Source: Planctomycetota bacterium
GTDB taxonomy: Bacteria; Planctomycetota; UBA1135; UBA2386
Assembly (NCBI GenBank): GCA_947444055.1
Contig: CANEYR010000015.1
Coordinates: 1 to 64,000, forward strand
Direction of reading: 5' to 3'
Length of the DNA stretch: 64,000 nucleotides
Shown: positions 1-64,000 of the stretch, piece by piece
Numbering within the stretch: the first letter of the stretch is position 1
Layout of the letters: each line of letters opens with the position of its first letter
Notes under the pieces: model-generated
Told to the model about the DNA's origin: nothing
Database searches by the model: none
The model's input: the letters and a program-made list of their open reading frames with translations, nothing else
Made by a program: the position numbers and the translations under genes

Positions 1-48
1 CTGCTTCAGGCAGCGCTGGCGCGGATAGAGTGCGGCGCGGAGGCCGCC

Positions 49-1479
49 ATGAAGTCGCCAGTACTCGCCGGTGTGTGCGCCATTTCCCTGCTGTGCAGCG
101 TGCTGGCGCTGGCGTTGGCGTGGCAGGAACCGCTGCTACGGCCCGACCCTGGTCCGATCGCCGATGCGCAGGAACTCGCGCAGCTGCGGGCGCAGGTGAC
201 GGAACTGCAGCGCCGACTGGAGTTCGCGCTCACGGTCCCGGCCACCGCTGCCGGCGAGCGCCGCAACGCGCTGGCGCTCGATGCACCGGCGCCGACCGGA
301 ACTGGCCCGGCCACCGATCCCCGCGACTACCTCGCGAGCTACGTGCTGTCGTTCGCTGACGATGGCCAGGGCAGCGAGTACTACCGGCTCGCGGTGGAAG
401 CGCACGCGGTGCCGTTGTGCCTGCCGATCGCAGAACTGGTGCGCGACGGTCACCGGCCCGCGGCGCTGCGCCGGACGCTCGCGGCGATGCTCGGCAAGCG
501 CCGCTTCGCGGAGGTGCCTGACGTGATCGACGCCCTGCTTGCAGCGGTGGGGCCACCGGCCGAACTGGAACTGGCGCAAGCGGCCCTGGCGGCGCTCGCT
601 CGCATCGCTTCGCCGCGTGCCGTACCCGCGTTGCAAGCGCTGGTGCTGCAGTGCAGCGATCCGGTGCGCGCGCAGGCCCTCACCCTGCTGGTCGAACTCG
701 CCGCCGACGACGCCAATGCGATTCTGCTGCAACTGTTTCTGCAAGCGCAGGACGACGGCCTGCGGCAATTGCTGGTGCGCGCCCTGACCGGCGCCGACAG
801 CCGACCAGCTCTGGAACTGCTGACGACCGCGAGCGGTGGCGAACAACCGGTGCGCCTCGCCGCCGCGCGCAAGGTGGGCGAGTTCGACGAACCCGGCTTC
901 GACGCGCTGGTGGAACGGTGGCGCCCACACGAGCAGGACGCCGCGGTGCTGGCGGCGCTCGGCATCGCCGCTGCCGGCAACACCGCCGCCAGCTGGAGCC
1001 CGGCGAAGGCCACGGGCGCCCCCGATGCCGATCCGCGCCGCGACGACCCGAACGCTTGGGCGCCGAAGAGCCCGGAGATGGGATTGCAGTGGCTGCAGCT
1101 CACCTACCCGTCGGCGATGCGCGCCTCGGCCGTGCGCATCTTCGAGGTGAACGCGACCGGCGCCGTCGTCGAAGTGCGCGCGCGCGGCGCCGACGGCATC
1201 TGGTTCTCGTTGTGGCGCGGCCCCCCCATCGCCGGGGCCTCGCCGCTCGTGCTCACGTTCCCGCTCACCGCGAGCCCCATCCGCACGATCCGCCTCGTGC
1301 TCGACACCGACCGCACACTGGGTTGGAACGAGATCGACGCGGTCGAACTGGTCGGCCCCGAAGGTTCGATGTGGGCGACCCGCGCCACGGCCAGTTCGAC
1401 GTTCGCCAACGACGGCGGCGACACCATGCAACTGCGGGACGACGTGAAGATCTTTCAAGGCGCGTCGCGGCGGCGCTGA
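49..1479 (+). CDS. Membrane-anchored HEAT-repeat protein with C-terminal discoidin-like domain
   Basis: A 476-aa protein. Residues 7-25 are a hydrophobic segment (signal anchor or uncleaved signal peptide), followed by a short heptad-like stretch near residues 44-63 that could form a coiled coil. Residues about 130-320 are alanine/leucine-rich helical pairs typical of HEAT repeats. The last 150 residues (from TAASWSPAKATGAPDAD to the end) have the pattern of planctomycete beta-sandwich modules related to discoidin/F5-8C domains, including AVRIFEV and GWNEIDAVEL. Family knowledge suggests an envelope-side scaffold or ligand-binding role; no catalytic motif is visible. The frame is open to the window edge, but ATG 49 precedes the hydrophobic segment and is the natural start. 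A different frame stops at 26-28 and may be the tail of an upstream gene. Confidence 0.7.
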   Translation: MKSPVLAGVCAISLLCSVLALALAWQEPLLRPDPGPIADAQELAQLRAQVTELQRRLEFALTVPATAAGERRNALALDAPAPTGTGPATDPRDYLASYVLSFADDGQGSEYYRLAVEAHAVPLCLPIAELVRDGHRPAALRRTLAAMLGKRRFAEVPDVIDALLAAVGPPAELELAQAALAALARIASPRAVPALQALVLQCSDPVRAQALTLLVELAADDANAILLQLFLQAQDDGLRQLLVRALTGADSRPALELLTTASGGEQPVRLAAARKVGEFDEPGFDALVERWRPHEQDAAVLAALGIAAAGNTAASWSPAKATGAPDADPRRDDPNAWAPKSPEMGLQWLQLTYPSAMRASAVRIFEVNATGAVVEVRARGADGIWFSLWRGPPIAGASPLVLTFPLTASPIRTIRLVLDTDRTLGWNEIDAVELVGPEGSMWATRATASSTFANDGGDTMQLRDDVKIFQGASRRR

Positions 1480-1496
1480 CTGACGCTGGTCCGGCC

Positions 1497-1563
1497 GACG
1501 AGGAATCTAAAGTGCACTTTGCAAAAAGACGAGGCATCTAAAGTGCACTTTAGATTCCTCGTC
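1497..1563. repeat. Perfect 24-nt inverted repeat plus overlapping direct repeat upstream of the DUF4143 ATPase gene
   Basis: Positions 1497-1520 are exactly the reverse complement of 1540-1563, separated by 19 nt. The left arm is also repeated directly at 1528-1551 with one mismatch (position 1535). The second and third copies overlap through the palindrome AAAGTGCACTTT at 1540-1551, inside a 20-nt perfect palindrome at 1536-1555. The block is AT-rich against its surroundings and ends 17 nt before the ATG of the ATPase gene. This position suits an operator or autoregulatory site. No matching copy is seen after the gene's stop, which argues against transposon-style terminal repeats. Confidence 0.85.
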
Positions 1564-1580
1564 TAGCTACCATCGCAACA

Positions 1581-2816
1581 ATGCACGATCGTTGGTTCCA
1601 GGACGAGATTGCGAGGCGACTGCAACGACCCTACGTGCACATCGTGTTCGGAGCCCGGCAGACCGGCAAGTCGACCTTGCTACAAAGCGTGATGCCGCCT
1701 GCAACCTTCGCCATCGATCTGGCCGAGCCCGGCGATCGCCGCCGGTACGAATCGGACCCCAGCACCTTCATCGCCGAATGCCGCGCCCTGCCAAAGCGCC
1801 GCGGGCCCTCGTTTGTATTCGTCGACGAAGCCCAGAACGTGCCCGCCTTGTTCGATGCCGTGCAACACCTCTACGACCAGGATCGGCGGCGCTGGCGTTT
1901 CGTGCTTTGCGGCAGTTCGTCCAGAAAGCTGCGGACGTCGGGCACCAACCTGCTACCCGGCCGCAGCATGATGCATCGCCTGTTCCCGCTGACGATGACC
2001 GAGCGCGCGCCAAAGCCAGCTCCCGAGCCTGCCCAGAAGCCGACTGTCGCCTTACGTTGGCGACGCCCCCCTACGAGACCGTTCGCTGCCGCCGATCTGA
2101 TGACGCGACTCGTGTACGGCGAACTGCCTGGCATCGCCGTTGCTCCCGAACAAGATCGAAGTCAATTGCTGCGCAGCTATGCGATCACCCACTTGGAAGA
2201 GGAGATCCGCCGCGAAGCCCTCGTGCGCGACTGGGCCGCGTTCCTGCGGTTCTTGCATCTGGCTGCGTTGGAGTCCGGACAGATCGTCAACCATGCGGCG
2301 ATCTCGCGCGATGCCGGCATCTCGCAACCCACGGTCAAGAGCTACTACCAGCTGCTCGAGGACATGTTCGTCGGGTTCCAGGTCCCGGCCTGGTCGCGCA
2401 GTCCACGCAAGGGCGTGCTGTCCACACCACGGTTCATGATGTTCGACATCGGTGTTCGTCACGCCGCCGCTGGGTTGCAAGTCTCGCGGACCACGGTCGA
2501 AGCCAACCCAGGACCGATCTTCGAGCAGTGGGTCGGCATCGAACTGTGGAAGCGGTTGCAGTACGCAGGCAAGGGCACACTCCACTACTTGCGCACCAAG
2601 GACGGCGCGGAGGTGGATTACGTCATCGACCTCGGCAACAAGGTCGTTCCCATTGAGGTCAAGTGGACGGAACGGCCAACCGCCTCGGATTGCCGCCACT
2701 TGCTCACGTTCCTCGCAGAAGTGCCGACCGCCAAGCAGGGTTTAGTCGTGTGTCGATGCCCGCGTCCGATGCAGATTCACGACCGTGTGCTCGCGATCCC
2801 GTGGACCTCTTTGTGA
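1581..2816 (+). CDS. AAA_14 ATPase with C-terminal DUF4143 (PD-(D/E)XK-like) domain
   Basis: A 411-aa protein of the stand-alone ATPase/DUF4143 family. Walker A is GARQTGKST (residues 24-32) and Walker B is FVFVDEAQ (about residues 79-86). A winged-helix-like middle part follows (AAISRDAGISQPTVKSYYQL). The C-terminal restriction-endonuclease-like fold keeps its acidic/lysine signature: FEQWVGIEL, GAEVDYVI and PIEVKW. All nucleotide-binding and nuclease-core residues appear present, so the gene looks intact. The biological role of this widely scattered family is unsettled; proposals include selfish or stress/defence functions. The gene is alone, with its own repeat-rich upstream region, and not obviously in an operon with its neighbours. 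Confidence 0.88.
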   Translation: MHDRWFQDEIARRLQRPYVHIVFGARQTGKSTLLQSVMPPATFAIDLAEPGDRRRYESDPSTFIAECRALPKRRGPSFVFVDEAQNVPALFDAVQHLYDQDRRRWRFVLCGSSSRKLRTSGTNLLPGRSMMHRLFPLTMTERAPKPAPEPAQKPTVALRWRRPPTRPFAAADLMTRLVYGELPGIAVAPEQDRSQLLRSYAITHLEEEIRREALVRDWAAFLRFLHLAALESGQIVNHAAISRDAGISQPTVKSYYQLLEDMFVGFQVPAWSRSPRKGVLSTPRFMMFDIGVRHAAAGLQVSRTTVEANPGPIFEQWVGIELWKRLQYAGKGTLHYLRTKDGAEVDYVIDLGNKVVPIEVKWTERPTASDCRHLLTFLAEVPTAKQGLVVCRCPRPMQIHDRVLAIPWTSL

Positions 2817-3031
2817 CGCGTGCGCGTCTTCGTCGCCTGCGCTGATGCGTCGTTGATATCGGCGCGGCTGCTCGTCGACGGCCGGGGCGGGCTTCTTCGG
2901 GTTCACGGACTGCGGTGCGTTCGAGCGGCGGTCCCCGCGGGGCCCACTTGACACCAGCGGCGCGGTGAAATGGCTGCGGTTCCGCTGCCCTCGCTAGTGA
3001 CACGTGGCTGCCAGCGGCGAGACTGCGCGCC

Positions 3032-6000
3032 ATGCATCGCGCCCTCGTTGTGTCCTTGTTCACCCCGCTGCTGTTTGCCCAGGCGCCCGCCGGGCCGCAA
3101 GAACTGTTCGACGGCAAGACGCTGCAAGGATGGCGCGGCGATGCCAAGGTTTGGAGCGTGCGCGATGGCTGCATCACCGGCTCGACGGTCGGTCACAAGA
3201 TCGCCGCCAACACGTTCTTGATCTGGGAAGGCGGCGACGTCGCCGATTTTGAACTGCGCGCCGAGGTCAAACTCGTCGGCGACAACAACAGCGGCGTGCA
3301 ATACCGCAGCCGTGTGCTCACAAGCGGCACGTTCAGCTGCGGGGGCTACCAGTGCGACGTGCATCCAGCCGCTGAGTACTTGGGCATGCTGTATGAGGAG
3401 CGGGGCGCTGGCATCCTGTGCAAGAACGGCCAGTTCGTCGCGCGCGATCAGGCAGGCGCCGTGCGCGTCGTCGGCACGCTCGGCAAGCCCGAGGCCCGCG
3501 ATCTCACCCATTGGCATGCGCTGCACATCGTCGCGCGCGGCAACTTGATGTGGCATGAGATCGATGGTGTGGTCGTCGCGGTCGTGCAGGACGATGCGGC
3601 GACGGCGCCGCGCGAGGGCGTGCTCGCATTGCAGACACACGCGGGGTCGGAGATGACGGTGTCGTTCCGCAACCTGCAACTGACCCGACTGCCGAAGGAA
3701 GAGCTCGCCAAGGTGCTGCCGCCAGTCGTCGCCAGTCTGCTCGCCGCCGACAAGCAGCGCGCGGCAGGGCTGAAGTGGGCCACGCCGCAGTGGATCTGGG
3801 ACGCTTCGCCGCAGGCGACTGAGGAGGTGTTCTTCCGTCGCACGTTCGCGCTCGCGGCAGTTCCCGATACGGCGCGCCTGGCGGTGTCGTGCGACAACCG
3901 CAGCCGCGTCTACGTCAACGGCCAGCGGGTGATCGAGCGAGACGAGTGGGAAGTGCCAGCCTTCGCCAACGTCGGCAGGCTGCTGCGCGCCGGCGACAAC
4001 GTGATCGCCGTTCACGGTACGAACGAAGGTGGGCCGGCCGGACTCGTGCTGTCGCTGTCGTGGAGTAGCAAGGACGGCAAGGGTGAGGCCGGCGAGATCG
4101 TGACGGACGCGAGCTGGCGCTGCCACAACGACGACCCGGACGGTTGGGACGCGGCGGCCTTCGACGCCACGAAATGGCAACCCGTCAAGGTGCTCGCCGC
4201 GCTCGGGGCGCCGGACGCGCCGTGGACTGGTGCGCTGGGCGAGGACGCGTTCGGTTCGTCAGCGCCAGCCGATGCGCCGCAGGTGGCAGTGCCGGCCGTT
4301 GGCCTGTCGGGGCCGATGGCCGCTGATGCGGTGAAGTTGCTGTCGGTGCCGCGCGCCTATGGTTCGTGGGTCTGTTTGGCCGTCGACGACAAAGGCCGCC
4401 TCTATGCGAGCGACCAAGCACGCGGGCTCTACCGCATCGTGCCAGCCAAGGGCGTCGGTGCCGTGACGACAACCGAACGCATCGACGTCGATCTCGGCGG
4501 CTGCCATGGCTTGTGCTGGTTCCGCGGCGCCCTCTACGCGTCCGTCAACGGGCGCCAATCGGGGCTCTACCGCGTCACCGACACGAATGGCGACGACCAG
4601 CTCGACAAGGTCGAACTGCTGCGCGCGCTCGAGGGCAGTGGCGAACACGGCCCGCATGCGATCGTTCCCGCGCCGGACGGCGAGAACCTGCTGGTGATGT
4701 GCGGCAACCACACCAAGGTGCCTGAGCTCGCGGGGAGCCGCGTGCCGACCAACTGGGGCGAAGACCGACTGATGCAGAAGATCGAAGATCCGAACGGGCA
4801 CGCGGTCGGCATCAAGGCGCCGGGTGGATACGTCTGTCTGGTCGATCCCGAGGGCAAGCGCTGGGAGATGTACTGCTGCGGCTTCCGCAACGCCTACGAC
4901 ATGGCGGTGCTCGCGAACGGCGCCATCGTGACCTACGACTCCGACATGGAATGGGACATGGGCTTGCCGTGGTACCGACCGACGCGGCTCTACCAAGTGC
5001 TCAGTGGCGTCGACTACGGCTGGCGCAGTGGCACCTCGACGTGGCCCACGGACTATCCCGAAGCGCCTCCTGCTCTCGCTGACGTCGGCCCGGGTTCGCC
5101 AACGGGACTCGTCGCGATCGGCAACGAAGTGCTCGCGCTCGATTGGACGTTCGGCACCGTCTACGGCTTTGGCGCGAAGGACGGCCAGGGTGGCCTCGAG
5201 GGCGCGCTGTCGACGCAGTTGACGGGCGTACCGCTGCCGGTGGCCGACATCGTTGCGGCTGGCGATTCTTGCTTCGTGCTGACCGGCGGGCGCGGCATTC
5301 CATCGACGCTGCTGATGGTGCGCAACCCGAGCGTCTCGTCCGTGACCGCCAGCAACCCGACGGCGTTGGCGCAGCTCGCCAAGTTTGAATCGGGGCACGG
5401 CCGCATCGACGAGGCCGCGATCGCGGCGGCGTTCGCACAACTGGGGCGCCGTGACGCGGTGTCGACCGCCGCGCGCACCACCATCGAGTCGCAGCCCCCA
5501 GTCACCTGGCGACATCGCGCGCTCGCCGCGCTGCCGGGCCAGCCGGGTGCGTCGCTGATGGGCCTGTTGGCACTCGCTCGCAGCGGCGAGCAGATCGATC
5601 TGCAGCCGCTGCTCGACGCGCTCGGCAAGTTCACGTTCGCGGACCTGACACTCGAACACCGCATCTGGTGGCTGCGCACCCACGCGCTGGCGCTGCTGCG
5701 CCTGGGCCCGTCGAACCCCGCCCAGCACACGCAGCTCGCGCAGCGCCTGCTGCCACTGTTCCCGGCTAACGACGACCGCGTCGACGCCGAACTGGCCGAG
5801 CTGCTCGCCTACGTCGATGCGCCGGACTTCCTCGCCAAGGCCGTGCCGATGCTGTCGCCGCTGCGCCCACAAGTACCACCGTCGTGGACCGAGGTAGCGA
5901 CGCGCAACGCGAACTACGGCGGCGTCATCAACAAGATGCTGGCGAACATGCCGCCGACGGCGCAGATCGCGATCGCCAACGCGCTGCGCACCGTCAAGCA

Positions 6001-6718
6001 CGGTTGGACGCTCGACCAACGGCGCGCGTACTTCGCGTTCCTCGGGCAAGCGCGCAAGTGCAAGGGCAACGCTTCCTACGACGGCTACCTGAAGGCGTTC
6101 ATCGACGAAGGCTGGGCCGCGTGCAGCACAGCCGAGCAGCACGCACTAGCGGACCTCGTCGGCAAGGCCAAGGCCGACCTGCCGAAGTTCTTGAGCACAC
6201 CGCCGAAGGGACCGGGCCGCGACTGGCAGCTCGCTGACGCCGACGCCCGCATGAAGAATGGCTTCGCCGACGCCGACCTCGCGGCCGGCCACAACCTGTT
6301 TCACGCGATCGGCTGCGCTTCGTGCCACTACTTTGCTGGTGAAGGCGGCAACCACGGCCCCGACCTCACGAGCCTCGGCAACAAGTTCACCGCCGCCGAC
6401 GTGCTCGAAGCGATCCTCGACCCGAGCAAGGTGATCAGCGACCAGTACTCGGGATCGGTCGTGACCAAGCGCGATGGCAGCTCGGTGTTCGGCCGCGCCA
6501 CCAAGGTGCAGCACGAAGGGGCAGCGAGCTGGGAAGTGGTGCCCGCGGTCGCCGACGCAGTGCCTCTGCACATCCCGGTCGCCGACGTCGCCACGGTCGA
6601 ACCATCGAAGCTCTCACCGATGCCAGCCGACCTCGTCGACCGGCTCAGCCCGACCGAGCTGCGCAACCTGATGGCGTTCCTGCTGTCGCGCGGCCAGGGG
6701 CTGGTCGCTCCGAAGTGA
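3032..6718 (+). CDS. Secreted DUF1080 / PVC-type dehydrogenase beta-propeller / haem c multidomain protein
   Basis: A 1228-aa exported protein with signal peptide MHRALVVSLFTPLLFAQAPA. Residues about 20-230 are a DUF1080 (3-keto-disaccharide hydrolase/LamG-like) domain, starting ELFDGKTLQGWRGD. A small jelly-roll like the sugar-binding module of glycosidases follows (SRVYVNGQRVIERDEW, GDNVIAVHG). The centre is the beta-propeller found in planctomycete 'membrane-bound dehydrogenase' proteins (GCHGLCWF, CGFRNAYDMA, GVDYGWRSGT). Helical repeats then lead to a C-terminal haem-binding domain with CASCH and the typical DLTSLGNKF and AILDPSKVISDQYSG segments. Family context suggests oxidation or breakdown of sugars in the periplasm with electrons passed to haem c; the substrate is not deducible. 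ATG 3032 directly begins the signal peptide. Confidence 0.85.
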   Translation: MHRALVVSLFTPLLFAQAPAGPQELFDGKTLQGWRGDAKVWSVRDGCITGSTVGHKIAANTFLIWEGGDVADFELRAEVKLVGDNNSGVQYRSRVLTSGTFSCGGYQCDVHPAAEYLGMLYEERGAGILCKNGQFVARDQAGAVRVVGTLGKPEARDLTHWHALHIVARGNLMWHEIDGVVVAVVQDDAATAPREGVLALQTHAGSEMTVSFRNLQLTRLPKEELAKVLPPVVASLLAADKQRAAGLKWATPQWIWDASPQATEEVFFRRTFALAAVPDTARLAVSCDNRSRVYVNGQRVIERDEWEVPAFANVGRLLRAGDNVIAVHGTNEGGPAGLVLSLSWSSKDGKGEAGEIVTDASWRCHNDDPDGWDAAAFDATKWQPVKVLAALGAPDAPWTGALGEDAFGSSAPADAPQVAVPAVGLSGPMAADAVKLLSVPRAYGSWVCLAVDDKGRLYASDQARGLYRIVPAKGVGAVTTTERIDVDLGGCHGLCWFRGALYASVNGRQSGLYRVTDTNGDDQLDKVELLRALEGSGEHGPHAIVPAPDGENLLVMCGNHTKVPELAGSRVPTNWGEDRLMQKIEDPNGHAVGIKAPGGYVCLVDPEGKRWEMYCCGFRNAYDMAVLANGAIVTYDSDMEWDMGLPWYRPTRLYQVLSGVDYGWRSGTSTWPTDYPEAPPALADVGPGSPTGLVAIGNEVLALDWTFGTVYGFGAKDGQGGLEGALSTQLTGVPLPVADIVAAGDSCFVLTGGRGIPSTLLMVRNPSVSSVTASNPTALAQLAKFESGHGRIDEAAIAAAFAQLGRRDAVSTAARTTIESQPPVTWRHRALAALPGQPGASLMGLLALARSGEQIDLQPLLDALGKFTFADLTLEHRIWWLRTHALALLRLGPSNPAQHTQLAQRLLPLFPANDDRVDAELAELLAYVDAPDFLAKAVPMLSPLRPQVPPSWTEVATRNANYGGVINKMLANMPPTAQIAIANALRTVKHGWTLDQRRAYFAFLGQARKCKGNASYDGYLKAFIDEGWAACSTAEQHALADLVGKAKADLPKFLSTPPKGPGRDWQLADADARMKNGFADADLAAGHNLFHAIGCASCHYFAGEGGNHGPDLTSLGNKFTAADVLEAILDPSKVISDQYSGSVVTKRDGSSVFGRATKVQHEGAASWEVVPAVADAVPLHIPVADVATVEPSKLSPMPADLVDRLSPTELRNLMAFLLSRGQGLVAPK

Positions 6719-6719
6719 C

Positions 6720-6935
6720 ATGTCAAACTCCCTCATCGAACTCGAGAGCAAGGTCGCGATGCTCGAACACACTGTCGACCTGCTGAGCGACGAGCTCGCG
6801 GCGCAGCAGAAGCGCATCGACTTCCTGCAGACCAACTTCGCAGCGCTGGTCCAGCAGCAGAAGCGCGCGCGCTCGAACGATGCGAACGATGCGATCGAAC
6901 CGCACGATACGCCGCCGCCGCACTGGGGCAGTTAG
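6720..6935 (+). CDS. slyX: SlyX-like coiled-coil protein
   Basis: A 71-aa protein made almost entirely of one heptad-patterned helix (LIELESKVAMLEHTVDLLSD to about residue 45) with the family-typical C-terminal tail PPPHWGS, close to the PPPHY ending of SlyX proteins. It starts two bases after the stop of the upstream haem protein, so it is probably on the same transcript. The function of SlyX is poorly understood. Length and tail match the family; the call rests on these and on the helix pattern. Confidence 0.75.
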   Translation: MSNSLIELESKVAMLEHTVDLLSDELAAQQKRIDFLQTNFAALVQQQKRARSNDANDAIEPHDTPPPHWGS

Positions 6936-6959
6936 CAGCCACGGGTCGCGTTCCGTAGC

Positions 6960-8612
6960 ATGCGCCGCGTGCCCGTTCTCGTGTTGTTCGCGTTTGGCCT
7001 CGCACTTCGCCTCTTGTTTCAGTTCGCCACCAGCGATGGCGGCGTCGGCTGGCATGTCGGGTTGCAAGGCGATGCGCCGGTGTGGCAGGAGATCGCGCGC
7101 GCCAACGTCGCAGCCACCACCAACGCCGCCGGCAACCACTTGCTGCTGCAGCTGCCCCTGCGGCCACCGGCAATGCAATGGCTCGTGGCGTTGCTGTGGA
7201 ACGGCGACGCGCTGACCGTCGGCCCCGTGCGCTTCTTGTTCACGCTCGTCGGTGCGGCGACGGCCCCGGCCCTGTGGCTGTTGCTGCGCACGAAGGTCTC
7301 GCCACAGCTCGCGTTCGGCGCCGCGCTGTTGTGTGCAGGCTCGAGCAATCTGCTGCTGCTCGGCAGCGGCCTGCACGTCGAAGGGCTGTATCTGTTCTTG
7401 GTGTTGCTCGCGTTGCTCGCGCAGACCCGCTGGTCGCAGCCGCGCGCGTATGGCACGGCACTCGGCCTCGGCATCCTGCACGGCCTGCTGTGCCTGTTGC
7501 GCGCCGAGCACATGCTGACTGTCGTCGTGCTGATGATGCTCGCGCGGACCGCCGGTGCTTCGTGGCGCGTGCTGCTGGCCTTCGCGATCGCGATGGCGGC
7601 GGTGCTCGCGCCGTGGCAATGGCATGCCAACCGACTCGTCGACGCGTTCAACCACGGACCATCGCCGACCCAGCTCGCACCACCCGCCACCATGCCGTGG
7701 GATGCAGAGGCGATCGCGGCGGTGCAGGCATTGCCGGCTTTCCAACAGCTGCCAGTCTTCGGTTTCGTCAGCGACACCGTGCGCGTGCGCGGCGGCACGC
7801 GCGTTCGCACCGCCGATCTCGCGATCGTGCGCGAGGCCTACGGCGTGTGGCCACAACCGCTGCCGCATGCGTGGATCGCGCTCTACGGCGGCCTCAACTT
7901 CTTTCTCGCCAACACACCCGAAGCGGCGGGCGGTTTCTCAGCGGCTGGGCTCGATCGCGCGCCGCCGCTGACCGGCGGCGATCACCGCTACCCGCCGGGT
8001 CTACGCAACGTGCTGCCGCGCGGTGGCACCATCGTGTTTGGCTACCCGCCGCATCTCGACCTGATCGTGAACGGCACGCAACGCGGTTTGGCCGAACTCA
8101 CCAACGATCCACTGGCGGCGGCGGCGCGCGTCGCCAAGAAACTGTGGCACGCCGTCGAAGGGGCCACCGGCGGCCTCGGTGGCTACGCCTTCCCGATCGG
8201 CTTGTCCGGGGAACGGCGCCAGGTCGATCTGGTCGCGGCGACCGGTGTGTGGGCGACGCTGTGGCGCGTGCTCGTGCTGGGCATTGCCCTGCTCGGCCTT
8301 TGGCGACTGCGTGAGAACCGCACGCTGTGGCCGCTGTTGGCGTTCACGCTGACGAAGGTGATCGTGGTGGCCGTCTACTTTGGTTACGCGCGCCACGGTG
8401 CCTTGTGTGTGCCAGCCCTCGCGATCGGACTGGTGGCCTATGCGCAAACCGTGCTGGGTGATGCCAACGCTCGGCGTCTCGGCTGGGTGCTCGCTGGCGT
8501 GCTGCTTGCCGCCGAGTGCGTTCGCGTGGCGGTGACTTCAGTCACCGTCGATGGGCGGGCAGGCGCGGCCGCAGCGACTGACTTTCGCCAGCGCACGATC
8601 ACCTTCCACTGA
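6960..8612 (+). CDS. Polytopic membrane protein, GT-C glycosyltransferase-like
   Basis: A 550-aa integral membrane protein. It begins with a transmembrane helix (VLVLFAFGLALRLLF) followed by a lumenal-type loop with acidic residues (GDAPVWQEIARAN). Several hydrophobic segments follow (TLVGAATAPALWLLL, LYLFLVLLALLA, HGLLCLLRAEHML, LLAFAIAMAAVLAPW). After a long soluble stretch at about residues 225-400 come C-terminal helices. This layout and the arginine-rich RLLF/LLRAEH surroundings resemble GT-C enzymes that use lipid-linked sugars (ArnT/PMT-like), but no diagnostic catalytic motif was confirmed. ATG 6960 is 24 nt downstream of the slyX-like gene. Confidence 0.55.
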   Translation: MRRVPVLVLFAFGLALRLLFQFATSDGGVGWHVGLQGDAPVWQEIARANVAATTNAAGNHLLLQLPLRPPAMQWLVALLWNGDALTVGPVRFLFTLVGAATAPALWLLLRTKVSPQLAFGAALLCAGSSNLLLLGSGLHVEGLYLFLVLLALLAQTRWSQPRAYGTALGLGILHGLLCLLRAEHMLTVVVLMMLARTAGASWRVLLAFAIAMAAVLAPWQWHANRLVDAFNHGPSPTQLAPPATMPWDAEAIAAVQALPAFQQLPVFGFVSDTVRVRGGTRVRTADLAIVREAYGVWPQPLPHAWIALYGGLNFFLANTPEAAGGFSAAGLDRAPPLTGGDHRYPPGLRNVLPRGGTIVFGYPPHLDLIVNGTQRGLAELTNDPLAAAARVAKKLWHAVEGATGGLGGYAFPIGLSGERRQVDLVAATGVWATLWRVLVLGIALLGLWRLRENRTLWPLLAFTLTKVIVVAVYFGYARHGALCVPALAIGLVAYAQTVLGDANARRLGWVLAGVLLAAECVRVAVTSVTVDGRAGAAAATDFRQRTITFH

Positions 8613-8640
8613 GTAGGCGCGCGCTTGCTATCGTCGGCGC

Positions 8641-9765
8641 ATGCGCATCACGACGATCGCCGCCCTCTTCTTCGTTGTCGGTTCTGGCCTGTCCGCCCAA
8701 GCCAACGACGCGCATTCGAGCAAGTCGCCGCCAGCGGGCCCCCCGTGGGTCACCGACTTCGTCGCCGCCCGCGCCACGGCGATCGCCGAGCAGAAGCCGA
8801 TCTTCGTCTACTCGACGAAGACGTATTGACCACACTGCGTCGTCATGGAGAGGGGTCTCCTCTCCACCAAAGAGCTGGCCGCGCAGTACGACAGCGTCGT
8901 CTGGATGTACCTCTTCCAGGACTTCTCGCAGAGTGAAGAGGACCGCGCCGCCGAACGCGTGGCCATTCGCTTTGGCATCAGTTCGTGGCCGCAGCACTTC
9001 CTCGTCGATCCGTTCACGCTGACCAAGGTTGCTGACACCGGGCGCAACTTGTCGTCCTTTGGCGCCGCCGTGAAAGCGACGCGCATCACAGCCGGCGAAC
9101 TCAAGCCCAGCGTCGAGCAGTTCGCGACCTTCGATGCGCTCGCCAACTCGCTGGAGAAGGGCAAGGACGTGGCCGCGGCGCAGAAGCACCTCAAGCACGA
9201 AGATCGCGTCGTCGCCTTTCGCGCGCTGCAGACGATCGCCAAGAAGTCACCTGCCGTGCTCGCCAAGGCGAGTGCGTGGCTGCTGACGACCCCCAATGAC
9301 CAGATCCGCGGCCTCGTCTGCGACGCGTTGGCGACGCACGGCGACATCGAAGCGAAGGACCTGTTGCACGGCCTCGTGCGCGATCCCGGCAAGAGTGAGA
9401 ACCCCAACGTGCTGCGCATGCGGGCGGTGAAGGCCCTCGCGCGTTGTGGCGATGCGACGTCACTGCCCGTGCTCGAACCGTTCGCCGCCAGCGGTCAGTA
9501 TCGCAACGGCCTGACGATGACATCGATCCAAGCCACAGCTGACCTCGGCGAACGCATCCCCAAGGCGAAGGCCGCCGCCGTCGAGGTGCTCGCGAAGTGT
9601 TACCCGGCAGTGCCGGTCGGCGAGGACGCGGCAACCGAGCAGCGCATGTGCGAAGGCTTGGCCAACGGCGTGCACGCAGCGCTGAAGAAGCTCACGGGCA
9701 AGACGGTCGCCTTCCCTGGCGAGTACACCGAAGCCACGCGCGCGAAGCTGATGCAGAGCTGGTAG
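8641..9765 (+). CDS. Probable selenoprotein: exported thioredoxin-fold protein with UxxC site and HEAT repeats (in-frame TGA at 8827-8829)
   Basis: One continuous frame of 375 codons (374 aa) interrupted only by TGA at codon 63. Before it lie a signal peptide (MRITTIAALFFVVGSGLSAQA) and the beta-strand/loop KPIFVYSTKTY. After it the frame continues PHCVVMERGLLSTKELAAQYDSV. With Sec at 63 the site reads U-P-H-C, exactly where thioredoxin-like proteins have CxxC. WMYLFQDF, the cis-proline-type SWPQHFLVDP and about 200 residues of helical HEAT-like repeats follow. A hairpin with loop GGTCT lies 24 nt after the TGA. Read as two genes, the first would be a 62-aa exported peptide ending just before the active site and the second a headless 306-aa protein starting inside the fold. 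The alternative is a TGC-to-TGA nonsense mutation. No Sec machinery genes are in this window. Confidence 0.82.
8847..8865 (+). promoter_or_regulatory. Candidate bacterial SECIS hairpin
   Basis: A perfect 7-bp stem (GGAGAGG at 8847-8853, CCTCTCC at 8859-8865) closes the 5-nt loop GGTCT (8854-8858); T8846-A8866 adds one more pair. The loop starts 24 nt after the TGA at 8827-8829, within the spacing known for bacterial SECIS elements. The apical GGU matches the loop nucleotides that SelB recognises in E. coli fdhF. The stem is written with AGG, a codon rarely seen in neighbouring genes, suggesting selection on RNA structure. The conserved bulged U of the lower stem cannot be placed with certainty. 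Confidence 0.72.
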
Positions 9766-9836
9766 CAACGATCCGACGACAAGGTGACAGGTCCGAGGTG
9801 GCCCACATCGCCGACGCCGAGTATTCGTGACCACGC

Positions 9837-11720
9837 ATGTGGTCCCTGCTCGCTCTCGTCGCCGTCGCCCCCCAAGGCGAGCCACCGGCGGCGCCGCGCC
9901 CACACTGGGCCTACACGGCGCCGGTGCGGCCAGAGCCGCAGGCCGGCGAGGCGGCAGCGATCGATGCGTTCGTGCTGGCAGCCATCACCCGGGAAGGGCT
10001 CGCACCGACAGTCGAAGCCGATCGCGCGACGTTGCTGCGTCGAGTGTCCTTCGACCTCATTGGACTGCCGCCGACGATCGCGCAACTGGAAGCATTCCTC
10101 GCCGACGTCGCGCCAGGAGCCTACGAGCGCGTCGTCGACCGCCTGCTGGCCTCGCCACACTACGGGGAACGCTGGGCCACGCCGTGGCTCGATCTGGCGC
10201 GCTACGCCGACACCAACGGCTTCAACTTCGACGGGCCGCGCAGCCTGTGGAAGTATCGCGACTGGGTGATCGACGCGCTCAATCGCGACCTGCCGTTCGA
10301 TCAGTTCACGGTGCTGCAACTCGCGGGCGATCTGCTGCCTGACGCGGGCGCCGAAGGCTTGATCGCGACGGGCTTTCACCGCAACACCATGCTGAACGAC
10401 GAAGGCGGCGTCGATCCCGACGAAGCCCGGTGGGAACGACTGCTCGACCGCGCCAGCACGACCGCGACCGTGTGGCTTGGCAGCACGTTGCATTGCGCGC
10501 AGTGCCACGACCACAAGTTCGACCCGATCTCGCAGCGCGACTTCTACGCCATGGTCGCGTTCTTCGAACCGGCGGCGGAAGTGCCGCTCGAGCTGCCGAC
10601 GGCGGCGCAGGCCGCTCGCCGCGAAGCGTTGCGCAGCCGTGTGCAACAACTCGTCGACGCCAACGCGCCAGCCGCGGAACTCGCGACGGCCCAGAAGGAG
10701 CTGGCGGCGGCGACGGTCGACAGCACACTCATCCTGCGCGAACGTGACGACGTGCCCGCGACGACCGCACTGCGGGTGCGCGGCGCCTTCGATGCACGCG
10801 GCGACACGGTGGCGGCTGGCGTGCCGGCCGCACTCGGCCCAGCATGGCCGACAGGCGCACCGAAGAACCGGCTGGGCCTGGCGCGCTGGTTGGTGCAACC
10901 TGATCACCCGCTCACCGCACGTGTGCATGCGAATCGGCTGTGGAGCCATCTGTTCGGTCGACCTCTCGTAGCGACGCCAGAAGACTTCGGCCTGCAAGCG
11001 CCGCCCGTCGATCACCCACAGCTGCTCGACTGGCTCGCCACCGAGTTCGTGCGCCTCGGCTGGTCGCAGAAAGCTCTGCTGCGCACGATCGTGTTGTCGG
11101 CGACCTACCGACGAGATAGCGCGATGCCGGACACCGATCGCGAACGCGACCCGCAGAATCGCTGGCTCGCCCGCGGCGCGCGCGTTCGCTTGCCCGCCGA
11201 GCAGGTGCGCGATCTGCAATTGGCGGCGAGTGGCCTGCTGTCGCCGACCATCGGCGGCCCGAGTGTGTTCCCGCTGCAAGCCGACATCAGTGGCGTCGTA
11301 CCGATCAACAAGGCCGACCTGCGCTGGCGGCCAAGTGACGGCGACGCTCGCCATCGGCGTGGCCTCTACACGTTCTGGCAGCGCACGGCGACGTTCGTGC
11401 AGTTCGCGGTGTTCGACGCGCCCTCGCGCGAGCAGTGCACGGTGATGCGCCAACGCACCAACACGCCACTGCAAGCCTTGACCGGCCTCAACGATCCCGC
11501 CGCCTGGGAGGCGGCCAAGGCGCTCGGCCAGTTGCTTGCGACCGCGAGCGGCGAGGACCGTGCGCGCCTGGCGGTCGGATTTCGCCTCTGCACTTCGCGC
11601 ACTCCCGATGCCGTGGAACTCGACCTGCTGCTCGCCGCACTGCACGCCGAGTCCGCCGAGTTGCGCTGGCCGCTGCTCGCCAACGCCCTGCTCAATCTCG
11701 ACGAGGCGCTGTCGCGATGA
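9837..11720 (+). CDS. DUF1549/DUF1553 (PSCyt2-PSD1) protein
   Basis: A 627-aa planctomycete-type protein. Residues about 35-250 match DUF1549: IDAFVLAAITREGLAP, RRVSFDLIGLPPT, LLASPHYGERWATPWLDLARYAD, FHRNTMLNDEGGVDPDEARW, and the CAQCHDHKFDPIS motif carrying CxxCH. Residues about 330-620 match DUF1553 (NRLGLARWLV, RVHANRLWSHLFGRPLV, FGLQAPPVDHPQLLDWLA). The usual N-terminal cytochrome (PSCyt1) domain is absent; the protein opens with a short hydrophobic stretch (MWSLLALVAVA) that may serve as signal. The gene overlaps the DUF1501 gene by ATGA, a pairing found throughout this phylum. The biochemical role is unknown; a redox-linked envelope function is inferred from the CxxCH motif. Confidence 0.88.
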   Translation: MWSLLALVAVAPQGEPPAAPRPHWAYTAPVRPEPQAGEAAAIDAFVLAAITREGLAPTVEADRATLLRRVSFDLIGLPPTIAQLEAFLADVAPGAYERVVDRLLASPHYGERWATPWLDLARYADTNGFNFDGPRSLWKYRDWVIDALNRDLPFDQFTVLQLAGDLLPDAGAEGLIATGFHRNTMLNDEGGVDPDEARWERLLDRASTTATVWLGSTLHCAQCHDHKFDPISQRDFYAMVAFFEPAAEVPLELPTAAQAARREALRSRVQQLVDANAPAAELATAQKELAAATVDSTLILRERDDVPATTALRVRGAFDARGDTVAAGVPAALGPAWPTGAPKNRLGLARWLVQPDHPLTARVHANRLWSHLFGRPLVATPEDFGLQAPPVDHPQLLDWLATEFVRLGWSQKALLRTIVLSATYRRDSAMPDTDRERDPQNRWLARGARVRLPAEQVRDLQLAASGLLSPTIGGPSVFPLQADISGVVPINKADLRWRPSDGDARHRRGLYTFWQRTATFVQFAVFDAPSREQCTVMRQRTNTPLQALTGLNDPAAWEAAKALGQLLATASGEDRARLAVGFRLCTSRTPDAVELDLLLAALHAESAELRWPLLANALLNLDEALSR

Positions 11721-13117
11721 ACGGTCCCATCGAGCCATTGCTGGGGACGCGGCGACAGTTCTTGACGCAACTCGGACTCGGCCCGATCGCACTCTCGGCG
11801 CTGCTCGCTGGCGAACCGCGGTCCCGCACGCACTTCGCACCGCGCGCCAAGAACGTGATCTGGTTGTTCATGTCTGGTGCGCCGTCACAACTGGATTTGT
11901 TCGAGCCCAAGCCCGCGCTGCATCGCCACGACGGCAAGCCCGTGCCCGAGGAACTGATCGCCGGCCAACGCTTCGCGTTCTTGAAGGGCAAGCCACATCT
12001 GCTCGCCTCGCCTTTTGCGTTCGCACCGCGCGGCCAATGCGGGGCGCCGGTCTCTGAGCTGCTGCCCCATCTCGCGACGATCGTCGACAAGCTCGCGTTC
12101 GTGAAGTCGATGCACACCGAGCAGTTCAACCACGGCCCCGCGCAGGTGTTCATGAACACCGGGCACGCCGTCGTTGGTCGGCCGAGCTGCGGTTCGTGGG
12201 TGCATTACGGACTCGGTAGTGCGGCTGTGGATCTGCCCGGCTTCGTCGTGCTCGTCTCCGGCAAGATCGATCCCGGTGCTGGCGCCGCGCTGTGGTCGAG
12301 TGGCTTCCTGCCGACGAACCATCAGGGCATCGAGCTGCGCACGAAGGGCGAGCCAGTGCCGAACGTGCGCAACCCCGACGGTGTCGATCGCAGTGCCCGC
12401 GGTCGCTCCATCGACCTCGTCTGTGACCTCAATCGATTGCGCCTGCAAGCGCTCGGTGATCCCGAAATCGCGACCCGCATCGCCGCCTACGAACTCGGCT
12501 ATCGCATGCAAGCCAGCGTGCCCGAACTGGTCGACGTGCAAAACGAGCCCGCCGAAGTGCACGCGCTCTACGGCACCGAGCCCGGCAAGAACTCGTTCGC
12601 CAACAACTGCTTGTTGGCGCGGCGCATGGTGGAACGCGGCGTGCGCTTCGTGCAGCTCTACCACCGCGGTTGGGATCATCACGGCAGCGACCAGAGCGAC
12701 GACCTCAGCCACGGCCTGCCCAAGATGTGCGGGCAAACCGATCGTGCCGCCACCGCACTCGTGCTCGACCTCGAACGCCGCGGCCTGCTCGACGAGACGC
12801 TGGTCGTGTGGGGCGGCGAATTCGGCCGCACGCCGATGCAGGAAGTGCGCGACCCGAAGTTCCTTGGCCGCGACCACCACGCCAAGGCGTTCACCATCTG
12901 GCTCGCTGGCGCCGGCATTCGCCCCGGCACCACGATCGGCGCCACGGACGAACTCGGCTACCACATCACCGAGCAGCCGGTGCACGTGAACGATCTGCAC
13001 GCCACCATGCTGCACTTGCTCGGCCTCGACCACGAACGCCTCGTGCATCGCTTCCAGGGCCGCGACTACCGCTTGACCGACGTCGCCGGCACGGTCGTTC
13101 GCCAACTGCTGGCGTGA
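11717..13117 (+). CDS. DUF1501 family Tat-exported protein (sulfatase-like fold)
   Basis: A 466-aa protein. ATG 11717 overlaps the upstream stop codon (ATGA), and the N-terminus holds a twin-arginine signal (TRRQFLTQLGLGPIALSALLAG). Family landmarks of DUF1501 follow: KNVIWLFMSGAPSQLDLFEPKP, HGPAQVFMNTGH, GRPSCGSWVHYGLGS, VRFVQLYHRGWDHHG, DETLVVWGGEFGRTPM, GRDHHAKAFTIWLAGAGI, and the C-terminal HVNDLHATMLHLLGLDHERL. The fold is related to alkaline phosphatase/sulfatase enzymes, but the substrate is unknown. It is probably translationally coupled with and works with the preceding DUF1549/DUF1553 protein. Confidence 0.9.
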   Translation: MNGPIEPLLGTRRQFLTQLGLGPIALSALLAGEPRSRTHFAPRAKNVIWLFMSGAPSQLDLFEPKPALHRHDGKPVPEELIAGQRFAFLKGKPHLLASPFAFAPRGQCGAPVSELLPHLATIVDKLAFVKSMHTEQFNHGPAQVFMNTGHAVVGRPSCGSWVHYGLGSAAVDLPGFVVLVSGKIDPGAGAALWSSGFLPTNHQGIELRTKGEPVPNVRNPDGVDRSARGRSIDLVCDLNRLRLQALGDPEIATRIAAYELGYRMQASVPELVDVQNEPAEVHALYGTEPGKNSFANNCLLARRMVERGVRFVQLYHRGWDHHGSDQSDDLSHGLPKMCGQTDRAATALVLDLERRGLLDETLVVWGGEFGRTPMQEVRDPKFLGRDHHAKAFTIWLAGAGIRPGTTIGATDELGYHITEQPVHVNDLHATMLHLLGLDHERLVHRFQGRDYRLTDVAGTVVRQLLA

Positions 13118-13139
13118 TCAGAGCGATGTCGACGTCCCG

Positions 13140-14327
13140 TCACCGGGCAATGGCAACCCGACGACCTTCGGCGGCACTGACGTACGCCGAGTAGACCACG
13201 CGCACGACCTCCAGTCCGAGCTGCCCATCGGCACCACTTTGGGCCCCACCCGCCAACTCATCCGCCACCGCCTGCACCAGCCCCTGCTGCCCAGAGCTCT
13301 CATCCTCGTCAGGAATCGGCGTCGACCAACCGGCCTGCCCGTGCACCTTCTCCATCACGTATTCGTCGCCGAAGGCACCTTCGCGCGGCGCGTATGCACG
13401 CAGCGTGTCGACTGGCGACAGCGCACATTCCAACCGATGGTCACTCGCGAGAATCGTCAGGTGACTCTGCATGCCGCCGAGCATCGTGTCCGAACCGCAG
13501 GCGACCCCGCGCGAACCATCGTCGAAGTGCAGCACACAACTGCCCCAGTTCTCAACGCCGTTCCAGCCGGTCGCGACTTCGCACACAGCACCCGCGCCGA
13601 GTGCCTTGGTCAGATCCGCTACTTCGGCCGTCACCGCGACGACCGACGTCGCCACGCCGCGACGCTGCAACCCTTCGCGCTGCTTGAGCCACAGCATCGC
13701 CCCAATCGGGTGCGCACCAAGCCGCAGCAAGGCGCCACCACCCGCATGCCGCCAATCCTTCGCGTAGGCAGAATGCGACCCCGAGTGGCTCTCCCAGCCG
13801 CGCATTTCCAAGATCACACCCTTGGCCGCTGCCCCCAGTGCCGCGGCCCGTCGCACCGTCGGCGCAAACAGCCAGTTCTCGCCGTACAACAACCGCACGC
13901 CGCCCTTCGCACAGGCATCGACCATCGCCTCCGCATCTTCGACCGCGCGAGCCAACATCGTGGTGCGCGCCGTCGCCGCCACCGCTTCGGCCGTGGCTCC
14001 TACCGCCAGCCCCTGACCCCAGAATGCGGTCAACGGCTTGGTGCACAGCACGTGCTTGCCGGCCGCCGCGGCACGTTCCGCGAGTTCGCGATGGGCCCGA
14101 TTGGGAACGCACAAATCGACGAGGTGCAGGTTGGCATCGGCGAGCACTGCCTCGATCGAGGCCGCCTGCGCGCAGCCGTTGGCCCGCGCAAACGCTTCGG
14201 CCTTGGTCCGATCGCGCGCCGCCACCACCACTTCAACCGTCACGCCATGCACCCGCCGCCAACAGCGAGCCCGCGTGCGCGCCAAGAACCCAGTGCCGAC
14301 GATGGCGATGCGCAGTGAACGGTTCAT
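13140..14327 (-). CDS. Gfo/Idh/MocA family NAD(P)-dependent oxidoreductase
   Basis: A 395-aa protein starting MNRSLRIAIVGTGFLARTR, the Rossmann GxGxxA-type nucleotide-binding loop. ANLHLVDLCVPNRAHRELAERAAAAGKHVLCTKPL carries the typical strand and the catalytic-lysine EKP-like motif, here CTKPL. A C-terminal alpha/beta domain follows with HAGGGALLRLGAHPIGAMLWL (the GGG and D/H-type motif). These enzymes oxidise or epimerise sugars and inositols; the substrate cannot be told. A start at ATG 14348 (seven more residues) is possible, but ATG 14327 matches the family N-terminus. The gene is alone on the minus strand, convergent with the DUF1501 gene. Confidence 0.88.
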   Translation of the reverse strand: MNRSLRIAIVGTGFLARTRARCWRRVHGVTVEVVVAARDRTKAEAFARANGCAQAASIEAVLADANLHLVDLCVPNRAHRELAERAAAAGKHVLCTKPLTAFWGQGLAVGATAEAVAATARTTMLARAVEDAEAMVDACAKGGVRLLYGENWLFAPTVRRAAALGAAAKGVILEMRGWESHSGSHSAYAKDWRHAGGGALLRLGAHPIGAMLWLKQREGLQRRGVATSVVAVTAEVADLTKALGAGAVCEVATGWNGVENWGSCVLHFDDGSRGVACGSDTMLGGMQSHLTILASDHRLECALSPVDTLRAYAPREGAFGDEYVMEKVHGQAGWSTPIPDEDESSGQQGLVQAVADELAGGAQSGADGQLGLEVVRVVYSAYVSAAEGRRVAIAR

Positions 14328-14360
14328 CCCGAGGAGATGAGCAAACAACGGGCGGCGTTC

Positions 14361-14483
14361 CTAGCCAGTTGAACGTCCGAACGCGAAGTAAAGCGCGGGC
14401 AGCAACAGCAACTTGAGCAGGGTCGACGTGACGCCGCGGGTCGCGCCTGCCGCGAGCACGACCACGCCGGTATCTTGCGCGCG
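14361..14483 (-). pseudogene. Possible C-terminal remnant of an RND efflux transporter
   Basis: The minus strand here reads VVVLAAGATRGVTSTLL then KLLLLPALYFAFGR and a stop at 14361-14363. This resembles the last transmembrane helix of CzcA/AcrB-like RND pumps, which end in patterns like STLLTLLVLPALY. The frame is closed upstream by a stop shortly beyond 14483, where the oppositely oriented kinase fusion begins, so at most about 40 codons survive. It could be chance similarity of a hydrophobic frame; only a database comparison would settle it. Confidence 0.35.
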
Positions 14484-16148
14484 ATGCCCTCACTCACCGC
14501 CAGCGCCCACGCTCGCGTCGGCCTGCTCGGCAACCCGTCCGATATCTACGGCGGCAAGGGCCTCGGCTTTGCCGTCGCCGAGCTCGCAGCGCACATCACG
14601 CTGACCGACACCGTCACGACCGGAGAACTGCCGAACGAACTGCTGCGCGCTGGTTGGCACTTGCTGCACGAAGACCTGCTTGCGCACGGCATCGACCCCG
14701 CGGCGCGGCCATTCACCCTCGCGTTCACGAGCGACATCCCATTCCAATCGGGACTGTCCGGTTCGAGCGCCCTGCTGATCGCCGCCCTGCGCGGGTGGAG
14801 TCGCTGGTTTGGCCTGCCGCTGCCGCCATCGCGCCTCGCCGAGCTGGCGTGGCGCGCCGAGAATGAACGGCTCGGCATTCGCGCCGGTCCGCTTGATCGA
14901 CTGGTGCAAGCTCATGCCGGGCTGCTGGCGATGGACTTCGCCGAACCGTTCGCGGCGGCGGCCGTGCAGCGCCTCGATCCGTCGCTGCTGCCGCCGCTGC
15001 TGCTCGCCTGGCACGGCATCGCCAGCCAGAGTTCGGGCGATGTGCACGCCCCCATCTTCGCGCGTTGGCGAGCTGGCGACACCGCCGTGCGGGACGTGAT
15101 GACGCAACTCGCCGCCAACGCGGACGCCGGCCGCCGCGCCTTGCTCGCTCGCGACCACACGACCTTCGCGCACTGCATCGATCGCAACTTCGATCTGCGC
15201 GCGCAGGTGTTCTCGATCGCTGCCGCCGATCGGGAACTGATCGCACTCGGGCGCTCGCTGGGAGCCGCCAGCAAGTTTCCAGGCTCTGGTGGGGCGGTGC
15301 TGTTTGCGTGCCGCGACGACGCCCACCGCCACCAACTCGATGCCGCCTGCCGCGCTCGTGGCCACACGACGCTGCAACCCACGGTGCAGGCGCCAACGCC
15401 GCGGCTGCGCGCGATCTTCCTCGCGGCGGGTTTCGCGACGCGCCTCTACCCACTGACCTTGCAGCGCGCCAAGCCTCTGCTCGAAGTCGGCGGCCAACCG
15501 ATGCTGACGCGCATCCTGCGCCAGGTCGAACAGGCCGGCGGCGTCGAGGATGGCGTCGTCGTGGCGAACGGGCGCTTTCACGCGGACTTCGTCACCTGGG
15601 CCAACCGCGTGCAGCCGCGGCTGCCGCTCACCATCGTCAACGACGGCGCGCTCACCAACGAAACGCGCCTCGGTGCCGTGCGCGATCTTGCCCTCGCTCT
15701 GGAGGCGACGCCACCGACCAACCTCGCGCCCGACGGCTACCTCGTGCTCGCGTGCGACAACGTCTTCGACTTCGATCTCGGCCGCCTGGTCGAACGCTTC
15801 GCCACGACGAACAGCGCGCAACTGATCGTGCGCGAAGTGCCGGCTCCCGTTCCCGCCAACAAGTACAGCGAAGTGCTGCTCGCCGACGACCGCGTCGTTC
15901 GCTTCCGCGAGAAGCCAAGCGACCCGCAGAGCAACCTGTCCGCCATCGCCATCTACTTGCTGCCGCGTGAACTGCCGACCCTCGTGCGCACCTACCTGGC
16001 AACCGGCGGCAATCCTGATGCGCCCGGTCATCTGCTGGCCTGGCTGTCGACCCGCATGCCACTCACCGCGACGCGCCTCGACGGCCGCTGGCTCGACATC
16101 GGCAGCGCCGACGATCTCGCCGCCGCCAACCAATTGCTCGCGCCCTGA
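14484..16148 (+). CDS. Bifunctional GHMP sugar kinase (glucuronokinase-like) / sugar nucleotidyltransferase
   Basis: A 554-aa fusion. Residues 1-300 are a GHMP kinase closely patterned on plant-type glucuronokinase: ARVGLLGNPSDIYGGKGLGF, the P-loop FQSGLSGSSALLIAAL, ENERLGIRAGPLDRLVQ, LLPPLLLAWHG, and the C-terminal ASKFPGSGGAVL. From about residue 308 a nucleotidyltransferase begins (IFLAAGFATRLYPLTLQRAKPLLEVGGQP), with ACDNVFDFD and the later FREKPSDPQSN. By analogy with fucokinase/GDP-fucose pyrophosphorylase, the protein probably phosphorylates a free sugar or uronic acid at C1 and activates it to an NDP-sugar. The donor nucleotide and sugar are not determined. ATG 14484 is preferred over the in-frame TTG 14475. 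A hairpin follows the stop directly. Confidence 0.82.
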   Translation: MPSLTASAHARVGLLGNPSDIYGGKGLGFAVAELAAHITLTDTVTTGELPNELLRAGWHLLHEDLLAHGIDPAARPFTLAFTSDIPFQSGLSGSSALLIAALRGWSRWFGLPLPPSRLAELAWRAENERLGIRAGPLDRLVQAHAGLLAMDFAEPFAAAAVQRLDPSLLPPLLLAWHGIASQSSGDVHAPIFARWRAGDTAVRDVMTQLAANADAGRRALLARDHTTFAHCIDRNFDLRAQVFSIAAADRELIALGRSLGAASKFPGSGGAVLFACRDDAHRHQLDAACRARGHTTLQPTVQAPTPRLRAIFLAAGFATRLYPLTLQRAKPLLEVGGQPMLTRILRQVEQAGGVEDGVVVANGRFHADFVTWANRVQPRLPLTIVNDGALTNETRLGAVRDLALALEATPPTNLAPDGYLVLACDNVFDFDLGRLVERFATTNSAQLIVREVPAPVPANKYSEVLLADDRVVRFREKPSDPQSNLSAIAIYLLPRELPTLVRTYLATGGNPDAPGHLLAWLSTRMPLTATRLDGRWLDIGSADDLAAANQLLAP

Positions 16149-16187
16149 CGGCGAGTGGCGTTCGCAGCAACGCCCTCAGTGCCGTGG
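16139..16187 (+). repeat. Hairpin at the kinase-fusion stop codon; diverged copy at 17334-17382
   Basis: A stem-loop at 16148-16185 (GGCGTT/AACGCC, GAG/CTC and ACGGC/GCCGT segments) begins on the last base of the stop codon and could act as a terminator, although no T-run follows. The 49-nt segment recurs at 17334-17382 with 41 identical positions, including the CGCCCTGACGGCG that contains the real stop codon here. The two copies flank the unknown exported gene 16251-17315 as direct repeats. Confidence 0.55.
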
Positions 16188-16250
16188 CGCGCGAGACATT
16201 CGAGGCCGTTGCGGAGCAGCGCGCGTTCGGGGACGTTCTGCGCCCGAACC

Positions 16251-17315
16251 ATGCGACTCCGCCAAACCTGCATCACGGCCTCCCTCCTCGCTTCCCTGCT
16301 CGCGAGTGCTGCCGCGCAGAACGAACCCGCGGACGCCAAGTCGGTGCAGGCGCAGGCACCCGCCAGCTCCGCCAAGGTCGAGAACCCGATGGCCAACTTC
16401 GCGCGCATGGTGTCTGGCGAGTGGCGCATGGTGATCGCGACCGGGACGAGCATGATCGACACTTGGCACTGGGGCCCTGGCCAGCACTCCTTGCGCGTGA
16501 TGACCCATGGCTTCAATGCGACCGCTGGCGAACCGTGGCGCGAAGTGCAGGCCTTCTACTGGCACCCGGGGCGCAAGCAGGTCTGCCTGCTCGGGATCGA
16601 GCCCGTTTGGCGAGGCGTAGCGGAAGGCACGTTCCAGCTCAATGCGGATACCGCGGCCGCCGCCTTTGACCTCTACCAGACTGGCGGTCGCCGCACGCTG
16701 GGCCGGCGTTGGGTCTTCGACGGTCGCGACAAGTACCACGAAGTGCTGTTGGAGACGGTGGATGCTCGCGGACTGGTGCCCTTGGCCGAGTGGGATTTCG
16801 TGCGCTCTTCGACGCTCACCCCGATGCACCCGCTCGCGACTGGTGCAGCTGCGCAACCCTGCGCGCGCCTGAAGGTCTTCGCGCCGCTGTTGGGCCACAC
16901 CTTTGAGGCCAAGGGTGAGTGGCTCGCAGGAGATGCCCTGCACGTGCGTTCGACCTTCGAGTGGGTTCCTTTTGCCGACGCGATCTGCGTGCGTGTGGTC
17001 AGGCCCACCAAGGACGGCGAACCCGAGCATCTGCTGGATGCATACGTCTACCACCACACCGGAACCGACGCGGTGCACTGCCTCGCGCTATCGAACCGGG
17101 GCGGTGTGTACGAAGGCGATGTGACCGTGCTCGAAGGCGGCGCCCTGCAACTCGACTTGAAGGGTTACGAAGGCGACCAGGTCGGCTCGCACATTGTGCG
17201 ATTCGACTTCGCCAAAGACGGGACGATGCGCCATCGCGCCTGGTCCGTCGATGGTGCCGAACGCAAGCTCAGGCTCGACGTCGCGCACCAGAAGGTCGAG
17301 TCGAAGAAAGGCTGA
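16251..17315 (+). CDS. Exported protein of unknown function
   Basis: A 354-aa protein with signal peptide MRLRQTCITASLLASLLASAAA and a predicted cut before QNEPAD. The mature part lacks cysteine clusters or recognisable catalytic motifs. It is rich in aromatic beta-strand patterns (SGEWRMVIATGTSMIDTWHW, HSLRVMTHGFN, FYWHPGRKQVCLLGIEPVW), reminiscent of lipocalin-like or DUF1579-type barrels, but I cannot assign a family. A GTG start at 16155 is possible, but ATG 16251 begins the signal peptide. Two diverged copies of a 49-nt hairpin sequence flank the gene, so it may have been inserted behind the kinase-fusion gene. Confidence 0.6.
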   Translation: MRLRQTCITASLLASLLASAAAQNEPADAKSVQAQAPASSAKVENPMANFARMVSGEWRMVIATGTSMIDTWHWGPGQHSLRVMTHGFNATAGEPWREVQAFYWHPGRKQVCLLGIEPVWRGVAEGTFQLNADTAAAAFDLYQTGGRRTLGRRWVFDGRDKYHEVLLETVDARGLVPLAEWDFVRSSTLTPMHPLATGAAAQPCARLKVFAPLLGHTFEAKGEWLAGDALHVRSTFEWVPFADAICVRVVRPTKDGEPEHLLDAYVYHHTGTDAVHCLALSNRGGVYEGDVTVLEGGALQLDLKGYEGDQVGSHIVRFDFAKDGTMRHRAWSVDGAERKLRLDVAHQKVESKKG

Positions 17316-17333
17316 GCCGCGGGTTGGTGGCGC

Positions 17334-17382
17334 CGCGCCCTGACGGCGGGTGCCGTTCGTCACCACGGCCTCAGTGCCGCGG
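17334..17382 (+). repeat. Second copy of the 49-nt hairpin repeat
   Basis: It matches 16139-16187 at 41 of 49 positions and keeps hairpin potential (GCCGT at 17352-17356 with ACGGC at 17365-17369), lying just after the stop of the exported protein gene. It may serve as that gene's terminator or mark one end of an inserted segment. Confidence 0.5.
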
Positions 17383-17513
17383 TGCGTCCTCGCCTGCCGA
17401 CACCCCTGCTGGTCATGCAGATCGGAGTCGGCCGCGAATCAACCCGATCACACCATGCGAGCCTTTGCTCTCCGCGGACCCGCGAGCATGGCCGCTGGTT
17501 CCATAGCGTTCGT

Positions 17514-17729
17514 TCACGCCAACCGGAGTCGCCGACCTTTTGGGACTAGCACAGGACGCCCAGTGTCCTTGGCCGTGTCGATCCACAGTGCGACGGCTTC
17601 CCCGCAGCTTGCGAGAGCAGTGTCCGGGGTGTCGCCGTGCGCCGCGCATCCGGGTAGCTCTGGAACCTCGGCGACGAACACTTGGTCGTCGTCACTCCAG
17701 TAGATGATGATCTCGTATTTGTGCATCAT
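17514..17729 (-). CDS. HicB-like antitoxin-family protein
   Basis: A 71-aa protein beginning MMHKYEIIIYWSDDDQVFVA followed by EVPELPGCAAHGDTPDTAL, the classical HicB/UPF0150 fold (beta-strand, ELPGC loop, helix with EAVALWIDTA). It ends PVLVPKGRRLRLA and lacks a C-terminal DNA-binding helix-turn-helix, as in the short stand-alone HicB-like proteins. HicB normally blocks the HicA RNase, but no HicA-like sequence is visible on either side. Its ATG overlaps the stop of a 51-codon ORF upstream (ATGA), implying translational coupling to that small ORF. Confidence 0.8.
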   Translation of the reverse strand: MMHKYEIIIYWSDDDQVFVAEVPELPGCAAHGDTPDTALASCGEAVALWIDTAKDTGRPVLVPKGRRLRLA

Positions 17730-17881
17730 TCGTGACCTCCAAGGCCGTGTCGTGTGATGACGGCGCGGACCTGCCTCACCTGATACGGTTTTGCGTCGCT
17801 GCCAGACCGCTGCAAGTTGACAAGTTCCTCGAGCAGGGCAGATAGCAGCGCAACGGTGAACGCGAAGGGGGCTGGACGCAT
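17726..17881 (-). CDS. Small ORF coupled to the HicB-like gene
   Basis: A 51-codon ORF (MRPAPFAFTVALLSALLEEL at the start, VRAVITRHGLGGHE at the end) whose TGA overlaps the HicB-like ATG by four bases. The 4-nt overlap and the position where HicA would be expected are the only arguments that it is real. The sequence lacks the GSHxxF-type motif of HicA. It could be a degraded toxin remnant, a leader peptide or a non-coding frame. Confidence 0.35.
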   Translation of the reverse strand: MRPAPFAFTVALLSALLEELVNLQRSGSDAKPYQVRQVRAVITRHGLGGHE

Positions 17882-18095
17882 AGGCAACCTGCTACGTGCC
17901 AGCCTACGCGAACGCAGCGCCAGCTAGCGGATGCCCAAACTCTGGGACGTCCACGCCAAGGGGCCTGGCGAAGCCGTTCCCTACGAGAACGTCGTTCCCG
18001 GCCAAAAAGCAGGGTCGCGCCCAGCGACCTCACCGGTAGACTCCTCGCCCTCATTTTCCGAACAACACCCTCGGGCCATTTCCCGCCACGTTGAC

Positions 18096-18848
18096 ATGGA
18101 CATCGTCGTCTGCATCAAGCGAGTTCCTGCTACCGACTCGGCTATCAAAATCGCCGCGGACGGCAAGTCGATCGACCCCACTGGCGTCCAGTTCGAACTG
18201 AACGCCTATGACGAGTACGCCCTCGAACAAGCGCTGCGCATCAAAGAGCAGCTCGGCGCCGGTTCGGTGACGATCGTCACCCTCGGCCCCAAGGAATCGA
18301 AGAAGCAGCTCGATGACTGCCTTGCTCGCGGCGCCGACAAGTCCGTGCTGCTGTTGACCACGGATTGGGCCTACGACGGGGCCTCCACCGCGGCAGCCCT
18401 GGCGGCGTGGATCAAGACCGTGCCGTGCAACCTCGTGCTGTGCGGCCGTCAAGCGGTCGACTCGGACAACAACCAACTGCCCGCCAACTTGGCCGCGCGG
18501 CTTGGCTTCGCGTGCGTGACCGAGGTGCAAAAGCTCGTGCTCGAGAACGGCGTGTTCACCGCCGAGCGCGACATCGAGGGTGCGCGCGAAGTCGTCACCT
18601 GCAAGACGCCCGCCGTCATCAGCTGCAACAAGGGTCTGAACGAGCCGCGCTACGCCAACCTGAAGGGCATCATGGCGGCGAAGAAGAAGCCGTTCGTTGA
18701 AGTGCCAACCCAACTCGGCCCGCGCGCGATGGAGATTGTGTCGCTGACCCTGCCCGCGGCGCGCGCTGCTGGCAGGATCATCGGCACCGGTGCAGACGCC
18801 GTGCCGGCGCTCATCGCCGCATTGCGCAACGAAGCCAAGGCCCTGTGA
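18096..18848 (+). CDS. etfB: Electron transfer flavoprotein beta subunit
   Basis: A 250-aa protein with the ETF-beta N-terminus MDIVVCIKRVPATDSAIKI and family landmarks ELNAYDEYALEQALRIKE, VTIVTLGPKESKKQL, CLARGADKSVLL, LVLCGRQAVDSDNNQLPANLAARLG (AMP-binding region) and KTPAVISCNKGLNEPRYANLKGIMAAKKKP. With EtfA it accepts electrons from acyl-CoA and other dehydrogenases and passes them to the quinone pool. The frame extends upstream to 17931, but ATG 18096 matches the conserved N-terminus. The etfA gene begins 17 nt after its stop, so the two subunits form an operon. Confidence 0.95.
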   Translation: MDIVVCIKRVPATDSAIKIAADGKSIDPTGVQFELNAYDEYALEQALRIKEQLGAGSVTIVTLGPKESKKQLDDCLARGADKSVLLLTTDWAYDGASTAAALAAWIKTVPCNLVLCGRQAVDSDNNQLPANLAARLGFACVTEVQKLVLENGVFTAERDIEGAREVVTCKTPAVISCNKGLNEPRYANLKGIMAAKKKPFVEVPTQLGPRAMEIVSLTLPAARAAGRIIGTGADAVPALIAALRNEAKAL

Positions 18849-18865
18849 GGAACGCGGAGACACCC

Positions 18866-19849
18866 ATGAGCAACATCGTCGTCATTGCTGAGGTTCGTGG
18901 TGGCGTCTGCAAGCGCCCCTCATTCGAAGTCATCACCGCGGCCCTGCAGCTCGCTGCCGCGTCCGGCGCCAAGGTCACAGCCATCGCCTGCGGTGCGGGC
19001 CTCGATGCCGCCTGCGCCGAGCTCGGCAAGAGTGGCGCGCACAAGGTCCTCGCGATCGACGGCGCGTCGTTCGCCAACTACTCGGGCGACGCCTACGCGA
19101 AAGCGATTGCCGACCAGTGCAAAGCGCTCGCCGCGTCGGCTGTGCTGATGGCGCACACCGCCATGGGCAAAGACCTGCTGCCGCGCGTGTCCGCCTTGCT
19201 CGACACCGGCATCATCACCGACGTGGTCGCGGTGTCGTTCGAAGGTGGGGCCTTCGGCGCCAAGAAGCCCGTCTTCGCTGGCAAGGCGACAATGACCGTG
19301 CGCGCCACGAAGTCGCCGTTCTGTGCGTCGGTGCGTCCCAACAACTTCCCGGCGGCAGGCGGCGGCAGCGGCGCCGAAGTGCAAAAGCTCGCGGCCCCGG
19401 GCGGCGACTTGCTCGCGGTGGTCAAGGAGATCATCGCGGCGGCTGGTGGCAAGACGCCGCTGCAAGAGGCGAAGGTCGTGATCGCGGGCGGTCGCGGCAT
19501 GAAGGAACCGCAACACTTCAAGCTGATCGAAGACCTCGCCGCCGCCTTCGGCCCGGGCGTCGCTGCGGTCGCGGCGTCGCGCGCGGTGGTTGACGCGGGC
19601 TGGCGGCCGCACAGCGAACAGGTGGGCCAGACCGGCAAGGTCGTCAGCCCCCCGCTCTACTTCGCGATCGGCATCAGCGGCGCCATCCAGCACCTCGCGG
19701 GCATGCGCACCGCGCGCACGATCGTCGCGATCAACAAGGACGCCGACGCCCCGATCTTCAAGGTCGCCGACTTCGGCATCGTCGGGGACGCCTTCGAAAT
19801 TGTTCCCGCACTGACCAAGGCCATTGCCGAAGTCGTGAAGAACAAGTGA
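18866..19849 (+). CDS. etfA: Electron transfer flavoprotein alpha subunit
   Basis: A 327-aa protein starting [20 protein letters not shown]. The C-terminal FAD-binding domain is intact: [40 protein letters not shown] (Arg and Gln-Thr-Gly contacts), [17 protein letters not shown], and [20 protein letters not shown]. It heterodimerises with EtfB. ATG 18866 is preceded by a GGAG about 10 nt upstream; an in-frame GTG at 18845 overlapping the etfB stop is possible but less likely. Confidence 0.95.
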
Positions 19850-19860
19850 TCCCTCAGGCC

Positions 19861-19890
19861 GTGACTCCACAGATCGTGACTCCACAGATC
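19861..19890. repeat. Two perfect tandem copies of a 15-nt unit upstream of ychF
   Basis: GTGACTCCACAGATC occurs at 19861-19875 and again at 19876-19890, just after the etfA stop and 12 nt before the ychF ATG. It lies in the etfA-ychF spacer and may influence the ychF leader; no protein-binding role can be assigned. Confidence 0.8.
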
Positions 19891-19901
19891 GGGCAGCAAG
19901 C

Positions 19902-21008
19902 ATGACTCTCAAGGCTGGCATCGTCGGGCTGCCCAACGTCGGCAAGTCCACGCTCTTCAACGCCGTCACGCGCACGCACAAGGCGCAGGCGGCGAACTAT
20001 CCATTCTGCACGATCGATCCCAACGTCGGCATCGTGGTCGTTCCCGATGAACGGCTGCCGGTGCTGCAGAAGATCGCCAAGACCAACGTCGTCGTGCCGG
20101 CGACGATCGAGTTCGTCGACATCGCGGGCTTGGTCAAGGGTGCCGCTACCGGCGAAGGGCTCGGCAACAAGTTCTTGAGCCACATCCGCGAAGTCGATGC
20201 GATCGTGCAGGTCGTGCGTTGCTTCGAGGACGCCGACATCCATCACGTGGCGGGCACGGTCGACCCGGTGCGCGACATCGAGATCATCACCACCGAACTC
20301 GTGCTCGCCGACCTCGAGTCGGTCGAGAAGCGCCTCGACAAGCAAGGCAAGCAGGCCAAGCGCGGTGACAAGGAAGCACTCGCCGAAGTGCCGGTGCTGC
20401 AGAAGCTGCTGCCGATCCTCAACGAGGGCAAGCCAGCGATGCTGGTGGAGCTCAACGCCGAAGAGAAGCTCGTCGCCAAGATGTTTCAGCTGCTGACCGA
20501 CAAGCCGACGATCTTCGCGTGCAACGTGAAGGACAACGAATTGGCGACCGCGGACAGCAACCCCTACGTGCAGAAGGTGCGCGACTACGCGAAGAGCCAC
20601 CTGGCATGCGAAGCGGTGGTGATCTCCGCGCAAATCGAGAGCGATCTGGTCGACCTCGAACCAGCGGACGCGAAGGACTTCTTGAAGGAGCTTGGCGTCG
20701 ACGAGTCAGGCGTCGGCTCGCTGATCCGCGCGACCTACCACCTGCTCGGTTTGCGCACCTACTTCACGGCTGGCGAGAAGGAAGTGCGGGCGTGGACGAT
20801 CCACGCTGGCGACATGGCGCCGGCCGCAGCGGGCGTCATCCACAGCGACTTCGAGAAGTTCTTCATCCGCGCCAAAGTGGTTGGCTACAGCGACTACGTG
20901 GCCTGCAACGGCATTCCCGGCGCGCGCGACAAGGGCGTGTTCTTCGAGAAGGGCAAGGACTACGTCGTGCAGGACGGCGACGTGCTCGACATCGTGCACG
21001 GCGCCTGA
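19902..21008 (+). CDS. ychF: Redox-regulated ribosome-binding ATPase YchF
   Basis: A 368-aa Obg-related P-loop protein: [18 protein letters not shown] (G1), [45 protein letters not shown] (G3 region), [11 protein letters not shown] (NVxE-type specificity motif of YchF, which binds ATP rather than GTP), and the C-terminal TGS-like domain ending [13 protein letters not shown]. Length and all motifs are standard. Its 3' end (20970-21011) is one of two 42-nt direct repeats bounding the accessory island that follows, so the gene end probably serves as an integration site that leaves the gene intact. Confidence 0.96.
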
Positions 21009-21011
21009 GTG
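20970..21011 (+). repeat. Left direct repeat (attL-like) in the ychF 3' end
   Basis: This 42-nt segment covers the last 13 codons of ychF (including the stop) plus three bases downstream. It recurs at 25015-25056 with a single difference (C20979 versus T25024), which is synonymous in the ychF frame (GGC/GGT). The spacing between copies is 4045 nt. Confidence 0.85.
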
Positions 21012-21388
21012 GCGAAGCAACCGTTGCGCATCCTGGCGAAGATCACCGTCGCATCACTGAGCACCATCGCGTCCTAGATCAGGATCGCACCCGAGTGGAT
21101 CGCGAGCAGCACAAGGCCGAATTCCGCGCCGCTGGCATCGACGGTACGCGGCCCGAGCGGCGAGGCCGTCCTAGGCTTGGCCACCGCGAAGCCATCTTGG
21201 TTGGGTGGGGATGTCTACTTGGGGCTGCCCATGTAGAGGAACGGCGCCCTCGGACTTCGAGCGCAAGGAGGGTTACCGTAGGCTCCTCCAAGCAGAGCAG
21301 CAGTCTCCGTCCAAGGCGCCGCTCCCTCCAGCTCTCCAGCCCTACCCGAAAGAGCGCCAGCGGCGCCTGTTCGATTGAGACCAGCCGC
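21012..21388. other. Non-coding 5' part of the ychF-linked island
   Basis: About 380 nt between the left repeat and the ATPase gene. I see no convincing gene, integrase remnant or RNA. The minus strand at about 21085-21140 reads DASGAEFGLVLLAIHSGA then a stop, which could be the tail of a secreted-protein C-terminal domain, but this is weak. The promoter of the ATPase-PIN-ligase operon is expected here. Confidence 0.4.
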
Positions 21389-22777
21389 ATGATCACCCGA
21401 CTTCGATTCCGGAACTTCAAGGCCTGGCAAGACTCCGGCGACATCCGGCTCGCCCCCTTGACGGTGTTGTTCGGCACGAACAGTGCAGGCAAGACCAGCA
21501 TCCCTCAGTTGCTGCTTCTAATGAAGCAGACAGCTGAGTCCCCTGACCGCAAACGGGCGCTGCAACTTGGCGACTCTCGTACACGCGTTGATCTCGGCAC
21601 CTACCACGATGCGATGCACAACAACGACACATCGAAGCCGTTGGAGGTCGAGATCCAGTGGAACCTGGAGTCTCCGATCGCGATCGAAGACCCGATCTCG
21701 CACGCGAAGTACGCGGGCGACAAGGTCGCCTTCCACGTCACAGTTCAGTCTGACAGTCGCGAACAGCCTGTCGTCGAGTCTCTCCGCTACGAGTTGCTGA
21801 AGGATGGCGCGCCCACGCTTGATGTGAAACTGCAGAGGAAGAAGAACGGCGGCAGCAAGTTCGAGATCTCTTCGCAGACCTACAATCTAGTTCGGCAGAC
21901 TGGACGGGCTTGGCCTCTGCCCGATCCTGTCCGCTTCTATGGCTTCCCCGACGAGGCAACTGCGTACTACCAGAACACGGCATTCGTCAGCGACCTTGCG
22001 CTCCAGATGGAGGCGATGCTCAAGAGCATCTTTCACGTTGGACCTCTGCGCGATTACCCGAAGCGCCTTTACCTGTGGTCGGGGGAGCTTCCCGATCACG
22101 TCGGCGCCAAGGGAGAACGCGCCATCGAAGCGATCCTGGCCGCCGGTGCCCGGACGTTCAACTTCATCCCGAAGCAAAGAACGAAGCCGCTGCAACAGAT
22201 CGTCGCGGAGCGGCTTCGGGATATGGGACTCATCAGCGACTTCAAGGTGCATGCCCTTGGGCCGCACCGCAAGGAGTACGAGGTTCTGGTCAAGACTCGC
22301 CCCAAGCTACCGGAGGTCAAGCTCACGGATGTCGGCTTCGGCGTCGGCCAGGTGCTGCCCGTCATCGTGGAGTGTTTCTATGTTCCGCCCGGTTCCGTCG
22401 TGATCTTCGAGCAGCCGGAGATCCACCTGCATCCCAAGGTTCAGGCGGACCTCGCGGATCTATTCGTGGATGCGATCCGGGGGCGCGAGAACGGTGAATT
22501 GCGCAAGTGCCAGTTCATCATCGAGAGCCACTCAGAGCACTTCTTGCGCCGCCTCCAGCGCCGCATAGCCGAGGAGCAACTCTCGAAGCAGGACGCTGCC
22601 CTGTACTTCATTCACTCAACGGAGGATGCCGCGCGCATCGAAGAACTCGACGTCGATGACTTCGGCAACATTCGCAACTGGCCGCAAGGGTTTTTCGGAG
22701 ACGAGATGGAGGATCTCGTGGCGAGGACCGAGGCTCAGACCAAGCGAATGCAGCGGAAGAAGGCGGGGCAAAGGTAG
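21389..22777 (+). CDS. OLD/ABC-like AAA ATPase with C-terminal DUF3696
   Basis: A 462-aa ATPase beginning MITRLRFRNFKAWQDSGDIR. Walker A is GTNSAGKTS (residues 29-37), with an ABC-type signature region (LTDVGFGVGQVLPVIVE), Walker B in VVIFEQPEIHLHP and the H-loop-like IIESHSEHFLRRLQRR. The tail NWPQGFFGDEMEDL is the DUF3696 hallmark. Such ATPases usually act as sensors or motors controlling a partner nuclease in defence modules. It overlaps the PIN-like gene by one base at GTG 22777. Codon choice is looser (more TAT, TCT, CTA) than in flanking genes, in keeping with acquisition. The frame is open upstream to 20519 inside ychF, but the family N-terminus fixes ATG 21389. Confidence 0.85.
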   Translation: MITRLRFRNFKAWQDSGDIRLAPLTVLFGTNSAGKTSIPQLLLLMKQTAESPDRKRALQLGDSRTRVDLGTYHDAMHNNDTSKPLEVEIQWNLESPIAIEDPISHAKYAGDKVAFHVTVQSDSREQPVVESLRYELLKDGAPTLDVKLQRKKNGGSKFEISSQTYNLVRQTGRAWPLPDPVRFYGFPDEATAYYQNTAFVSDLALQMEAMLKSIFHVGPLRDYPKRLYLWSGELPDHVGAKGERAIEAILAAGARTFNFIPKQRTKPLQQIVAERLRDMGLISDFKVHALGPHRKEYEVLVKTRPKLPEVKLTDVGFGVGQVLPVIVECFYVPPGSVVIFEQPEIHLHPKVQADLADLFVDAIRGRENGELRKCQFIIESHSEHFLRRLQRRIAEEQLSKQDAALYFIHSTEDAARIEELDVDDFGNIRNWPQGFFGDEMEDLVARTEAQTKRMQRKKAGQR

Positions 22778-23301
22778 TGGTGACGCCTATGCACTGCGTT
22801 GTCGACACCAACGTGCCGACTACTGCCAATGGCATGAACGAAGGCGCGAGTCCTGGATGCGTCGCTGCGAGTGCCCGAGCACTGCAGCAGGTCATGCAGG
22901 GTGGGCACGTGTACATCGACGACCGCGACCTCATCGTCGAGGAGTTCGGCAGGAACTTGAGCCGCAAGGGTCAGCCCGGTCCAGGCGACGCGTTCTTCAA
23001 GTGGCTGTTGACGCATCAGTGGGGCCGCCAACGCGTGACCCAAGTCTCGATCACACCCAAGGGGCAGGACCCGGAGGACTTTGAGGAGCTGCCGGTTCCC
23101 GAAGACGGGACGCGCTACGACCCCTCGGACCGCAAGTTCTTAGCTGTTGCCGCAGCAGTCCAGCGCCATCCGCCGATCCTGCAGTCGTTCGACAGCAAGT
23201 GGTGGGGTTGGCAGGCTGCGTTGGCGAAGTGCGGCGTGACCATCTGCTTCCTGTGCGAGGCCGAGATCAAGGCCAAGCACGCAGAGAAGATGGGCAGTTG
23301 A
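22777..23301 (+). CDS. PIN-domain-like nuclease, second gene of the island operon
   Basis: A 174-aa protein. The N-terminal strand CVVDTNVP carries the first acidic residue of PIN-type RNases; further acidic positions lie in YIDDRDLIVEEFGRNL, PSDRKFLAVAAAV and LQSFDSKWW, giving the usual D-E-D-D distribution. That pattern predicts metal-dependent RNA cleavage. GTG 22777 overlaps the ATPase stop; ATG 22789, four codons later, is the alternative start and is closer to the conserved strand. The stop at 23299-23301 overlaps the ATG of the RNA ligase gene, so the three proteins are likely made in fixed proportion. I do not recognise a named family for this exact protein. Confidence 0.7.
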   Translation: MVTPMHCVVDTNVPTTANGMNEGASPGCVAASARALQQVMQGGHVYIDDRDLIVEEFGRNLSRKGQPGPGDAFFKWLLTHQWGRQRVTQVSITPKGQDPEDFEELPVPEDGTRYDPSDRKFLAVAAAVQRHPPILQSFDSKWWGWQAALAKCGVTICFLCEAEIKAKHAEKMGS

Positions 23302-23987
23302 TGGACTTCTTCCGCTTCCCGCACACCCCACACCTCGCATGGCTCGGCAAGGGCCAGCCGCGCAACGACAAGGTCCTTTCGCCTGCGGATGCCGATGCGA
23401 TTCTCTCGCACCCTGTCACCGTCGAGGAGAAGGTCGATGGCGCCAACGTCGGCATCTCCGTCGACGATATCGGTGAACTGCGCGTCCAGAACCGCGGCTC
23501 CTACCTGACGCGCGAGAACAGCCATCCGCAGTTCAAGCCGCTGTTCCGTTGGCTCGACGAACGCCGCGCCGCCCTGAAGGGCGCCCTGTTCCCCGACCTG
23601 ATGTTGTTCGGCGAGTGGTGCTACGCCGTGCACAGCGTCGCCTACGATCGCCTCCCAGACTGGTTCTTGGCATTCGACGTCTACGACCGGGCGCACAGTT
23701 GCTTCTGGAGTGTTCCGCGCCGCGACGCACTCGTTCGCCAACTCGACATGGCTCTGGTGCCGAGGGTCGCCTCCGGCCGGTTCGACCTTGCAGGCATCCA
23801 ACGGCTGCTCGGCAAGTCGCACGTCGCCGATACCCCTGCCGAGGGGCTGTACATCCGGGCTGACGAGATCGACCACCTCGCCGCGCGCGCCAAGGTCGTG
23901 CGAGCTGAGTTCACGCAGGCCATCGAGGAGCACTGGTCGAAACGGCCACTCCGTGCCAACCAAGTCGAGACAGGCTGGAGCACATGA
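23301..23987 (+). CDS. RNA ligase family protein (Rnl2-like nucleotidyltransferase)
   Basis: A 228-aa protein with the covalent nucleotidyltransferase motifs in order: motif I EEKVDGANVG with the AMP-accepting lysine K44, the motif Ia-like NRGSYLTREN, motif IIIa-like LMLFGEWCYAVH, WFLAFDVYD, motif IV EGLYIR and motif V-like AKVVRAEF. It should seal nicked or broken RNA through an adenylated lysine. Placed behind a PIN-like RNase and an ATPase, it suggests repair of, or protection against, a self-inflicted RNA cut. ATG 23301 shares its A with the preceding stop; its own TGA overlaps the ATG of a fourth, truncated gene (ATGA). Confidence 0.85.
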   Translation: MDFFRFPHTPHLAWLGKGQPRNDKVLSPADADAILSHPVTVEEKVDGANVGISVDDIGELRVQNRGSYLTRENSHPQFKPLFRWLDERRAALKGALFPDLMLFGEWCYAVHSVAYDRLPDWFLAFDVYDRAHSCFWSVPRRDALVRQLDMALVPRVASGRFDLAGIQRLLGKSHVADTPAEGLYIRADEIDHLAARAKVVRAEFTQAIEEHWSKRPLRANQVETGWST

Positions 23988-24058
23988 AGTTACGACGAGT
24001 TGAGGTCGAGCGATTCCGCGGCATCAAGTGCATGGACTGGACCGTCGGCAGCGGATGA
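23984..24058 (+). pseudogene. 5' stub of a second AAA/OLD-type ATPase gene, truncated before Walker A
   Basis: An ATGA overlap with the RNA ligase gene starts a frame reading MKLRRVEVERFRGI then [10 protein letters not shown] and a TGA at 24056-24058. This is the canonical first strand of RecF/OLD-type ATPases (VERFRGIK), which should continue straight into a Walker A loop. Only 24 codons remain. The following DNA belongs to unrelated gene fragments, so the gene was cut at about 24054-24058 by deletion or recombination. Confidence 0.7.
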
Positions 24059-24149
24059 CGCACCGAGCCGCCCACAGCACAGGAACGCTTCGACCTCGCG
24101 TCGGCAGAACTGCGGACCATTCGCTCCCCCGACTCCACTGCGCCGACGA

Positions 24150-24245
24150 ACGTCCGGTGAGCAATTCGTAGAGCACGACGCCGAGCGAATAGACATCGGT
24201 GCGCGCATCGCCTTCGGTACGCGAGGCCTGCTCAGGACTCGGCGC
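24150..24245 (-). pseudogene. Fragment of a Ser/Thr protein kinase (subdomains VIII-IX)
   Basis: The minus strand reads [17 protein letters not shown] followed by [13 protein letters not shown]: the SPEQ (APE-type) end of the activation segment and the DVYSLGVxLYELLTG helix of bacterial PknB-like kinases. About 32 codons are recognisable; both sides run into unrelated sequence, with no catalytic loop or ATP site, so it is non-functional debris. Confidence 0.75.
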
Positions 24246-24449
24246 ACCGCTGACGATCGACCTGCAAACCAGCCTGCCATTCACGTTCGCCGGTCTCGGC
24301 GTCGGCAGGGCGACTGGTCGTTGCCGCTGCCGCAGTTGAGGAACGGCACCCAGGCACCCTCGCACGACGGCCCGACCCTATTCGTACAGCCAATCGGTGG
24401 ACCGGTCACCGGCTTCACCGAGTCACGGGGGCGCCGTTGCGAAGGACCC

Positions 24450-24899
24450 CTAAAACGCGCCGATCGTGAGCATGAGTGCGTTCGAACTCATGACCGCCGT
24501 GAGGTTGCCCAACACGTCAAACTCGAGTGGAACGAACTGATGATCGAAGACCTGACCCACGAGGGATGCCGAGTTGGGGAGCGCCACCTCGGCCTCGGCA
24601 GTGCCGGCGGCTGGCAGTACGAGATCGACGAAGTCGGGGGTCACGAGCAGATCACAGCCTGAGACGCCCTGTGGCAGTACCAACGACAATGGAATCTCGA
24701 CCGGCGCCGATCCCGTGACGGCGAGCACCAAGGCGTTCGAAGGAATCCCCGTCGCGGCGGCGTGGAACGTGCTGCCGATCCAGGGCAGCGTCACCGCAGT
24801 GAGCACTGCTGCCGTGCACGCCGCGCCGTAGGAACCCACTGTGGCGGGGCACGTGAGCGGGCCCATCGCAGCGGTCAGGGTCGAGACGACGTGCAGCAC
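24450..24899 (-). pseudogene. C-terminal fragment of a planctomycete secreted protein
   Basis: The 149-codon frame contains YGAACTAAVLTAVTLPWIGS, ALVLAVTGSAPVEIPL, GCDLLVTPDFVDLVLPAAGT and a terminal PNSASLVGQVFDHQFVPLEF segment ending LTIGAF. This matches the cysteine-paired beta-sandwich C-terminal module often seen at the end of large secreted planctomycete proteins. The N-terminal ectodomain and signal peptide are missing, and upstream sequence is scrambled, so this is probably a broken gene. A short functional protein from ATG 24899 cannot be excluded. Confidence 0.6.
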
Positions 24900-25014
24900 G
24901 GAAGCGAAATGTATGCGGGCTCAGGAAGTCGTAGCGGTCGAGGGAAGGCGCCCTCCTTGATCGACGTGCGGTAGGCGCGTTCGGTCGATTCGGCGTCGGC
25001 GGTGCAGATGCCGA

Positions 25015-25056
25015 GCAGGACGGTGACGTGCTCGACATCGTGCACGGCGCCTGAGT
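25015..25056 (+). repeat. Right direct repeat (attR-like), copy of the ychF 3' end
   Basis: It is identical to 20970-21011 except for one synonymous-type change. It includes the codons for [12 protein letters not shown] and the stop but is not preceded by any ychF coding sequence, so it is not a gene remnant in place. It lies 13 nt from the end of the next chromosomal gene on the minus strand and marks the island's right border. Confidence 0.85.
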
Positions 25057-25068
25057 TTTGCGGCTGCG

Positions 25069-25257
25069 CTAGCGACCTGGCCGCGGCACCGACGGATCCC
25101 AGTCGAACACGCCGTGCGAATAGGCGCCGGCGTCGAGATCGTTGGTGGCCTGCGCCATCCGTAGCCACGTCAGCCACCACGCCGACAGCTCGTCGTCGGT
25201 GAGGTTCTTCAGGTCGAGGTCTTCCTCGCTCAAGAACTCATCGCGCGGCTCGCTCAT
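25069..25257 (-). CDS. Small acidic protein of unknown function
   Basis: A 62-aa protein, MSEPRDEFLSEEDLDLKNLT at the start, then DDELSAWWLTWLRMAQATND and a short tail. It looks like a helical acidic partner protein; no family is recognised. Its ATG overlaps the stop of the 266-aa gene by four bases (25254-25257), so the two are coupled. It is conserved in layout as the last gene of a minus-strand operon and ends right beside the island's right border. Confidence 0.65.
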   Translation of the reverse strand: MSEPRDEFLSEEDLDLKNLTDDELSAWWLTWLRMAQATNDLDAGAYSHGVFDWDPSVPRPGR

Positions 25258-26054
25258 GGTTGGCTCTCCAGGGGTCGGAACGGCAACAGCCCGTCCGCAC
25301 GCTGGGCAATCCGCTGGTGCGCCGCGCTCAACGGCAAGCCGCTGACCTCCCGCTGCACGTCAGTCCAGACCGCGGCCCATCGTTCCGCGGCACGCTGGTA
25401 GTGCTGCAGTCGCTCCTCGTTGGTGCGCATCAGCACGCGGCGCTCGCGATCGAGAGCTTCCTCAAGCGCGTCTCGTCCTTGCGGGATCGCGAGCAAGGCG
25501 GGCCGCTCGGCGGTAGCAGCCTGCAACAACTGCGGGTGAAGCTTGGCCAGTTCGAGCAGGTCGCGAGCGCTGCGTGAGAACCGCAACTGATCCGCCGGAT
25601 CGTGCATCAACCGCGCCAGGTCCCCAACCACCGCATAGTCCTTCTCTCGATTGGTCAGCTTGATCGCCGCCAACGGCACTACATCGACGACGTCATTCTG
25701 CGAACGTTCGGCCGCCAGCCACATCGCTGCGAGCTGCGCTGCCCCAATGCGCGGTGGGCGCGACACGAAGTCCGTGCGAAGGCGCATGCCGCCCTGCGCG
25801 AACTCGAAGTGCGAACTCCATCCTCCTTGCAGCCAACGCACGTCCAGCGGTGCGCCGAAGCGGTAGCGCGCGCCCTTGCTTTCGAGCACGTGGACGACGT
25901 GGTCGAGCGCCGCCTGTTGTTCGCGCAAGAGCCAGTCCCCGTCCTTGCTCATGACCGCGAGCCGATGCACGACCACCGCTTGTCCCGAGCTCAGCAAGAC
26001 GCGCAACCCGTCGCGGTTGAACTCGTGGGTCAGATCGAGATACGGGTTGTGCAT
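25254..26054 (-). CDS. Unknown protein, nucleotidyltransferase-like N-terminal half
   Basis: A 266-aa protein. The middle section GARYRFGAPLDVRWLQGGWSSHFEF... with LRTDFVSRPPRI and NREKDYAVVGDLARLM resembles the layout of minimal nucleotidyltransferase or AbiEii-type proteins (a G-rich strand, acidic strand, then K/R-DY helix), but the GS motif is not clear, so this is tentative. It lies between the radical SAM gene (33-nt gap) and the coupled 62-aa gene. A pair of this size order could be a toxin-antitoxin-like unit, yet the housekeeping neighbours argue equally for an ordinary accessory function. Confidence 0.55.
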   Translation of the reverse strand: MHNPYLDLTHEFNRDGLRVLLSSGQAVVVHRLAVMSKDGDWLLREQQAALDHVVHVLESKGARYRFGAPLDVRWLQGGWSSHFEFAQGGMRLRTDFVSRPPRIGAAQLAAMWLAAERSQNDVVDVVPLAAIKLTNREKDYAVVGDLARLMHDPADQLRFSRSARDLLELAKLHPQLLQAATAERPALLAIPQGRDALEEALDRERRVLMRTNEERLQHYQRAAERWAAVWTDVQREVSGLPLSAAHQRIAQRADGLLPFRPLESQP

Positions 26055-26087
26055 TCCATTCTCATCCTACCAACCAACCTCGAACCG

Positions 26088-27374
26088 TCAGGACGTGAGA
26101 TTTCGCGCCGCGGCCATCTGCTGCGCCGTCGCTTCTTGCTGCTCCCACTGCCCATAAAGCTGCCCCTTCGACGCCAATTGGCGCAATCGCCGCCGCACGT
26201 CGTCAGTGAGCGCGCCCGGCGGCGCCTTGCGGAATGGCGTTCCCGGCAGCGGCAGGAAGGTGTGGCCGTGCACCTTGCCACCGCGCGCGACCAGACGATC
26301 CATCAGCTGCAACGTGGCATCGACATCGCTTGGCTCCTCACTGGGCAGCCCAAGCAAGAAGTCGACGTGCGGCACGAAGCCGTGTTCGACGCACAACGCC
26401 ACCGCGCGTTCGATGCAGGCACTGTCGTGACCACGCGCACTGGCTGCCAGCACACGATCGCTGCCCGATTGCCCGCCGACGATGAGCGCGCGATTGCTGA
26501 CCCACTTGCGCAAGAGCCGCAGGCTCGCGTCGGTGATGTGTTCGGGCCGCACTTCACTCGGGAACGTGCCAAACCACAGATTGCGCGTGGGCCCGATCTC
26601 TTCGCGCACACCGGCCAGCAGCGCTTCGACCGCCGCAAGATCGGGCTCCGGTGCAAAGGTGCCGTAGCTCAGCGACGTCGGCGTCAGGAAGCGGAAGTCG
26701 CGGAAGCCGCGGCCGACGAGATAGCGCGCCCAGTGCCGAACGTTGGCGACACTGCGATGACGGAAGTTGGCGCCGGCGAAGTACGGCGTCTGGCAGAACC
26801 GACAGGCATAGATGCAGCCGCGCGTGATCTCGATGGGCCCGAAGCGATCGTGGCCCGGCCCGAACGGCGGGAACTCATCGAGGGCGATGCGCTCGGCGCG
26901 GCCGTTCTTGCGCAGCGACGGCCCGTCGAGGAACGCGATGCCCGGCACCGTGCGCAGGTCGCCGCCAGCCTGCACGCACAGCACCAGATCGCGCACGAGC
27001 CGTTCGCCTTCGCCGATGGCGGCAAACTGCCAACCTGCCCGCAACGTCGCTTCGGGTTCGGCCGCCGCATGCACACCGCCAACGACGTGAACCACACGCG
27101 GGTCGTCGATCTTGGCTTTGACCGCGTGCAGCTCGGCGCGCATCTGCGGGAAGTCCGGCGAGTAGAACGACCAGCCGACCAGCACTCGCGCGGTCGGCGC
27201 GGCCAGAGCCGTGCGCACCGCCGCGACGACCGCATCGACGCCGTTCGCAAACTCGATCGGCACACTCGCGGTGCGCGCATCGGTCTCGAGCGCGCCAGTC
27301 AGCACGTGGAACGCGAACTTGCCGGTGCGGCGGTAGGCCCAAACGACAGTGAGACCAGCGATGTCAGCAGCCAC
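26088..27374 (-). CDS. B12-binding domain / radical SAM protein
   Basis: A 428-aa protein. Residues 1-130 are a cobalamin-binding-type Rossmann domain (ARVLVGWSFYSPDF, VVHVVGGVHAAAEPEATL, AIGEGERLVRDL). The radical SAM core follows with the 4Fe-4S motif in ITRGCIYACRFCQTPYFAG (CxxxCxxC), VGGQSGSDRVLAASARGH and VDFLLGLPSEEP. The family (TIGR04013-like, MJ1487 type) has no established substrate. Its start overlaps the preceding fau-like gene by 11 nt, so they are co-transcribed. Confidence 0.85.
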   Translation of the reverse strand: MAADIAGLTVVWAYRRTGKFAFHVLTGALETDARTASVPIEFANGVDAVVAAVRTALAAPTARVLVGWSFYSPDFPQMRAELHAVKAKIDDPRVVHVVGGVHAAAEPEATLRAGWQFAAIGEGERLVRDLVLCVQAGGDLRTVPGIAFLDGPSLRKNGRAERIALDEFPPFGPGHDRFGPIEITRGCIYACRFCQTPYFAGANFRHRSVANVRHWARYLVGRGFRDFRFLTPTSLSYGTFAPEPDLAAVEALLAGVREEIGPTRNLWFGTFPSEVRPEHITDASLRLLRKWVSNRALIVGGQSGSDRVLAASARGHDSACIERAVALCVEHGFVPHVDFLLGLPSEEPSDVDATLQLMDRLVARGGKVHGHTFLPLPGTPFRKAPPGALTDDVRRRLRQLASKGQLYGQWEQQEATAQQMAAARNLTS

Positions 27375-27963
27375 GAATCCCGTCCTCGGTGATCACGGCA
27401 TCGAGCTGCCGATCGTGCCCTTCGGCCGGCACGTTGGGCACTTCTTGGCAGGCGAACGCGATGCCGACCACGAACGGGCGCGAGCCCCCGTCGCGCGACG
27501 CCGCCACGTCCAATTCCCCGAGCGCCCGGTCGTAGTAGCCCTTGCCCCAACCGAGCCGCTGGCCGCGCGCATCGAAGGCGAGCAACGGCGCCATCACCAG
27601 CGTTGGCACCACGACTAGGGCATCGGGCCGCGGCTCCTTGGTCGAGAAGGCTGCCGACACCAGATCGTCGTCCGTCATCCAGCGGCGGAACAACATAGCC
27701 TCGCCGACAAACGCGGGCAGGCACAGCTGCGCACCCACCTTCGACAGCTCCCGCGCCAGGGGCCGTGGGTCGGCTTCGCTGCGCATCGGCCAATACATCG
27801 CGACCATGGCCCCGGCCGCGCGTTCGCGCAGAGCTGCGAACCCGTGCTGGGCGATGCGCAGCGACCAGTCCGCGCGGTCGCTGACCGCGAGCGCATCGCG
27901 ACGCCGCCGAACCTCCGTTCGCAGCTCCTGCTTGGTGGCGCCTAAGCCTTGGGATGCGGCCAT
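27364..27963 (-). CDS. fau: 5-formyltetrahydrofolate cyclo-ligase
   Basis: A 199-aa protein: KQELRTEVRRRRDAL N-terminal helix (substrate/ATP contacts), VAMYWPMRSEADPRPLARELSKVGAQLCLPAF, VVVPTLVMAPLLAFDARGQRLGWGKGYYDR (the conserved PxLAFDxxGxRLGxGxGxYDR signature) and the C-terminal HDRQLDAVITEDGI. It converts 5-formyl-THF to 5,10-methenyl-THF with ATP. ATG 27963 was chosen over the longer frame because the family starts shortly before KQELR. Downstream it overlaps the radical SAM gene. Confidence 0.92.
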   Translation of the reverse strand: MAASQGLGATKQELRTEVRRRRDALAVSDRADWSLRIAQHGFAALRERAAGAMVAMYWPMRSEADPRPLARELSKVGAQLCLPAFVGEAMLFRRWMTDDDLVSAAFSTKEPRPDALVVVPTLVMAPLLAFDARGQRLGWGKGYYDRALGELDVAASRDGGSRPFVVGIAFACQEVPNVPAEGHDRQLDAVITEDGIRGC

Positions 27964-27988
27964 GGAATCACGCACTCTAGACGCGAGG

Positions 27989-29635
27989 TCAATCGGCCGC
28001 GATCTCGGCGACCTTGCCAGCCTCCACATGCCAACGCCGCGTCAGCCGCACGGTGTCGAGCATGCGGCGATCGTGCGTGACCAGCAGCAGCGTGCCGGTG
28101 AACGACTCCAAGGCGAGTTCGAGCTGCTCGATCGCTTCGAGGTCGAGGTGGTTCGTCGGCTCGTCGAGCACCAGCAGGTTGACGCCGCGCGCTTGCAGCA
28201 ACGCCATCGCCACGCGCGTGCGTTCGCCCGGTGACAACGACACCGCCGACCGCGCCAGGAACGCCGTGCCGAGGCCAAATTTCGCCAGCAGCGTGCGCAC
28301 GTCGGCGGTGTTCCAATCGGGCAGGCACTGGCCGAACACTTCGAGCACCGGGGCCTCGGCGACGAACGCGAACCGGGCTTGATCGATCTCGCCGACCACC
28401 ACGCCCGCGCCAAGCCCGGCCGTTCCAGCCGTGGGCACCAACCGCCCCAGAACGAGCGCCAACAACGTGCTCTTGCCGCCGCCGTTTGGGCCGGTGATGG
28501 CGATGCGATCCCGCACTTGCAGTTGCAGATCGACCGGGCCGAGCCGGAACGCGCCACGCTGCACTTCGGCTGCCCGCAGCGCGGCGACCAGATCACCCGG
28601 CCGCGCTGCTGCCGCAATGGAGAACTGCAACCGCCATTCCTTGCGCGGCGCCTCGACGGCGTCGAGCCGTTCGATCATGCGCTCGGTCTGTCGCACCTTG
28701 GACGCTTGCTGTTCCGACGTCTCGCTGCGATAGGCGCGGCCGATCTTGTCGTTGTCGCGCGCCTTGCGCCGCGCATTCTTGACGCCCTTCGCCATCCACG
28801 CGCGCTGCCGTCGCGCCCTGGCCTCGAGTTCGGAACGCCGCGTCGAAAACGTGTCGTAGGCCTCCGCGGCGTGCCGTCGCGCCACGGACCGCTCTTCGAG
28901 GTAGGCGGCGTAGCCACCGCCGTAGGTCGTCACGCGCAGCAGGCTGCGATCGATCTCCACCACCTTGGTGACGGTGCGCGTCAAGAACTCGCGGTCGTGG
29001 CTGACCAGCACAGTCGGGGCCTGCAGCTCCTGCACGAACGTTTCCAAGTGGTCGAGGCCATCGACGTCGAGGTCGTTGGTCGGCTCGTCGAGCAGCCAAG
29101 CGTCGTAGCGCGACAGCAGCAGCGCGGCGAGGCCGACCCGAGCCGCCTGGCCACCCGACAGCGCGGTGGTCGGCAAGTCGAGGTCCACGGTGAGGCCGAG
29201 TTCGGCGAACACCGCCGCCGTGCGTTCCTCAAGATCGGCGCCGCCAAGGCCGAGCCAGCGGTCGAGTGCGGCTGCGTACCGATCGTCGGCACCGGCGACG
29301 CTGTCGCTGAGTTCTTGCGTCGTATCCTGCAACTGCGCGTCGGCGGCGGCGACGCCGGTGCGCCGTGCCAGGAGGCCGCGAACGGTCTCCCCGGGCAGCC
29401 GCTCGGGCTCCTGCGCGAGGTAGCCGAGGCTGCCATTGGGCGGCGACGTGGTCACGGTGCCGGCGTCGGGCGCACGCAGGCCAGCGAGCATGCGCAGCAG
29501 GGTCGACTTGCCGGAGCCGTTGGGACCAACGAGGCCGACGACGTCCCCTGGAGCGACGACGAGATCGAGGCCCGTGAACAGTTCGCGGCTGCCAAAGGAC
29601 GCCGCCAGGCCGCGCGCATGCAAGGTGACGGTCAA
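27989..29635 (-). CDS. ABC-F family ATPase (ribosome-associated, two ABC domains)
   Basis: About 548 aa, two ABC cassettes and no membrane segment. Cassette 1: Walker A GPNGSGKST, signature LSGGQAARVGLA, Walker B DAWLLDEPTNDLD, H-loop VSHDREFL. The charged inter-domain linker is at about residues 220-330 (YAAYLEERSVARRHAAEAYD, WMAKGVKNARRKARDNDK). Cassette 2: GPNGGGKST, LSPGERTRVAMALL, LLVLDEPTNHLD, VTHDRRML. ABC-F proteins act on the ribosome in translation control or antibiotic protection; the subtype is unclear. No ATG fits: TTG 29635 or GTG 29680 are the candidate starts, TTG 29635 giving the shorter family-like N-terminus. It heads the minus-strand operon with fau. Confidence 0.9.
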   Translation of the reverse strand: MTVTLHARGLAASFGSRELFTGLDLVVAPGDVVGLVGPNGSGKSTLLRMLAGLRAPDAGTVTTSPPNGSLGYLAQEPERLPGETVRGLLARRTGVAAADAQLQDTTQELSDSVAGADDRYAAALDRWLGLGGADLEERTAAVFAELGLTVDLDLPTTALSGGQAARVGLAALLLSRYDAWLLDEPTNDLDVDGLDHLETFVQELQAPTVLVSHDREFLTRTVTKVVEIDRSLLRVTTYGGGYAAYLEERSVARRHAAEAYDTFSTRRSELEARARRQRAWMAKGVKNARRKARDNDKIGRAYRSETSEQQASKVRQTERMIERLDAVEAPRKEWRLQFSIAAAARPGDLVAALRAAEVQRGAFRLGPVDLQLQVRDRIAITGPNGGGKSTLLALVLGRLVPTAGTAGLGAGVVVGEIDQARFAFVAEAPVLEVFGQCLPDWNTADVRTLLAKFGLGTAFLARSAVSLSPGERTRVAMALLQARGVNLLVLDEPTNHLDLEAIEQLELALESFTGTLLLVTHDRRMLDTVRLTRRWHVEAGKVAEIAAD

Positions 29636-29718
29636 GGTCCGGCGCAGTGTGGCACAGCGTCGCTGGCGAGACCACCGCACCCTGGGTGATGATGGGGCCG
29701 CCCACAGGACCTCCGAAC

Positions 29719-30201
29719 ATGATCAAGAACCTGCTCCTCCTCGCCCCGCTCGCCACGCTGTTCGCCTGCGCCTCCACCGCGCCGACGGCTGCCGCCGCCA
29801 CGTCCACGCCGTCGACGATGAACCTCGGTGCGTTCTCCATCAGCCTCACCGTCAAGGATCTCGCCGCGTCGCGGGCGTTCTACCAGAAGCTGGGGTTCGA
29901 ACCGTTCGCCGGCAATGCGGCGCAGAACTGGCAGATCCTGCGCAATGGCGACCACGTGATCGGCCTGTTCCAGGGCCTGTTCGAGAAGAACCTGCTGACC
30001 TTCAATCCCGGCTGGTCGCAGCAGGCGACCGCGGTGACGCCGTTCACCGACGTGCGCGAACTGCAGGCGCGCCTGCTGGGCAGCGGCCTCGTGCTGACGA
30101 CGACGGCCGATGCGGCGTCGACCGGGCCGGCAAGCCTCATCGTCGTCGACCCCGACGGCAACCCGATCCTGATCGACCAGCACGTCGCCAAGCCGAAGTA
30201 G
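29719..30201 (+). CDS. Glyoxalase/VOC-fold lipoprotein
   Basis: A 160-aa protein with a lipoprotein signal (MIKNLLLLAPLATLFAC, lipobox LFAC) and a VOC-type domain: SISLTVKDLAASRAFYQKLGFEPF, WQILRNGDHVIGLFQGLF, and the C-terminal VVDPDGNPILIDQH, which supplies the usual metal or substrate side-chains. Cytoplasmic relatives are dioxygenase/glyoxalase-like; a lipid-anchored version implies a periplasmic binding or detoxifying role. ATG 29719 was chosen because it begins the signal peptide. It is divergent from the ABC-F gene. Confidence 0.8.
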   Translation: MIKNLLLLAPLATLFACASTAPTAAAATSTPSTMNLGAFSISLTVKDLAASRAFYQKLGFEPFAGNAAQNWQILRNGDHVIGLFQGLFEKNLLTFNPGWSQQATAVTPFTDVRELQARLLGSGLVLTTTADAASTGPASLIVVDPDGNPILIDQHVAKPK

Positions 30202-30323
30202 CCGATCGGTGGCGGCGGTCGATCCCACCGGATGTTGCCACCATCCCAAGCAGACCTTTGCCAAGCCAAGGTCGAGCGCGCACACTGCTGCTCCCACACT
30301 CTCATTTGCAGGAGGTTCGGTCC

Positions 30324-31457
30324 TTGTTCGCCCAGCGCATGCGTCAGAAGGAGTCGGAGTTCTACTTCGTCAGTTACCCCGCGGAAGACCTGCTTCGCAA
30401 GGTGAGGTTCGTCACGCGGTTCTATGGTGAACGCGGCGAATCGATCGGCGGCGAAGCCCCGAAGGGCAAAGCCAAGGAGCCCGACGAAGTCGAGCGCTAC
30501 GTGCAAGCGATCGAGAAGAACAGCAAGTCGTTCCAGCGCGACCTCAACCGCAGAAAGATCCGCCAGATCAAAGACTTCTACCGCAACGAGTCACGCCAAC
30601 CGGTGATCCCGGGCGCGGTGTTGTTGTTCTCGCCGGAGAAGCTCGACTTCCAACCGCTGAAGGGCATGGAACGCGCGGGCAACCTGGTCGAGCCGCGCAG
30701 CGACTTCTTGATCATCGACGGCCAGCATCGCTTGGCCGGCCTGCACTTCTACTTGCAGGAGAAGGACGCCGACAAGCGAGTCGACGTGCCAGTCGTGATC
30801 TTCGACGGCAAGACCGCGGACTTCGCGACCGAGATGTTCGTCGTCATCAACAGCACCCACACGCGCATCAACAAGTCGCACCTGATCGACCTGTACGAGC
30901 GCATCGAATGGGGCACCGACCCCGAGAAGAAGTTCGCGGCGACGTTGGTGCGCGCGTGCTACGAAGAGGACGACAGTCCCCTGCAGTACCACATCAACAT
31001 GCTGGGCGGCCGTTCGCACCAGGAGATGTGGATGAACCAAGCCCAGATCTTCGGCGAGATGCTGCGCCTGATCGGCCGCAAGGACGCGCAGCACCGCTTC
31101 AAGGATGGGCGTGGCTGGAGCAAGGAACGCGGCTACGGCCTGATTCGCGACACGCTGAAGGCGCTGCGCACGACGTTTGGCGCCGCCTGGGGCGACAACA
31201 AGAACTACATGGTGACGCGCGATGTCACCATCGAAGCGATGCTGCGGTTGGCTGGCGACGTCGCCGCGCGCATGGATGCCACGGTGATGCCGGGGGCGGA
31301 TCTGGTGCGCCTGCTCGAAGCGCGCTTCAAGCCGATCGCTGGCATGGCCCCCGAGTTCCGGCGCGAAGGGTTCTACGAACGCTTCCCGGCGCGCGGTCAG
31401 CTCGAGCGCATCGACATCATCAGGAAGCGCATGGCCCGCCAGGCGCAGTTCGAGTAG
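30324..31457 (+). CDS. DGQHR-domain (DndB-like) protein
   Basis: A 377-aa protein with the family motif FLIIDGQHRLAGLHFY, followed by FVVINSTHTRINKSHLIDLYER, both typical of DGQHR/DndB proteins. The N-terminal part has RMRQKESEFYFVSYPAEDLL. DndB represses or modulates DNA phosphorothioation genes, but no dndA/C/D/E genes are nearby, so this is an orphan. GGAGG at 30311-30315 sits 8 nt before TTG 30324, which makes the TTG the best start; ATG 30339 is the alternative. It is convergent with nth. Confidence 0.82.
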   Translation: MFAQRMRQKESEFYFVSYPAEDLLRKVRFVTRFYGERGESIGGEAPKGKAKEPDEVERYVQAIEKNSKSFQRDLNRRKIRQIKDFYRNESRQPVIPGAVLLFSPEKLDFQPLKGMERAGNLVEPRSDFLIIDGQHRLAGLHFYLQEKDADKRVDVPVVIFDGKTADFATEMFVVINSTHTRINKSHLIDLYERIEWGTDPEKKFAATLVRACYEEDDSPLQYHINMLGGRSHQEMWMNQAQIFGEMLRLIGRKDAQHRFKDGRGWSKERGYGLIRDTLKALRTTFGAAWGDNKNYMVTRDVTIEAMLRLAGDVAARMDATVMPGADLVRLLEARFKPIAGMAPEFRREGFYERFPARGQLERIDIIRKRMARQAQFE

Positions 31458-31473
31458 CGCCGAAGCGACGGCC

Positions 31474-32229
31474 TCACTCGCCGCCGACGCCGTCCGCACC
31501 TTCCGTCGGCAGCAAGGCGAGGCGCAGATGCTCCGCGCGGTCTTGCCAGGTGCCCTGAACTTGCCCAGTGTGTGACGGACAGATCTCGAACAGCGGACAG
31601 TCCTCGCACTTCGGGCCCTTGGCGAGACAGACATAACGGCCAAGAAGCAGCAGCCGGTGGCCGATGTCGATCCACTGCTCGCGCGGGAACTTGGCACTGA
31701 GATCGTGCTCGACCTTCTCCGCGGTGGTTGCCGTGGTCAGTCCAAGGCGCTGGCTCGTTCGCGTCACGTGCGTGTCGACGACGATGCCCGCGGCAATGCG
31801 GTAAGCGACGCCGAGCACAACGTTCGCCGTCTTGCGCGCGACTCCCGGCAGTTGCAGCAGCGCCGGCATGTCGCGCGGCACTTGCCCGGCGTGTTGCTGA
31901 TGCACCGCGAGGCTCGCGCCTTGGATCGCCTTCGCCTTGTTGCGAAAGAAGCCGGTGCGATGCACGACGGCTTCGACGTCAGCTCGCGCCGCCGCGGCGA
32001 GTGCCCCCGGCGTCGGCCACTTGGCGAACAACAACGGCGTCACGGTGTTGACGGTGCGGTCCGTGCTCTGCGCGCTGAGGATGGTCGCGATCAACAGCGT
32101 CCAGGCGTCTTTGTGATCGAGTTCGCAGCGCGGCTGCGGCATCGCCACCGTCAGGCGCTGCTGCACCTCGACAACGTCGGCGGGAGGGCCCGAAGGTTCG
32201 GCAGGGGCGGGCTTCTTGCGGGTCACCAC
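31474..32229 (-). CDS. nth: Endonuclease III (DNA glycosylase/AP lyase)
   Basis: About 251 aa. The helix-hairpin-helix LLQLPGVARKTANVVLGVAY carries the catalytic lysine, GIVVDTHVTRTSQRLGL the catalytic aspartate, and the C-terminal iron-sulfur loop is CLAKGPKCEDCPLFEICP (Cys spacing 6-2-5). It removes oxidised pyrimidines and cleaves the abasic site. An N-terminal extension (TRKKPAPAEPSGPP) is basic and unstructured. The start is uncertain: GTG 32229 or GTG 32226, both after a Pro/Arg-rich stretch; no ATG is suitably placed. It is the last gene of the prfB-purH-yggS operon. Confidence 0.93.
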   Translation of the reverse strand: MVTRKKPAPAEPSGPPADVVEVQQRLTVAMPQPRCELDHKDAWTLLIATILSAQSTDRTVNTVTPLLFAKWPTPGALAAAARADVEAVVHRTGFFRNKAKAIQGASLAVHQQHAGQVPRDMPALLQLPGVARKTANVVLGVAYRIAAGIVVDTHVTRTSQRLGLTTATTAEKVEHDLSAKFPREQWIDIGHRLLLLGRYVCLAKGPKCEDCPLFEICPSHTGQVQGTWQDRAEHLRLALLPTEGADGVGGE

Positions 32230-32263
32230 AGGGCGGGAAGGGTAGGGACCGTGCCGCCTACAC

Positions 32264-32965
32264 TCAACCGCGGGAGCCGAACAGGGCGCTGCCGATGCGG
32301 ACCATCGTCGAGCCAACGGCAATGGCAGGCTCCATGTCACTTGACATGCCCAGACTGAGCACCGGCAGCGGCAACCCCGATCGCATGCGCAGTTCGTTGC
32401 GCAACGCCACCACACGGTGGAACGTCGATGACGCGTCCCCGGCCAGCGGTCCCATCGCCATCAAGCCGATCACCGTGATCGCTGGACAATGCGCCGCGAC
32501 ATGCGCCAACAGCGCTGGCGCCTCGGTCGGTGAACACCCGTGCTTGCTGGCTTCGTCCGTCGCGTGCACTTGCAACAGGACTGGTAGCGACCGCCCACGG
32601 CTGGCGAGTTCTCGCTGCAATTCGTCCGCTAGGCGAACGCGATCGAGGCTGTGTATCAACGCCAGCCCTGGCACGCCCAACAGGTCGCGGACTTTGTTGG
32701 TCTGCAACGTTCCGATCAAGTGCCAACGCAGGCCGGCGAGGTCGCGCAATTCGTGCGCCTTGGCGACCAGATCCTGCACACGGTTTTCGCCAAACGTCGT
32801 CTGGCCCAAGGCGAACGCAGCGCGCACGGCGGCGGCCGGATGGGTCTTGCTGACGGCCAGCAACTCGACGTCCTGCGGGCGTCGGCCACCGAGTTGGCAG
32901 GCTGCCTCGATGCGACCGCGCACCGTCGCGAGGCGACCACCGAGGTCGGCCTCGGCACCGGTCAC
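32264..32965 (-). CDS. yggS: YggS-family pyridoxal-phosphate homeostasis protein
   Basis: A 233-aa single-domain TIM barrel. LLAVSKTHPAAAVRAAF carries the PLP-binding lysine K40; FGENRVQDLVAK, LRWHLIGTLQTNKVRDLL, LLQVHATDEASKHG, IGLMAMGPLAGD and LSLGMSSDMEPAIAVGSTMVRIGSALFG are all classical landmarks. It buffers PLP and affects amino-acid homeostasis. ATG 32965 overlaps the stop of the upstream unknown gene by four bases. Confidence 0.95.
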   Translation of the reverse strand: MTGAEADLGGRLATVRGRIEAACQLGGRRPQDVELLAVSKTHPAAAVRAAFALGQTTFGENRVQDLVAKAHELRDLAGLRWHLIGTLQTNKVRDLLGVPGLALIHSLDRVRLADELQRELASRGRSLPVLLQVHATDEASKHGCSPTEAPALLAHVAAHCPAITVIGLMAMGPLAGDASSTFHRVVALRNELRMRSGLPLPVLSLGMSSDMEPAIAVGSTMVRIGSALFGSRG

Positions 32966-33321
32966 CCTTCACCCCAGTGCGCCGTCAGCGGCCCAGGAAA
33001 CAGCATGCGCCCGCGCCGCAGCACCGCTTCTCGCCCTTCAAACGCAAACCCTGACAGCAGCGAATCCCAGGCTTCGTAGTGATCACAGCGCTGCACCCAA
33101 TCGCGCAGGGCATGGCCGACGCGAACATTGCCAGAATGACGATCGCCGAGATGGCGCGCCAGCTTGCGCATGAACGCGGTCACTTCGATGCGAAACGTCT
33201 CCGACGTCACTTCGTCATCGCGGAAGTGGAAGTCTCGAATCAACTGCTCGCGCATGCCTGCAGCCACTTGCTGCATCGAGGCACCAAGCAGCAAGTCGTC
33301 GACGGCAGCGGTGAGGTTCAT
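32962..33321 (-). CDS. Unknown 119-aa protein in the prfB-nth operon
   Basis: Reads MNLTAAVDDLLLGASMQQVA, with FRDDEVTSETFRIEVTAFMR in the middle and a C-terminal FEGREAVLRRGRMLFPG. No family is recognised. It starts 12 nt after the purH stop and overlaps yggS by ATGA, so it is almost surely a real operon member. Its mostly helical predicted character and lack of signal peptide suggest a cytoplasmic protein. Confidence 0.7.
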   Translation of the reverse strand: MNLTAAVDDLLLGASMQQVAAGMREQLIRDFHFRDDEVTSETFRIEVTAFMRKLARHLGDRHSGNVRVGHALRDWVQRCDHYEAWDSLLSGFAFEGREAVLRRGRMLFPGPLTAHWGEG

Positions 33322-33333
33322 GCGCGATCTGAC

Positions 33334-34914
33334 TCAGTGACGGAAGTGGCGTTGCCCGGTCAGGACCATGGCCATGTCGTGCTCGTTGGCGGCGGCGGTG
33401 ACTTCGACGTCGCGCTTGCTGCCGCCCGGTTGGATGACCGCCGTCGCCCCCGCCTTGGCGCACACCAGCATGCCGTCGGCGAACGGAAAGAACGCATCGC
33501 TGGCAACCACACAACCCTTGCTGCGATCGCCCGCCTTGTCGACCGCGATCTTCGCCGAGTCGACGCGGCTCATCTGGCCAGCACCCACACCGATGGTGAA
33601 TTGCGCGCCGTCATCGGTGCCGCGCGCCAACACGATCGCGTTCGACTTCACGTGCTTGCACACCTTCCAGGCAAAGGCCATCGACGCCAGCTCCGCAGCC
33701 GTTGGCGCCCGCTTGCTCGCGACTTCGCGCCCAGGCGCTTGCGCGGGAAAATCGGCGGTCTGCAGCAAGAAGCCGCCGCACACCGGTCGTGCCACGAAAC
33801 GGTGGCGCAGCGTCAGGTCCGGCAACCCACCGAGATCGAGCACGCGCACGTTCGCCCCCCACTTCGCTTGCTGCAACGCCGCCAAGGCACCCGGCTCGAC
33901 ATGCGGGGCCACAATCACTTCGAGGAACGTGCCGCCCAACACGATCGCCTGCGCCGTCGCGACATCAAAGGTGCGGTTGGTGGCCAGGATGCCGCCGAAT
34001 GCCGAGACCGGATCGCCCGACAAGGCCAGCTCGAAAGCGCGAGCCAACGTGCTCGCGACCGCGGTGCCACACGGATTGCTGTGCTTCACCAGCACACAGC
34101 AGGTCTGGTCAAACTCCAGCGCGAGCGCGAGCGCCGCATCGGCATCGAGGATGTTGTTGTAGCTGAGCTCCTTGCCGCCGATCTGCTTGCTGTTGGCGAG
34201 GCTCGGCGACGATTCACTGAGGCTGTAGAAGGCGGCCTTCTGGTGCGGGTTCTCGCCGTACCGCAGGTCCTGCAGCTTCTCACCGGAGAAGGCTACGCGG
34301 TTGGCGAAGAACGGCTCACCCGGACTCGCCCGCCGTTCACAGTCGAACCACTGCGCAATCGAGGCGTCGTACGAGGCCGTGTGCGCAAACGCCTTCGCCG
34401 CCAGCTTGCGCAGCAACTCCGCGGGAAGCACCCCAGTGTGTTCGCGCAGCCCGCGCAGGATTGTCGAGTAGTCCGCCGGATCGACCACGACAGCGACACT
34501 CTGATGGTTCTTCGCCGCACTGCGGATCATCGCCGGCCCGCCGATGTCGATCTGCTCAACGATCTCGTGGCGCGCGATGCCAGGCTTCTTCAGCGTCTCG
34601 CGAAAGCGGTAGAGATTGACGCATAGCACGTCGATCGCATCGATGCCGTGCTGCGCCATCGCGTCCACATGCGTCGGCAGATCACGCCGCGCGAGCAACC
34701 CGCCGTGCACCCTCGGATGCAGCGTCTTCAACCGCCCGTCCATCAGCTCGGGGAAGCCCGTGTAGTCCGCCACTTCCTGCGTGGCGATGCCGGCGTCCGC
34801 GAGTGCCCTCGCCGTGCCCCCCGTCGACAACAACGAGAACCCTGCGGCAACGAGCCCGCGCGCAAACTCAACGACCCCGGTCTTGTCCGTCACCGACAAC
34901 AGGGCACGCCTCAT
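33334..34914 (-). CDS. purH: Bifunctional AICAR formyltransferase / IMP cyclohydrolase
   Basis: A 526-aa protein. The N-terminal cyclohydrolase domain starts RRALLSVTDKTGVVEFARGL and includes LLSTGGTARALADAGI, MDGRLKTLHPRVHGGLLARR and IDIGGPAMIRSAAKNH. The transformylase domain has LRYGENPHQKAAFY (catalytic Lys-His region), LSYNNILDADAALALA, KHSNPCGTAVA, SDPVSAFGGILATNR-type sequence, KHVKSNAIVLA and DAFFPFADG. It performs the last two steps of purine synthesis. ATG 34914 overlaps the prfB stop by four bases, so the two are coupled. Confidence 0.96.
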   Translation of the reverse strand: MRRALLSVTDKTGVVEFARGLVAAGFSLLSTGGTARALADAGIATQEVADYTGFPELMDGRLKTLHPRVHGGLLARRDLPTHVDAMAQHGIDAIDVLCVNLYRFRETLKKPGIARHEIVEQIDIGGPAMIRSAAKNHQSVAVVVDPADYSTILRGLREHTGVLPAELLRKLAAKAFAHTASYDASIAQWFDCERRASPGEPFFANRVAFSGEKLQDLRYGENPHQKAAFYSLSESSPSLANSKQIGGKELSYNNILDADAALALALEFDQTCCVLVKHSNPCGTAVASTLARAFELALSGDPVSAFGGILATNRTFDVATAQAIVLGGTFLEVIVAPHVEPGALAALQQAKWGANVRVLDLGGLPDLTLRHRFVARPVCGGFLLQTADFPAQAPGREVASKRAPTAAELASMAFAWKVCKHVKSNAIVLARGTDDGAQFTIGVGAGQMSRVDSAKIAVDKAGDRSKGCVVASDAFFPFADGMLVCAKAGATAVIQPGGSKRDVEVTAAANEHDMAMVLTGQRHFRH

Positions 34915-36018
34915 GGCTTGACCGCATCCTTGCGCATCTTGAGGTAACCCTCGATGAACGGATCGAGTTTGCCATCGAGCACGCCGTGCACATCGGACGT
35001 CTCGACGTCGGTGCGCAGGTCCTTGCACATCTGGTAGGGCTGCAGCACGTAGCTGCGGATCTGGTTGCCCCAGCTGATCGAGCCGTGGTCGTAGAACTTC
35101 GCCAGCTCCTCTTCCCGCTTGCTGAGTTCGAGCTGGTACAGCTTGCCCTTCAGCATGCGCATCGCCGTCTCGCGGTTCTTGCCCTGACTGCGCTCGGCCT
35201 GGCAAGCGACGACGAGGCCAGTCGGCATGTGCGTGAGCCGGATCGCCGACTCCGTCTTGTTGACATGCTGGCCGCCAGCGCCGGACGCGCGGTAGGTGTC
35301 GACCTTCAGGTCTTCCTTGCGGATCTCGATCTTGATGGTGTCGTCAAACTCTGGCACGACTTCGACCGACGAGAACGACGTCTGCCGCCGCCCTTGGCCG
35401 TCAAACGGGGAGATGCGCACGAGCCGGTGCACGCCCTGCTCGGCCTTGAGGCGCCCATAGGCATACGGCCCGCGAACGATGATCGTCGCGTTCTTGATGC
35501 CAGCCTCTTCGGCCTTCTGGAAGTCGGCTTCCTCCACGGTGTATTCACCCTTGGCAGCCCACTTTAAATACATGCGCAGCATCATCTCGCACCAGTCCGA
35601 GGCATCGACGCCGCCGGCCCCGGATTGCAGCGTGACGATCGCGTTCATGCCGTCGTGCTCGCCGCCCAACATCAGCTGGAACTCGAGCTGATCCAGCCAT
35701 TCGGTGACCTTGAGATCGATGTCGACCAGGTCGGCCTCGACCGCCTTTGGATCCTCGGCTCCAAGCTCGATCAGGACCCGCCCGTCCTCGATCAGCCGCT
35801 GCAGGCTCTCGATCGGCCCGACGACTTGGTAGCAGGTCTTCTTCTTGACGACGACCTGCTGCGCGCGCTCAGGCTCTTCCCAAAAGCCCGGCTGGGCCAT
35901 CTGGTTTTCGATATCGGCTAGCTCTCGGTGGCGGCGAACGTAGTCAAAGACTCACCTTGAGCGACTCGACTCGCTGCTCGGCTACTTTCAGTGCTTGCTG
36001 ATGATCGTTCAGACCCAT
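34911..36018 (-). CDS. prfB: Peptide chain release factor 2, programmed +1 frameshift
   Basis: The product is encoded by 24 codons from ATG 36018 to CTT 35947, then, after skipping T35946, by 344 codons from GAC 35945 to the stop at 34911. This gives 368 aa, the normal RF2 length (E. coli 365). The zero-frame part reads MGLNDHQQALKVAEQRVESL then KVSL and TGA; the shifted part continues DYVRRHRELADIENQ and the conserved WEEPERAQ. The SPF anticodon-like motif (VRISPFDGQGRRQ) and GGQ (ASGAGGQHVNKTES) are intact. RF2 ends translation at UAA and UGA, and the frameshift lets RF2 control its own level. It heads a five-gene minus-strand operon. Confidence 0.93.
35943..35958 (-). promoter_or_regulatory. 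prfB +1 frameshift site
   Basis: On the minus strand AAGGTGAG (35958-35951) acts as the internal Shine-Dalgarno-like stimulator, followed by T and the slippery CTT TGA C (35949-35943). This is the same heptamer and spacing as in E. coli prfB. At low RF2 the slow UGA allows CTT-decoding tRNA to slip one base forward onto TTT, continuing as GAC TAC. Confidence 0.93.
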
Positions 36019-36033
36019 GGCGCCACGGATCTG
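36010..36033. repeat. 24-nt imperfect palindrome over the prfB start
   Basis: Ten of twelve base pairs match around a GGCGCC centre (36019-36024). It covers the prfB ATG (36018-36016 on the minus strand), so in the mRNA it could fold over the initiation codon. A regulatory role is only an inference. Confidence 0.5.
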
Positions 36034-36390
36034 AGCGCCGAGTGAGGCGGATTACCAGGAACGCGACCGAGCGGCGGCAGAAAAGTGGGACCCGCGACGA
36101 GCACTGCAGGCAAAGGATCGAAGTCGGCGAATCATGGCCCGTCGCGGGTTCCGAGTGCGGTTCCCGGCGCAAGCGCCGATGACCCATTGTCGGTGACCGC
36201 TGGCTGCGCATAAGTGTGTGCTGGCGAGTGGCGAACGCGCCATTCGCGCGAGGCTCGCCCGGTCGGCCATCCCACCGACCCATCCGCGTTTTCCCCAAAC
36301 CCGGTCGCCACTTTGATTCTCTCGCAGTGGGACGCGCGCCCGCACCATGACTTGTTCCGTCACGGCGGCGTCGGAGTTCTCCTCACCGAC
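36034..36390. other. Intergenic region between prfB and the 84-aa gene
   Basis: About 360 nt with no convincing gene. A minus-strand frame (36052-36363) contains CAGNRTRNP, a peptide type often produced opposite tRNA T-arms, but no tRNA cloverleaf could be built here. A small hairpin GGCGCAAGCGCC lies at about 36166-36177. The promoter of the prfB operon should be in this stretch. Confidence 0.45.
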
Positions 36391-36645
36391 TCACATCTGC
36401 AACCGCTTCTGCAGCGCCGCCAGCCACCCGGCCAAACCAGCTAGAGAGCGCGCACAGTCCGTTCGCACCTGGACATCGCGTTCGAAGGTCTCCGCCAACT
36501 GCTCAAGCAAGTCGATGCGGCAAGGCTCGGGCGTGCCGCCATCGAGAATGCTCACGACGAGCGGGCGAACGGCAGCCAAGAACCGCGGGTCGTGGTTGCG
36601 ATGGCGACTGGACAGTTCTTGCAGCAGCGAGTCGACTCGGTCCAT
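36391..36645 (-). CDS. Small helical protein of unknown function
   Basis: An 84-aa protein, MDRVDSLLQELSSRHRNHDP at the start, with DLLEQLAETFERDVQV in the middle and a C-terminal AGLAGWLAALQKRLQM. It is entirely helical in character with one cysteine pair (PEPC, DCARS). No family is recognised. ATG 36645 gives the compact start; the frame runs further to 36699. It is followed by a gene-poor stretch, and its reality rests on coherent composition only. Confidence 0.45.
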   Translation of the reverse strand: MDRVDSLLQELSSRHRNHDPRFLAAVRPLVVSILDGGTPEPCRIDLLEQLAETFERDVQVRTDCARSLAGLAGWLAALQKRLQM

Positions 36646-36830
36646 GAGCGATCTTCCCGGCGGCGTGGGTGGAACTGCCGCCGCTGAAGAGTACCTCACC
36701 CGATGCGCTCAGGCGCTTCGCTCGGGGCGCACGGCGCCTCATGCAGCGCTGCCAACGACAGGTTGGCGAACCGAGAATTCTGCCGCCTAGTGTCGGGCCA
36801 AGCCGACCTCGACCGGTCACCGCCGCACGC

Positions 36831-37244
36831 TCACAGCATGACCGAGTTCGACTGGCTCAGCTGGCGCTTGCGCGCGACGGCTTCCGACGACTTGTAGCTC
36901 TTCAGCTTGTTGTAGAGCGTCTTGGTATCGATGCCGAGGATGCGGGCGGCGCGGGTCTTGTTGCCGCTGGTGCTCGCGAGCACGCGCTGGATGTGGCGTT
37001 TCTCCACTTCGGCGAGGGTGAGCTTGAGGGTCTCCTCGATGGCATTGTCGGTGACGAGCCGCTGGACGACCGCCAATGGCTCGATCAAGACCATGTCGAA
37101 CTCCCCACCTTCGATGCGGCCGCGCAGTTCGTCGGTTGAAGAGCAGGTGGTGACCATGCAACCCCAGTCCGCGGTGGATTTGGCCAGGGACGAAGCGGAG
37201 GGGTCGCGGGCGGAGTGAAGAAGGAGGCGTTTGCCGAGAGTCAT
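36831..37244 (-). CDS. Fis-type (HTH_8) DNA-binding protein with short receiver-like N-terminus
   Basis: A 137-aa protein. The C-terminal half, [20 protein letters not shown] then [20 protein letters not shown], is the Fis/NtrC C-terminal helix-turn-helix. The N-terminal 70 residues ([35 protein letters not shown]) look like a shrunken response-regulator receiver without the phospho-acceptor environment. There is no AAA+ sigma-54 activation domain, so it probably acts as a nucleoid-type or local transcription factor rather than a sigma-54 activator. ATG 37244 was chosen over TTG 37250. Confidence 0.8.
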
Positions 37245-37525
37245 GAGCAAGGGGTGCAGCCGTCAGTGTCCGGTGGCGGATCCGTGGTTACGCGGAGGTT
37301 GGACGTGACGGGCGCGAGGGTCAGGGGCCTGGGGGCGATCGGGTTGGTGCTACGCGAGGTCGACGAAGACGCGAGGTTCCTGCCGACATTTCCAGATTCG
37401 TCCGTCCCCGCACATGGTGTTTGGGCACGGACATCGGTGCTTACACCGCATCTAGGTCGACGTAACGGCGACTCGCCAATTCTGCGGGGTGCTGGCGAAG
37501 CCACGCACCCGACGCGATGGCACGT

Positions 37526-38458
37526 TCATTCAAACTTCTTCGGCTTGAACGCTATATGTCCAGATCCTGTCCGCAGTACCACGCGAGTGCTGGCCGCACC
37601 GCGTTTGGCCACCAACGCGGCCCCGTAGTCGCCGATGGTCTCGCCAGTCAGGTCAAAGCCAGCGCCGATGCGGCCGACTTCAGCCCGCGCATCGAGATCG
37701 AACTCGAGGTTCTCCGGCACTCCACATTGCACCGTGCCCTGACCGGTCACTAGCCGCAGCACGCGGCCGGGCCTGCGCACAAACGCCTGCATGTCGCCGA
37801 CGTGCGTATGGATGTCCAAGTCCCCCTCATGATCGAAGGCGATCACCATGCCACGGCCGCTCTCGGCCTTCACCGGCCCCAGGCAGTGCTCAAACCGCAG
37901 ATCGCCGCGACCAGTCTTGGCGAACGTCTTGCCGACGCGGTGGCCGACGGTGACATGGCCGTTGGCGACCACGTCGATCTCGAGGGCAAGCTCGGCGGGA
38001 ATGCGAATGCCGAGCTCCAGCCGCAGCAAGCCGCTGTTGCCCGCTGGCAAGAACGGCCCGCGCAGGATCAGAGTGCGTGGTCGGGCCGGGTCCGACACCA
38101 CCACCAACTGGAAGGGGATCTGCTCGATTTCCGCCAACTCCTGCGCGGTGTTGGCCGCCCGCCCGACGCCGACCGAGTACGCGACGGCGCGCTCGCTGCC
38201 GACGTCGACACCGACCGTGCCGTTTTGCACCTCGATGCGAACGCACTCGATGTCATGACCGATCGTCACCTTGTCCGACGATTCGGCGACTGATCGGTGC
38301 GACAAGCTGCCGTCAACCGACAGCATCACCCAAACCGCGATCGCGAAGGCCCCGACGACGCCCAACGCCACGAGAGTGCCGAGGCCGCGGCGGCCAGCGA
38401 CCGGTCTCAGCTGGGATGGCTCGCGCGAGCCAGTGTTACCGGCGGAAGGTGCGTGCAT
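37526..38458 (-). CDS. Membrane-anchored DUF4097-like beta-helix protein
   Basis: A 310-aa protein. After a basic N-terminus lies one transmembrane segment (LGTLVALGVVGAFAIAVWVML, about residues 26-46). The extracytoplasmic part consists of short beta-strand repeats: IECVRIEVQNGTVGVDVGSE, LALEIDVVANGHVTVGHRVG, FAKTGRGDLRFEHCLGPVKA, DLDIHTHVGDMQAFV. This repeating strand pattern with GxxxV turns is typical of DUF4097 'putative adhesin' proteins. It is divergent from the sigma-factor gene 38587-39147, suggesting a link to envelope stress sensing. ATG 38458 precedes the anchor. Confidence 0.7.
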   Translation of the reverse strand: MHAPSAGNTGSREPSQLRPVAGRRGLGTLVALGVVGAFAIAVWVMLSVDGSLSHRSVAESSDKVTIGHDIECVRIEVQNGTVGVDVGSERAVAYSVGVGRAANTAQELAEIEQIPFQLVVVSDPARPRTLILRGPFLPAGNSGLLRLELGIRIPAELALEIDVVANGHVTVGHRVGKTFAKTGRGDLRFEHCLGPVKAESGRGMVIAFDHEGDLDIHTHVGDMQAFVRRPGRVLRLVTGQGTVQCGVPENLEFDLDARAEVGRIGAGFDLTGETIGDYGAALVAKRGAASTRVVLRTGSGHIAFKPKKFE

Positions 38459-38586
38459 GGGCGTAGCAGAACAGTGGCAGCAGCGACGTTTTTCGTCCAG
38501 TTGGAGTTTCAAGGGATGGCTACCGTCGTGCCGCCCTCTCTGCGTCGCCCGACGTGGGGGCCGACCGCAGCCGATATCTCCCACGG

Positions 38587-39147
38587 ATGCCGAAGCTGAG
38601 CCAAGAGTACCAACCCGACCCAGTGACGATGGTTGCCTACCATCGCGCGCTGGCGGAGCACGCCGACAGTTTGAAGGCGTATGCCACGCGGCTGCTCAAC
38701 GACTCGATCGCGGCCGAAGACGTCGCGCAGGACGCGTTCCTCGCCCTCTATCGCCACCTCAATCAGGTGCCGACCGCCGCCTTCCGCCCGTGGCTGTTTC
38801 GCGTCGCTCGCAACCTGTGCCTCGACCAATTGCGCCGCCGCAAGTTCAAGCTCAGCCTGTTTCGCGATCTGCAGAAGGACGATGACCAACCGTTCACGCC
38901 GGTCGATCGCGACTCGCTGCGCCCCGATGAAGTTGCTGAGACGCGCGAGGCGAACGCCGCGATCGAGAAGGCCATCGGCGAATTGCCGCTGAAGTTCCGG
39001 GAGGCCTTCTTGCTGTGCGAAGTCGAAGGACTCAGCTACGAGGACGCCGCCGCAGTGATGGGTTGTCCGGTCAAGACCGTGTCGACCCGCCTCTTTCGCG
39101 CACGCGCCCGCTTCACGTCACTCGTCAGTCGCCTGATCAAAGTCTGA
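38587..39147 (+). CDS. ECF-type RNA polymerase sigma factor
   Basis: A 186-aa sigma-70 family protein. Region 2: AEHADSLKAYATRLLNDSIA, AEDVAQDAFLALYRHL and FRPWLFRVARNLCLDQLRRR. Region 4: AIGELPLKFREAFLLCEVEG, LSYEDAAAVMGCPVKTVSTR, LFRARARFTSLV. Size and domain set fit an ECF sigma. The anti-sigma-like gene follows 75 nt downstream after a tandem repeat, giving a classical sigma/anti-sigma pair. ATG 38587 is the most likely start. Confidence 0.92.
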   Translation: MPKLSQEYQPDPVTMVAYHRALAEHADSLKAYATRLLNDSIAAEDVAQDAFLALYRHLNQVPTAAFRPWLFRVARNLCLDQLRRRKFKLSLFRDLQKDDDQPFTPVDRDSLRPDEVAETREANAAIEKAIGELPLKFREAFLLCEVEGLSYEDAAAVMGCPVKTVSTRLFRARARFTSLVSRLIKV

Positions 39148-39166
39148 CCTTCAAGTCTGACCACCG

Positions 39167-39222
39167 ATCAACTGCAACAGATGAACTGCAACAGATGAAC
39201 TGCAACAGATGAACTGCAACAG
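39167..39222 (+). repeat. 14-nt tandem repeat with overlapping start-stop mini-ORFs before the anti-sigma gene
   Basis: Units at 39167-39180 (degenerate, ATC for ATG), 39181-39194, 39195-39208 and 39209-39222 are copies of ATGAACTGCAACAG. The real gene begins with the same letters at 39223. Each intact unit encodes M-N-C-N-R and a TGA that overlaps the next unit's ATG by three bases (ATGA), so ribosomes could pass from unit to unit into the gene. Confidence 0.9.
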
Positions 39223-40410
39223 ATGAACTGCAACACTTGCCGATTCGAACTGTCGCAATGCCTGGACGGCCGACTGGCGTCGGGGCGGCGCGCGACGGTC
39301 ATGCAACACGCCGAAGCGTGTGCCGCCTGCAGTTCCTTCTGGAACGAACTGCAAGCCGCCCAGCGATTGACGCTGCAACTGCAACGGCCGCAGGTGGGCT
39401 CTGACTTCCGCGAGTCGCTCTGGCTGCGCATTCAAGCTGGTGAAGGCACGCCGGAGGCGGTGTTCCGCCAACCAGTGCCGTTGATGGTCAAGCTGCGGTA
39501 CGCGTTGACGGGTGCGGCGGCGGCAGCGGCGGCATTGCTCTGTGCGACCCTGTTCAGCCCCGATCGCGAGCAGGCCAAGCAGCCGGTCGCGGCGGTGGGC
39601 GATGACGCGCGACCGGCGATGATCGCGTCGACCCATGCACCACGCGGGGGCGGCTGGCATCAAGACGATCCTGCGATCGACGCGAGCCCGCTGATTTCGT
39701 CGACCCAGCCGCTGACGTTCGATCTCGTCGCCGTCGAAACGGCCAAGCAACTCGACCAGCGCTACGCTGCCGCGACGATGGCCCTGCGCCGCCTCAGTGA
39801 CCTGCAAAGCAGCGCCACTCAGGGCACCCAAGGCAGTGACACCCAAGGCAGTGACACCCAAGGCAGTGACCCCGAAGGCCACGAGTTGGCCATCAAGCAA
39901 GTGCTTGAGAACGCGGATGAGTTTCACGTCTTCGGCGAACTGCTGCTCGACCTGCGCGATCACAAGCGGCTGTTCTTCACCGATGCCGACGTCGGCGCCG
40001 ACTTGCGAGTCGCAGTCGACATGCTCGGCCAGAGCCGCGGCGAACGGCGCGACCTGCGCACCGTGCAGCTGATCGTGGCGCCCGCCTTGCGCAGCAACCG
40101 GCTGGCTTCGATTTCGCGGACCATCTCCTTGGTGCCGTCGCTCAATCCGCACGAAGAGATGGACATGCTGATGAGCCTGACCATGCGGCGGCCGGGCATC
40201 TTCCCCAAGCTGTTCACGATCGTGCTCGGCAACAACGCCGAGATGCGCCAGCACTTCGGCGTGTTCCTGATGGAAGACTCGTGCGGCCAAAGCTGGGTCG
40301 CCCCGCGCAGCAAGGTCGAAGCCGGCGACGGTCGCTTGCGCGTGCACAATCGCCGTGGCAACGGCGAGCAGATCGAAGTGCAGATCGAAGTGCGCAGCAG
40401 CAGCAAGTAG
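39223..40410 (+). CDS. Zinc-finger anti-sigma factor-like membrane protein
   Basis: A 395-aa protein. The N-terminus NCNTCRFELSQCLDG and HAEACAACSSFW give the HxxxCxxC anti-sigma zinc motif. A transmembrane helix follows at about residues 95-112 (ALTGAAAAAAALLCATLF). The periplasmic part contains three identical TQGSD repeats (residues about 201-216) and a long domain ending EVQIEVRSSSK. It should hold the upstream ECF sigma factor at the membrane until a signal arrives. ATG 39223 is the only start in frame within the repeat array. Confidence 0.82.
   Translation: MNCNTCRFELSQCLDGRLASGRRATVMQHAEACAACSSFWNELQAAQRLTLQLQRPQVGSDFRESLWLRIQAGEGTPEAVFRQPVPLMVKLRYALTGAAAAAAALLCATLFSPDREQAKQPVAAVGDDARPAMIASTHAPRGGGWHQDDPAIDASPLISSTQPLTFDLVAVETAKQLDQRYAAATMALRRLSDLQSSATQGTQGSDTQGSDTQGSDPEGHELAIKQVLENADEFHVFGELLLDLRDHKRLFFTDADVGADLRVAVDMLGQSRGERRDLRTVQLIVAPALRSNRLASISRTISLVPSLNPHEEMDMLMSLTMRRPGIFPKLFTIVLGNNAEMRQHFGVFLMEDSCGQSWVAPRSKVEAGDGRLRVHNRRGNGEQIEVQIEVRSSSK
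39826..39870 (+). repeat. Three perfect 15-nt in-frame repeats (TQGSD)
   Basis: ACCCAAGGCAGTGAC occurs three times without change at 39826-39840, 39841-39855 and 39856-39870. It encodes a flexible linker of the anti-sigma protein. Perfect identity suggests recent expansion; unit length 15 keeps the frame. Confidence 0.9.
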
Positions 40411-40508
40411 AGGCGCCTCGCCCGGCAAGCCAGGTTCCGCGCAACTTGCGCGAGGTCGCGAGCTAGCATGCTCGCCGCCCCGGCGGCCTAGCCGCTTTGA
40501 GGAATCTC

Positions 40509-42401
40509 ATGCTCGCATTCTTGGCCGCGACCCTGTTCTGCCCGCTATCGCTCTCCGCTGACGTCGCGCCCACGGCGGCTCCGACAGCAGCTCCCAGAGC
40601 GGCATGGCACTCGATCCACCTTGCTGGTGATCCGCTGAAGGCACTCGACGCGTGGCTCAAGCTCTACCGCGCGGGCAAGATCGATTTCCGTTCGAAGGAC
40701 AACATCGCCAAGGACTCGATCGCGATGAAGTTTGGGGTGGCGCCAAAGAACGGTCTCGGCCATCCGACCTGGGCCGGTGACCTCGACGCGATTCTTGAAG
40801 CCGTCATGAAACTGGACTCGCCAGCGGCGGCACAGGCGCTGCTCGAAGTCGCGGCGATCGGGCTCGACCAAGGCAAGTACACGGTCGAGATGTCGCCTGG
40901 CGAAGTGCGCGCCGCGGGCGAAGGGTGGACCGCCAAGCTGGCCGGTGCCGCCGCGAAAGAAGAACTCGCCAAAGCTGCGCGCGGCGAGCTGAAGATCGAC
41001 AAGGCCTTCGTTGTCGCGACGCAGACGGCGGGCGTTCGCTGCCTTGGCCTCACCAAAGACGCGGCGTTCCGGCCGGTTCTGGAGCGCGCGCTGGGCGACG
41101 GCGACGAGATGGTGCGCATCAGTGCCGCGGAAGCGCTCGGTGCGCTGGGCGATGAAGCCGCCGCCCTGGCGTTGATCGCTGTGGTCGAAGGCGAACTGAA
41201 CGATGCCGTGCTGATCAGTGCCGCGCAGGCGCTGCGCGCGATCTACGCCAAGTACCTGCCGAAGGCGGGCGCCGGCACGCCAAAGACCGACCCTAAGAAG
41301 GCGGAGGACGACGCCAAGAAGGCGGGTGAACCTGCCAGCGGCGACAAGCCTGCTGAGCCCGCTGCGGCGCCGGCCGCGCCCGCAGCACCCGAAGCAGCCG
41401 CGGCAACACCCGCCGCGGCCACGCTGCCCGAGACCGTTCGCCTCGCGGTGCGCGCCGCGATCATGGCGCTCGGTCGCACGACTTGGCGCGCCGACATGGC
41501 GCTGGTGCGCTTCCTCGATGACTTCCGTTCGCTGGAGACGGTGCCGGCCCTGATCGGCGTGCTCGAACGTTTCCGCGCCCACCCCGAGGACGTCAAGTCG
41601 GGCAAGCTGTCGGGACTCTTGCTCTACCAAGCCCACGAACTCTTGGTCGGCATGACCGGCGCGATCTACCCGGCCGATCAGCCCGAAAAGTGGAAGTCGT
41701 TTTGGGAGACAGAGAAGGACAAGATCGAAGTCGCGAAGAAGCCCGAGTCGCCGCGCGTGGAGATGACGGTGGCGGGTGGTTTCTGCGGCATCCCCGTGCT
41801 CGGCACGCGCGTCGTCTTCATTCTCGATCTGTCCGGCAGCATGGACTGGCCGATGGAAGAAGAAGGCAAAGACGGCAAGAAGCGGCGCTCCATTCGCCTC
41901 GACTTCGCCAAGCGGGAACTGCACCAAGCGATCGACGCCATCGCCCCCAACGCGCAATTCAACTTGGTCACGTTCAACGGCGACGACAAGGCCGAGGCGT
42001 GGAGCAAGGACCTGTTGCCGGCCAACGAGAAGAACCGCGAGCGGTTGAAGAAGTACGTGTCCGGCTTGCGCGCTCTCGGCGGCACCAACTTGTGGAGCGG
42101 GCTCGAAGAAGCGTTGAAGATCAAATCCCTCATCTACGGCAACCGCTACCTGTCCAACGTCGACGAGTTGTTCGTGCTGTCCGATGGCGCCCCATCCGTC
42201 GGCGATGTCCAGGACCCGATCGAGATCCTTCGCCTCGTGCACGAGTGCAACAAGTTCTCGAACGTGCGCATCAACACGATCTACATCAGCTCGGCGACGC
42301 CACCGGAAGCACGCGCCAACGAACCCCGCATGGCGATCACGCCGCAAGAACTGATGCGGCGCATGGCGCAACAGAACGGCGGCAAGTTTCGCGAGCTGTA
42401 G
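40509..42401 (+). CDS. Exported HEAT-repeat and von Willebrand factor A protein
   Basis: A 630-aa protein with signal peptide MLAFLAATLFCPLSLSA. Residues about 130-250 form HEAT-like helices (RISAAEALGALGDEAAALAL), followed by a Pro/Ala/Lys-rich linker (GDKPAEPAAAPAAPAAPEAA) and a second helical block. From about residue 425 a VWA domain starts with the MIDAS DLSGSMDW (VVFILDLSGS), LGGTNLWSGLEEAL and LFVLSDGAPSVGD. VWA domains bind metal and partner proteins; here it likely acts in the periplasm. GAGG lies 7 nt before ATG 40509. It converges directly on the next gene with no spacer. Confidence 0.82.
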   Translation: MLAFLAATLFCPLSLSADVAPTAAPTAAPRAAWHSIHLAGDPLKALDAWLKLYRAGKIDFRSKDNIAKDSIAMKFGVAPKNGLGHPTWAGDLDAILEAVMKLDSPAAAQALLEVAAIGLDQGKYTVEMSPGEVRAAGEGWTAKLAGAAAKEELAKAARGELKIDKAFVVATQTAGVRCLGLTKDAAFRPVLERALGDGDEMVRISAAEALGALGDEAAALALIAVVEGELNDAVLISAAQALRAIYAKYLPKAGAGTPKTDPKKAEDDAKKAGEPASGDKPAEPAAAPAAPAAPEAAAATPAAATLPETVRLAVRAAIMALGRTTWRADMALVRFLDDFRSLETVPALIGVLERFRAHPEDVKSGKLSGLLLYQAHELLVGMTGAIYPADQPEKWKSFWETEKDKIEVAKKPESPRVEMTVAGGFCGIPVLGTRVVFILDLSGSMDWPMEEEGKDGKKRRSIRLDFAKRELHQAIDAIAPNAQFNLVTFNGDDKAEAWSKDLLPANEKNRERLKKYVSGLRALGGTNLWSGLEEALKIKSLIYGNRYLSNVDELFVLSDGAPSVGDVQDPIEILRLVHECNKFSNVRINTIYISSATPPEARANEPRMAITPQELMRRMAQQNGGKFREL

Positions 42402-42722
42402 TCACTTCGCGCTGCGCACTTTGCTGCCGCGCAGCAGCGGCGCCGTCAGTGCTATCAGGCCGCCAACGATCACCAGCACCCACGCGGCGCGATCGGATTC
42501 CTTCAGAGCCTCGTCAGGCACGGTCCCCATCGCCAGCGCCATTTGGGTCTCGCCGCCCTGGAACGTGAAGGTCGCTTCCCCGATCGCGCGCCACAGAAAG
42601 AAGGTGCCGTCCACTTCCTTCTTCACGTAGCGAGCGAACGCAACCTGACCGTGCAAGGTGAGGCCGGCGCCGAGCAGCAGACCGCCGAGCAACGCGAAGA
42701 ACCATCGGGCAAACGCGAGCAT
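42402..42722 (-). CDS. Small membrane protein with two transmembrane helices
   Basis: About 106 aa. Helix 1 is FALLGGLLLGAGLTLHGQVAF near the N-terminus and helix 2 AAWVLVIVGGLIALTAPLL near the C-terminus, with a roughly 50-residue extracytoplasmic loop (YVKKEVDGTFFLWRAIGEAT...). No family is recognised. ATG 42722 or GTG 42728 can start it; both lie inside a perfect 24-nt palindrome. Its stop abuts the VWA gene's stop. Confidence 0.6.
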   Translation of the reverse strand: MLAFARWFFALLGGLLLGAGLTLHGQVAFARYVKKEVDGTFFLWRAIGEATFTFQGGETQMALAMGTVPDEALKESDRAAWVLVIVGGLIALTAPLLRGSKVRSAK

Positions 42723-42736
42723 GTGCACATGCTCGC
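42713..42736. repeat. Perfect 24-nt palindrome over the start of the small membrane protein gene
   Basis: CGCGAGCATGTG followed by its own reverse complement, centred between 42724 and 42725. It includes both candidate start codons of the 106-aa gene and lies 40 nt after the stop of the VIT-VWA gene. It could be an operator or an RNA hairpin coupling the two genes. Confidence 0.75.
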
Positions 42737-42776
42737 GCGCGGCCCGGCTGCGCGCGAGAGGGCTCGCGCGAAGCCT

Positions 42777-45086
42777 TCACTTCTTGCCGTCGATCGGCGG
42801 CTGTTCGGTCTTGGTCGGCGCCGCGGCGGGAGCCACGTGCACGATGCGAGCGCCGTCGCGGAAGACGATGCGGTCGCCGAGCGCCAGCACGTCCCGCAGC
42901 TGCGGCCGCGTGCGCAACAACTCGAAGTAGGCAGCGGAGAACGCTTCGACGGCGACCGCATTGGTCGGCCAATCGGCCGGCAGACCTTGTTCGACCAGCG
43001 TGTCGCCAGCCGGAACGAACACCCGCCCGCCCGCGCGTCGCAGCAGCCCCTTGTCCCTGTCGGACTGCGCATCCTTGCCAGCCTTGGCGACCTCGCCGCC
43101 GCGGCGCAAACCACCCAAGAAGAACTCGTCGCTGGCGGCCTCCAAGCTCTCCTCAACAGCCGCGCTGCCGCTGCGATTCTTGCCGAGATCACTGAGGCCT
43201 CGGCCACTGCCCGTCGCCGGCCCACTGGGGGCATTCGAACCACCACCGGTCGGTGCAGGCGAACTCTTGCCCTCACGGCTTGGCATACCACTACCTGGCC
43301 CCCCGCCACCCGCCAACCGCGCGCCCTCTTCGACGATCAGCTGCGAGGTGTACGGAGTGACGATGCCGTAGCGCGTCGCCAAGCGTTTCACTTCCTCGAT
43401 CAGCTCCTGCTTCTGGCCGTTGCGACGGATTGCGTCGAGCAGCGTCGCCACATGCTGACGCGCCCACAGCGTCTGCACGAACGCATGCTGCTCACTCGCC
43501 TGCGGGAACTCGACCTCGAACGGGAACTCGCGCTCGACGCCGTTCTGCTTGCCGCGAACGCGCACGACGCGCTTGCCGCCATCGCGATAGCGTCCGACCA
43601 CCTGCATCATCTCGCCGCAGAACAGGTCGCGCGTGCGCGTCGGATGCACGTCGAACGAGTCGAGTCCATCGCACCGCACTTCCACGTCCGTCAGCGCTGG
43701 CTGCGCGATCTTCTGGCACAAGGCGTCGACCTTGACCTCGATCTTCTCCTTGTTGCGCACGAAGTCGCGCGCACCGCGGTGTTGCTGCACCAGGTCGTCG
43801 AGCAAGCGCACATCAATTTCGTCACCGACGCCGAGGGCGAACACGCGCGTCGCTCGCACGTCGAGTTGCTTGGTCAGATCGAGAATCTGCTGCGGCGCGG
43901 TCAGACCCACCGTCGGTTGGCCATCGGTGACAAACACGATCTGCGGCAGCAGGACCGCGCCGTCGTCTGCCGGCCACAACACTTCGAGCGCTTGCTGCAG
44001 CGCCCCGGCGATGTTGGTGCCGCCCATCGCTTGCAGTCGATCGACGCGCTGCAGCGCCGCCGCGACGTTCTCGCCACTGGCGGCCACCGGCTTGTCGAAG
44101 AACGTCTGCACCGCGGAAGCGAACGTCACCACCTGAAACACGTCGTGCGGTCGCAAGCTGCGCAGGAACGTGCGCAACGCCGCCTTCGCCTGCTCGATCT
44201 TGTCGCCGGCCATCGATCCAGAGGTGTCGACGACGAACTGCACGAACCGGCGCGGCAGCACTTTGTCGGCCGCTAACGCGCGCGGCGGCGACACCAGCAT
44301 CGTGAAGTAGCCGGGTTCACCGAGTGGTCGGTACGCCAGCAAGTGCAAGCCGAACTCTTGCTCGCTGAGTCCGTAGAGCACGCGCAAGTCTTCGAACTGC
44401 GCGACGCTGCCTTCCAAGCTAACCGTCGCTTCGTGCTCGCCGATGCGGCGGATCTCGGCGTTGGCATGCGGCGTGACCACGGTGCTGATGGTCGTCTGCG
44501 ACTTGATGCGCACACTCAGGCCGACCGGACCAGCCGTGGCGTCGCCGAGACTGGCGGCGCGCAGCGGCCACACCCACTCGAACATGCCGCCCGTTGGCTC
44601 GATCACTTGGCGCAGGCGCACGGTCACACTGACTTCGCCATTGGCCGGGATCGGGTAGATGCGCGCTCGCAGCATGCCTTCCCCGGCGTACTCGAGCAGG
44701 CCCGGATCGCGCCGCTGACGCACAATCGCTTCGTAGACCGATCGTGCCTGGCCAGCGTCGAGCACTTCGCCTTTCACCTCCTTGCCACCCACCGTCATCG
44801 TGAACCCATCCGCGATGGCGCCAGCGGGCAGTGGCAAGAACCAAGTGCCCTCGGCATCGCGGCCGCCGTCATTGCGAAAGACCTGATCGATGGTGGTGGT
44901 CGCGACCCCATCGACGATCTCGGCATGCACCCCGGTGCGCACGATGTGCACGATCCCTGGGCGGCGCGGCCCTTGCGGACCGAACTGCGGGCCGGATCCG
45001 GGCCCCGGTTCGGGGCCGATCAACAGGCCCTGTGCAAGCAATGGAACGGAGAGAACGAACGGCAATAGGCAAAGGCAACGCATCAT
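42777..45086 (-). CDS. Exported VIT and von Willebrand factor A domain protein
   Basis: A 769-aa protein with signal peptide RCLCLLPFVLSVPLLAQG. The VIT domain spans about residues 45-175 (VHAEIVDGVATTTIDQVFRN, EGTWFLPLPAGAIADGFTMT, GEVLDAGQARSVYEAIVRQR, MLRARIYPIPANGEVSVTVR). The VWA domain follows (RFVQFVVDTSGSMAGDKIEQ with MIDAS DTSGS, GGTNIAGALQQAL, IVFVTDGQPTVG). The C-terminal third holds a Gly/Pro/Ser-rich linker and VEEGARLAGGG. Bacterial VIT-VWA proteins resemble inter-alpha-trypsin inhibitor heavy chains; the function is unknown. GAGG stands 7 nt before ATG 45086. Confidence 0.88.
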   Translation of the reverse strand: MMRCLCLLPFVLSVPLLAQGLLIGPEPGPGSGPQFGPQGPRRPGIVHIVRTGVHAEIVDGVATTTIDQVFRNDGGRDAEGTWFLPLPAGAIADGFTMTVGGKEVKGEVLDAGQARSVYEAIVRQRRDPGLLEYAGEGMLRARIYPIPANGEVSVTVRLRQVIEPTGGMFEWVWPLRAASLGDATAGPVGLSVRIKSQTTISTVVTPHANAEIRRIGEHEATVSLEGSVAQFEDLRVLYGLSEQEFGLHLLAYRPLGEPGYFTMLVSPPRALAADKVLPRRFVQFVVDTSGSMAGDKIEQAKAALRTFLRSLRPHDVFQVVTFASAVQTFFDKPVAASGENVAAALQRVDRLQAMGGTNIAGALQQALEVLWPADDGAVLLPQIVFVTDGQPTVGLTAPQQILDLTKQLDVRATRVFALGVGDEIDVRLLDDLVQQHRGARDFVRNKEKIEVKVDALCQKIAQPALTDVEVRCDGLDSFDVHPTRTRDLFCGEMMQVVGRYRDGGKRVVRVRGKQNGVEREFPFEVEFPQASEQHAFVQTLWARQHVATLLDAIRRNGQKQELIEEVKRLATRYGIVTPYTSQLIVEEGARLAGGGGPGSGMPSREGKSSPAPTGGGSNAPSGPATGSGRGLSDLGKNRSGSAAVEESLEAASDEFFLGGLRRGGEVAKAGKDAQSDRDKGLLRRAGGRVFVPAGDTLVEQGLPADWPTNAVAVEAFSAAYFELLRTRPQLRDVLALGDRIVFRDGARIVHVAPAAAPTKTEQPPIDGKK

Positions 45087-45174
45087 GTCAGACCTCAAGT
45101 CGCGGCCTGACGCGAACGACCGCGCTGCAGTTCCCAAACGTTGCGCAGCGAGACTGAAAGCTTGCGCGACGGAG

Positions 45175-45897
45175 CTACTGCAGCGGCAGCTTGCAGCCGG
45201 TCGCATCGAAGATCACTTCGAAGCGCGGCGCCAAACGACGCACGAGATCCTGCGGTGTCTTGATTTGATCCGCGGTGACGCGAGCGGTGACTTCACGCGG
45301 CCCCGTCTTCTCCATGTTGGCGGTCCAAACCAGCACGTCGCCTGGCACTTGGAAGCGCACGATCAGATCCAAGCCCGTCAGCTCGGTCTGCTTCTTGCGA
45401 AAGAACGCCTCGGCCACGGCATCGTTCTCGGTCTGCATCGCGTCAGCCTTGGCCCGCGCCTCCGTCCACGCCGCCTTGCCTTGCGGATACAGCGTCAGCT
45501 TCGCCGTGCCTGGCTTCGGCCCTGCCGCCAAGACCCATTCGGCGCGACTGCCCGCCAGGGGGCTCTTCTGCAGGGCGGCGAACGTGGGGAACGTCGCCGC
45601 GATGTCGACCGTTCGCCGACCCGCCTTCCGATCGGTTTGATGCGAGGCCAGCACGAGCCCCGCCTCGGCAAGTTCGGCCGCCACCTGCTCCTTCTCGAAC
45701 ACCGCCCGGGTCTGCGTCGTCGCCGCCGCCGCCGCCGAGCTGGCGCGTTCGACATCGGCCAACGTCGCCTCGCGAATGGCCAGACGCACCGTCTGCTGGC
45801 CACTGCCATCCGCCGCCAAGTTGACTGTCTGCTCCATCTCAAGGCAGCCGCCGAGGGTGGTCGCCAACAGCAGGGACAGCACAGCTAAGGCTCGCAT
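45175..45897 (-). CDS. Lipoprotein of unknown function
   Basis: A 240-aa protein with a lipoprotein signal (LAVLSLLLATTLGGC, cysteine at residue 18) and an EMEQTVNLAADGSGQQTVRL strand pair right after it. A long charged helix follows at about residues 50-75, then REVTARVTADQIKTPQDLVR near the C-terminus. The opening '...C.e.e.t..l..dGsg' strand pattern is like small LppM-like lipoproteins, but assignment is open. It lies 88 nt upstream of the VIT-VWA gene on the same strand. Confidence 0.7.
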   Translation of the reverse strand: MRALAVLSLLLATTLGGCLEMEQTVNLAADGSGQQTVRLAIREATLADVERASSAAAAATTQTRAVFEKEQVAAELAEAGLVLASHQTDRKAGRRTVDIAATFPTFAALQKSPLAGSRAEWVLAAGPKPGTAKLTLYPQGKAAWTEARAKADAMQTENDAVAEAFFRKKQTELTGLDLIVRFQVPGDVLVWTANMEKTGPREVTARVTADQIKTPQDLVRRLAPRFEVIFDATGCKLPLQ

Positions 45898-45991
45898 GCC
45901 CGGCTGATCGACCGTTGCCATGGCAATTCTGGAGTTACTGGCACGGCTGACCGCGCAACCATCGGCCAAGGCGCGGCTATCATCCTCGCCC

Positions 45992-46747
45992 ATGCTCGCC
46001 GTCCTGTTCTCGCTCGTTGTCGCTTGGCAAGAACCAGCTCCCGAGGCCAAACCGGTCGACCAACAGCCGAAGACGCCACTGCAAGCAGCACCGCCGCTCG
46101 AAGAGTGGGACGACAAGACCGCCAAGGCCGCGATCGACGAGTGGAGCAAAGTGCAAAAGGGCACGCCGAACATGTTGCAGAAGAGCCGAGCGCTCGACTT
46201 GTTGGCGGCCGGCTCAAACAAGCTGTTGGTCAAGCCGCTCGCAACCACCGTCGAAACCGAGAAGCTGCTCGTCGTGCGCAAGCGCGCCGCCGAGTTGCTA
46301 GCCAAGCAGCCGCCACTCGAAGCCAACGCCGCGATCCGCAAGCTGCTGAAGAGTGCACGCGTCGGTTCGTACACGACGGTGATGGGGGAACTGATCCGCG
46401 GCCTCGCTCGCTGCGGCTACGACAGTTCGCAGTGGGCTGACATTGACGACCTCTTCGAACGCGAGTACCAGCTCGAACGCGTGCCTCTCCAAGAAGCGAT
46501 CCTGGACTTGGTGATCGCCCACAAGGAAGCGCAGGCGCTGCCGATGCTGGTGCGCAACCTCGATGAACCGGCGCCGGAGAACGTCGATGCCGGTGAAAAC
46601 CCTCCCGCGGCGTATTGGGAGGCTCGTTGGAAGTCGTGGAACGTGTGGCGGGGCAAGGTGAAGGACGCCCTGTTTGCGGTGACGGGGCAACGCTTTAGCA
46701 CCGCAGCCGAAGTGAAAGCGTGGCTGAAGAAGAACCAGACCAAGTGA
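45992..46747 (+). CDS. Exported helical (HEAT-like) protein
   Basis: A 251-aa protein with signal peptide MLAVLFSLVVAW and a Pro/Gln-rich start (QEPAPEAKPVDQQPKTPLQ). It then holds helical repeats: LLVVRKRAAELLAKQPPLEA, AAIRKLLKSARVGSYTTVMG, LVIAHKEAQALPMLVRNL. The last 40 residues (FAVTGQRFSTAAEVKAWLKK) form a small conserved tail that recurs in planctomycete HEAT proteins. It overlaps the nucleotidyltransferase gene by four bases (GTGA). ATG 45992 begins the signal peptide. Confidence 0.65.
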   Translation: MLAVLFSLVVAWQEPAPEAKPVDQQPKTPLQAAPPLEEWDDKTAKAAIDEWSKVQKGTPNMLQKSRALDLLAAGSNKLLVKPLATTVETEKLLVVRKRAAELLAKQPPLEANAAIRKLLKSARVGSYTTVMGELIRGLARCGYDSSQWADIDDLFEREYQLERVPLQEAILDLVIAHKEAQALPMLVRNLDEPAPENVDAGENPPAAYWEARWKSWNVWRGKVKDALFAVTGQRFSTAAEVKAWLKKNQTK

Positions 46748-48093
46748 GCGCCACGTCGACCACCGAGCCGTTCGAAGCGCTCGGGTTTCTGCGCCAACAC
46801 GCAGGCTGGCTGCTCGAACCATCCCTCGTCACCTGCCTCGTTGGCTCGCAAGCGCTGGCGCACGTCTGCCGCGCCAGCGGCGAGATGGGGCCACAACCGA
46901 TCGACATCGACCTCGCCTGGTCGCTTCCTGTCGACGCGGGCGCTTCGCTGCTGCAGCAACACGGCGTGCACGTTCCCGTGACGGTCGGCAACCTCGGTCG
47001 CGGCACGTTGGCAATGAAGGTCAGTGGTCGACGCGTCGAGATCACCACGTTTCGCGCCGACAACACACAGGCCCTGGCCAGTGCGCGCATCGTGGCCGAC
47101 CTCGCGGAACGGGACATGACAATCGGTGCGATCGCGGTCGAACTCGCCACCGGCCGCAGCCATGACCCACACTCTGGCCTCGCCCACTGGCGCGCGCGCC
47201 GCATCGTGCCGGTCGGCGATCCTGCGCAGCGTGTGCAGGAGCATCCGATCCGCTGGTTGCGTTACTACCGCAAGGCGCACGAACTCGGCTTCCAACTCGA
47301 ACGCAGCGTGCGCTCGCTCGCGTTGCCGCCGTCACTGTTGGCAAGCCTGCCGCGCGAGGCCGTGGCGCTCGAGTTGCGTGCGATGCTGACGAAGTGCTCG
47401 TCGCCAGGTCGCTGCCTCATGGACCTGCACGAGGACGGCGTGCTGGAGTCGTTGGCGCCCGAGTTGTCGCGGCAATTCGATGGCCGCCCCGCGGGCCCAC
47501 AGCGTTGGCATCCCGAAGTGTCGCAGGCGCTGCATCTCATCATGGCGCTCGAGTGGGCTGCCGCGAACACGCACGATCTCGACGAACGCGACCGCCTCGC
47601 CGTGTTGCTCGCGGTGCTGTGCCACGACCTCGGCAAGGGCTACACGCCAGCCGATCAGATGCCGCAGCACAAAGGGCACGAACGCGACGGCATGCCCCAC
47701 GTCGAGGCACTGCTCGATCGCTGGCCAGGACTCGCCGACCAGCGCGCGCGCACTCTGGCTCTGCATGTGTGTGCGCTGCACCTTGAAGTGAGGCACTTCG
47801 CAGACCTGCGCGCCGGCACTCTCGCCGAGCTCTACGAGCGCTGGTTTCGCGGCAAGGACTATCCGGTGGACCTGTTCGCACGCGCGGTCGCGGCGGACTC
47901 GGCGGGGCGACTTGGCCACGAAGCGGATGGTCCGGTCGTGCGCGCGCAAGTGCGACGCGACCTGGAGTGGCTGCGCGAACACGCCGCGCGCGTCGATGCG
48001 ACGAGCCTGCGCGAACGCTTCCCCGAACTGGAACGGTTCCGCGCCGCACTGCACGAAGCCCGCGCCCATGCACTCGCGGCCGCTAGACGTTGA
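46744..48093 (+). CDS. CCA-adding-type tRNA nucleotidyltransferase with HD domain
   Basis: A 449-aa protein starting at GTG 46744, which overlaps the upstream stop. The head domain has CLVGSQALAHV in place of the usual GGxVRDxLLG, then PIDIDLAW with the two metal-binding aspartates (D54, D56), VEITTFRAD and the neck helix HPIRWLRYYRKAHELGFQLE. The C-terminal half carries an HD motif (LAVLLAVLCHDLGKGYTPAD, HKGHERDGM). Family members add CCA to tRNA or poly(A) tails. The altered glycine motif makes the exact specificity uncertain. It is adjacent to and exactly convergent with the next gene (TGATCA shared by both stops). Confidence 0.75.
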   Translation: MSATSTTEPFEALGFLRQHAGWLLEPSLVTCLVGSQALAHVCRASGEMGPQPIDIDLAWSLPVDAGASLLQQHGVHVPVTVGNLGRGTLAMKVSGRRVEITTFRADNTQALASARIVADLAERDMTIGAIAVELATGRSHDPHSGLAHWRARRIVPVGDPAQRVQEHPIRWLRYYRKAHELGFQLERSVRSLALPPSLLASLPREAVALELRAMLTKCSSPGRCLMDLHEDGVLESLAPELSRQFDGRPAGPQRWHPEVSQALHLIMALEWAAANTHDLDERDRLAVLLAVLCHDLGKGYTPADQMPQHKGHERDGMPHVEALLDRWPGLADQRARTLALHVCALHLEVRHFADLRAGTLAELYERWFRGKDYPVDLFARAVAADSAGRLGHEADGPVVRAQVRRDLEWLREHAARVDATSLRERFPELERFRAALHEARAHALAAARR

Positions 48094-51075
48094 TCAGTTG
48101 GGTGGCAGTTGCAGATCGGCGGTCGCGATCTCGCCGGACTTGACGTCGACGGCGACGGCGGGCGAATACGTGCTTGTCTCCTGACCAAGGGACTGCGCGC
48201 GCACTTCGTAGCGACCCGCCGCGAGGCCGCTGAGGCGGAAGCTGCCACCTTGCGCCATCTCCGGTTCGCCCCACGACTCCGTGCCAACCAAGCGACTCTG
48301 CACCAACGCCATGCGCGCAGCCTTGCCATCGGCGGCCAACACCTTGCCGCGAATCTGCCCAGCCGCCGCCAACTCAACGCGTCCACAATCGGTGAGCTGC
48401 CGCTCCACCACACTCTTGCCCTTCAGTTCGACCGGGGCATGCCGCTTGTGCTTGATGCGCACCGTGTAGTCACCAACCGGCACGTCCTCGATCTCCGCGA
48501 TGCCATCTTCATCGGTGAGCGCGCGCTGCGCACCGACCGTCATCGTCGTCGACTCGGCACCATCCTCCCCGTCGTTGGTAGTCATCATCGAGACCATCAT
48601 CACGCGCCGTTCGCGTGGTCGCGCCGGTGCTCCGGCCGTCGGCTCCGCGTCGGCGCGCACCAGTTCGACTTCGGCCTTCTCGATGCCGTCGTTGCTGCCC
48701 GCGGCCACGACCTGCACACGCACCTTGCCGGTGCGCAGCACCAAGTCGTGTCGAAGCTCCGGCGTATTGGCCGGCACTTCGACCTGCGCCCGCGCCTTCA
48801 CGACTTGCGTGGGCTTGCCGTAGCGCAGCTCATACTGGCCCGCCTCGACGTCCTCGAACGCGAACGCGCCATCGGCAGCCGCAGTCGCCGAGCGCCCGCC
48901 AAAGCCCGGCAACTCCAGGTCGCTGTCTGCCGCGCTCGCGAGCTGGATCACGCAACCGAGCGCTGGACCATCCGCACCCGTGACCACGCCATGCAGTTTC
49001 GTGAGCACGGGTCGCCGCAATTCCACGCGCGTCGTTTCCCCAGCAACCACCACGAACTGCTGCGCCGAGGACGCAATGGTGTCCTGGCCATCGCCGAGGA
49101 AGACCATGGCCCCACCAAAGCTGCCACCGCTCCGGGGCCGCGTCAGTGTTGCCGTGTAGTTGCCTGGTGCGAGCGGGCCGACGCGCGCAAGCCCTTGCTC
49201 TCCGGACTTGGCGATCTGCGACTTGTCGTTGTCGCGCTCGCGCACTTGCACCTCGATGCCAGACAATCCAGCGCCATCCATGCCGAGCACGACGATCTCC
49301 GCGTGACCCGGCTTGCGCAGCGTCAGCGCTGCCTCGACCGAGCCGACCTTCGGTGTCGTCACCATGACCGCACTGGCCGGTGCGAAGTTTTCGTGCTTGG
49401 CCGTGAACGCGAGTTGGGCAGCGGGCAGCCCATGGATCTTGGCAACACCTTCGGCGTCGGTCTTGGCGGTGCCCAATGGCCCGTTGCCACCGATGACCAT
49501 GCCACCACCGTGATCCTCGGCCTGCACTGTTCGCGCGCGGAAGGTCCCGCCAGGGCCGTTTGTCGCCTGCGGTTCCGATGCACGGTCGGCCTGCACGTCG
49601 GCGCCAGCCACCGGCTTGCCCGCTTCGTCGACCACCTTGACGACGGCGGTCGCGCCGAGGTCTGCGATCAGTCGCACGCCCTTCGTCACCTGGGCCGGCA
49701 GCACGTTGATGGTGGCCGAACGCGCTGGGCGATGCGTCTTGCCACTCGCAACGATCGTCGCTGCACCAGGCCGCACCGACGCGAGTCGGAAGCTGCCGTC
49801 CGCGGCCGTGACCGCTGATTCCCGTCCACCCGGACCAGGCAGGTCCATGCTCTCCAACATCAACATGCCTTCGCCCTGTGCACCCGTTGCCTCCGAGCGA
49901 ACCCGGCTGCCGGCGATTGGCGCGCCATCCGCCGCTTGCAGCACGCCTTCGACGATGCCCAAGCGCTCGACGCGCAACAGCAGGTTGCCGGTGCCGACCT
50001 GCACATCGGACTGCGTCACCGCTGAGTGGCCAGGGCCAAACGCTCGCACCGACGTGAACTCATCCGACAGACCGGCGAGTGTGAAGTAGCCGTTCGCATC
50101 CGTTGTGGTCGCTTCGTCGGCGGTGAACCGCTCGATGTCGATGGCGCCGCTGGCCTCCTTCCGCTTGCTGCCAACCTTCATGGCCGCCACTCCCATGCCA
50201 CGATCGTCGACGACTTGACCCGCGATCGCATTGCCCGCGCGCACCACCAGCACGACATCCATGCGTTGCTCTTCGGCTTCGAGCGTCAGCGCTTCGACGG
50301 TCGGCAAGAACTTGCCAGACGCCGTGCGCAACGACCACTTGCCCGGACGCAGCTTGCCAACCGTGAACGCACCATCGGCCTTCGACACCGACGCACTGCT
50401 CGCGCCAAAACCACCAAAGCCCAGCGACCCCAGCGTCACCGCCACTTTGACGCCAGCGACTGGCTGGCCGCGCTCGTCCTTCACCACACCCTGCACCGTC
50501 CCGGCCCGGAGCACCGTGATGTCGCCAAGGTCTTGATCAACTTTCTTATCCTCGACTGTCGGCTCGTTCTTGGCGAACACCAGGTCGTCGGATTGCAGCT
50601 CCAGCGAGGCCGCGTGACCGGCCGCCAGCGGAATGGCGAACGTGCCATCGCTGCGCGTCGTCCAGGTCGGTTGATCCTCGCGCGCACGGTCGGGCAGCGG
50701 TCGCGGCGGCAGTTCGACAATGGTGGTGCCATCGGGCGCGGTCCAACTCCGCATCGCCAACACGACGGCAGGCCGCGGCGTGCCTTTGGCATCCACGAGA
50801 CGGCCGCGCAAGGTGATGACGGCAGCCACAGTCTTGCGGTCGTCGGCCACTGGCACCGCCGTGCGGTCGCTGGTGCCTGCGCCCGCGGCCGGTGTCGGGG
50901 GCGGGGTCAACGGCAAGGCGGCGTTCAGCAGGTCGGCCTTGCTCGGGGCGGCAGGGGCTCCCGCGGTGTGGGCCACGGGCGCCATCGGCGTCGGTTCGAC
51001 GTCGCCGCGCCAGAAGAAGTAACCGGCGGTCGCGACCAGCGCGACGAGAGGGACCACGAGGACTTTGGCGTTCAT
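48094..51075 (-). CDS. Membrane-anchored protein with multiple carboxypeptidase-regulatory-like domains
   Basis: A 993-aa protein with one N-terminal transmembrane anchor (VLVVPLVALVATAGYFFW). The rest is a string of about nine beta-sandwich (CarboxypepD_reg) modules with the repeated pattern G.V.d..G.Pv.ga.V.......t..dG.f.l..l.pG.y.l. Examples are VQGVVKDERGQPVAGVKVAV, AIAGQVVDDRGMGVAAMKVG, LSGIEVQVRERDNDKS and LHGVVTGADGPALGCVIQLA. Such proteins form rod-like cell-surface extensions. Spacing and direction suggest a single-gene unit; it is divergent from aminopeptidase P. Confidence 0.85.
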   Translation of the reverse strand: MNAKVLVVPLVALVATAGYFFWRGDVEPTPMAPVAHTAGAPAAPSKADLLNAALPLTPPPTPAAGAGTSDRTAVPVADDRKTVAAVITLRGRLVDAKGTPRPAVVLAMRSWTAPDGTTIVELPPRPLPDRAREDQPTWTTRSDGTFAIPLAAGHAASLELQSDDLVFAKNEPTVEDKKVDQDLGDITVLRAGTVQGVVKDERGQPVAGVKVAVTLGSLGFGGFGASSASVSKADGAFTVGKLRPGKWSLRTASGKFLPTVEALTLEAEEQRMDVVLVVRAGNAIAGQVVDDRGMGVAAMKVGSKRKEASGAIDIERFTADEATTTDANGYFTLAGLSDEFTSVRAFGPGHSAVTQSDVQVGTGNLLLRVERLGIVEGVLQAADGAPIAGSRVRSEATGAQGEGMLMLESMDLPGPGGRESAVTAADGSFRLASVRPGAATIVASGKTHRPARSATINVLPAQVTKGVRLIADLGATAVVKVVDEAGKPVAGADVQADRASEPQATNGPGGTFRARTVQAEDHGGGMVIGGNGPLGTAKTDAEGVAKIHGLPAAQLAFTAKHENFAPASAVMVTTPKVGSVEAALTLRKPGHAEIVVLGMDGAGLSGIEVQVRERDNDKSQIAKSGEQGLARVGPLAPGNYTATLTRPRSGGSFGGAMVFLGDGQDTIASSAQQFVVVAGETTRVELRRPVLTKLHGVVTGADGPALGCVIQLASAADSDLELPGFGGRSATAAADGAFAFEDVEAGQYELRYGKPTQVVKARAQVEVPANTPELRHDLVLRTGKVRVQVVAAGSNDGIEKAEVELVRADAEPTAGAPARPRERRVMMVSMMTTNDGEDGAESTTMTVGAQRALTDEDGIAEIEDVPVGDYTVRIKHKRHAPVELKGKSVVERQLTDCGRVELAAAGQIRGKVLAADGKAARMALVQSRLVGTESWGEPEMAQGGSFRLSGLAAGRYEVRAQSLGQETSTYSPAVAVDVKSGEIATADLQLPPN

Positions 51076-51205
51076 GGGCGACGACGGCGTGACGGGCCAC
51101 GACGAGACGCCGCGGACGGAAACTCCCAGTGCAACCAAGGTATCGCGCCACGTTCGCACCTCCACTCATGCACCGGCTCCACCCATTCTCTACTCTCGCG
51201 CAGCC

Positions 51206-52618
51206 ATGCCGAACCACGCCCACCACCAGCGGCGCCGCGCCGAGTTTCTGGCCGCCATCAACACGCCCGTCCTGTTGATGGCAGGCGGTTGGATCTCCCG
51301 CAACTACCCAGCCAACTGGCACCCCTTCCGCGCCGACAGCACGTTCCTGTTCTTCTTCGCCGAGCCGGAGGCCAACGCCGCGGCCCTGTTTGATCCCAAG
51401 GACCAGTCGGTCACGCTCTTCCTCGAAGAACGCACGCAAACGGACGCCTTGTGGCATGGCACAGTGCCGAGCTTTGCCGAGCTGAAGAAGGCGATCGGCG
51501 TCACCGCCGTCGAGAAGCGCAGCGACCTGGCCAAGTTGGTCAGCAAGAAGCTCGGCAAGCGCAAGGCCCGAACGCTCGGCATTCCCGACCAACGCGCGAC
51601 CGCCGAAGCGATCGCGATCACGGGCAACGCCGTCGACTTCTTTGACGCCGCCAAGGTTGGCGACGTCGACCTGCTGCGCACGATCGCCCAGTTGCGCAAC
51701 CATCGCCATCCGGACGAACTCGCCGAAATGCGGCTGGCGGCGGCGGTGACTCGCGAAGCGCACACGGTTGCCATGGCGCGTACGCGCCCAGGCATCTACG
51801 AACAGGAACTGGTCGGTCACGTCGAAGGCACGTTCGCGCGGCACGGCTGCGTGCCGGCCTACAACACCATCCTGTCGGTGCGCGGCGAAGTGTTGCACAA
51901 CCACGCGCACAACAACCTGCTGAAGGAATCGGACCTGGTGTTGCTCGACGCGGGCGCCGAACGCGCCAGCGGTTACTGCGCCGATGTGACGCGCACCTGG
52001 CCGGCGAACGGTCGCTTCTCACCCGAGGCGCGCGACATCTACGACATCGTGCTCGCCGCCGAGAAGGCTGCGATCGCGGCGGTGAAGCCGGGCGTGCGCT
52101 ATCGCGACCTGCACATGCTGTCGGCGCGCGTCATGACCGACGGCTTGGTGCAACTCGGCTTGATGAAGGGCAACCCGGACGAGCTGGTGGCGACCGGCGC
52201 CCACGCGATGTTCTTCCCGCACGGGGTCGGCCACCTGCTCGGGCTCGACGTGCATGACATGGAAGCCTTCGGTGATCTGATCGGCTACGGCGCCGGCCGC
52301 AAGCGCAGCGAGCAGTTCGGCACCGCCTACCTGCGCCTGGACCTCGATCTCGAGCCCGGCATGTGCTTCACCATCGAGCCCGGCATCTACTTCGTACCAG
52401 CCATCCTGCGCGATGCGAAGTTCAGGAAGCAGTTCAAGGGCCTGGTTGACTTCGCCCGCGCCGAACGCTTCCTGACGATGCACTCGCTGCGCGGCTTTGG
52501 CGGCATTCGCATCGAAGACGATGTGCTCTGCACCGACACGGGCTGCGAAGTGCTGAGCGAGTGCGTGCCAAAGGAACGGCTCGCGATCGAAGCGTTGGTC
52601 GGCAGCGCCGGCGCCTGA
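51206..52618 (+). CDS. pepP: Xaa-Pro aminopeptidase (M24B)
   Basis: A 470-aa metallopeptidase. The N-terminal domain (AEFLAAINTPVLLMAGGW, TFLFFFAEPEANAAALFDP) is followed by the pita-bread catalytic domain. Metal ligands are D in VLLDAGAE, D in ADVTRTWP, H in FFPHGVGHLLGLDVHD, E in CFTIEPGIYF and E in GIRIEDDVL, all present. It removes N-terminal residues before proline. ATG 51206 is preceded by the divergent start region of the repeat-protein gene. Confidence 0.93.
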   Translation: MPNHAHHQRRRAEFLAAINTPVLLMAGGWISRNYPANWHPFRADSTFLFFFAEPEANAAALFDPKDQSVTLFLEERTQTDALWHGTVPSFAELKKAIGVTAVEKRSDLAKLVSKKLGKRKARTLGIPDQRATAEAIAITGNAVDFFDAAKVGDVDLLRTIAQLRNHRHPDELAEMRLAAAVTREAHTVAMARTRPGIYEQELVGHVEGTFARHGCVPAYNTILSVRGEVLHNHAHNNLLKESDLVLLDAGAERASGYCADVTRTWPANGRFSPEARDIYDIVLAAEKAAIAAVKPGVRYRDLHMLSARVMTDGLVQLGLMKGNPDELVATGAHAMFFPHGVGHLLGLDVHDMEAFGDLIGYGAGRKRSEQFGTAYLRLDLDLEPGMCFTIEPGIYFVPAILRDAKFRKQFKGLVDFARAERFLTMHSLRGFGGIRIEDDVLCTDTGCEVLSECVPKERLAIEALVGSAGA

Positions 52619-52641
52619 CCGGCAGTCTGACCAGCAGCCGC

Positions 52642-53370
52642 TCAGCGCGCGGGAAACTCCAGCACACGAGCTTCGAACCACTTCGCCTGCACGGCTTTCA
52701 GCAGTTCTGGGCGCGGTGTCGTGGCGATCAGTTGCTCGATCGCACTCAGATCGCTCGCCGAGAGTTCGGTGGTGCTAGCCACCAGCAGCAGACTCGACGG
52801 TGGCTGGTCGCTGGCGAACTCGAAGTCGAGCACTTCCGCAGCCGGCAGTCGGTGCGAACCAGCTGCGAGCGGCATCTCCGCGCCGAGGTAGCGCAGCAGC
52901 GGGTCGTCGTTCGGCATCAGCCGCTTGCTGTCCTTGCTGTCGAGCTGCCACAAACCAAGCCAGCGCGGCGCGTCAACCTGCACTGCCATCGAGAAGCGCT
53001 CGAGCCGTTCGGCGCGCACGACGTTGTCAGGGACATACCGGCGCACGCCGATGTCGCAGAGGCCGTGGGTGCTTGACCACAGGCTCCAAGTCGCCAGCAA
53101 GCAGGCAGCCATGGCTACGGCCACGAGCCCGACCAGCCGCAACCGCGACGGACGGGCCGCAGCAGCCAAGGTTCGCACACTGATCGCGCGCAACGCCTGC
53201 CGTTCGCTCGGCGACATCGTCGACGAGGTCGCCAACTGGGCTTCGAACTTGCCAAGCTGCGCGAGTTGTTCTTGGCACGCCTCGCACTCAGCAAGGTGAG
53301 TCCGCACAGCCGCAGGCACCGTCTCGCCCTCGGCGAAACGCAGCAGCAACTCTGCATTCGGATGATTCAC
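52642..53370 (-). CDS. Zinc-finger anti-sigma factor-like protein
   Basis: A 242-aa protein: RTHLAECEACQEQLAQLGKF provides the HxxxCxxC anti-sigma zinc site near residues 24-32. One transmembrane helix follows (LRLVGLVAVAMAACLLATWSLW, about residues 78-98) and a periplasmic domain with HRLPAAEVLDFEFASD. It starts with ATG 53370, overlapping the stop of the sigma gene by ATGA, so sigma and inhibitor are made together. Confidence 0.85.
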   Translation of the reverse strand: MNHPNAELLLRFAEGETVPAAVRTHLAECEACQEQLAQLGKFEAQLATSSTMSPSERQALRAISVRTLAAAARPSRLRLVGLVAVAMAACLLATWSLWSSTHGLCDIGVRRYVPDNVVRAERLERFSMAVQVDAPRWLGLWQLDSKDSKRLMPNDDPLLRYLGAEMPLAAGSHRLPAAEVLDFEFASDQPPSSLLLVASTTELSASDLSAIEQLIATTPRPELLKAVQAKWFEARVLEFPAR

Positions 53371-53936
53371 AGCAGATCTCCTGGGCCATCAAAGCCCTTC
53401 CCGGTCAAACAATCACGCAGTCGACGAACCAGCCGAAACACTGCTTGCGCGACGGCATTGGCATTGCTGCCAACACGCGTCGCCACTTCGCCAAGATCAA
53501 GCCCACCCAAGAAGCGATGCTCGAACACCGCTTGTTCGCGCGGCGGCAACTGCCCCGAGCAATCGTTGAGCGCTTCCCAGAACGCGGTCTGGGCATCCGG
53601 TTGCAAACCATCGTCGGCCGCCGGGTCGAGCAAGTCGGTCGCCACGACATGACGACGACGGCGGCGCCATGCGCGAACCAGGTCTCGCACTTGCCACGCC
53701 AAGTAGCCAGCAAAGCTGGTGCGCACACGCTCGCCGAGGCCTGGCAGCTGCTGAATGAGGCGCAGCACCAAGTCCTGCCAGAACTCTTCGAACTCACTGC
53801 CGGAACGCACACCAAGCCGCATGGCGATCCTACGAACGTAGCCAACGTAGTGGTCGAGCAGCGTCACGCCTGCGTCAGCGTCACCGGCTCGCCACCGATC
53901 GATGAGCGTCCGATCGCGCAACAAGGTCGCTTCCAT
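53367..53936 (-). CDS. ECF-type RNA polymerase sigma factor
   Basis: A 189-aa protein. Region 2: LIDRWRAGDADAGVTLLDHY, FWQDLVLRLIQQLPGL and YLAWQVRDLVRAWRRRRRH. Region 4: LNDCSGQLPPREQAVFEHRF, LGGLDLGEVATRVGSNANAV, AQAVFRLVRRLRDC. It is weakly conserved in the usual region 2.4 and 4.2 recognition helices, like many planctomycete-specific ECF groups. The frame is open upstream to 54260, but ATG 53936 fits the family. It is divergent from the TPR-CHAT gene. Confidence 0.83.
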   Translation of the reverse strand: MEATLLRDRTLIDRWRAGDADAGVTLLDHYVGYVRRIAMRLGVRSGSEFEEFWQDLVLRLIQQLPGLGERVRTSFAGYLAWQVRDLVRAWRRRRRHVVATDLLDPAADDGLQPDAQTAFWEALNDCSGQLPPREQAVFEHRFLGGLDLGEVATRVGSNANAVAQAVFRLVRRLRDCLTGKGFDGPGDLL

Positions 53937-54172
53937 CGAGTCCTGGGTTGGCGACGTTTCGTTCCGATCACATTCATCCACAGCAGGCAACCATACTGCT
54001 GGCTCGACGCCGGGCGCGAACAGACGCGGCCCCGGCACCGAGGGGCCGGGCACGCGCGACCATGGGATGGGATTCGTCACAGCCGCCAAAGAGCCCGCGC
54101 CGTCTCGGCCCTTACTAGGCCTGCACAAAAAACGTAAGGCCGCTGCCTGCAAGGGCTCTTCCGCACACCACC

Positions 54173-56848
54173 ATGCCATCGCTGCGTGCCATCGTGATGA
54201 CGATCCTGCTGCTCGGGCAAGCGCTTGGGCCTGCCCAGGAAGATGCCATGGCCAAAGCAAAGGCTGCCGCCGAGGCCGCTGAACAGGCCTTCGGACCGAA
54301 CGATTCGCGAACGGCGGCCGCCCTACTGTCCCTCGGAACGCGCCAAGCTGGCGCCAGCGACTTGCAGGATGCGGAGCTCACCTTGCAGCGAGCTGTCCGC
54401 ATCGCGGTCGCCGCGGCCGACCGCTTGCTCGAGGCCTCTGTTCGGCTGCAACTCGCAGACACCCTGTCCGAACTCGCCGACCACCAGAACGCCGTGGCCG
54501 AAGCCGACCGGGGGCTCCGGCTGCGGCGAGACGCCCTTCCCGCCGGTGAGGTCGCCATCGCGGCAGCCGTCCATGTCGCAGGCTCAGTCCAGGCAATGGC
54601 CGACGCCTCGATGGCCGAGTTGCGATTCGAGCCTGACGCAGCCATCAAAAGGCTGCGCGACGCTGTCGCCGAGGCCGTCCGCGCCCACGGTACGGACGAT
54701 CGCACGACGGGGCGCCTGCAGCAGCAACTTGGCGAAGTGCTGTTGCGGTCCGGCCATCGCGACGCAGCACGCATCGTCCTGGAAACGGTTCTGGCAGCGC
54801 AGCGGCGCACGCTCGGAGCCGAGCACGTTCGGACCTTCACGACGGAGCTGTCGATGGTGCGCGCACTCGCGCCGCTTGCCGATCCGCGGTCCACACTGGC
54901 CGACCTCGAGCGTCTGGCCGAGGTGGCGAAGCGGCGCTTTGGCGACAACCACGCCAACGTGTTCGCCGTGCATCGCCTGCGAGCGAACGCCATGCACGCC
55001 CTCGGCGACCACGACGCAGCGTTGGCATCACTGGCAGCGTCACGCCGACCGACCGATGTCGATCCGGAGCAAGAACGCCGATCCGACTTTGTCTTGGTGA
55101 CGCTGCTCGCTGCGACGGGTCGCTCGACCGAAGCCGCCGCCTTGGCGACGCGACTGGCGGCGTCCATCCCCGACGACGATCCGCAGGTGTTCGTGCACGA
55201 AACGACGCAACTCGCGGAAGTGTTCGCCAAAGTCGGCATGCAAACCGAGGCGATCGAGCTGCTGCGCGAGTCGCTGCAGAACGACCGCTGGACCGTGGCG
55301 TGGGGCACGTCGGCGTTGCAGTGCCGCGACCTGCTCGCGCGGCTGCTCGACGAAAGCGGACACGACCATGAAGCCGCGGTTCTTGATGCCGAAACGCTGG
55401 GCGCCATCTCGACCGCGTTGGATCGCACCCTGCCGTCGCTGCTCGCGTCGGAGCGCCTGCACCACCAGCAAGCCGTGCAAAACGCACTGGATCGCCTGCT
55501 GCGCATCACAGCCGATCACCCACAAGCGCTGCCGATCGCGACCGTGGTGCAGGCCGTGCTTGGTTGGAAGAGCGTGGTGGCCCGCGATCTTGAGCGCGAG
55601 CTAACGCGCTGGCGCCACGGCAACGACGACGAACGACCCCGCATCGATCGACTGCACCAGGTGCTGCGCACGATGAGCGAACGCTTGCATGCCGGGCTCG
55701 CGCCGGACGGAGCATGGCGCCTTCTCAGCCAGGAACGCGACGCCCTTCTGCGAGCTCTGGCCAAGGTCCAGCGCGTCGCTGAAGGTCCCATCACCGAAAC
55801 GGCGGTGGCGGCGGCACTCAGTCCCGCGGATGTGCTGGTGGAGTTCGTCCGTTGGCGGCAAGGCAGCGAGGCCAAGCTAACGGCGTTTGTGCGGCGCGCG
55901 GGCGAAGCACCAACGCGCATCGAACTCGGGGCCCTCGCGCCAATCCACCAAGCACTGACCGCCCACTTGCAGCTGTTGGCGCGATCCATTCGACCACTCG
56001 ATGCAACGAGTCGTCGGCTGGCGGAGACGGCCACCAGACGGCTGTCCCAGTTGGTACTCGAACCGATCGAGCCCAGTCTCACCGGCTGCTTGCGCGTCTT
56101 CTTCGCAACGGACGGCGAACTGGCACTCCTGCCCTTCGATTCACTGAAAGCCACTGCCGGTACGTTCCTGCTTGAGTCGCACGACGTGCGCCATCTGCGC
56201 AGCGGTGCGGACTTGGTGACGACCAAGCGCCCTCGCGGCAAAGGTCTGCTCGTCGTCGACGGCAGCGCCGCGGACCTTCCCGGGCCTAGCCAAGAGGCTG
56301 GATCCATCGCGGCACTGTGGGAACGCGCGCAACGGGGCCCCGTGCTGCATCGCCGGGCTGATCAGCTCGTGGACGTCGCCGAGGACATGCGCGGACGCGA
56401 GTTTCTGCACGTGGCAGCGCACGGACGCGGTCCAAAAACCACCGGTGCGCAGCCAGCCAACGCCGCCGCCAGTGGTTCCTCCGCTCAGCTCGCCAACGCC
56501 TCGCTCAGGGCGAGCGAGATGACGTTCTTCGATCTTTCTCAGTGTCGACTGATCGTGCTGTCCGCCTGTGACACGGGCATCGGCAACGCCTTACCAGGCG
56601 AGCACTTGATCGGCATGCGCCGTGCGCTTCGCCTGGCTGGAGCCCAGCAGTCCCTGACCGCTCTCTGGCAAATCGAAGATGCGGCGGCCCGCGACTTGAT
56701 GGTGGCCTTCTGGCGCGAGCTGCTCCGCTGCGATGACCCCGCGCAAGCCTTGCGCACCGCCAAGCTCGGCCAACTCGCGGACAACCGCCGCCAACACGGC
56801 GACGCGATGCCCGGCACCTGGGCCGCGTTCTTGCTCGACGGCAACTAG
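54173..56848 (+). CDS. Exported TPR protein with C-terminal CHAT caspase-like protease domain
   Basis: An 891-aa protein with an N-terminal signal-like segment (MTILLLGQALGPAQ) and about 550 residues of TPR-type helical repeats (AAAEAAEQAFGPNDSRTAAA, LRLRRDALPAGEVAIAAAVH, RRTLGAEHVRTFTTELSMVR, FGDNHANVFAVHRLRANAMH). The last 330 residues are a CHAT domain: LRVFFATDGELALLPFDSLK, the catalytic histidine in REFLHVAAHGRG and cysteine in LIVLSACDTGIGNALPGE, then MRRALRLAGAQQSLTALWQI. It is a predicted cysteine protease activated through its repeats. Its neighbours are a divergent sigma/anti-sigma pair and a downstream histidine kinase, pointing to signal-dependent proteolysis. Confidence 0.88.
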   Translation: MPSLRAIVMTILLLGQALGPAQEDAMAKAKAAAEAAEQAFGPNDSRTAAALLSLGTRQAGASDLQDAELTLQRAVRIAVAAADRLLEASVRLQLADTLSELADHQNAVAEADRGLRLRRDALPAGEVAIAAAVHVAGSVQAMADASMAELRFEPDAAIKRLRDAVAEAVRAHGTDDRTTGRLQQQLGEVLLRSGHRDAARIVLETVLAAQRRTLGAEHVRTFTTELSMVRALAPLADPRSTLADLERLAEVAKRRFGDNHANVFAVHRLRANAMHALGDHDAALASLAASRRPTDVDPEQERRSDFVLVTLLAATGRSTEAAALATRLAASIPDDDPQVFVHETTQLAEVFAKVGMQTEAIELLRESLQNDRWTVAWGTSALQCRDLLARLLDESGHDHEAAVLDAETLGAISTALDRTLPSLLASERLHHQQAVQNALDRLLRITADHPQALPIATVVQAVLGWKSVVARDLERELTRWRHGNDDERPRIDRLHQVLRTMSERLHAGLAPDGAWRLLSQERDALLRALAKVQRVAEGPITETAVAAALSPADVLVEFVRWRQGSEAKLTAFVRRAGEAPTRIELGALAPIHQALTAHLQLLARSIRPLDATSRRLAETATRRLSQLVLEPIEPSLTGCLRVFFATDGELALLPFDSLKATAGTFLLESHDVRHLRSGADLVTTKRPRGKGLLVVDGSAADLPGPSQEAGSIAALWERAQRGPVLHRRADQLVDVAEDMRGREFLHVAAHGRGPKTTGAQPANAAASGSSAQLANASLRASEMTFFDLSQCRLIVLSACDTGIGNALPGEHLIGMRRALRLAGAQQSLTALWQIEDAAARDLMVAFWRELLRCDDPAQALRTAKLGQLADNRRQHGDAMPGTWAAFLLDGN

Positions 56849-56917
56849 GCCTTACGACCGCGCCCGTCGCGCTAGGCTTCCTGATCCTTCCAGGTCGCCA
56901 CAGCAAGGAGTGCGCGC

Positions 56918-58507
56918 ATGGCCGCGGATCAAGCACAACGAGTCTTGCACATTGCGGACAGTCCGAACGACACCCGGCTGCTGGATGAGCAGCTGCGTCA
57001 GTGTGGTATCCGGCTCGACCTCGAACGCGTCGGCGGCGTCTCCTCGCTGCGCGCCGCCATGCTCGACCCGCCTGCCATGCTCGTCGTCGACCTGCCCATT
57101 CCCTGGGCCGAAGCCGACCTGCTGGCGATTCGCGCGACGCATCCGCGACTGCCGGTGGTGTTTCGTTGGGGGCATCCTGGCAACTGGCATGTCGACGACC
57201 CGTGTGAACAGATTGGCCGAGCCGTCGCCAAGGCGTTGGAGCTGACGACCACCGAGTTCGTCAGTCGCCTCGCCGACATCCACCAAGAAGCCCACCTGCG
57301 GCTACAGCGCGCCCTTCTGGAACTGGGCAAGCTGGACTACTGGGACTTTGCGGCCTCGCTACAGCGCACCACGGAAACCGTCAGCGAACTGCTGCGCGTC
57401 GAGCGGGTCTCGACGTGGGAACTCGGCAGTGACGGTGCGCTCACCAGCCTCGACTTGTTCACCGCGCCCCATCGCCAACACTCCGCTGGCACTCGCCTCG
57501 AAGGGTTCCCGCAGTACCGCCGCCTTCTGGAAGAGTCCGTGGCGCTCGCCTCCTCGGATGCCACCAAAGACTCGCGCTTTGAGGAGTTCGCTGGCTGGTA
57601 TCTCGAGGCCAACGGCATCACGTCGATGCTCGACATGCCCATTCGCAAGAACGGCCGCGTCGTCGGTGTCTTGTGCATCGAACACACGGCCGCCCCGCGA
57701 ACGTGGACAGCCATGGAGCAGAATGGCGCGGCGGCCATTGCCCACTTGATCGGATGTGGCATGGAGACGCGCGATCGCATCGCCGTCGAAGCCAACCTGG
57801 CGCGCGCCCGCAAGGCCGAGGCGCTGGGCAAGATCGCGGCGCAGTTGGCGCATGACTTCAACAACCGCCTGACGGTGATCACCCTGCTCGTCGACCAGTT
57901 GCAACAAGAGGCGACGACCGCATCGCAGCACGATGCCTCGCGGCAGTTGTCGGAGGAACTGGCTCGGGCTCGGGACAAGGTGCGCAGCCTGCTCGCTGGG
58001 CGAAGTGCGCAGCCAGACCGTTCCGACGTCACCGACCTCACCGCCCTCATTGCCCGCGAACAGCCGACTCTGCGCCGACTGCTAGCGCCCCACATGCTGC
58101 ACTGCATGCCTCCGGACGGCGCCGTTTTGGTTGCGATGCCCGCTGCCGACCTGCGCGAAGTGCTGACAAATCTGGTGACGAACGCGCGCGACGCGATGAC
58201 TGGCACTGTTGGCACCTGCACGATTCGACTCAACGCCCGCGCGGACAGCGGCGGCGCGTTCGCGACGCTGACCGTCGAAGACAACGGCCACGGCATGAGC
58301 AAGCAGACGCAGGATCACCTCTTCGAGCCGTTCTTCACGACCAAAGGCAACCGCGCTGGCAGCGGCATCGGTCTGCCTTCGGTGCAGGTCGCACTGCAGC
58401 GCGTAGGTGGTCGCGTGCAAGTGCATACGCAATCAGGCAAGGGCACGACCATCGAACTCAGCATCCCCCTCACCAAGCACAATCACGGCGACGCGCTCGC
58501 TGGCTAG
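56918..58507 (+). CDS. Hybrid-type sensor histidine kinase (receiver-like, GAF, HisKA, HATPase)
   Basis: A 529-aa cytoplasmic kinase. Residues 1-115 look like a receiver domain with AMLVVDLPIP (phospho-acceptor strand) but without the usual lysine near the end, so it may be degenerate. A GAF-type sensor follows at about residues 135-280 (FAASLQRTTETVSELLRVER, NGRVVGVLCIEHTA). HisKA contains the phospho-histidine in AQLAHDFNNRLTVI, and the ATPase domain has N box VLTNLVTNARDAM, G1 VEDNGHGMSK and G2 GNRAGSGIGLPSV. No membrane segment is present. AAGGAG stands before ATG 56918; the gap from the CHAT gene is 69 nt. Confidence 0.87.
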   Translation: MAADQAQRVLHIADSPNDTRLLDEQLRQCGIRLDLERVGGVSSLRAAMLDPPAMLVVDLPIPWAEADLLAIRATHPRLPVVFRWGHPGNWHVDDPCEQIGRAVAKALELTTTEFVSRLADIHQEAHLRLQRALLELGKLDYWDFAASLQRTTETVSELLRVERVSTWELGSDGALTSLDLFTAPHRQHSAGTRLEGFPQYRRLLEESVALASSDATKDSRFEEFAGWYLEANGITSMLDMPIRKNGRVVGVLCIEHTAAPRTWTAMEQNGAAAIAHLIGCGMETRDRIAVEANLARARKAEALGKIAAQLAHDFNNRLTVITLLVDQLQQEATTASQHDASRQLSEELARARDKVRSLLAGRSAQPDRSDVTDLTALIAREQPTLRRLLAPHMLHCMPPDGAVLVAMPAADLREVLTNLVTNARDAMTGTVGTCTIRLNARADSGGAFATLTVEDNGHGMSKQTQDHLFEPFFTTKGNRAGSGIGLPSVQVALQRVGGRVQVHTQSGKGTTIELSIPLTKHNHGDALAG

Positions 58508-58541
58508 CGCGATCAAGTCCGTGCCGCGAGCGTGCGACCAC

Positions 58542-59477
58542 TCACCGCGCAAGCCACGCGAAGTCGGTGTTGCCGCCGGTCAGGATCATGGCGACGCGCT
58601 TGCCACGCAGCTCGGGTCCGATCGCACGCAACGCCGCGAGCACGGTTGCCGAGCTCGGCTCAACGACGATCTTCATGCGTTGCAAAAAGAACCGTGCCGC
58701 GTCGACCATCGCCTGCTCTTCGACGGTGACAATGCGCACACGGTGCTGCCGCAAGAGGGCAAAGTTGGGTTCACCGAGTGCGGTCATCAGACCATCGCCC
58801 CAGCTCTTGGCTCCTTCCACTCGCGGTTGACGCACACCGGTCGCGAGCGAACGAGACGCATCGTCGACTGCCTTCGGTTCCGCACCGAGCACCCACATGT
58901 CCGGGCGCAGCGCTCGCGTCACGACCGCGGTTCCAGAACACAGCCCGCCGCCGCCGACCGGCGTGATGACAACATCCAGATCCGGAACGTCCGCGAGTAG
59001 CTCGAGCGCGGCGGTGCCTTGGCCGGCGATGACGTGCGCGTTCTCGAAGGGATGCACCATCGTCGTGCCATGTTCCTGCTGCAGCCGCGCGCTCGTCGCG
59101 TCGCGCTCGGCCGCCTTGCACAGCACGACCTCGGCGCCATAGCCACGCACGGCGTCGATCTTCACTTGCGGAGCTGAGTCCGGCATCACCACCATGCATG
59201 GAATGCCGCGCGTGCGCGCCGCCCACGCCAGTGCCGCGCCGTGGTTGCCGCTGCTGTGCGTGATGACGCCGCGCTGCGCCGTCGCGTCATCGAGTGCCAT
59301 CACCGCGTTGCAGGCCCCGCGCGCCTTGAAGGCGCCGACCTTCTGCAGGTTCTCGCACTTGGCGAACACACTCGCACCAAGCTCGCGATCGAGAGTTGCC
59401 GAAGTCATCACCGGCGTGTGATGCACATGGCCACGAATGCGTTCGGCAGCGGCGCGAATGTCGGCGAGGGTCGTCAC
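58542..59477 (-). CDS. PLP-dependent threonine/serine dehydratase (IlvA/serine racemase type)
   Basis: A 311-aa fold-type II PLP enzyme. VGAFKARGACN carries the Schiff-base lysine (K51), ITHSSGNHGAALAWAARTRG binds the substrate carboxylate, PVGGGGLCSG the phosphate, and the C-terminal MILTGGNTDF the PLP ring nitrogen side. There is no C-terminal ACT regulatory domain, so it is the short, catabolic or racemase-like form. GTG 59477 starts it (a GTGACG context). Confidence 0.88.
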   Translation of the reverse strand: MTTLADIRAAAERIRGHVHHTPVMTSATLDRELGASVFAKCENLQKVGAFKARGACNAVMALDDATAQRGVITHSSGNHGAALAWAARTRGIPCMVVMPDSAPQVKIDAVRGYGAEVVLCKAAERDATSARLQQEHGTTMVHPFENAHVIAGQGTAALELLADVPDLDVVITPVGGGGLCSGTAVVTRALRPDMWVLGAEPKAVDDASRSLATGVRQPRVEGAKSWGDGLMTALGEPNFALLRQHRVRIVTVEEQAMVDAARFFLQRMKIVVEPSSATVLAALRAIGPELRGKRVAMILTGGNTDFAWLAR

Positions 59478-59506
59478 GGGCGCGAACGATAGCGGCCGGA
59501 AACAGC

Positions 59507-59528
59507 GCGGGGGCCTTTCGGCCCCCGC
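59507..59528 (-). terminator. Hairpin terminator after the GH63-like gene
   Basis: A perfect 9-bp stem (GCGGGGGCC / GGCCCCCGC) closes the loop TTTC; on the minus strand it comes seven nt after the stop of the glycosidase gene. Only a short T stretch follows, but the strong GC stem and position fit an intrinsic terminator. Confidence 0.75.
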
Positions 59529-59534
59529 ATTCGA

Positions 59535-61667
59535 TCAGTGCGGCTGCACTCGCAGTCGACCATTCTTGCGGTCGACGTCGAAGAGCTTGTTGCCGAGCGG
59601 CATGCCGATCAGCTTGAAGTCGATCGGGTCGCCAATCGGATCGTCTTGCACCTCGCCATAGCGAACGGCGAAGCCACAGGCGATGCGGAAGATGTTGTCG
59701 AGCACGAACGCGTTGAGATACAGATCCACGCCGCGGTAGCGCGAACCGACACCCGTCTCGGGGTGGTAGTGCTCGAACGAGTTCGCCAGCTCGGTGCCTT
59801 CGCAAGAGCCACTCAACATCGTCACCGTCTTCTTCAGCAGGTCGGTGGCGAGCTTCTGCGCGCGCTTGTTGCCACGCTCGGCCCAATACGTGAGGCCTTC
59901 GAGGATGTGCGTGTTGATGACCGGCCAGACGCGGCCGTTCCACGGACAACCCTTGCGCGTGCCCTTCCAACGGCCGGTGCCGTCGTAGGTCGAATCGCTG
60001 ATCGCGATGCTCGGTACTGGATACTTCGTCCAGAACTCTTCCCGATCCGACAGCGTGTCGAGCATGCGATCGACTTGCTTCTGGTTCGGGATGTCGGTCG
60101 CCAGTGGGTAGAAGCCGACGGCCGCCTTGACGTTGGTCTTGCGCCGATTGTCGGGGTCGAGGTCCATGAAGAGCCCCGCCTTCTCGTCCCACATCTTCTT
60201 GCGGATCATGTCCAGGATGACCTCGCACTCCGCTTGGAAGCGGTTGGCCATCGCCTTCTCTTGGATCTCCTCGGCGACCTTGTAGAGCCACTTCACCATC
60301 CGGTAGCGGAACACCGACGCGTCGATGCCCTTCAACCGGAACTGCTCAGTGAACTCGATGGCGCGGTCGGCCTTGTCGTCGATCACCGTGTAGCGGCGCG
60401 AGAACTCTTGGCCGGCTTCGAAGTGGTTGACGATGTCGGTGAGGCCGCTGCCTTCCGGATCCCGATTGTTGGCGAGCCACTTCACGTAGCGCTGCATCGC
60501 CATCAACACGGCCTTCTTCGTCGCCTTGTCCGGGTGCATGGCGTCGAGCGCTTCAAAGCCGCCGCCCCAGTCGGCGTGATAGAAGTCCGCCGCGTCCAGG
60601 CCCGTCATGTAGATGCGGCCCGGAACCTGCCCGTTGTGATGGATGTTCTCGAAGAACGCCTTCAGACAACCGCGCGCCAACGACGGATCTTGCAGCCAAC
60701 GCGCCTCGCGCATGATGGCCGGCGTGCTGAAGCTCGATGGCTGATGGAACTGGCCATTGCCTTCACACACCGACGGCGCCGAGAAGAGCCCGGCCCCATG
60801 CGGCTGCCGCAGCCAGTAGAGCAACTCGAAGCGGTGGCGAACGACGCGCTCCATCGCTTTGTCTTCACAGTGGAAGCGCGGCACCTTGTCCCAGAACGCC
60901 GCCCAACCGACCTCGTCCTTGGTGTCGGGACGACGAGCGCGGAAGTTGATGCCCTTGCCCTTGAAGATCAGGTTCGCTTCGAAGCGATGCGCAACCTTGC
61001 CGCCAGCCTTGAGCGGCACCGGCCGGAACAGACCGCAGTAGACGCGCGAGCCCGGCACGATGGGGCTTGGCTTCTCCATCGGACGCTTGGCGCGCGGCGT
61101 CGGCAGCGCTTCGAGTTCGAACCACGGCGTCTCTTCAAAGTCGGGACGATCGCTGCCGCCCTCGGCGAAGTACGCCTGCAGACAACGCGCACCTTTGCTG
61201 TCGGGATTGTTGTAATGAATGTCCGCGGGCACCTCGGACTTATTGCCTTCCTTCAGCAGTCGGCGCACGCGGAAGCTGTCGCCCTCGAGCGACACCGGCT
61301 CACCATCGGGATCTGCCGTCGTCCATTGCACGACGGTGATTTCGCGATCGGCCTTACCGCCATTGCTGAGTTCCAACTCACTGACGAAGCGATCGTCTTG
61401 CGTGACGAAGCGCTTCTCAATCACCTTGAAACCACCGGGCTCGTCGAAGGTCACGATCGCGCGCCCCTCTTCCATGTGGATGGTGCGGAACGTCAGCGCG
61501 ATCGGCTTGCCGTGTTCGAGGAACGACAGGAAGTAGACCGACGGCAATGAGGCATTGCCGATGTTGGCTTCGTCGGCGAAACCTGGCGCTTCCTGGAAAC
61601 GAGGGAAACGAGGCGCGTAGAGGCAGTAGCCACCGCCGGCTAGCGCATACTTTTTCTTCTGATTCAT
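59535..61667 (-). CDS. Cytoplasmic GH63/MGH1-like glycoside hydrolase
   Basis: A 710-aa protein with no signal peptide. The N-terminal 260 residues form a beta-sandwich (NASLPSVYFLSFLEHGKPIA, ITVVQWTTADPDGEPVSLEG). The rest is an (alpha/alpha)6 barrel: QPHGAGLFSAPSVCEGNGQF, DAADFYHADWGGGFEALDAM, GCPWNGRVWPVINTHILEGL, ELANSFEHYHPETG. These match MGH1-like/GH63 and trehalase-related enzymes, which hydrolyse glucosyl-containing oligosaccharides. The conserved WNGxVWP and ExYxPxTG motifs are both present. An inverted-repeat operator candidate is 150 nt upstream. Confidence 0.8.
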   Translation of the reverse strand: MNQKKKYALAGGGYCLYAPRFPRFQEAPGFADEANIGNASLPSVYFLSFLEHGKPIALTFRTIHMEEGRAIVTFDEPGGFKVIEKRFVTQDDRFVSELELSNGGKADREITVVQWTTADPDGEPVSLEGDSFRVRRLLKEGNKSEVPADIHYNNPDSKGARCLQAYFAEGGSDRPDFEETPWFELEALPTPRAKRPMEKPSPIVPGSRVYCGLFRPVPLKAGGKVAHRFEANLIFKGKGINFRARRPDTKDEVGWAAFWDKVPRFHCEDKAMERVVRHRFELLYWLRQPHGAGLFSAPSVCEGNGQFHQPSSFSTPAIMREARWLQDPSLARGCLKAFFENIHHNGQVPGRIYMTGLDAADFYHADWGGGFEALDAMHPDKATKKAVLMAMQRYVKWLANNRDPEGSGLTDIVNHFEAGQEFSRRYTVIDDKADRAIEFTEQFRLKGIDASVFRYRMVKWLYKVAEEIQEKAMANRFQAECEVILDMIRKKMWDEKAGLFMDLDPDNRRKTNVKAAVGFYPLATDIPNQKQVDRMLDTLSDREEFWTKYPVPSIAISDSTYDGTGRWKGTRKGCPWNGRVWPVINTHILEGLTYWAERGNKRAQKLATDLLKKTVTMLSGSCEGTELANSFEHYHPETGVGSRYRGVDLYLNAFVLDNIFRIACGFAVRYGEVQDDPIGDPIDFKLIGMPLGNKLFDVDRKNGRLRVQPH

Positions 61668-61819
61668 TCCGGGGTCCCGAGGCGAGGGTGCAATCCCCTC
61701 TGGGGCTTGAGAATTCTGTTGCGCCCAACAGGAACGCCGGTCAATGCCGTTGGCATTCGCTAAGCTGTTTCGATCTAGGTGCTTGTGCCGATGCGAGCCA
61801 AGAGATTCCGACGTCACTT

Positions 61820-61840
61820 TATCCGGTGTTACCGGACAAA
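61820..61840. promoter_or_regulatory. Inverted-repeat operator candidate upstream of the GH63-like gene
   Basis: TTATCCGGT-GTT-ACCGGACAA: nine-nt arms with a single mismatch around a 3-nt centre, in the 252-nt space before the glycosidase gene. The CCGGT/ACCGG core resembles operators of LacI-type sugar repressors (compare the gluconate operator containing GTTACCGGTAAC), but no regulator gene is adjacent. The evidence is the symmetry only. Confidence 0.45.
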
Positions 61841-61919
61841 TGCTGGACGTTGCAACGCATCTTGGTGACTGCCCTGGCACAGTCAAGCGCTTTCCCCGTC
61901 GCGAGAGGGGTGCCTGGGA

Positions 61920-63266
61920 CTAGCGAGTGCCGCCCGGCGGGCTAATGCCGACCTGCTGCCAGGGATCGACGATTTCGACCGCCTTCTCGCGTGCAACCGC
62001 AGCCTGCAACACGCGGGCAAGCAAGGTGGTGAGATGCCGCCGCGTGAACGGCAACAGCCGCAGGCGCGCCACCCCCTTTGGTCGCTGCGTCTGCAGGCGG
62101 CCGATCGCCCGCGCCAACGCCTCGGCATCCGTTGGCGGCACCACGATGCCAGCGTCGAGCTTGGTGATGAGGTCCACGCCATCTCCCGGCGGCAACGCCG
62201 CCAGCACCGGCCGCTCACTCGCGAGTGCTTCGTAGAGTTTGCCGGGAACGACGAGCGCGCGTTCGCCAACCGGAATGTCGTGCAGCGGCACGAACACCGC
62301 ATCGGCCGCCAGCAGCGCTGCAATCGACGCCCGGTGATCGACGTACCCGTGCAACGTCACGACGTCGGCTAGCCCGAGCTGCGCAATCAACGCGCGGTGC
62401 GAGTCGTCGACTTGGCCGTAGAGGTGCACCGCGAGTTGCTGCCCATTCGCACCAGCACTCTGTCGCCAAGCCGCGACACCACGCAGCAGATAGTTGCCGG
62501 TGCGACCGAGCGGCGCGATCTGGCGATGACGCACGCGACGCAGACGGTTCTTCGTCATGCCCTCGCCGACGTCGACCCCGTGCAACGTGCCGACATGCAC
62601 GAGCCGGAACGGTCCGTCCTGACGCGCAGCGGGCGTCGGCGCGAAGTCCTCCTCGTCGAAGCCATTTGGAATCACGACGGTGCGCGCTGGATTCGCCCCC
62701 ATGCGCACGAACTCTTGCTTGGCAGCAGGCACGTTCGCAATCACGAAGTCCGCACCGCGGATCGCCCGCCGCATGGTCGCCAAGTCCGCGCGCGCGTGCA
62801 GCGACGTGGCATAGACGCGCCAGCCATCCAGCGCCCACGGGTCGCGCAAGTCGACGACCCACGGGATGCCAAGTTCTTGCTGCAGGCGTTCGCCGATGCG
62901 GTAGTTGGCGTACGGCGACAACGTTGTCACCACGACATCGATCTGCTGCGCCTTCGCCAGGCGCACGGCCTGCTCCGCGGCAGCCCACGCCCACTCGTCT
63001 TCGTCCGTGTGCAAGCGCAGCGCTCGGCGAACACGCAGCCCGAACGGCGACTGCGTCGGCGGCGACACTCTCAGCACCGTGGTGGAACTGTCGCGCAGCA
63101 GCGTCGCATCATCGTTAGGCGCATACGGACTCTTGCTGTCCGCGGCGACTGTCATCACCACGCACTCAATGCCATGCTCGGGGAGGTACTTGCAGAACTT
63201 CGCAAAGCGCTGCGTGCCCGCTCCACCCTTTGGCGGGAAGTAGTAGGCGACGATCAGCGCCCGCAT
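61920..63266 (-). CDS. GT4-type glycosyltransferase
   Basis: A 448-aa protein. The N-terminal Rossmann domain opens with MRALIVAYYFPPKGGAGTQR (the YYFPPxxGGxGxQR pattern of GT4 enzymes). It contains the donor-side WVVDLRDPWALDGW and ADFVIANVPAAKQEFVRMGA, then the C-terminal Rossmann domain with FRLVHVGTLHGVDVGEGM, VVTLHGYVDHRASIAALLAA and VPGKLYEALASERPVLAALP (the KxxExLAxGxPV-like donor site). It transfers an activated sugar, probably in surface polysaccharide or glycoprotein assembly. ATG 63266 overlaps the stop of the upstream GT2 gene by one base. Confidence 0.87.
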   Translation of the reverse strand: MRALIVAYYFPPKGGAGTQRFAKFCKYLPEHGIECVVMTVAADSKSPYAPNDDATLLRDSSTTVLRVSPPTQSPFGLRVRRALRLHTDEDEWAWAAAEQAVRLAKAQQIDVVVTTLSPYANYRIGERLQQELGIPWVVDLRDPWALDGWRVYATSLHARADLATMRRAIRGADFVIANVPAAKQEFVRMGANPARTVVIPNGFDEEDFAPTPAARQDGPFRLVHVGTLHGVDVGEGMTKNRLRRVRHRQIAPLGRTGNYLLRGVAAWRQSAGANGQQLAVHLYGQVDDSHRALIAQLGLADVVTLHGYVDHRASIAALLAADAVFVPLHDIPVGERALVVPGKLYEALASERPVLAALPPGDGVDLITKLDAGIVVPPTDAEALARAIGRLQTQRPKGVARLRLLPFTRRHLTTLLARVLQAAVAREKAVEIVDPWQQVGISPPGGTR

Positions 63267-64000
63267 CACGGCTTGCCCTTCGTCGTCACTTGCTCGCCGT
63301 GAGCCCTCGCCAAGCAGCCAGGGTCCTGGCACACATTCGTGTTGCGGCGCAGCCGGTCGCGGCGTCGACGCAAGCGATGAAGGACACGGCGCCACAACCT
63401 CGCCTTTGTCTGGTCCTGCAGCAGTAGCGTCGGCGTCGCCAACAGATGGCCATGCCGCGAACCCCACTTCGCCAGCAGCCATTGGGCCGCGCGTTCATAG
63501 CTCGCATCGAGCTTGCCCGTCGACAGGTGAACGAGCGGCGCATCGATCGCCATGACCTTCAACCCACGCGCCTGTGCCTCCAGACACAAGTCGGCGCCGT
63601 AGCAATGAAAGCCCGGCGCGTCCGCGCAAAACCGCAAGCCCGATGTCTTGCGCACCGCGATCAGAACTTCGTCGAGCGTCAACACCTCGTGCGGCAGCGA
63701 TGGCCAGTAGCAATGGCCGTTGGGGTCGACGATGTGGCCACGAAAGCGCCCAGATCGCTCACAGCCGACGAGGCCCGCGAGCGCCACGTTCGGCGGCAGC
63801 TGCGCCAAAGCCCGCGTGAAGCGCGACCAGAAGTCGCTGGGAAACAGCACATCCTGATGCACACACACGATCCACTCGGCATCGAGTTGGTCGATGCCGT
63901 GGTTCAGTCCTTGCGCCGCGTTCCAACCGTGGCGATTGGGTTCCACCATCAGCCACTGTGGGAACGGTTGCGCAATCGCCCGCAGCGATGCCTGACAGGC
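63266..64000 (-). CDS. GT2-type glycosyltransferase (5' end outside the window)
   Basis: At least 244 aa, running off the right edge. GWNAAQGLNHGIDQLDAEWI then VCVHQDVLFP is the nucleotide-sugar binding part with a DxD-like aspartate (HQDVLFPSDFW). CADAPGFHCYGADLCLEAQA follows, with LKVMAIDAPLVHLSTGKLDA and a basic C-terminal tail (RRRRDRLRRNTN). The pattern is that of GT-A (GT2) enzymes for extracellular glycans. It overlaps the GT4 gene, so these belong to one glycan-assembly operon. The missing N-terminus prevents specificity calls. Confidence 0.8.
   Translation of the reverse strand, partial: ACQASLRAIAQPFPQWLMVEPNRHGWNAAQGLNHGIDQLDAEWIVCVHQDVLFPSDFWSRFTRALAQLPPNVALAGLVGCERSGRFRGHIVDPNGHCYWPSLPHEVLTLDEVLIAVRKTSGLRFCADAPGFHCYGADLCLEAQARGLKVMAIDAPLVHLSTGKLDASYERAAQWLLAKWGSRHGHLLATPTLLLQDQTKARLWRRVLHRLRRRRDRLRRNTNVCQDPGCLARAHGEQVTTKGKP

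Follow-up and report, generated by a model that had tools for sequence, protein, structure and literature searches.

The window, which is the whole 64 000-nucleotide stretch of planctomycete DNA that was analysed, carries on its forward strand a gene (8641–9765) interrupted by an in-frame TGA. From ATG 8641 the frame runs for 62 codons to the TGA (8827–8829), continues for a further 311 codons and closes with a TAG ending at 9765. With the TGA read as selenocysteine (Sec), the product has 374 residues and the sequence leading through position 63 is Y-S-T-K-T-Y-U-P-H-C, which places U where a thioredoxin fold has the first Cys of its CxxC. The three closest orthologues show 63–66% identity on both sides of the TGA. 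Conventional ORF finding recovered only a 306-residue ORF from ATG 8845, downstream of the TGA. The frame of 62 codons, TGA and 311 codons, the UPHC reading and the split by annotation had all been claimed in the original prediction, and each is present in the sequence. The most likely product of the locus is a single exported redox protein, the gene of which standard annotation cuts in two at the TGA.

Frame length was rejected as evidence for recoding. The GC-rich window contains 31 TGA-split frames in which the TGA is preceded by 62 or more open codons and followed by 300 or more, so that a frame of this kind is by itself no proof.

A large ORF elsewhere in the window (3032–6718) combines domains of the 3-keto-disaccharide hydrolase and cytochrome c types, and PSCyt2/PSD1 domains occur in the gene at 9837–11720, the first one downstream of the selenoprotein gene. 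No conserved gene neighbourhood was found among the orthologues, the neighbours of which vary (DUF3500, AMP-binding, TIG, cupin-like and APS kinase). Gene neighbourhood was dropped as a functional clue because the neighbours differ between orthologues and indicate no partner. A plasmid search gave no match.

Architecture of the predicted protein

Homologues with TGA at codon 63 were found in 28 planctomycete genomes from 11 families; nine of these genomes, the source genome included, came from across the order and 19 from a 392-genome sample of the phylum. The 28 TGA forms and one Cys form make up a 29-member alignment, in which two full-length orthologues from the same genus, with TGA at the same codon, share 66 and 64% identity with the window protein (68 and 65% in a three-member alignment). 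Most of the genomes are draft assemblies; contig mixing could affect single genomes, hardly 28.

The first 21 residues or so (8641–8703) form a probable Sec-type signal peptide, as judged from the hydrophobic N-termini of the aligned members and a low-confidence helix (2–23) in the model. Export of the product, predicted at the outset together with the signal peptide, is likely because the members start with such a hydrophobic stretch. The signal peptide is followed by a thioredoxin-fold domain (Thioredoxin_7, PF13899; residues 36–124, 8746–9012), which scored 33.8 bits against a cut-off of 27, is modelled with high confidence and was detected in all 29 aligned members (E ≤ 0.001). The C-terminal part (approximately residues 158–374, 9112–9762) is a HEAT-repeat solenoid with a Pfam HEAT_2 score of 52.2 bits, above the cut-off, and its best stretch at 212–286. 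HEAT_2 was found in 25 of the 29 members, and the region is all-helical with high confidence in the model. Pfam and a confident AlphaFold model (mean pLDDT 93) thus bear out the thioredoxin fold and HEAT repeats originally proposed.

In the model the UPHC motif lies at the start of helix 64–71, following strand 54–60. Sec63 (8827–8829) occupies its first position, encoded by TGA in 28 genomes and by TGC in one, and the predicted resolving residue, Cys66 (8836–8838), is Cys in all 29 members. Among the cysteine columns, 63 (Sec/Cys) and 66 alone are conserved throughout the alignment; Cys227 and Cys269 are frequent. In thioredoxins a cis-proline is located just before the corresponding strand. 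Pro117 (8989–8991), which directly precedes model strand 118–122 and is Pro in 29 of 29 members, is expected to be the cis-proline that faces the active site.

A Foldseek search with the whole chain gave a single match under an E-value of 0.001, with poor superposition, and the neighbours of the single domains were used instead. Among the PDB neighbours of the thioredoxin domain are chlamydial DsbH (PDB entry 2ju5) and the C-terminal domain of DsbD; the neighbours of the HEAT domain are HEAT-type alpha-Rep proteins.

Divergent sequences were also seen. Five homologues (L037, L038, L040, L041 and L064) form a divergent, longer subfamily on a supported branch of their own, in which UPHC or UPAC is retained; about 60 extra residues lie between the thioredoxin domain and the HEAT repeats in four of the five. 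A distant homologue (L039; G103:C29:3601-4650) has lost both redox positions, with SPGRLHF replacing the CxxC region in an open frame, and is possibly a non-redox descendant.

Recoding of the in-frame TGA

In bacteria, SelB delivers Sec-tRNA to a UGA codon when a hairpin is present. A candidate SECIS hairpin was located at 8846–8866, with a stem formed by 8847–8853 and 8859–8865, an additional pair 8846/8866 and an apical loop GGUCU at 8854–8858. The original prediction had placed a hairpin with loop GGTCT 24 nt after the TGA; hairpin and loop are present as described, but the distance of 24 nt applies to the start of the loop, the stem itself beginning 17 nt after the TGA. The constraints given for bacterial SECIS elements are an apical loop of 3–9 nt, a stem of 4–16 bp, a G within the first two loop positions, a distance of 16–37 nt from the UGA and a minimum free energy of −7.5 kcal/mol or lower (PMC13188914). 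The hairpin, with a 5-nt loop, 8 bp, a spacing of 24 nt and −13.6 kcal/mol, agrees with all of these. The stem contains the codon AGG, rightly described at the outset as uncommon (it makes up 1% of the Arg codons of seven neighbouring genes), and this codon is retained in four orthologues.

Of 1,289 TGAs in the window, four are followed at SECIS distance by a perfect stem of at least 7 bp that carries a G(G/T) loop. A looser definition gave nine hairpin matches, among which the one at 8846–8866 is the sole one to combine a UxxC motif of the thioredoxin type with a long open frame downstream. The 31-nt hairpin alone was matched in energy by two of 200 shuffles. Over 50 nt the folding energy is ordinary (26 of 200 shuffles equally low, z = −1.27), and folding energy alone was not relied on as evidence for a SECIS element. 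An Rfam scan of the window gave no match.

At this site the homologues show two types of loop: GGUCU occurs in five members of the clade of the window protein, and the other 23 have stems closing on AGUU (AGGU in two). Covariation is seen in the stem of these 23 distant members: position 1 of a codon for Lys, Gln or Glu changes together with the wobble position of a codon for Leu (A–U in five, C–G in five, G–C in 11, unpaired in two). The covariation score, computed on 18 distinct sequences, was 0.275 against 0.097 ± 0.028 for shuffled alignments; no shuffle scored as high, and versions slid along the alignment remained below 0.1. The pair states switch repeatedly along the protein tree, so that the covariation is not explained by a single shared ancestor. 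Two members do not pair in the AGUU register; one of them (L060) nevertheless forms a strong hairpin, with a slightly shifted stem. The only Cys homologue found (in genome G149) carries TGC at codon 63, giving C-P-H-C, and is without the hairpin, although it groups with the GGUCU members on one supported branch; this absence is expected where Cys replaces Sec. The question of chance is settled by conservation and covariation, not by the frame or the folding energy.

The decoding machinery is present in the same genome. Profile searches detected selB (349.5 bits), selA (458.3 bits), selD (357.9 bits) and tRNA-Sec (74 bits), all above their cut-offs, and ARAGORN assigned the tRNA the anticodon TCA, in agreement with the profile match. 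All four components whose presence had been named as a check on the prediction were therefore found. The genome's own selD contains a TGA. Its product is a Sec form with the in-frame TGA in GSGUAAKL, and the gene adjoins selA on a short contig (L010 928-1851, G000:C170). Across the 28 TGA genomes, tRNA-Sec was found in 22 and selB above the cut-off in 23, despite incomplete assemblies; in two of them, G332 and G353, both incomplete, neither was seen. The presence of selA does not discriminate as a co-occurrence test, as the gene is near-universal in the order (142 of 154 genomes).

Two readings of the TGA other than Sec were weighed. Were it a true stop, the locus would hold a 62-residue leader and a separate 306-residue protein, or else a decayed pseudogene; such an ORF does begin at ATG 8845, and TGA is a normal stop codon in this genome. 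Against this, conservation of the protein runs unbroken across the TGA in the alignment, a second ORF starting at 8845 would have no signal peptide and only half an active site, and codon 63 of the homologues, which the prediction had proposed to inspect, is either TGA (28 genomes) or Cys (one). The position of ATG 8845 is a Val or Leu codon in 21 of the 29 members, which disfavours re-initiation as a conserved mode. The downstream frames, decay of which would have spoken for a pseudogene, are open and under purifying selection, with pN/pS values of 0.41–0.63 in four comparisons and 0.49–0.63 over the last 100 codons. A true stop is thus very improbable.

A frame that is open and conserved on either side of the TGA would also be expected if a suppressor or an altered code inserted, for example, Trp or Arg instead of Sec. 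TGA, however, is the stop of all nine neighbouring genes checked, while the selenoprotein gene itself ends with TAG, which makes a reassigned code very unlikely. Moreover, the affected position is the redox-active one, Cys is the sole substitute seen there in an intact motif, and the genome possesses the full Sec machinery alongside a covarying SECIS-type hairpin. We regard insertion of another amino acid as scarcely credible. The gene can be assigned with high confidence as a genuine selenoprotein gene in which TGA 8827–8829 specifies Sec, the product being most likely an exported thioredoxin–HEAT protein with a Sec63-Pro-His-Cys66 redox centre. The SECIS analysis foreseen in the original prediction strengthened this assignment, the hairpin satisfying the bacterial constraints and its stem covarying in distant members.

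Related proteins and novelty

The protein was compared with four known systems. DsbH (PDB entry 2ju5; NF043050) is a periplasmic oxidoreductase that shares the thioredoxin fold (TM-score of 0.68 normalised to the target); a published account presents it as a reducing dithiol oxidoreductase that resembles thioredoxin and the gamma domain of DsbD (PMC5193440). Unlike the window protein, it is a single domain of 144 residues with Cys and without HEAT repeats; the window protein was not matched by NF043050 (cut-off 190 bits), and weak matches were obtained for eight of the 29 members. The Sec-containing thiol:disulfide interchange protein of the catalogue of prokaryotic selenoproteins (PF13098) shares a thioredoxin-like domain with UxxC, but no HEAT fusion of it is included there (PMC13188914). 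The window protein scored 19.5 bits with PF13098 against a cut-off of 27, and 18 of the 29 members match at E ≤ 0.001.

The Trx7/PDZ (seleno)protein NF041199, a selenoprotein with a Thioredoxin_7-type domain, matches 21 of the 29 members weakly. It differs in having a CxxU motif, according to the catalogue, and a PDZ domain in place of UxxC and HEAT; the window protein scored 12.3 bits against its cut-off of 300, and the Pfam scan gave no PDZ domain. Escherichia coli DsbA contains the same dipeptide (CPHC, compared with UPHC here), but its helical domain is inserted within the thioredoxin fold (PMC5193440), whereas the helices of the window protein follow as a separate solenoid in the model. 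A Pfam scan of the window protein and the members gave no match to the DsbA family.

The catalogue of May 2026, comprising 119 prokaryotic selenoprotein families, contains no thioredoxin–HEAT fusion, and planctomycetes are unmentioned in its text (PMC13188914). NCBIfam gave weak matches in all members (best E-value 1.5e-5), with the window protein far below every cut-off, and literature searches for a thioredoxin–HEAT selenoprotein found none. On these three comparisons, which uphold the earlier description of the protein as new-looking, the sequences appear to represent a new selenoprotein family of a known kind, namely the exported UxxC thioredoxin-fold proteins, here fused to HEAT repeats.

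A second candidate for an exported Thioredoxin_7 selenoprotein was encountered in three genomes of the same genus (L024, L025 and L026 in G003, G007 and G002, respectively), with about 30% identity in the thioredoxin domain. It carries Y-A-G-U-(G/P)-P-C, and its TGA is followed by a strong hairpin (GGAGAGCGGUCCGCUCUCC). Neither an NCBIfam match above the cut-off nor a Pfam HEAT domain was found for this candidate.

Proposed function and significance

The exported Sec-containing thioredoxin-like protein of the original prediction is supported, at the level of sequence, by the signature of recoding, the Sec machinery, the domain content and the conserved active site; from these we infer export, redox chemistry and the role of the HEAT domain. 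SelB and tRNA-Sec would decode UGA 8827–8829 as Sec, directed by the in-frame downstream hairpin. After export, the likeliest function would be thiol–disulfide exchange outside the cytoplasm: Sec63 would attack a disulfide or thiol of a client, Cys66 would resolve the selenenylsulfide and the HEAT surface would probably dock the client or a redox partner.

Some thioredoxin-fold selenoproteins, for example the peroxiredoxins, act on peroxides (PMC13188914), and a selenoprotein acting mainly on peroxides or small molecules, or serving as a selenium or metal carrier, was considered in place of protein thiol–disulfide exchange. The UxxC motif with invariant Cys66 and Pro117 is the arrangement of disulfide exchange, in contrast to the TxxU motif of the peroxiredoxins. 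By fold, the first domain neighbours DsbH and the C-terminal domain of DsbD, and the solenoid that follows it hints at a protein as partner. We judge a peroxide, small-molecule or carrier role to be unlikely.

For thiol–disulfide exchange, the DsbH and DsbD C-terminal neighbours, together with a DsbD-type membrane protein in the genome, suggest a reducing role. An oxidase or isomerase would also be compatible with the CPHC-type dipeptide, which DsbA has as well. The genome search found one DsbD-type membrane protein and no VKOR, which leans towards a reducing partner, the interaction being putative. It is conceivable, though we put it forward tentatively and as less probable than not, that the protein is a widespread redox enzyme of the planctomycete envelope, nearly always in the Sec form, whose HEAT solenoid directs the DsbA-like UPHC centre to particular clients; this would constitute an undescribed selenium-dependent system for oxidative or isomerising folding outside the cytoplasm.

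To our knowledge, the selenoproteins of Planctomycetota have been little studied. The ratio of Sec to Cys forms among the members found is 28:1, in a search of one phylum seeded with three Sec-form sequences, so that the preference may shift with wider sampling. Such dominance of the Sec form is unusual, almost all selenoproteins being said to have numerous Cys homologues (PMC12013277). With two types of SECIS loop at one codon position and a Cys member that has no hairpin, the family is a clean case in which to study the constraint that a SECIS element places on its host protein. The family would add to the bacterial selenoproteome a member that ordinary annotation splits.
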